This document shows, piece by piece, positions 1 to 12,519 of a stretch of DNA of 12,519 nucleotides. The notes under the pieces were generated by a model. That model was not told the DNA's origin. It saw only the letters and a list, made by a program, of their open reading frames with translations, and did no database searches. The position numbers and the translations under genes are program-made. Each line of letters begins with the position of its first letter. Positions within the stretch are counted from its first letter, which is position 1. Origin of the DNA: Chloroflexota bacterium (GTDB lineage: Bacteria; Chloroflexota; Anaerolineae; 4572-78; J111); NCBI GenBank assembly GCA_003695455.1, contig RFJF01000523.1, positions 1 to 12,519 on the forward strand, read 5' to 3'.

Positions 1-4
1 GGAT

Positions 5-658
5 TTGGACGAACGGATTGAGGAGATTTTTGACGCGCTGTACAACCACACCCTCGACGGCGAAGATGAGCCGGTGGTGGCGCTAACCAACGAGGCGCTG
101 GAGTTGGGTGCGGACCCGCTTGAAATCCTGTTTGATGCGCTGATTCCGGCGCTGGAAGAGGTGGGCCGGCTGTTTGAGGAAGGTCGCTACTTTGTGCCTG
201 AAATGCTCATTGCCGCCAAAGCCATGGAAGGAGCCATGGACATTCTCAAGCCGCTCATTGCCCAAACCGGGGCCAAGCCCATTGGCACGTTTGTGATGGG
301 CACCGTCAAGGGCGATATTCACACCATCGGCAAAAATCTGTGCAACGTGATGCTGGAGGGCGCCGGTTTTCAGGTGGTTGACATTGGGGTCAACGTGCTG
401 CCGGAGGAATATGTGGCCGCCATCCGCGAACACAAGCCGGATGCCGTGGGTATGAGCGCCTTTTTGACCACCACCATCACCATGTTTGAACCAACCATGC
501 AGGCCATTGTCGAGGCCGGGCTGCGGGATGAAGTTTTGGTGTACGTGGGCGGCGCGCCGGTTACGCAGGAATACGCCGACTCGTGCGGCGCCGACGGCTA
601 CGCGCCCAATGCCAGCGCGCTGGTCCGGGATTTAAAGATGCGGTTGGGGTTGACCTGA
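5..658 (+). CDS. Corrinoid (B12-binding) protein of a methyltransferase system
   Basis: The product carries a methylcobalamin-type cofactor and shuttles methyl groups between a substrate-specific methyltransferase and a second methyltransferase in the cytoplasm. Residues about 1-88 are a helical bundle typical of the B12-binding-2 cap. Residues about 92-215 form the Rossmann-like B12 domain. The cobalt-ligand motif DxHxxG is present as D104-I-H106-T-I-G109, followed by GMSAFLTTT near 149-157 and VGGAPVT near 181-187, all as in MtbC/MttC/MtaC-like proteins. Length (217 aa) is normal for the family. The start is uncertain: a TTG at position 5 gives MDERIEE, but the frame is open to the window edge and the RBS would lie outside it. 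The methyltransferase partner is not in the window, so the methyl donor (methylamine, methanol, glycine betaine or other) cannot be told. The 3' end overlaps the convergent decarboxylase gene by 27 bases. Confidence 0.9.
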   Translation: MDERIEEIFDALYNHTLDGEDEPVVALTNEALELGADPLEILFDALIPALEEVGRLFEEGRYFVPEMLIAAKAMEGAMDILKPLIAQTGAKPIGTFVMGTVKGDIHTIGKNLCNVMLEGAGFQVVDIGVNVLPEEYVAAIREHKPDAVGMSAFLTTTITMFEPTMQAIVEAGLRDEVLVYVGGAPVTQEYADSCGADGYAPNASALVRDLKMRLGLT

Positions 659-2047
659 ATGCTCGGCGGCTTTGTCTCTGGCAGCCACAAATGCACGGAC
701 AGAGCGCGAGACATCCTCGCGGGTGGTGGCCCACGAACAGACGCTGATTCTAATCACCGCCCGGTCAAACCACGTTGACCCGCCAACCCAGCACTCGCCG
801 GATTGCTGAATGTATTTAAGCGTCCGGCGAGTTAATTCGTCGTCGCCGCAGGAAACCAGCACCTGATTGAATACAACATCGTTCAACACGGTGAAGCCGT
901 TTTCCTGCAACTCCCGGCCAAACTGCGCCGCCCGCCGGTGCAGGCCAGACACCAGTTCATCCACCCCGGATTTGCCCAAATATTTCAGGGCAGCCCACAG
1001 TTCTACGGCTCTGGCCCGCCGCGACATTTCCGGCGTGTACAACATGCCGTCTTTGTGGTCGCTGTACGCAATGTACGCTCCCGATGCCTGCAACGCATGC
1101 ACCAGCGCCTCTTTGTCATCACACAAAACAATGCCGCTGTCGTACGGCGTATTCAGCGTTTTGTGGCCGTCAACGGACCAGGAATTTGCGTATTCAATGC
1201 CGCGCGTCAAATGGCGCAACTGCTGCGATGCCGCCGCCCACAATCCAAACGCGCCATCAATGTGAATCCACGCGCCGGCTTCCCGCGCCTGTTTGCAAAT
1301 CGACTCAAAATCATCGAAGGCCCCGGAGTTGACGTTGCCGGCCTGCAAAATCAGGATGGTGCGTCCATCCAGCGGCGGAACCGCCGAGGCCGCCACCCTG
1401 CCCTGCACGTCGGTGTCAATCCACTCGATATTGTCAACGCCAAATCCCAGCAGAGCCACCGCCTTGATGACCGTGGCGTGCGCGTGCCGCCCTGCCACCA
1501 CTCTGATTTTTGGCGCGCCGTTCAACCCTTTCCGGTTCACATCCCAGTTGTTGTTTTGCAGCACCCGGTAGCGGGCGGCGGCCAGGCCGCAAAAAATCGC
1601 CGTTGATGAACCGCTCACAAATCCGGCAACCACCCGTTCCGGCAGGCCCAGCAATTGGCGGAACCACCCCTCCACAATTTCCTCCAGTTTGGAAACCAGC
1701 GGCGAAATCACATACAGCGCCGCGTTTTGGTCCCAAACGTCAGACAACCAGCGCGCCGCCAGCGAGACGGGAATCACCCCGCCGTTAACAAAGCCAAAGT
1801 ATCGCCCGCCAATTTGGGCCACCGTGGCGGGCGAGCCGTATCGGTGCAGTTGAGCCAGAATAGAGGCCGCCTCACCGGGATGGGCCGGCAACTCTTCTGC
1901 AAACTCATCCAGATTACCGATGGCTTCTTCTGACGGAAAAACGTTTCTCTCAAAGGCTGTGTTCAGATAATCAAAGGCAAAACTCCGGGCCTGTTCAAAG
2001 ATTTTTTTATCTTCAAATTCCCGAAACATTTTTTCCTGTAAATTCAT
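632..2047 (-). CDS. PLP-dependent group II (aromatic/acidic amino acid type) decarboxylase
   Basis: Predicted cytoplasmic fold-type I PLP enzyme of the pyridoxal-dependent decarboxylase family (glutamate/aromatic amino acid/tyrosine decarboxylase relatives). Visible hallmarks, in the 471-aa numbering: phosphate-binding SGSST (145-149), RHAHATV with a histidine near 188-190 that would stack on PLP, HIDGAFG with the ring-nitrogen aspartate D264, and SVDGHKTLN with the Schiff-base lysine K296. I chose the ATG at 2047 (MNLQEKM). It has GGGAG nine bases upstream, whereas the frame continuing upstream to 2116 would run into the preceding gene and has low-complexity, non-family sequence. The gene lies 25 bp behind the luciferase-like oxidoreductase and is probably cotranscribed with it. 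Its 3' end overlaps the corrinoid gene on the opposite strand. The amino acid substrate cannot be read from sequence; a related aldehyde-forming or aminotransferase-like activity is possible. Confidence 0.9.
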   Translation of the reverse strand: MNLQEKMFREFEDKKIFEQARSFAFDYLNTAFERNVFPSEEAIGNLDEFAEELPAHPGEAASILAQLHRYGSPATVAQIGGRYFGFVNGGVIPVSLAARWLSDVWDQNAALYVISPLVSKLEEIVEGWFRQLLGLPERVVAGFVSGSSTAIFCGLAAARYRVLQNNNWDVNRKGLNGAPKIRVVAGRHAHATVIKAVALLGFGVDNIEWIDTDVQGRVAASAVPPLDGRTILILQAGNVNSGAFDDFESICKQAREAGAWIHIDGAFGLWAAASQQLRHLTRGIEYANSWSVDGHKTLNTPYDSGIVLCDDKEALVHALQASGAYIAYSDHKDGMLYTPEMSRRARAVELWAALKYLGKSGVDELVSGLHRRAAQFGRELQENGFTVLNDVVFNQVLVSCGDDELTRRTLKYIQQSGECWVGGSTWFDRAVIRISVCSWATTREDVSRSVRAFVAARDKAAEHSGQPQPHL

Positions 2048-2056
2048 TGCGGTAAA

Positions 2057-2061
2057 CTCCC
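2057..2061 (-). promoter_or_regulatory. RBS deciding the decarboxylase start
   Basis: On the minus strand, GGGAG sits 9 nt before the ATG at 2047. It supports that start over the longer reading that overlaps the upstream oxidoreductase gene. Confidence 0.6.
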
Positions 2062-2072
2062 GGGGCCGGCTG

Positions 2073-2963
2073 CTAAAAAAGATCGCCGACCGCCTGCATG
2101 TATGTTTGAATGGCATTCAGATGGGTTGCCGGGTCAGTTCCGGCAATCGGGCGGATGTGGCCGCGGTTGAAAACGGTGTTCAACGTGATGTGTGTTGCGC
2201 CCAATTTGCGCCACATTTCAATTTCGGCGCGCCAATCTTCGGCAGAGCCGCGCCCCATGCCCACCCACGAATCCAGTCCAATCTCGCCGGGGTCCCGTCC
2301 GGCTTTTTCCGCACCGGATCGAATTTTGTCCAGCGCGGGCTGAACCTGGTCCGGCGCAACGTAAATGTTGAGCCAGCCATCGCCAATGCGCCCGATGCGG
2401 TCATACGTGGCATCGGCGCCGCCGCCAATCCACACCTCCGGCGGGCGCTCCGGCAGCGGGTTGATTCCCGCATTGGGAATGGTGTGGTACTCGCCGTCAA
2501 ACACCACGTGCGGCTCTGCCCACAGCGCCCGCATCACGGCAATCTGCTCCTCAGAACGTTTGCCGCGATTGTGGAAATTTTCTCCCAGCGCAATGTACTC
2601 AACCTTGTTCCAGCCAATGCCAATACCCAACCGCAACCGCCCGCCCGACAGCACATCAAGCGAAGCCGCCTGTTTTGCCACCAAAACTGCCTGCCGCTGC
2701 GGCAAAATCACAATCTGCGGGGATAGCTCGATGCGCTCTGTGATGCCGGCAATGTAGCTGAAAAGGGTAAACGGATCGTGGAACAAATCCTTTGAGGTGT
2801 ACGGGCCGCGCCAATCCGGGTACGCCTCGGTGTTGATTCCCAGCACGTGGTCGTAGGCTACCAGATGCGAATACCCCAGCCCTTCGGCAGTTTGGGCAAA
2901 ATCGCGCACAATTGCGGGGTCGCCGCCAATAATATTTTGTGGAAACGTTACACCAAGTTTCAA
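2073..2963 (-). CDS. LLM-class (luciferase-like) F420-dependent oxidoreductase
   Basis: A TIM-barrel flavin- or F420-using oxidoreductase of the bacterial luciferase-like superfamily. Visible family signatures: KLGVTFPQN at the N-terminus, the stretch about residues 74-123 running from ITERIEL through VLVAKQAASLDVLSGGRL to LGIGIGWNKVEY, and RPPEVWIGGGADA with RIGDGW towards the middle. These fit the probable F420-dependent subgroup rather than true luciferases; the substrate is unknown. Length with the chosen start is 296 aa, normal for the class. The frame opens at a GTG (2984), but a perfect GAGGAGG (2969-2975) lies inside that extension, so translation more likely begins at the TTG at 2963, giving MKLGVTF. 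It is the first gene of a two-gene unit with the decarboxylase. It is divergent from the histidinol-phosphatase. F420 use is inferred from family resemblance; FMN use cannot be excluded. Confidence 0.88.
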   Translation of the reverse strand: MKLGVTFPQNIIGGDPAIVRDFAQTAEGLGYSHLVAYDHVLGINTEAYPDWRGPYTSKDLFHDPFTLFSYIAGITERIELSPQIVILPQRQAVLVAKQAASLDVLSGGRLRLGIGIGWNKVEYIALGENFHNRGKRSEEQIAVMRALWAEPHVVFDGEYHTIPNAGINPLPERPPEVWIGGGADATYDRIGRIGDGWLNIYVAPDQVQPALDKIRSGAEKAGRDPGEIGLDSWVGMGRGSAEDWRAEIEMWRKLGATHITLNTVFNRGHIRPIAGTDPATHLNAIQTYMQAVGDLF

Positions 2964-2968
2964 AGTTG

Positions 2969-2975
2969 CCTCCTC
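2969..2975 (-). promoter_or_regulatory. Strong RBS that sets a TTG start
   Basis: GAGGAGG on the minus strand, 5 nt upstream of TTG at 2963. It excludes the upstream GTG, because the Shine-Dalgarno sequence would then be coding. Confidence 0.8.
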
Positions 2976-3034
2976 GAATAACACAGGATTCAGGGGCCGG
3001 GAGTTGGGAATCAGGGGCGAGTTTCGGGCATGTC

Positions 3035-3055
3035 ACCCTGAGCGAAGCGAAGGGT
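3035..3055. repeat. Short dispersed hairpin motif (CCCTGAGCGAAGCGAAGGG)
   Basis: ACCCT and AGGGT arms flank GAGCGAAGCGA. From memory, very similar GAGCGAAGCGAAG hairpins are scattered through intergenic DNA of many bacteria, including Chloroflexota. Only one copy is present in this window. Its role is unknown. Confidence 0.55.
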
Positions 3056-3237
3056 CTCCTGACCGGTAAAATGTTACTTCCCGTTGCTGTCCTGCCGGGA
3101 ACTGTCGGATTCCTTTGGAATATCCGCCAATTTTAACCGGCACCCGCAGGAAATCCAAATTACCAGACCAATCACCAACATTGAAAATTTGCCATCTGCA
3201 AAAAACCGGCATATCCTTTTGGGCCGAAAGGAAAAAT

Positions 3238-4059
3238 ATGACAACCCAACCTTTGCTATACGAAACCCACATGCACACCCCGCTCTGCAAGCACGCCAAA
3301 GGGCAGCCCGAAGAATACGCCGCCGTGGCCGAACAGCGCGGGCTGGCGGGCATCATTGTTACCTGCCACAACCCCACCAACGATGGCTGGGCCACCAAAT
3401 ACCGGATGGATTTGAATCAGTTTGATGAATACACGGCGATGGTAGACCGCGCCCGCCGCGAATGGGCCGGTCGGGTGGATGTTCGGTTGGGGATGGAGTG
3501 TGATTTTTACCCCGGCTGTGAGCCGTGGCTGGAGGACTTACTGGGCCGCGCCGAGTTTCACCACGTGCTTGGCTCCGTGCATTCCCTGCTGCCGCAGTAC
3601 AAAGAACGCTACTTTGCCGGCGATGTGACGGCCTACCAGTGTCTTCACTTTGAGCATCTGGCGCAGGCCGCAGAAACCGGCCTGTTTGACACGCTGGCCC
3701 ACGCCGATTTGATCAAAATTATGGAACCGGCACGCTGGGATGTGCAGAAAATTATGGATGACATCCGCCGCAGTCTGGACCGGATTGCCAAAACCGGCGT
3801 GGCAATGGAATTGAACACCTCCGGGTTGAACAAGCCGCTGGCGCAAATGCACCCGGACCGGCCCATTTTGCAGGAAATGCAGCAGCGCGGAATCCCCGTG
3901 GTGGTGGGCGCAGACGCACACGAACCGGGCCGGGTGGCGGCCAACTACCGCGATGCGCTCGATTTGCTGGCCGAGGTGAGCTACACGCAGGTCAACATTT
4001 TTCTCAACCGCCGCCGCTTGCCCATCGAAATTGACGCCGCCCGCGCCAGCCTGCGCTGA
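3238..4059 (+). CDS. hisJ: PHP-family histidinol-phosphatase (HisJ/HisK type)
   Basis: Predicted metal-dependent phosphatase that removes phosphate from L-histidinol phosphate, the penultimate block of histidine synthesis. The PHP metal ligands are visible in the 273-aa product: ETHMHTPLCKHA (H11, H13, H19), TCHN (H44), GMECDF (E87), GSVHS (H115), LAHADL (H155) and GADAHEP (D226, H228). The LCKHA tract after HxH is like HisK-type enzymes rather than DNA polymerase PHP domains. I chose the ATG at 3238 because AAAGGA (3227-3232) lies 5 nt upstream and the family begins just before the HxH. The open frame back to 3115 lacks family sequence. The gene stands alone on the plus strand with no other his genes nearby, so the exact substrate is an inference; a generic PHP phosphoesterase is the alternative. 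Confidence 0.88.
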   Translation: MTTQPLLYETHMHTPLCKHAKGQPEEYAAVAEQRGLAGIIVTCHNPTNDGWATKYRMDLNQFDEYTAMVDRARREWAGRVDVRLGMECDFYPGCEPWLEDLLGRAEFHHVLGSVHSLLPQYKERYFAGDVTAYQCLHFEHLAQAAETGLFDTLAHADLIKIMEPARWDVQKIMDDIRRSLDRIAKTGVAMELNTSGLNKPLAQMHPDRPILQEMQQRGIPVVVGADAHEPGRVAANYRDALDLLAEVSYTQVNIFLNRRRLPIEIDAARASLR

Positions 4060-4098
4060 ATGTTCCCAACCCGACCAAGCCGGAACCAAAAAGGAATG

Positions 4099-4159
4099 AA
4101 CCACAGATTACGCGGATTTCACAAATTAAAAATCTGTGTCATCTGTGAAATCCGTGGTT
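4099..4159. repeat. Imperfect palindrome R1 between convergent genes
   Basis: A 61-bp near-palindrome begins AACCACAGATT and ends AATCCGTGGTT. The two arms match at most positions over 29 bp, and each is made of 9-10-bp units such as CACAGAT, CACGGAT and CACAAAT. It lies 40 bp after the histidinol-phosphatase stop and 44 bp after the DUF1684 stop on the other strand, so as RNA it could act as a two-way termination or 3'-end hairpin. It belongs with R2 (7506-7658) and R3 (9980-10126). I found no clear flanking direct repeats. Confidence 0.75.
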
Positions 4160-4202
4160 AAAATTTTCTTGCCCAAAAAACAAGCTTTTGACTGAAAAAC
4201 AC

Positions 4203-4802
4203 CTATTTGAATTTCTTCTCCCCAGCCCGGATGGCAACCTTCAGGTGGTTTTCAAACGGAGGCAGCGGGCAGGAGAAGTGCGCCGAGTAGGCGCAGTAGG
4301 GGTTGTACGCCGCGTTAAAATCTAGCACAATTTCACCGTTGCGGGTCTCTTGCGGTTCAAGGTAGCGCCCCGCGCCGTAGGTTTCTGTGCCGCTGGTGGC
4401 ATCGCGGAACGGCACAAACAGTTCGTCGTGCTCTACCCCCCGGTACACCGCCAGCGATGCCGCTTCACCGTCCACCTCAAATTCCACCGTGCCGATACGC
4501 AAAAACGGCCGCGCCTCGCCGGTGTTGGTCTGAATGGTCACCGGCTCCGGCTCGTCGGCGCGATTCAGCGGCAGCGCAAACCGCAGCGACATCTCGACCG
4601 GGTAGTAGTCGAGTCCCGCAAAGCTGCTTTTGTCCTCAATGGGGCTGTAGGGGTTAGTGCGGAAAAACTGGTCTTTCTGCTGCCGCTCCATCTCGATGGT
4701 GTCAATGTAGAAACTGTCCGGCAGCGCCGAACCCGTGCCGGCCGTCGGCTCTGCCGCGCCGGCCCCGCCAAATGCTTTTTTGATACTGTCCAAAATTCCC
4801 AT
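4203..4802 (-). CDS. DUF1684 family protein
   Basis: A 199-aa soluble protein recognised by the conserved DUF1684 blocks: QQKDQFFRTNPYSPI near residues 41-55, LFVPFRDATSGTETYGAGRYL near 128-148, and LDFNAAYNPYCAYS followed by FSCPLPPFENHLKVAIRAGEK near 160-196. The function of this family is not established, and nothing here adds to it. I prefer the ATG at 4802 (MGILDSIKKAFGG) over the TTG two codons upstream. The ribosome-binding signal is weak (GGTGA), because the DNA directly upstream is simple repeat. The N-terminal 25-30 residues are Gly/Ala-rich and look like a flexible lead-in, with no convincing signal peptide. It lies 93 bp downstream of copA in the same direction. Cotranscription is possible but not shown. 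Confidence 0.85.
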   Translation of the reverse strand: MGILDSIKKAFGGAGAAEPTAGTGSALPDSFYIDTIEMERQQKDQFFRTNPYSPIEDKSSFAGLDYYPVEMSLRFALPLNRADEPEPVTIQTNTGEARPFLRIGTVEFEVDGEAASLAVYRGVEHDELFVPFRDATSGTETYGAGRYLEPQETRNGEIVLDFNAAYNPYCAYSAHFSCPLPPFENHLKVAIRAGEKKFK

Positions 4803-4895
4803 AATCAATCACCAATTATCAATTACAAATTGCCAATGAACAAATAAAAAACTCACCTAACCCACCAAACTCTCAACTCACCCAACTCAATAAAC
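4803..4895. repeat. Degenerate simple-repeat spacer between copA and DUF1684
   Basis: The whole 93-bp gap is low-complexity. Positions 4803-4840 are drifting copies of CAATTA/CAATTG words, and about 4850-4895 are drifting copies of AACTCACC/AACTCA. The first part is of the same word family as the repeat inside copA at 5800-5849. It occupies the position where an RBS and promoter for the DUF1684 gene would be. Confidence 0.65.
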
Positions 4896-7409
4896 TCACA
4901 ACCGAACCTTCCGCAAGCGAAGGCTGTTGCTGACCACCATCACCGAACTGAACGCCATGGCCAGCGCGGCCAGAATGGGATGCAGTTGCTGCAAATAGAC
5001 CGGCGCGCCGGGAACCAGCGCCAGCGCCCCCGCCGCAATGGGGATGAGCAGCACGTTGTAGGCAAACGCCCAAAACAAATTCTGGCGGATGACCCGCATG
5101 GTAGCCCGGCTCAAGGCGATAGCTTTGGGCACGCCGCGCAAATCGCTGCCCACCAGCGTCACGTCTGCCGCCTCCAGCGCCACATCCGCGCCGCTGCCTA
5201 CGGCAATGCCCACATCGGCCTGCGCCAGCGCCGGTGCGTCGTTGATGCCGTCGCCGGCCACGCCCACCCGGTGTCCCTCGGATTGCAGCCGCTGCACCAC
5301 CGCCGATTTTTCACCGGGCAGCACATCGGCCTGCACCTGCGCAATGTTCACCGCGCGGGCAATGGCCGCCGCTGTGGCCGCGTTGTCGCCGGTCAGCATC
5401 ACCACCTGCAACCCCTGCGCCTGCATCTTTGCCACCGCTTCCGCCGATCCCTCGCGCAGCGTGTCTGACAGGCCAAACACCGCCCGCGTCTGCCCATCCA
5501 CCGCCAGCCACAGCACCGATTGCGTCTGCTCCTGCATCCGCACGCCGCGCTCCAGCAATCCATTCAGCGCCACCTGCCGTTCCTGCAACAGCCGCAAACT
5601 GCCCACCAACACCGAACGCCCATCCACCACCGCCGACACTCCGCGCCCGGCCAGCGCCTCAAAGCGAGCCGGCTCGCTCAGCGGCAGACTTGCCGCCTGC
5701 GCCGCCCGCACCAGCGCCTGCCCCAGCGGATGTTCGGAGCCACGCTCCGCCGACGCCGCCAGCCGCAAAAATTCCAACATTTCCGGCGCATGGTTTCCCT
5801 TGTTCATTGTTAATTGTTCATTGCTCATTGCCAATTGCTCATTGTTCATCGCGGTCACGGCAAACTCGCCGCGGGTGAGCGTGCCGGTTTTGTCCAGCAC
5901 CAGCGTATCCAGCCGGTGCGCCTGCTCCAGCGCCGCGCTGTTTTTGAACAGAATGCCCAGATTTGCGCCGCGCCCCATGCCCACCACAATCGCCGTGGGG
6001 GTTGCCAGCCCCAGTGCGCAGGGGCAGGCAATCACCAGCACCGCCACCAGCCGGATGAGCGCCGCCGTAAAACCGGCTCCGGCGGCCAGCCACAGCCCAA
6101 ATGTTAGCAGCGCCAGCAGCAGCACCGCCGGCACAAACACCGCCGCAATCCGGTCTGCCGTGGCCTGAATGGGCGCTTTGCTGCCCTGCGCCTGCTCAAC
6201 CAGCCGCACAATCCGGGCCAGCGCCGTATCCCGCCCCACCCGCGAGGCCTCCATATTCAGCCGTCCGTGCGTGTTCAGCGTGGCCCCAAACAGTTCGTCG
6301 CCTACATTTTTTTCGACCGGCAGACTCTCGCCGGTGAGCAAACTCTCATCCACGGCAGAAAAGCCACCGGTCACCACCCCATCCACCGGGATTTTCTCGC
6401 CGGCTTTGACCAGCAGCGTATCGCCCACCTTCACCTGCTCGATGGGTACGTCAACCTCAACGCCGTTCCGCAGCACGTGCGCCGTTTGAACCTGCATCCC
6501 GGCCAATTTTCTGATGGCCGCCCCGGCCCGCCCTTTGGCCCGTGCCTCCAGCAGCTTGCCAATTTTAATCAGCGTAATGATGGCCGCCGATGTTTCAAAA
6601 AAGGTCGGCGCGCCGGAAAACGTCACCGTCACCACCGCCGAGTAGCTGTAGGCCACGCCCGCGCCCAGCGCCACCAGCGTATCCATGTTAGCCGTGCGGT
6701 TGCGCAGGCTCTTCCACGCGCCGCTAAAATAATCGCGGCCCGTGACCAGCAGAACCGGGGTTGCCAGCACCCACAAAATCACATTCAGCCACGGGTCGTA
6801 CACCCACTGGTCAATGGCGTTAATGCCCTGCGCCGTCAGCAGCAACAAAATCCGTTTGTGGGTCAGCCACATAATCAGCGCGGTAAAAAACGCGCCCACC
6901 CACAACTGCCGTTTTTGGCGGTTGATTTCCGCCTCGCGGGCCGCCTGTTCCGCATCGAGCGCGGTTGGCCCGGCGGAATCATCCCCCGCCAGCACACCGT
7001 AACCAGCCCGTTCCAGCGCGGCGGCCAGTTCGGCGCGGCCCGCCACACCGGGAATCACCGTCACCGAGGCCCGTTCGGTGGCGTAATTGACCGTGGCCTG
7101 CACCACGCCCGGCACCTTTTTATTGAGCGTGCGCTCCACCGTGGCGGCGCAGTTGGCGCAGGTCATCCCGGTGATGGGCAATTCCAGCTCGGCCAGCGGC
7201 ACGCGATAACCGGCGCGTTCCACCCGTTCAATTACCTGCTGCGGGGTGGCGCGGCGCGGGTCAAACGACACGGTCAATTTTTCGGTGCCAAAGTTGACCG
7301 CCGCCTCGGATACGCCGTCCACTTTGCGGGCGTTCCGCTCCACGGTGGCGGCGCAGTTGGCGCAGGTCATCCCCAGCACCGGCAGAGTGAGAGTTTGTTT
7401 GTTGGTCAT
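4896..7409 (-). CDS. copA: Cu(I)-exporting P1B-type ATPase
   Basis: An 837-aa inner-membrane pump that uses ATP to export Cu(I). It has two N-terminal heavy-metal domains, each with GMTCANC (residues 13-19 and 81-87). The eight-helix P1B core includes the membrane CPC motif (ACPCALG, 461-467), actuator TGES (359-362), phosphorylation site DKTGT (D506), nucleotide-domain SEHPLG (558-563), TGDN (673-676) and GDGIND (719-724). YN (784-785) and MAFSS (818-822) in the last helices are the Cu(I)-type residues. The start ATG at 7409 leads directly into the first metal domain. Oddity: residues about 521-538 ([18 protein letters not shown]) lie between [11 protein letters not shown] and SEHPLG, are encoded by a 21-bp-period repeat, and look like an in-frame insertion. 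The gene follows fetAB in the same direction after 292 bp. No CsoR/CueR operator was recognised. Confidence 0.96.
5800..5849 (-). repeat. In-frame 21-bp-period repeat inside copA
   Basis: On the coding strand, two 21-bp units and the start of a third are built from ATGAACAA, ATGAGCAA, TTGGCA and TTAACA words. They encode [14 protein letters not shown] and MNK. The AT-rich composition contrasts sharply with the GC-rich gene around it and resembles the intergenic CAATTA/CAATTG tract at 4803-4840. The length is a multiple of three, so the frame is kept. Confidence 0.85.
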
Positions 7410-7420
7410 CGGTCATCCGG

Positions 7421-7456
7421 TCAGGAGTCAGGAATTGGGAGTTGGGGATTAGGGGG
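7421..7456. repeat. Low-complexity tract upstream of copA
   Basis: Drifting heptamer-like words (CAGGAGT, CAGGAATT, GGGAGTT, GGGGATT, AGGGGG) lie directly before the copA start. The same word style occurs at about 2985-3020. No operator is visible. Confidence 0.5.
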
Positions 7457-7505
7457 TTGATGATTGCTGACTCGCAAAGTGCCAATCCAAAATGGTCAAT
7501 CGTCA

Positions 7506-7658
7506 GTAACTATTTAGCTTGTCTTAGATCAAGTCCACAGATGGACACAGATTTTCACGGATTGGATTGATTTTTAGTGGATTTTTTGCTTTATCTGTAT
7601 TTATCTGTGCGAATCTGTGGACTTTTTTCAACGCTTTAAGCTACAAGGTGAATAGTTG
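7506..7658. mobile_element. MITE-like palindromic element R2
   Basis: A 153-bp non-coding element sits in the 292-bp fetB-copA gap. The inner palindrome (7531-7624) starts AAGTCCACAGAT and ends ATCTGTGGACTT, with CACAGAT/CACGGAT units about every 10 bp. Outside it, a second inverted repeat of 16 bp (TAACTATTTAGCTTGT at 7507-7522 against CAACTATTCACCTTGT on the other strand from 7658) matches at 13 of 16. The direct repeat CAATCGTCA flanks it at 7497-7505 and 7659-7667, as a 9-bp target duplication would. No transposase is present. Caution: CAATCGT is also the kind of word found in the local simple repeats. Confidence 0.6.
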
Positions 7659-7701
7659 CAATCGTCAATCGTAAATTAAAGACGTTTTGGCCCGGCGATT
7701 C

Positions 7702-8490
7702 TTACCGCCGCGCCGCTTCCGCATCTGGGGGTAAAACAAGCTGGTGGGCGGCGGTAAAAAACTGGCGAGTGGTGAGAAAGGTGGCGGTCAGTCCGGCAAA
7801 CGCCCCCGCGCCGATAAGCATGTACATCACAATTATTTGCAACTGTACCGCCTCCAGCGGAGACGCGCCGGCCAAAATCATACCGGTCATTGCGCCGGGC
7901 AGGGCAATCAGCCCCACGGTTTTGGTGCTGTCCACAATGGGAGTCATCCCCGTGGAGAGGGCGCGCCGCATTTGCAATTGCGATGCCTGGCGCCGGGTAG
8001 CGCCCAGCGCCAGCGCCGCCTCGATTTGCGGCTTTTGCAGGCGTACGTCATCGCGCAGGCGGGCCATCACCAGCCCGGTCACGGTCATCGAGTTGCCGAC
8101 CACCATCCCGGCAATGGGGATGATGTAGCGCGGCTCAAAAGGGAACACATCAAGCAGGATCAGCAGCCCCAGCGTAAGCAGCGCCCCCACACTCACCGAA
8201 GCCGTAGCCACAAACTGGCCGCGCGGCACATTTTTGCCGCGTTTGCCGGCGGTGTAGCCGGCAATCGTAATCATCACCGCCACCACCAGCAAAATCCAGA
8301 ACGGCCCTTCTGTGCCAAAAATCAAATCCAGGGCGTAGCCAATCAGGATAAGCTGGATAAATGCCCGGACCACCGCCACCAGCATCTCCCGTTCCAGCCC
8401 CACATTCTGCCAGCGAGAAATCCCCATTGCCGCCAGTACCAGCACCAGTGCGCCGGCAATGCGCGGCAGCCAGCTCAGACTTTCCGGCAT
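7702..8490 (-). CDS. fetB: FetB-like iron export ABC transporter permease
   Basis: A 262-aa integral membrane protein of the UPF0014/FetB family, which in E. coli works with FetA to export iron and improve oxidative-stress resistance. Seven or so hydrophobic segments are visible, including MLVAVVRAFIQLILIGYAL, FWILLVVAVMITIAGYTAG, GALLTLGLLILLDVF and MYMLIGAGAFAGLTATFL. Family motifs are IPIAGMVVGNSM, ALALGATRRQAS and LPGAMTGMILAG. The start is ATG at 8490, with AAGGAG (8498-8503) 7 nt upstream. A GTG two codons earlier would overlap the fetA stop as GTGA, but it sits only one base from that RBS. It is translationally linked to fetA (gap 2 bp). Iron as substrate is inferred from family; other metals are possible. 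Confidence 0.9.
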   Translation of the reverse strand: MPESLSWLPRIAGALVLVLAAMGISRWQNVGLEREMLVAVVRAFIQLILIGYALDLIFGTEGPFWILLVVAVMITIAGYTAGKRGKNVPRGQFVATASVSVGALLTLGLLILLDVFPFEPRYIIPIAGMVVGNSMTVTGLVMARLRDDVRLQKPQIEAALALGATRRQASQLQMRRALSTGMTPIVDSTKTVGLIALPGAMTGMILAGASPLEAVQLQIIVMYMLIGAGAFAGLTATFLTTRQFFTAAHQLVLPPDAEAARR

Positions 8491-8492
8491 GG

Positions 8493-9233
8493 TCACGCTC
8501 CTTCCCGCGCCGATTCCAGTTGGCCGCGCGCAAACTCTTCGGTCAGGTGGGGGTGCGCGCCGGACAGCAGGTGCGCCGGCGAACCGCGTTCCACAATTTG
8601 CCCGTCCACCAGCAGGGCCATCCGGTCGGCGGTGCGCTCCACCTGCTCAATGGCGTGCGACACCCAAACCACCGTCAACCCCAGCGAATCGCGCAGGCGC
8701 AGCACGGTTTCTTCCACGTGGCGCGTGGCCGCCGGGTCCAGCGCGCTGGTGGGTTCATCCAGCAGCAGCACATCCGGCTCGTTAGCCAGCGCGCGGGCCA
8801 GCGCCACCCGTTGCGCCTGCCCGCCGGACAATTCGGCAGCGGGTTTGGCGGCCATGCCCGGTTCCAGCCCGGCCATCTCCAGCAGTTCGCCAATTCGATT
8901 GGCAGACAGTGTTCGCCCGCACAGTTGGGGGCCAAAGGCCACATTCTGCGCCACCGTGCCCTCAAACAGGGCCGCACTCTGAAACAACATGCCCACCCGG
9001 CGGCGCAGGGCCAGCACATCCAGCGTGGTGATGTCCTGTCCATCCAGAAAAATGGTTCCCGGCGGCGGCTCCCACAGCCGGTTCAGGCAGCGGAGCAGGG
9101 TTGATTTTCCACTGCCACTGGGGCCAATCAGGCTGGTGATTTTTCCCGCCGGCACATCTAGCGAGACATTCTGCAAGATTTGAGAATCTCCCAGCTGCAA
9201 ATTGAGGTTTTTCACGGAAATTCGGTTTGACAT
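8493..9233 (-). CDS. fetA: FetA-like ABC transporter ATP-binding protein
   Basis: A 246-aa cytoplasmic ATPase that powers the FetB permease. The complete nucleotide-binding site is visible: Walker A GPSGSGKST (37-45), Q-loop LFQ (Q85), signature LSGGQ (135-139), Walker B VLLLDE (155-160) followed by the D-loop PTSALD, and switch histidine H193 (WVSHA). The sequence is PstB-like in style, but the adjacent UPF0014 permease identifies the FetAB system. The start ATG at 9233 has GGAGG about 9 nt upstream. It follows cysE by 44 bp, so it may belong to the cysteine operon. Its stop is 2 bp from the fetB start. Confidence 0.9.
   Translation of the reverse strand: MSNRISVKNLNLQLGDSQILQNVSLDVPAGKITSLIGPSGSGKSTLLRCLNRLWEPPPGTIFLDGQDITTLDVLALRRRVGMLFQSAALFEGTVAQNVAFGPQLCGRTLSANRIGELLEMAGLEPGMAAKPAAELSGGQAQRVALARALANEPDVLLLDEPTSALDPAATRHVEETVLRLRDSLGLTVVWVSHAIEQVERTADRMALLVDGQIVERGSPAHLLSGAHPHLTEEFARGQLESAREGA
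8498..8503 (-). promoter_or_regulatory. fetB RBS inside the fetA 3' end
   Basis: AAGGAG lies within the last fetA codons, 7 nt before ATG 8490. Its position implies translational coupling and decides between the GTG and ATG starts. Confidence 0.7.
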
Positions 9234-9277
9234 GCGGGGCGGCCTCCGGCGCTTGCCCTGATTCTACCGAATTCAGT

Positions 9278-9958
9278 TTAAATTGAAAAATCCTCAAGCC
9301 AGCCGTGATGTTCCACCGGCTGGCGACCGTTGGTTTTCTGCTCCAGCGTTTCCACCCGCGCCAGCAGCGATTGCACGGTTTTAGCCATCACGTCCGGCAA
9401 GCGGGTGTGGTTCAAATCGGGGGGATCGGTGGGCAGGTGGGCTTTGCCCCGTTTGATGACGCGCCCCGGAATGCCGATAACCACCGAGTTGGGCGGCACA
9501 GATTTGACCACCACCGCGTTGGCCCCAATCCGGCTGTCTGCGCCGATGACGATATCGCCCAGAATTTTGGCCCCCGCGCCCACCACCACCCGGTCTTGCA
9601 GGGTGGGGTGGCGCTTGACCCGCTGCGTGCTGGTGCCGCCGAGTGTCACGCCATGATACAGGCTCACATCCTCGCCAATTTCTGTGGTTTCACCGATGAC
9701 GATGCCCATACCGTGGTCAATGAAAAAGCCGGGACCAATTTGCGCGCCGGGGTGAATTTCGATGCCGGTCAGAAAACGCATAACGTGCGACACCCAGCGC
9801 GCCAGCAATTTCAGGTTGTGTGTCCACAGCCAATGGGCGGCGCGATGCCCCCACTGGGCGTGCAGACCGGGGTAGCAAAGCAAAATCTCCGGCACGGTAC
9901 GCACAGCAGGGTCGCGGTCAAAGATTACCCGGATATCGCGTTTGATAGTTTCTAACAT
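9278..9958 (-). CDS. cysE: Serine O-acetyltransferase (short EpsC type)
   Basis: Transfers acetyl from acetyl-CoA to L-serine to make O-acetylserine, the cysteine precursor. Length is 226 aa, the short Gram-positive/cyanobacterial form that lacks the long N-terminal helical domain of E. coli CysE. Left-handed beta-helix hexapeptides run about residues 67-165 ([30 protein letters not shown]). Catalytic and substrate residues are visible: RDPA (D16), DHG (D81-H82) and RHP (R116-H117). Residues about 188-208 are probably helical and lead to a C-terminal tail ending in isoleucine (EDFSI), as needed for docking into CysK. The start ATG at 9958 has AGGAGG (9968-9973) 9 nt upstream. It is separated from cysK by 178 bp that contain the palindromic element R3. 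Confidence 0.95.
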
Positions 9959-9966
9959 AACTTGTT

Positions 9967-9979
9967 TCCTCCTGCGTCA
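9967..9979. repeat. Direct repeat (left copy), overlapping the cysE RBS
   Basis: TCCTCCTGCGTCA, matched at 12 of 13 positions by TCCTCCTGAGTCA at 10127-10139. Read on the minus strand, it is the cysE Shine-Dalgarno (AGGAGG at 9968-9973, 9 nt before ATG 9958). Confidence 0.75.
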
Positions 9980-10126
9980 CTGTCATACATTTTTCATCAC
10001 GAATGCCACAAATGGTCGAATGACACAAATAAATCGGTTTTTTGACCCAAAATATTCGTGTCATTCGCAAATTCGTGTTATTCGTGATGAAACCTTTTGT
10101 TTTTATTTAAAGTGTACGGCAGCAAG
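9980..10126. mobile_element. MITE-like palindromic element R3 between cysK and cysE
   Basis: This non-coding stretch has a core palindrome (9992-10092) with arms of about 43 bp that match at most positions, both starting TTTCATCACGAAT when read inward. The units CACGAAT, CACAAAT and CGAATGA repeat every 8-10 bp. Outer inverted repeats CTGTCATACATTTT (9980-9993) and CTGCCGTACACTTT (minus strand from 10122) match at 11 of 14. A 13-bp direct repeat flanks the element (9967-9979, 10127-10139), with 4 extra bases (CAAG) on the right side. There is no coding capacity. It would fold into a long hairpin in the cysK-cysE transcript. Confidence 0.65.
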
Positions 10127-10139
10127 TCCTCCTGAGTCA
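10127..10139. repeat. Direct repeat (right copy), overlapping the cysK stop
   Basis: TCCTCCTGAGTCA. On the minus strand it reads TGA (the cysK stop) followed by CTCAGGAGGA, an orphan RBS-like sequence with no start codon at the right distance. It is the partner of 9967-9979. Confidence 0.75.
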
Positions 10140-11072
10140 GTCGGCCAGGTCTGCAAACAGCGGCGTGCTGAGGTAGCGCTCGCCGTTTGAGGGGATGACG
10201 GCCACAATCAGTTTGCCGGCGTTTTCCGGGCGACGGGCCACCTGCAGGGCCGCCCACGTTGCCGCCCCGGACGAAATGCCCACCAGCAAACCTTCCTCAC
10301 GGGCCATCCGCCGCGATGTTTCAAAGGCGGCCTCGCCGCTGACCTGAATGATTTCGTCATAAATTTTGGTATTGAGCACATCGGGGATGAAACCCGCGCC
10401 AATGCCCTGAATGGGGTGCGGCCCTTTTTGCCCGCCAGACAGTACCGGCGAGCCTTCCGGTTCAACCGCCACCACATGCACACCCCGTTTGTGGGCCTTC
10501 AGCGCTTCCCCCACCCCGGTAATGGTTCCACCGGTGCCAATGCCCGCTACCAGAATATCCACATTGCCGTCGGTATCGCGCAGAATTTCTTCGGCGGTGG
10601 TGCGGCGGTGGATTTCCGGGTTGGCCGGGTTCTGGAACTGCTGGGGCATAAAATATTTGCCGGGGTCAGAATCTACCAGTTCCTGCGCCTTGGCAATGGC
10701 GGCGTTCATCCCGCCGGAACCGGGGGTGAGGATGAGGTCTGCTCCGTAAGCCCGCAGCAGCATACGGCGCTCGCGGCTCATCGTATCGGGCATGGTCAGC
10801 ACGCATTTGTAGCCGCGTGCGGCGCACACAAAGGCCAGCGCAATGCCGGTGTTGCCGCTGGTTGGCTCCACAATTACGGTGTCTTTGTTAATCAGGCCGG
10901 CTTTTTCTGCGGCGTTAATCATGGCCACGCCAATACGGTCCTTCACGCTGCCGGCAGGATTGTAATATTCCAGCTTGACCACTACTTCGGCGGCGCAGCC
11001 TTCGGTCAGCCGGTTCAGGCGCACCAGCGGCGTGTTCCCCATCAGTTCAGTAACATCGTTTGCAATTTTCAT
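10137..11072 (-). CDS. cysK: Cysteine synthase A (O-acetylserine sulfhydrylase)
   Basis: PLP enzyme that replaces the acetyl group of O-acetylserine with sulfide to give L-cysteine. The 311-aa product has all the family marks: NPAGSVKDR with Schiff-base lysine K44, substrate loop TSGNTG (71-76), phosphate-binding GTGGT (179-183), GISSGA with S268 near the pyridine nitrogen, and the C-terminal [13 protein letters not shown]. Length is typical of CysK; there is no CBS domain. The start ATG at 11072 has AAGGAG (11081-11086) 8 nt upstream. Upstream lies a 335-bp structured leader with an intrinsic terminator, so expression is probably controlled by transcript termination. Downstream, cysE follows after element R3. 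CysM-type use of other sulfur donors cannot be excluded from sequence. Confidence 0.96.
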
Positions 11073-11080
11073 TTAATTCT

Positions 11081-11086
11081 CTCCTT
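11081..11086 (-). promoter_or_regulatory. cysK RBS, preceded by a small hairpin
   Basis: AAGGAG lies 8 nt before ATG 11072. Just upstream in the transcript, ACCGG (11110-11106) and CCGGT (11099-11095) can form a 5-bp hairpin. Confidence 0.75.
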
Positions 11087-11120
11087 TTATTTTTACCGGA
11101 TCAACCCGGTGAATCGATAT

Positions 11121-11158
11121 AAAAAAAACCCATCGAGTGCAAAAGTGCGGGCGATGAG
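11121..11158 (-). terminator. Intrinsic terminator in the cysK leader
   Basis: In the minus-strand transcript, CUCAUCG (11158-11152) pairs with CGAUGGG (11135-11129), including one U-G pair, across a 16-nt segment. It is followed directly by eight uridines (11128-11121). It lies about 50 nt before the cysK start codon and would stop the leader transcript. Its 5' arm is also part of the alternative stem described for the leader. Confidence 0.75.
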
Positions 11159-11328
11159 TCTTTAAACGAGCGCAATGGCGCACCTGTAATCATTTATTTG
11201 GCATTAATTGGGAGGTGTGAACGCCGAAGGGGCGTTCATTAACCGGGGTGACTCATCGCAGGTGGAGTGAGCCGCGGATGCAAACAACAGGCGGGCAGAC
11301 ATTGGCGTGGCCCGTCGAACGCATCCGC
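11151..11328 (-). ncRNA. Structured cis-regulatory leader of cysK (class not recognised)
   Basis: Several helices are visible in the minus-strand RNA, listed 5' to 3'. GCGGAUGC (11328-11321) pairs with GCAUCCGC (11281-11274), 8 bp, enclosing a 5-bp GCCCG/CGGGC-type stem. GCGAUGAGUC (11259-11250) pairs with GACUCAUCGC (11160-11151), 10 bp perfect. Inside the latter are UGAACGCC/GGCGUUCA (8 bp, 5-nt loop) and CACCU/AGGUG. The AGGUG side can also form CACCUG/CAGGUG with 11264-11259. The 10-bp stem consumes the 5' arm of the downstream terminator, so the two are mutually exclusive. I see no T-box, S-box, cobalamin or TPP consensus. Function as a riboswitch or attenuator is inferred. Confidence 0.6.
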
Positions 11329-11407
11329 TTGCGACAGATACAACAAATTGCGCGATGAAATCCGGTTTCGGTCAACATAGTAACTCTGTTTTAACCCCAT
11401 CCGGGAA

Positions 11408-12519
11408 TTATGGCAAATTCAGGTTGATCACGACGGCGTTCTCGCCGCTGGTATCACCGATGATGGGGAACCGTTCAAAATTGATGGGGTTGTACAGCCC
11501 CACATACAACCGGTAGGGTGCGCCATCGGCGGAAAGAGGCAACGGAATTTGCAGGTCGGCGGTATCGCGGAGCCACTCACCTGATTCTCGCAACAGGTTC
11601 CACTCGGTCACCGTGAGCAGACCTTCGTAGAAATAGTGGTCGGCCTGGGCAATGATCCGGCCCTGATTGTTGCGCAGTTGCACAAATACTTTGGGGGGCT
11701 GGGCGATATTCGACACATCGGCGGCCGGCCGCCAGAACAGCGCCAACGAGGCGGTTCCATCGGGTGAAACGCGATTCAAATCCAGCGTGTAGCCTTGTAA
11801 CAGAATCTGGCGGTTGAAATTTCCGTCGAGCGGCATAGCCGGCTCAGGCGGAACCGGCTGCGGAAAGGGCCGGCTTTTGAAAATGAACACCTGTCCGCTC
11901 TGGTGAACAAAATCCATCTGGGCAAAAATCTGCTGCGTAAAATAAGGCTTGAAGCGACGGTAGAGGCGGGCGTCATCCACCACAAACCAGACGCGATTTC
12001 CCTGAGCCAGCACTTGATTCAAGGCATCCACATTGTCGATGAGCGGCCGGCCAATGTAGCGGTCAACAAAACCAAAGGACTCTTCCTCATCCTCAAGCAC
12101 TTTGGCCGAGACCTGGTTGGCGTAATAATCTACCTGGCCGGCAAAGATGTAAGCCGCCGTTGAATGGATGGTGATGATTTTATCGCCGGGTTGCAGGTTT
12201 GCCTTCACATATTCAAACGCGGTGTTGTAGTTGCCGGTGTTTTTGGCGTGAGTGGTGTGCCAGGCGGTTTGCCCCCAAAATCCCGCCACCAGCAGCACGG
12301 CGGCCAGCGGCAGCAGACGGGCAACAAAACCGCTGCGGCGCAGCACCGGCAGCCGCAGCGATAGCTGCTCCGTGAAAAAATTGAGCGTTTGGGCCACGCT
12401 TTGTGCTGCAAGCACAAATAATGCCGGCTGCACCAGAATGAACAAATATCGGGCTTTGACCCAATTGTTGGTAAACAGCAGACCGTGTTCCAAATTGACC
12501 AGCACCACCAGCAGGCTCA
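11408..12519 (-). CDS. GT39-like membrane glycosyltransferase, C-terminal part (5' truncated by window)
   Basis: Partial gene: the reading frame is open to the window edge (codons for Ser-Leu-Leu precede the visible VVLVNLEHG), so the true start and most transmembrane helices lie outside. What remains has two hydrophobic helices (ARYLFILVQPALFVLAAQ and LLPLAAVLLVAGFWG). After these come a soluble region with NYNTAFEYVKANLQPGDKI, WFVVDDARLYRRF and a beta-rich C-terminal domain ending LYVGLYNPINFERFPIIG. The arrangement matches dolichyl-phosphate-mannose/ArnT-like family 39 glycosyltransferases, which add sugars from lipid carriers on the outer face of the membrane. The C-terminal style is one I associate with Chloroflexota. 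The acceptor and sugar are unknown. It ends 335 bp before cysK. Confidence 0.75.
   Translation of the reverse strand, partial: SLLVVLVNLEHGLLFTNNWVKARYLFILVQPALFVLAAQSVAQTLNFFTEQLSLRLPVLRRSGFVARLLPLAAVLLVAGFWGQTAWHTTHAKNTGNYNTAFEYVKANLQPGDKIITIHSTAAYIFAGQVDYYANQVSAKVLEDEEESFGFVDRYIGRPLIDNVDALNQVLAQGNRVWFVVDDARLYRRFKPYFTQQIFAQMDFVHQSGQVFIFKSRPFPQPVPPEPAMPLDGNFNRQILLQGYTLDLNRVSPDGTASLALFWRPAADVSNIAQPPKVFVQLRNNQGRIIAQADHYFYEGLLTVTEWNLLRESGEWLRDTADLQIPLPLSADGAPYRLYVGLYNPINFERFPIIGDTSGENAVVINLNLP

Follow-up and report, generated by a model that had tools for sequence, protein, structure and literature searches.

The window (the whole stretch of 12,519 nt analysed here, from an uncultured Chloroflexota bacterium of the class Anaerolineae) carries cysK on its minus strand, followed 3' by cysE, which is probably co-transcribed with it. 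Three further genes were assigned by eye and are entered in Table 1 as presumed. An upstream ORF ends 29 bp 5' of the ATG of a short leader-peptide ORF (uORF), which was overlooked in the first-pass annotation of this DNA. The uORF, its cysteine codons and a series of potential RNA stems occupy the region between that upstream ORF and cysK.

Table 1. Features of the window and the basis on which each was assigned.
Feature	Position	Strand	Description and basis
Corrinoid-binding-like protein	5..658	+	presumed; putative, by eye
Heavy-metal P-type ATPase	4896..7409	-	presumed; putative, by eye; two N-terminal CXXC domains
ABC transporter pair	7702..9233	-	presumed; putative, by eye; downstream of cysE
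cysE	9278..9958	-	serine O-acetyltransferase; TIGR01172, 243.4 bits, above NCBIfam cut-off
cysK	10137..11072	-	cysteine synthase A; TIGR01139, 480.4 bits, above NCBIfam cut-off
Intrinsic terminator	11121..11160	-	GACTCATCG 11160-11152 with CGATGGGTT 11135-11127; T8 11128-11121
Segment D	11151..11160	-	antiterminator 3' arm and terminator 5' arm, GACTCATCGC; sequence and recurrence in relatives
Predicted codon-region partner	11170..11187	-	11187-11179/11342-11334, 11177-11176/11345-11344, 11175-11170/11353-11348; ribosome-free fold
Inner 8-bp hairpin	11218..11238	-	TGAACGCC 11238-11231 with GGCGTTCA 11225-11218
Segment C	11250..11259	-	antiterminator 5' arm, GCGATGAGTC; sequence and recurrence in relatives
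P2	11250..11273	-	alternative pairing GGCTCA 11273-11268/TGAGTC 11255-11250; predicted in minimum-energy folds
uORF	11253..11378	-	41 codons and TGA (11255-11253): MLTETGFHRAICCICRKRMRSTGHANVCPPVVCIRGSLHLR; translation; in-frame ATG common in relatives
P1 hairpin	11274..11328	-	GCGGATGC 11328-11321 with GCATCCGC 11281-11274
Control codons	11334..11345	-	TGT TGT ATC TGT (CCIC): Cys12 11345-11343, Cys13 11342-11340, Cys15 11336-11334; sequence; motif recurs in relatives
Possible extended -10 element	11407..11415	-	TGCCATAAT, weak; a guess from sequence; start site would be ~11400

Every stem reported in the first-pass annotation was confirmed as letters on the minus strand, among them the 10-bp stem, the 8-bp stem upstream of it (here P1), the inner 8-bp hairpin and the terminator. 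The 10-bp stem is perfect, and 89 nt separate its arms, C and D. The arm common to this stem and the terminator, in the window and in relatives, is the terminator 5' arm, which supports the proposal that the two structures exclude each other and that the 10-bp stem is the ON form. The letters of the proposed pseudoknot, CACCTG (11264-11259) and CAGGTG (11186-11181), are also present on this strand. A simple terminator scan of the window returned 0 terminators; this one was missed because the 16 nt between its arms exceed the scan's loop limit of 8. The predicted fold of the 208-nt region has an energy of -76.2 kcal/mol; shuffles averaged -55.7 (z -5.24), and 0/200 were as low. A perfect inverted repeat of at least 10 bp arose in 26 of 2000 dinucleotide shuffles, which makes the 10-bp repeat by itself only moderately improbable; that it recurs in relatives is the stronger evidence.

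The control codons lie directly 5' of P1. The uORF, which is longer than in many relatives, runs on for 27 codons beyond the last codon of CCIC, and its stop codon falls within C; a ribosome at this stop would cover C, and one stalled at the Cys codons would not. No clear Shine-Dalgarno sequence was seen by eye 5' of the window's ATG. Six leader peptides matched 0 NCBIfam families at E<=10, a weak test for such short peptides.

The CysK of the window was searched against 61 relatives and 298 genomes of the class, 127 of the 298 matching at E<=1e-110. From these, 129 cysK upstream regions were taken (L001-L129, including the window's own; eight listed matches were left out). A motif search for Cys-X-Cys codons followed by a spacer and a stem yielded 52 loci, of which L103 and L124 were dropped as GC-rich coding-like sequence, leaving TGY-NNN-TGY-N5-RCGGR in 50/129 regions. 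In all 50, exactly 5 nt separate the second Cys codon from RCGG, where the pattern permitted 3 to 8; the spacing was different in the two loci dropped. An ATG no more than 60 codons from the Cys codons is in frame in 44/50; the two alternative frames gave 2 and 8. The leader peptides are otherwise diverse; many stop shortly past the Cys codons, and the position of the stop codon is not conserved. Among the 79 regions without the motif, 14 match a loose Cys filter, and six of these (L040, L063, L067, L075, L076, L081) look like variant leaders.

C, D and a terminator were found together in 26 of the 50 leaders, with C after P1 and D ~70-190 nt further on; in most of the 26, D is seen as the 5' arm of the terminator hairpin. 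The remaining 24 have other or unclear arrangements. Thirteen leaders (L010, L011, L013, L037, L045, L051, L057, L078, L032, L033, L041, L068, L073) keep the Cys codons and first stem and have a different downstream arrangement without a C/D pair. No terminator was returned by scan in L027, L046, L050, L054, L066 and L068, with one visible by eye in L066.

The cysK leader is very probably a transcription attenuator, operated by the ribosome and sensing charged tRNA-Cys. This reading is built on what the DNA itself contains, namely the ORF, the conserved codons and their spacing, P1, the chain of C, D and terminator, and the recurrence of these before sulfur genes. The leader would be transcribed and translated, with stalling that follows cysteine. 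When Cys-tRNA is scarce, a ribosome would stall on the Cys codons, masking the codon region along with the beginning of P1 and leaving C free to pair with D; held by C, D could not join the terminator, and cysK, probably with cysE, would be transcribed. When Cys-tRNA is ample, the ribosome would proceed to the stop codon (inside C in the window copy) or leave; C would be covered or held by upstream pairing, D would pair with the terminator 3' arm, and transcription would end in the U-run. Of the signals suggested by the first-pass annotation, the evidence picks out translation state, through the in-frame Cys-X-Cys leader peptide; nothing found points to O-acetylserine.

A ligand-binding riboswitch (for cysteine, O-acetylserine, SAM or sulfide), a kind of element that the first-pass annotation had allowed for, would have an aptamer formed by P1 and the inner hairpins. 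The leader is indeed structured, its terminator and antiterminator are mutually exclusive, and a new class could not be recognised by Rfam, of which no family matched either the window (10900-11600 at E<=5) or 12 relatives, in keeping with the annotation, which had called the leader possibly unclassified. What is conserved argues otherwise: there is no conserved aptamer core, the interior of P1 varies widely in length and sequence among relatives, and the conserved letters are codons in an open frame, a Cys-X-Cys leader peptide at fixed distance from P1. A riboswitch is therefore very unlikely. The same Rfam search covered T-boxes. In a T-box, the conserved Cys codon would be a specifier read by uncharged tRNA-Cys. 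A structured leader that has Cys codons, a terminator and an antiterminator would fit, as would the physiological signal, which is the same; however, no T-box match was obtained in that region or in the 12 relatives, and a T-box would not be expected to have a short ORF with at least two Cys codons in frame. The probability of a T-box is close to negligible.

Promoters were scored 5' of the 50 uORFs. The best -35/-10 scores had a mean of 9.96/12 vs 7.25 in shuffles, and 35/50 uORFs reached at least 10/12 vs 1.6% of 1000 shuffles. A consensus promoter scan of the window found no promoter, and the window's best -35/-10 pair is poor, at 7/12. At L047, L050, L054, L059 and L105, the uORF start codon lies just 6-7 nt past a -10-like element, and these uORFs may be translated from leaderless transcripts.

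A covariance model, R1, was built to span the codons, P1 and C, without D and without the terminator. The window was scored at 50.5 bits (E 3.8e-8), as the one match in its genome (87% complete). R1 had 16 matches at E<=0.01 in the 61 relatives, and 8 of these had served in its construction. In 28 chosen genomes, 20 of which had contributed to R1 and 4 of which had matches in the search of the 61 relatives, 37 matches were found in 27 genomes at E<=0.001. Phylum-wide, R1 matched at least 2 of 400 genomes, a figure that says little with 10 candidates per genome scored under strict filters. On 80 named cysK loci the best E was 0.56, with two matches lying downstream of the cysK match. The codon motif occurs in 6 of these 80, all titled Anaerolineae, Anaerolineales, Anaerolineaceae, Chloroflexi or Longilinea, and is absent from the other Chloroflexi-titled loci among them. 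One further locus, L172 (Mycobacterium scrofulaceum), has a short frame ending in CCCHCC upstream of a cysK-like gene and resembles published mycobacterial Cys leaders.

Nineteen matched leaders that had no part in building R1 were taken. L144 (weak, 28 bits) was left out because it resembles coding sequence, and L255, beside a cysK, because it has no motif by regular expression. The downstream genes were assigned by HMM (several fall under narrow NCBIfam cut-offs yet above Pfam's) or by resemblance. They comprise cysE (L246, HMM), cysteine synthases of CysM/CysK type (L145 and L251 by HMM, L143 from the CysK search, L253 by resemblance), a sulfur transporter (L136, HMM), a ThiS gene followed by a sulfur transporter (L135, HMM), rhodanese/ThiF-type proteins (L238 and L250 by HMM, L244 by resemblance), a rhodanese (L256, HMM), metA (L254, HMM) and ThiS-type carriers (L135 and L140 by HMM; L141, L142, L245, L247, L248 and L252 by resemblance). 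The leader at L254, with uORF MRLCSCLQRA, lies 5' of this homoserine O-succinyltransferase gene and suggests that methionine synthesis is tied to cysteine supply. The membrane proteins at or near the L135 and L136 leaders are Sulf_transp (YeeE/TsuA-like), which suggests that cysteine controls the uptake of thiosulfate or a related compound.

Downstream, 18 of the 19 have a D segment able to pair with C, and a hairpin with T4 after it; the exception, L252, has D and no T4 in range. This bears on whether the Cys-rich uORF could work by translational coupling or Rho-dependent termination, the intrinsic terminator being incidental. Rho has been proposed for Actinobacteria Cys leaders without evident terminators (PMC1262725), and the six leaders named above likewise have none evident by scan; but 26 cysK leaders and 18/19 others share the set of C, D and terminator, and such a mechanism is extremely unlikely.

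Another reading, very unlikely, accepts the family as a cysteine attenuator and takes the window's copy to be decayed, silent or dependent on the upstream gene for all its transcription. The weak promoter, the nearness of the upstream ORF and the length of the uORF relative to that of many relatives would agree with such a state, but the codons, P1, C, D, the terminator and the open frame are all intact, the copy scores well with R1, and attenuation would still operate on transcripts that read through from the upstream gene. The window leader is apparently an intact member of a recurrent, apparently undescribed Anaerolineae family of cysteine leader-peptide attenuators.

Covariation was measured on an alignment of the 26 C/D leaders, in which P0 denotes a helix of the Cys-codon region with bases beside C. 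The score for P0 and P1 was 0.226 vs 0.055-0.085 when slid and 0.108 when shuffled; by two of five measures, double-change pairs and further pair types, the alignment was not above shuffles (428 and 494 of 500 as high). In P1, five base pairs are formed in 26/26 leaders, with a GC/AU exchange at one of them. P0 cells are paired in 66%, and P0 is strong in several subgroups, reaching 11 bp. As a universal helix P0 was rejected, since it fails in the window's own subgroup, where P2 (GGCUCA/UGAGUC) is predicted to take its place. P2 is a candidate anti-antiterminator in the window copy, and the exact anti-antiterminator presumably differs between subgroups. In the window alone, the codon region is also predicted to pair over 17 bp with 11187-11170, likewise in place of P0, and this partner was not seen as a conserved feature among the window's nearest relatives. 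In the 19 leaders outside the model, P0/P1 covariation was 0.148 vs 0.049-0.077 slid, on an alignment fitted to the model.

Pairing of C with D was compared within and between sequences in 45 leaders, giving means of -14.48 and -12.26 respectively. No permutation of 20000 did as well, a count that overstates independence because the sequences are related. Shuffled downstream regions attained the observed C:D energy in 5/190 trials; neither control corrects for shared ancestry. Exchanges occur, such as GCGGTGAGTC/GACTCACCGC in place of GCGATGAGTC/GACTCATCGC.

The switch was modelled by folding with and without a ribosome. In the ribosome-free window the terminator is favoured by 9.5 kcal/mol. 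With the codon region masked, the two forms are predicted to be level (-64.1 terminator vs -64.7 antiterminator), and with a ribosome on the stop codon the predicted fold keeps the terminator. Codon masking shifts the balance in the window by +8.8 kcal/mol, and 0/20 shuffled codon regions gave a shift as high. Over the 21 scorable leaders (5 of the 26 were dropped where the fixed register failed), the mean shift was +2.67 vs +0.59 for shuffled codon regions; it lay in the expected direction in 15/21 and above the leader's own shuffled mean in 16/21. L002, L004, L008 and L012, the nearest relatives of the window's leader, were unremarkable in this test. In equilibrium folding of truncated transcripts, L015, L053, L065, L069 and L072 flip to C:D on codon masking, the window goes from 0.62 to 1.00, and most other leaders favour C:D even unmasked; the window's full-length value is disregarded, since that transcript ended at a T4 within the loop of the terminator. 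The folding tests are mixed, and a switch set by ribosome position on the control codons is plausible, not proven.

In trp-type attenuators, a short ORF with codons for the end product precedes a mutually exclusive antiterminator and intrinsic terminator. The cysK leader likewise has an ORF of end-product codons and an exclusive antiterminator/terminator pair. It differs from the trp type in its cysteine codons, in the ~70-190 nt between C and D, in a stop codon of unconserved position, and in that the control codons themselves can pair beside C in some subgroups.

Cysteine versions of this arrangement are described elsewhere. The uORFC-8-2 motif before cysS in Rhodobacterales is a predicted ribosome-mediated attenuator with conserved tandem Cys codons inside its first stem and a 3' U-run (PMC8632094). 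The leaders examined here share with it the predicted mechanism, the conserved Cys codons and the U-run. By description they are set apart from it, as uORFC-8-2 is reported only for cysS of Rhodobacterales and has tandem Cys codons, whereas the present family has Cys-X-Cys, 5 nt and RCGG (CCIC in the window) and precedes cysK and other sulfur genes in Anaerolineae. Actinobacteria Cys leaders are described as having no conserved terminator hairpin and Cys runs near the stop codon (PMC1262725), mycobacteria as having Cys-rich uORFs on leaderless transcripts (PMC4633059), and regulatory cysteine codons are mentioned for M. tuberculosis with reference to Canestrari 2020 (PMC13236596). Like these, the present leaders are Cys-rich uORFs before cysteine genes, and some may be leaderless too; unlike in the reported Actinobacteria versions, intrinsic terminator and antiterminator recur, and the window's stop lies well past CCIC. 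The accessible parts of PMC4833913 and PMC9413887 hold nothing on cysteine. No Chloroflexota cysteine attenuator was found in the literature searched (open-licence papers). The mechanism class is already known, as the trp type and as Cys versions in Actinobacteria and before Rhodobacterales cysS; the family looks new, and lies in another phylum than the known Cys leaders.

Cysteine regulators of the Rrf2/CymR type are proteins. The leader, an RNA located upstream of cysK, would fulfil the same role. An Rrf2/IscR-like motif was found upstream of cysK in 17/79 loci without the leader (L005, L006, L009, L018, L021, L024, L025, L082, L083, L086, L095, L096, L099, L106, L109, L111, L117) vs 0/50 with it, by a regular expression that misses some Rrf2 genes. 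This apparent exclusion suggests that RNA and protein regulation have been exchanged for one another, which could be traced on a tree.

A broader reading is about as likely as not. Across much of Anaerolineae, one cis-acting attenuator would replace a cysteine repressor, and its copies before cysK, cysE, cysM-like genes, the ThiS-type carrier/MoeB route, a sulfur transporter and metA would make up a regulon without a dedicated protein regulator; in several subgroups the Cys codons would double as a strand of the antiterminator-blocking helix, so that sensing and switching fall on the same nucleotides. Under the attenuator reading, attenuation by Cys leader peptides reaches a further phylum, with an intrinsic terminator and antiterminator that recur. 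The reading offers an account of cysteine control that can be tested in this large class, most of which is uncultured, and the motif and covariance model mark sulfur genes under common control.
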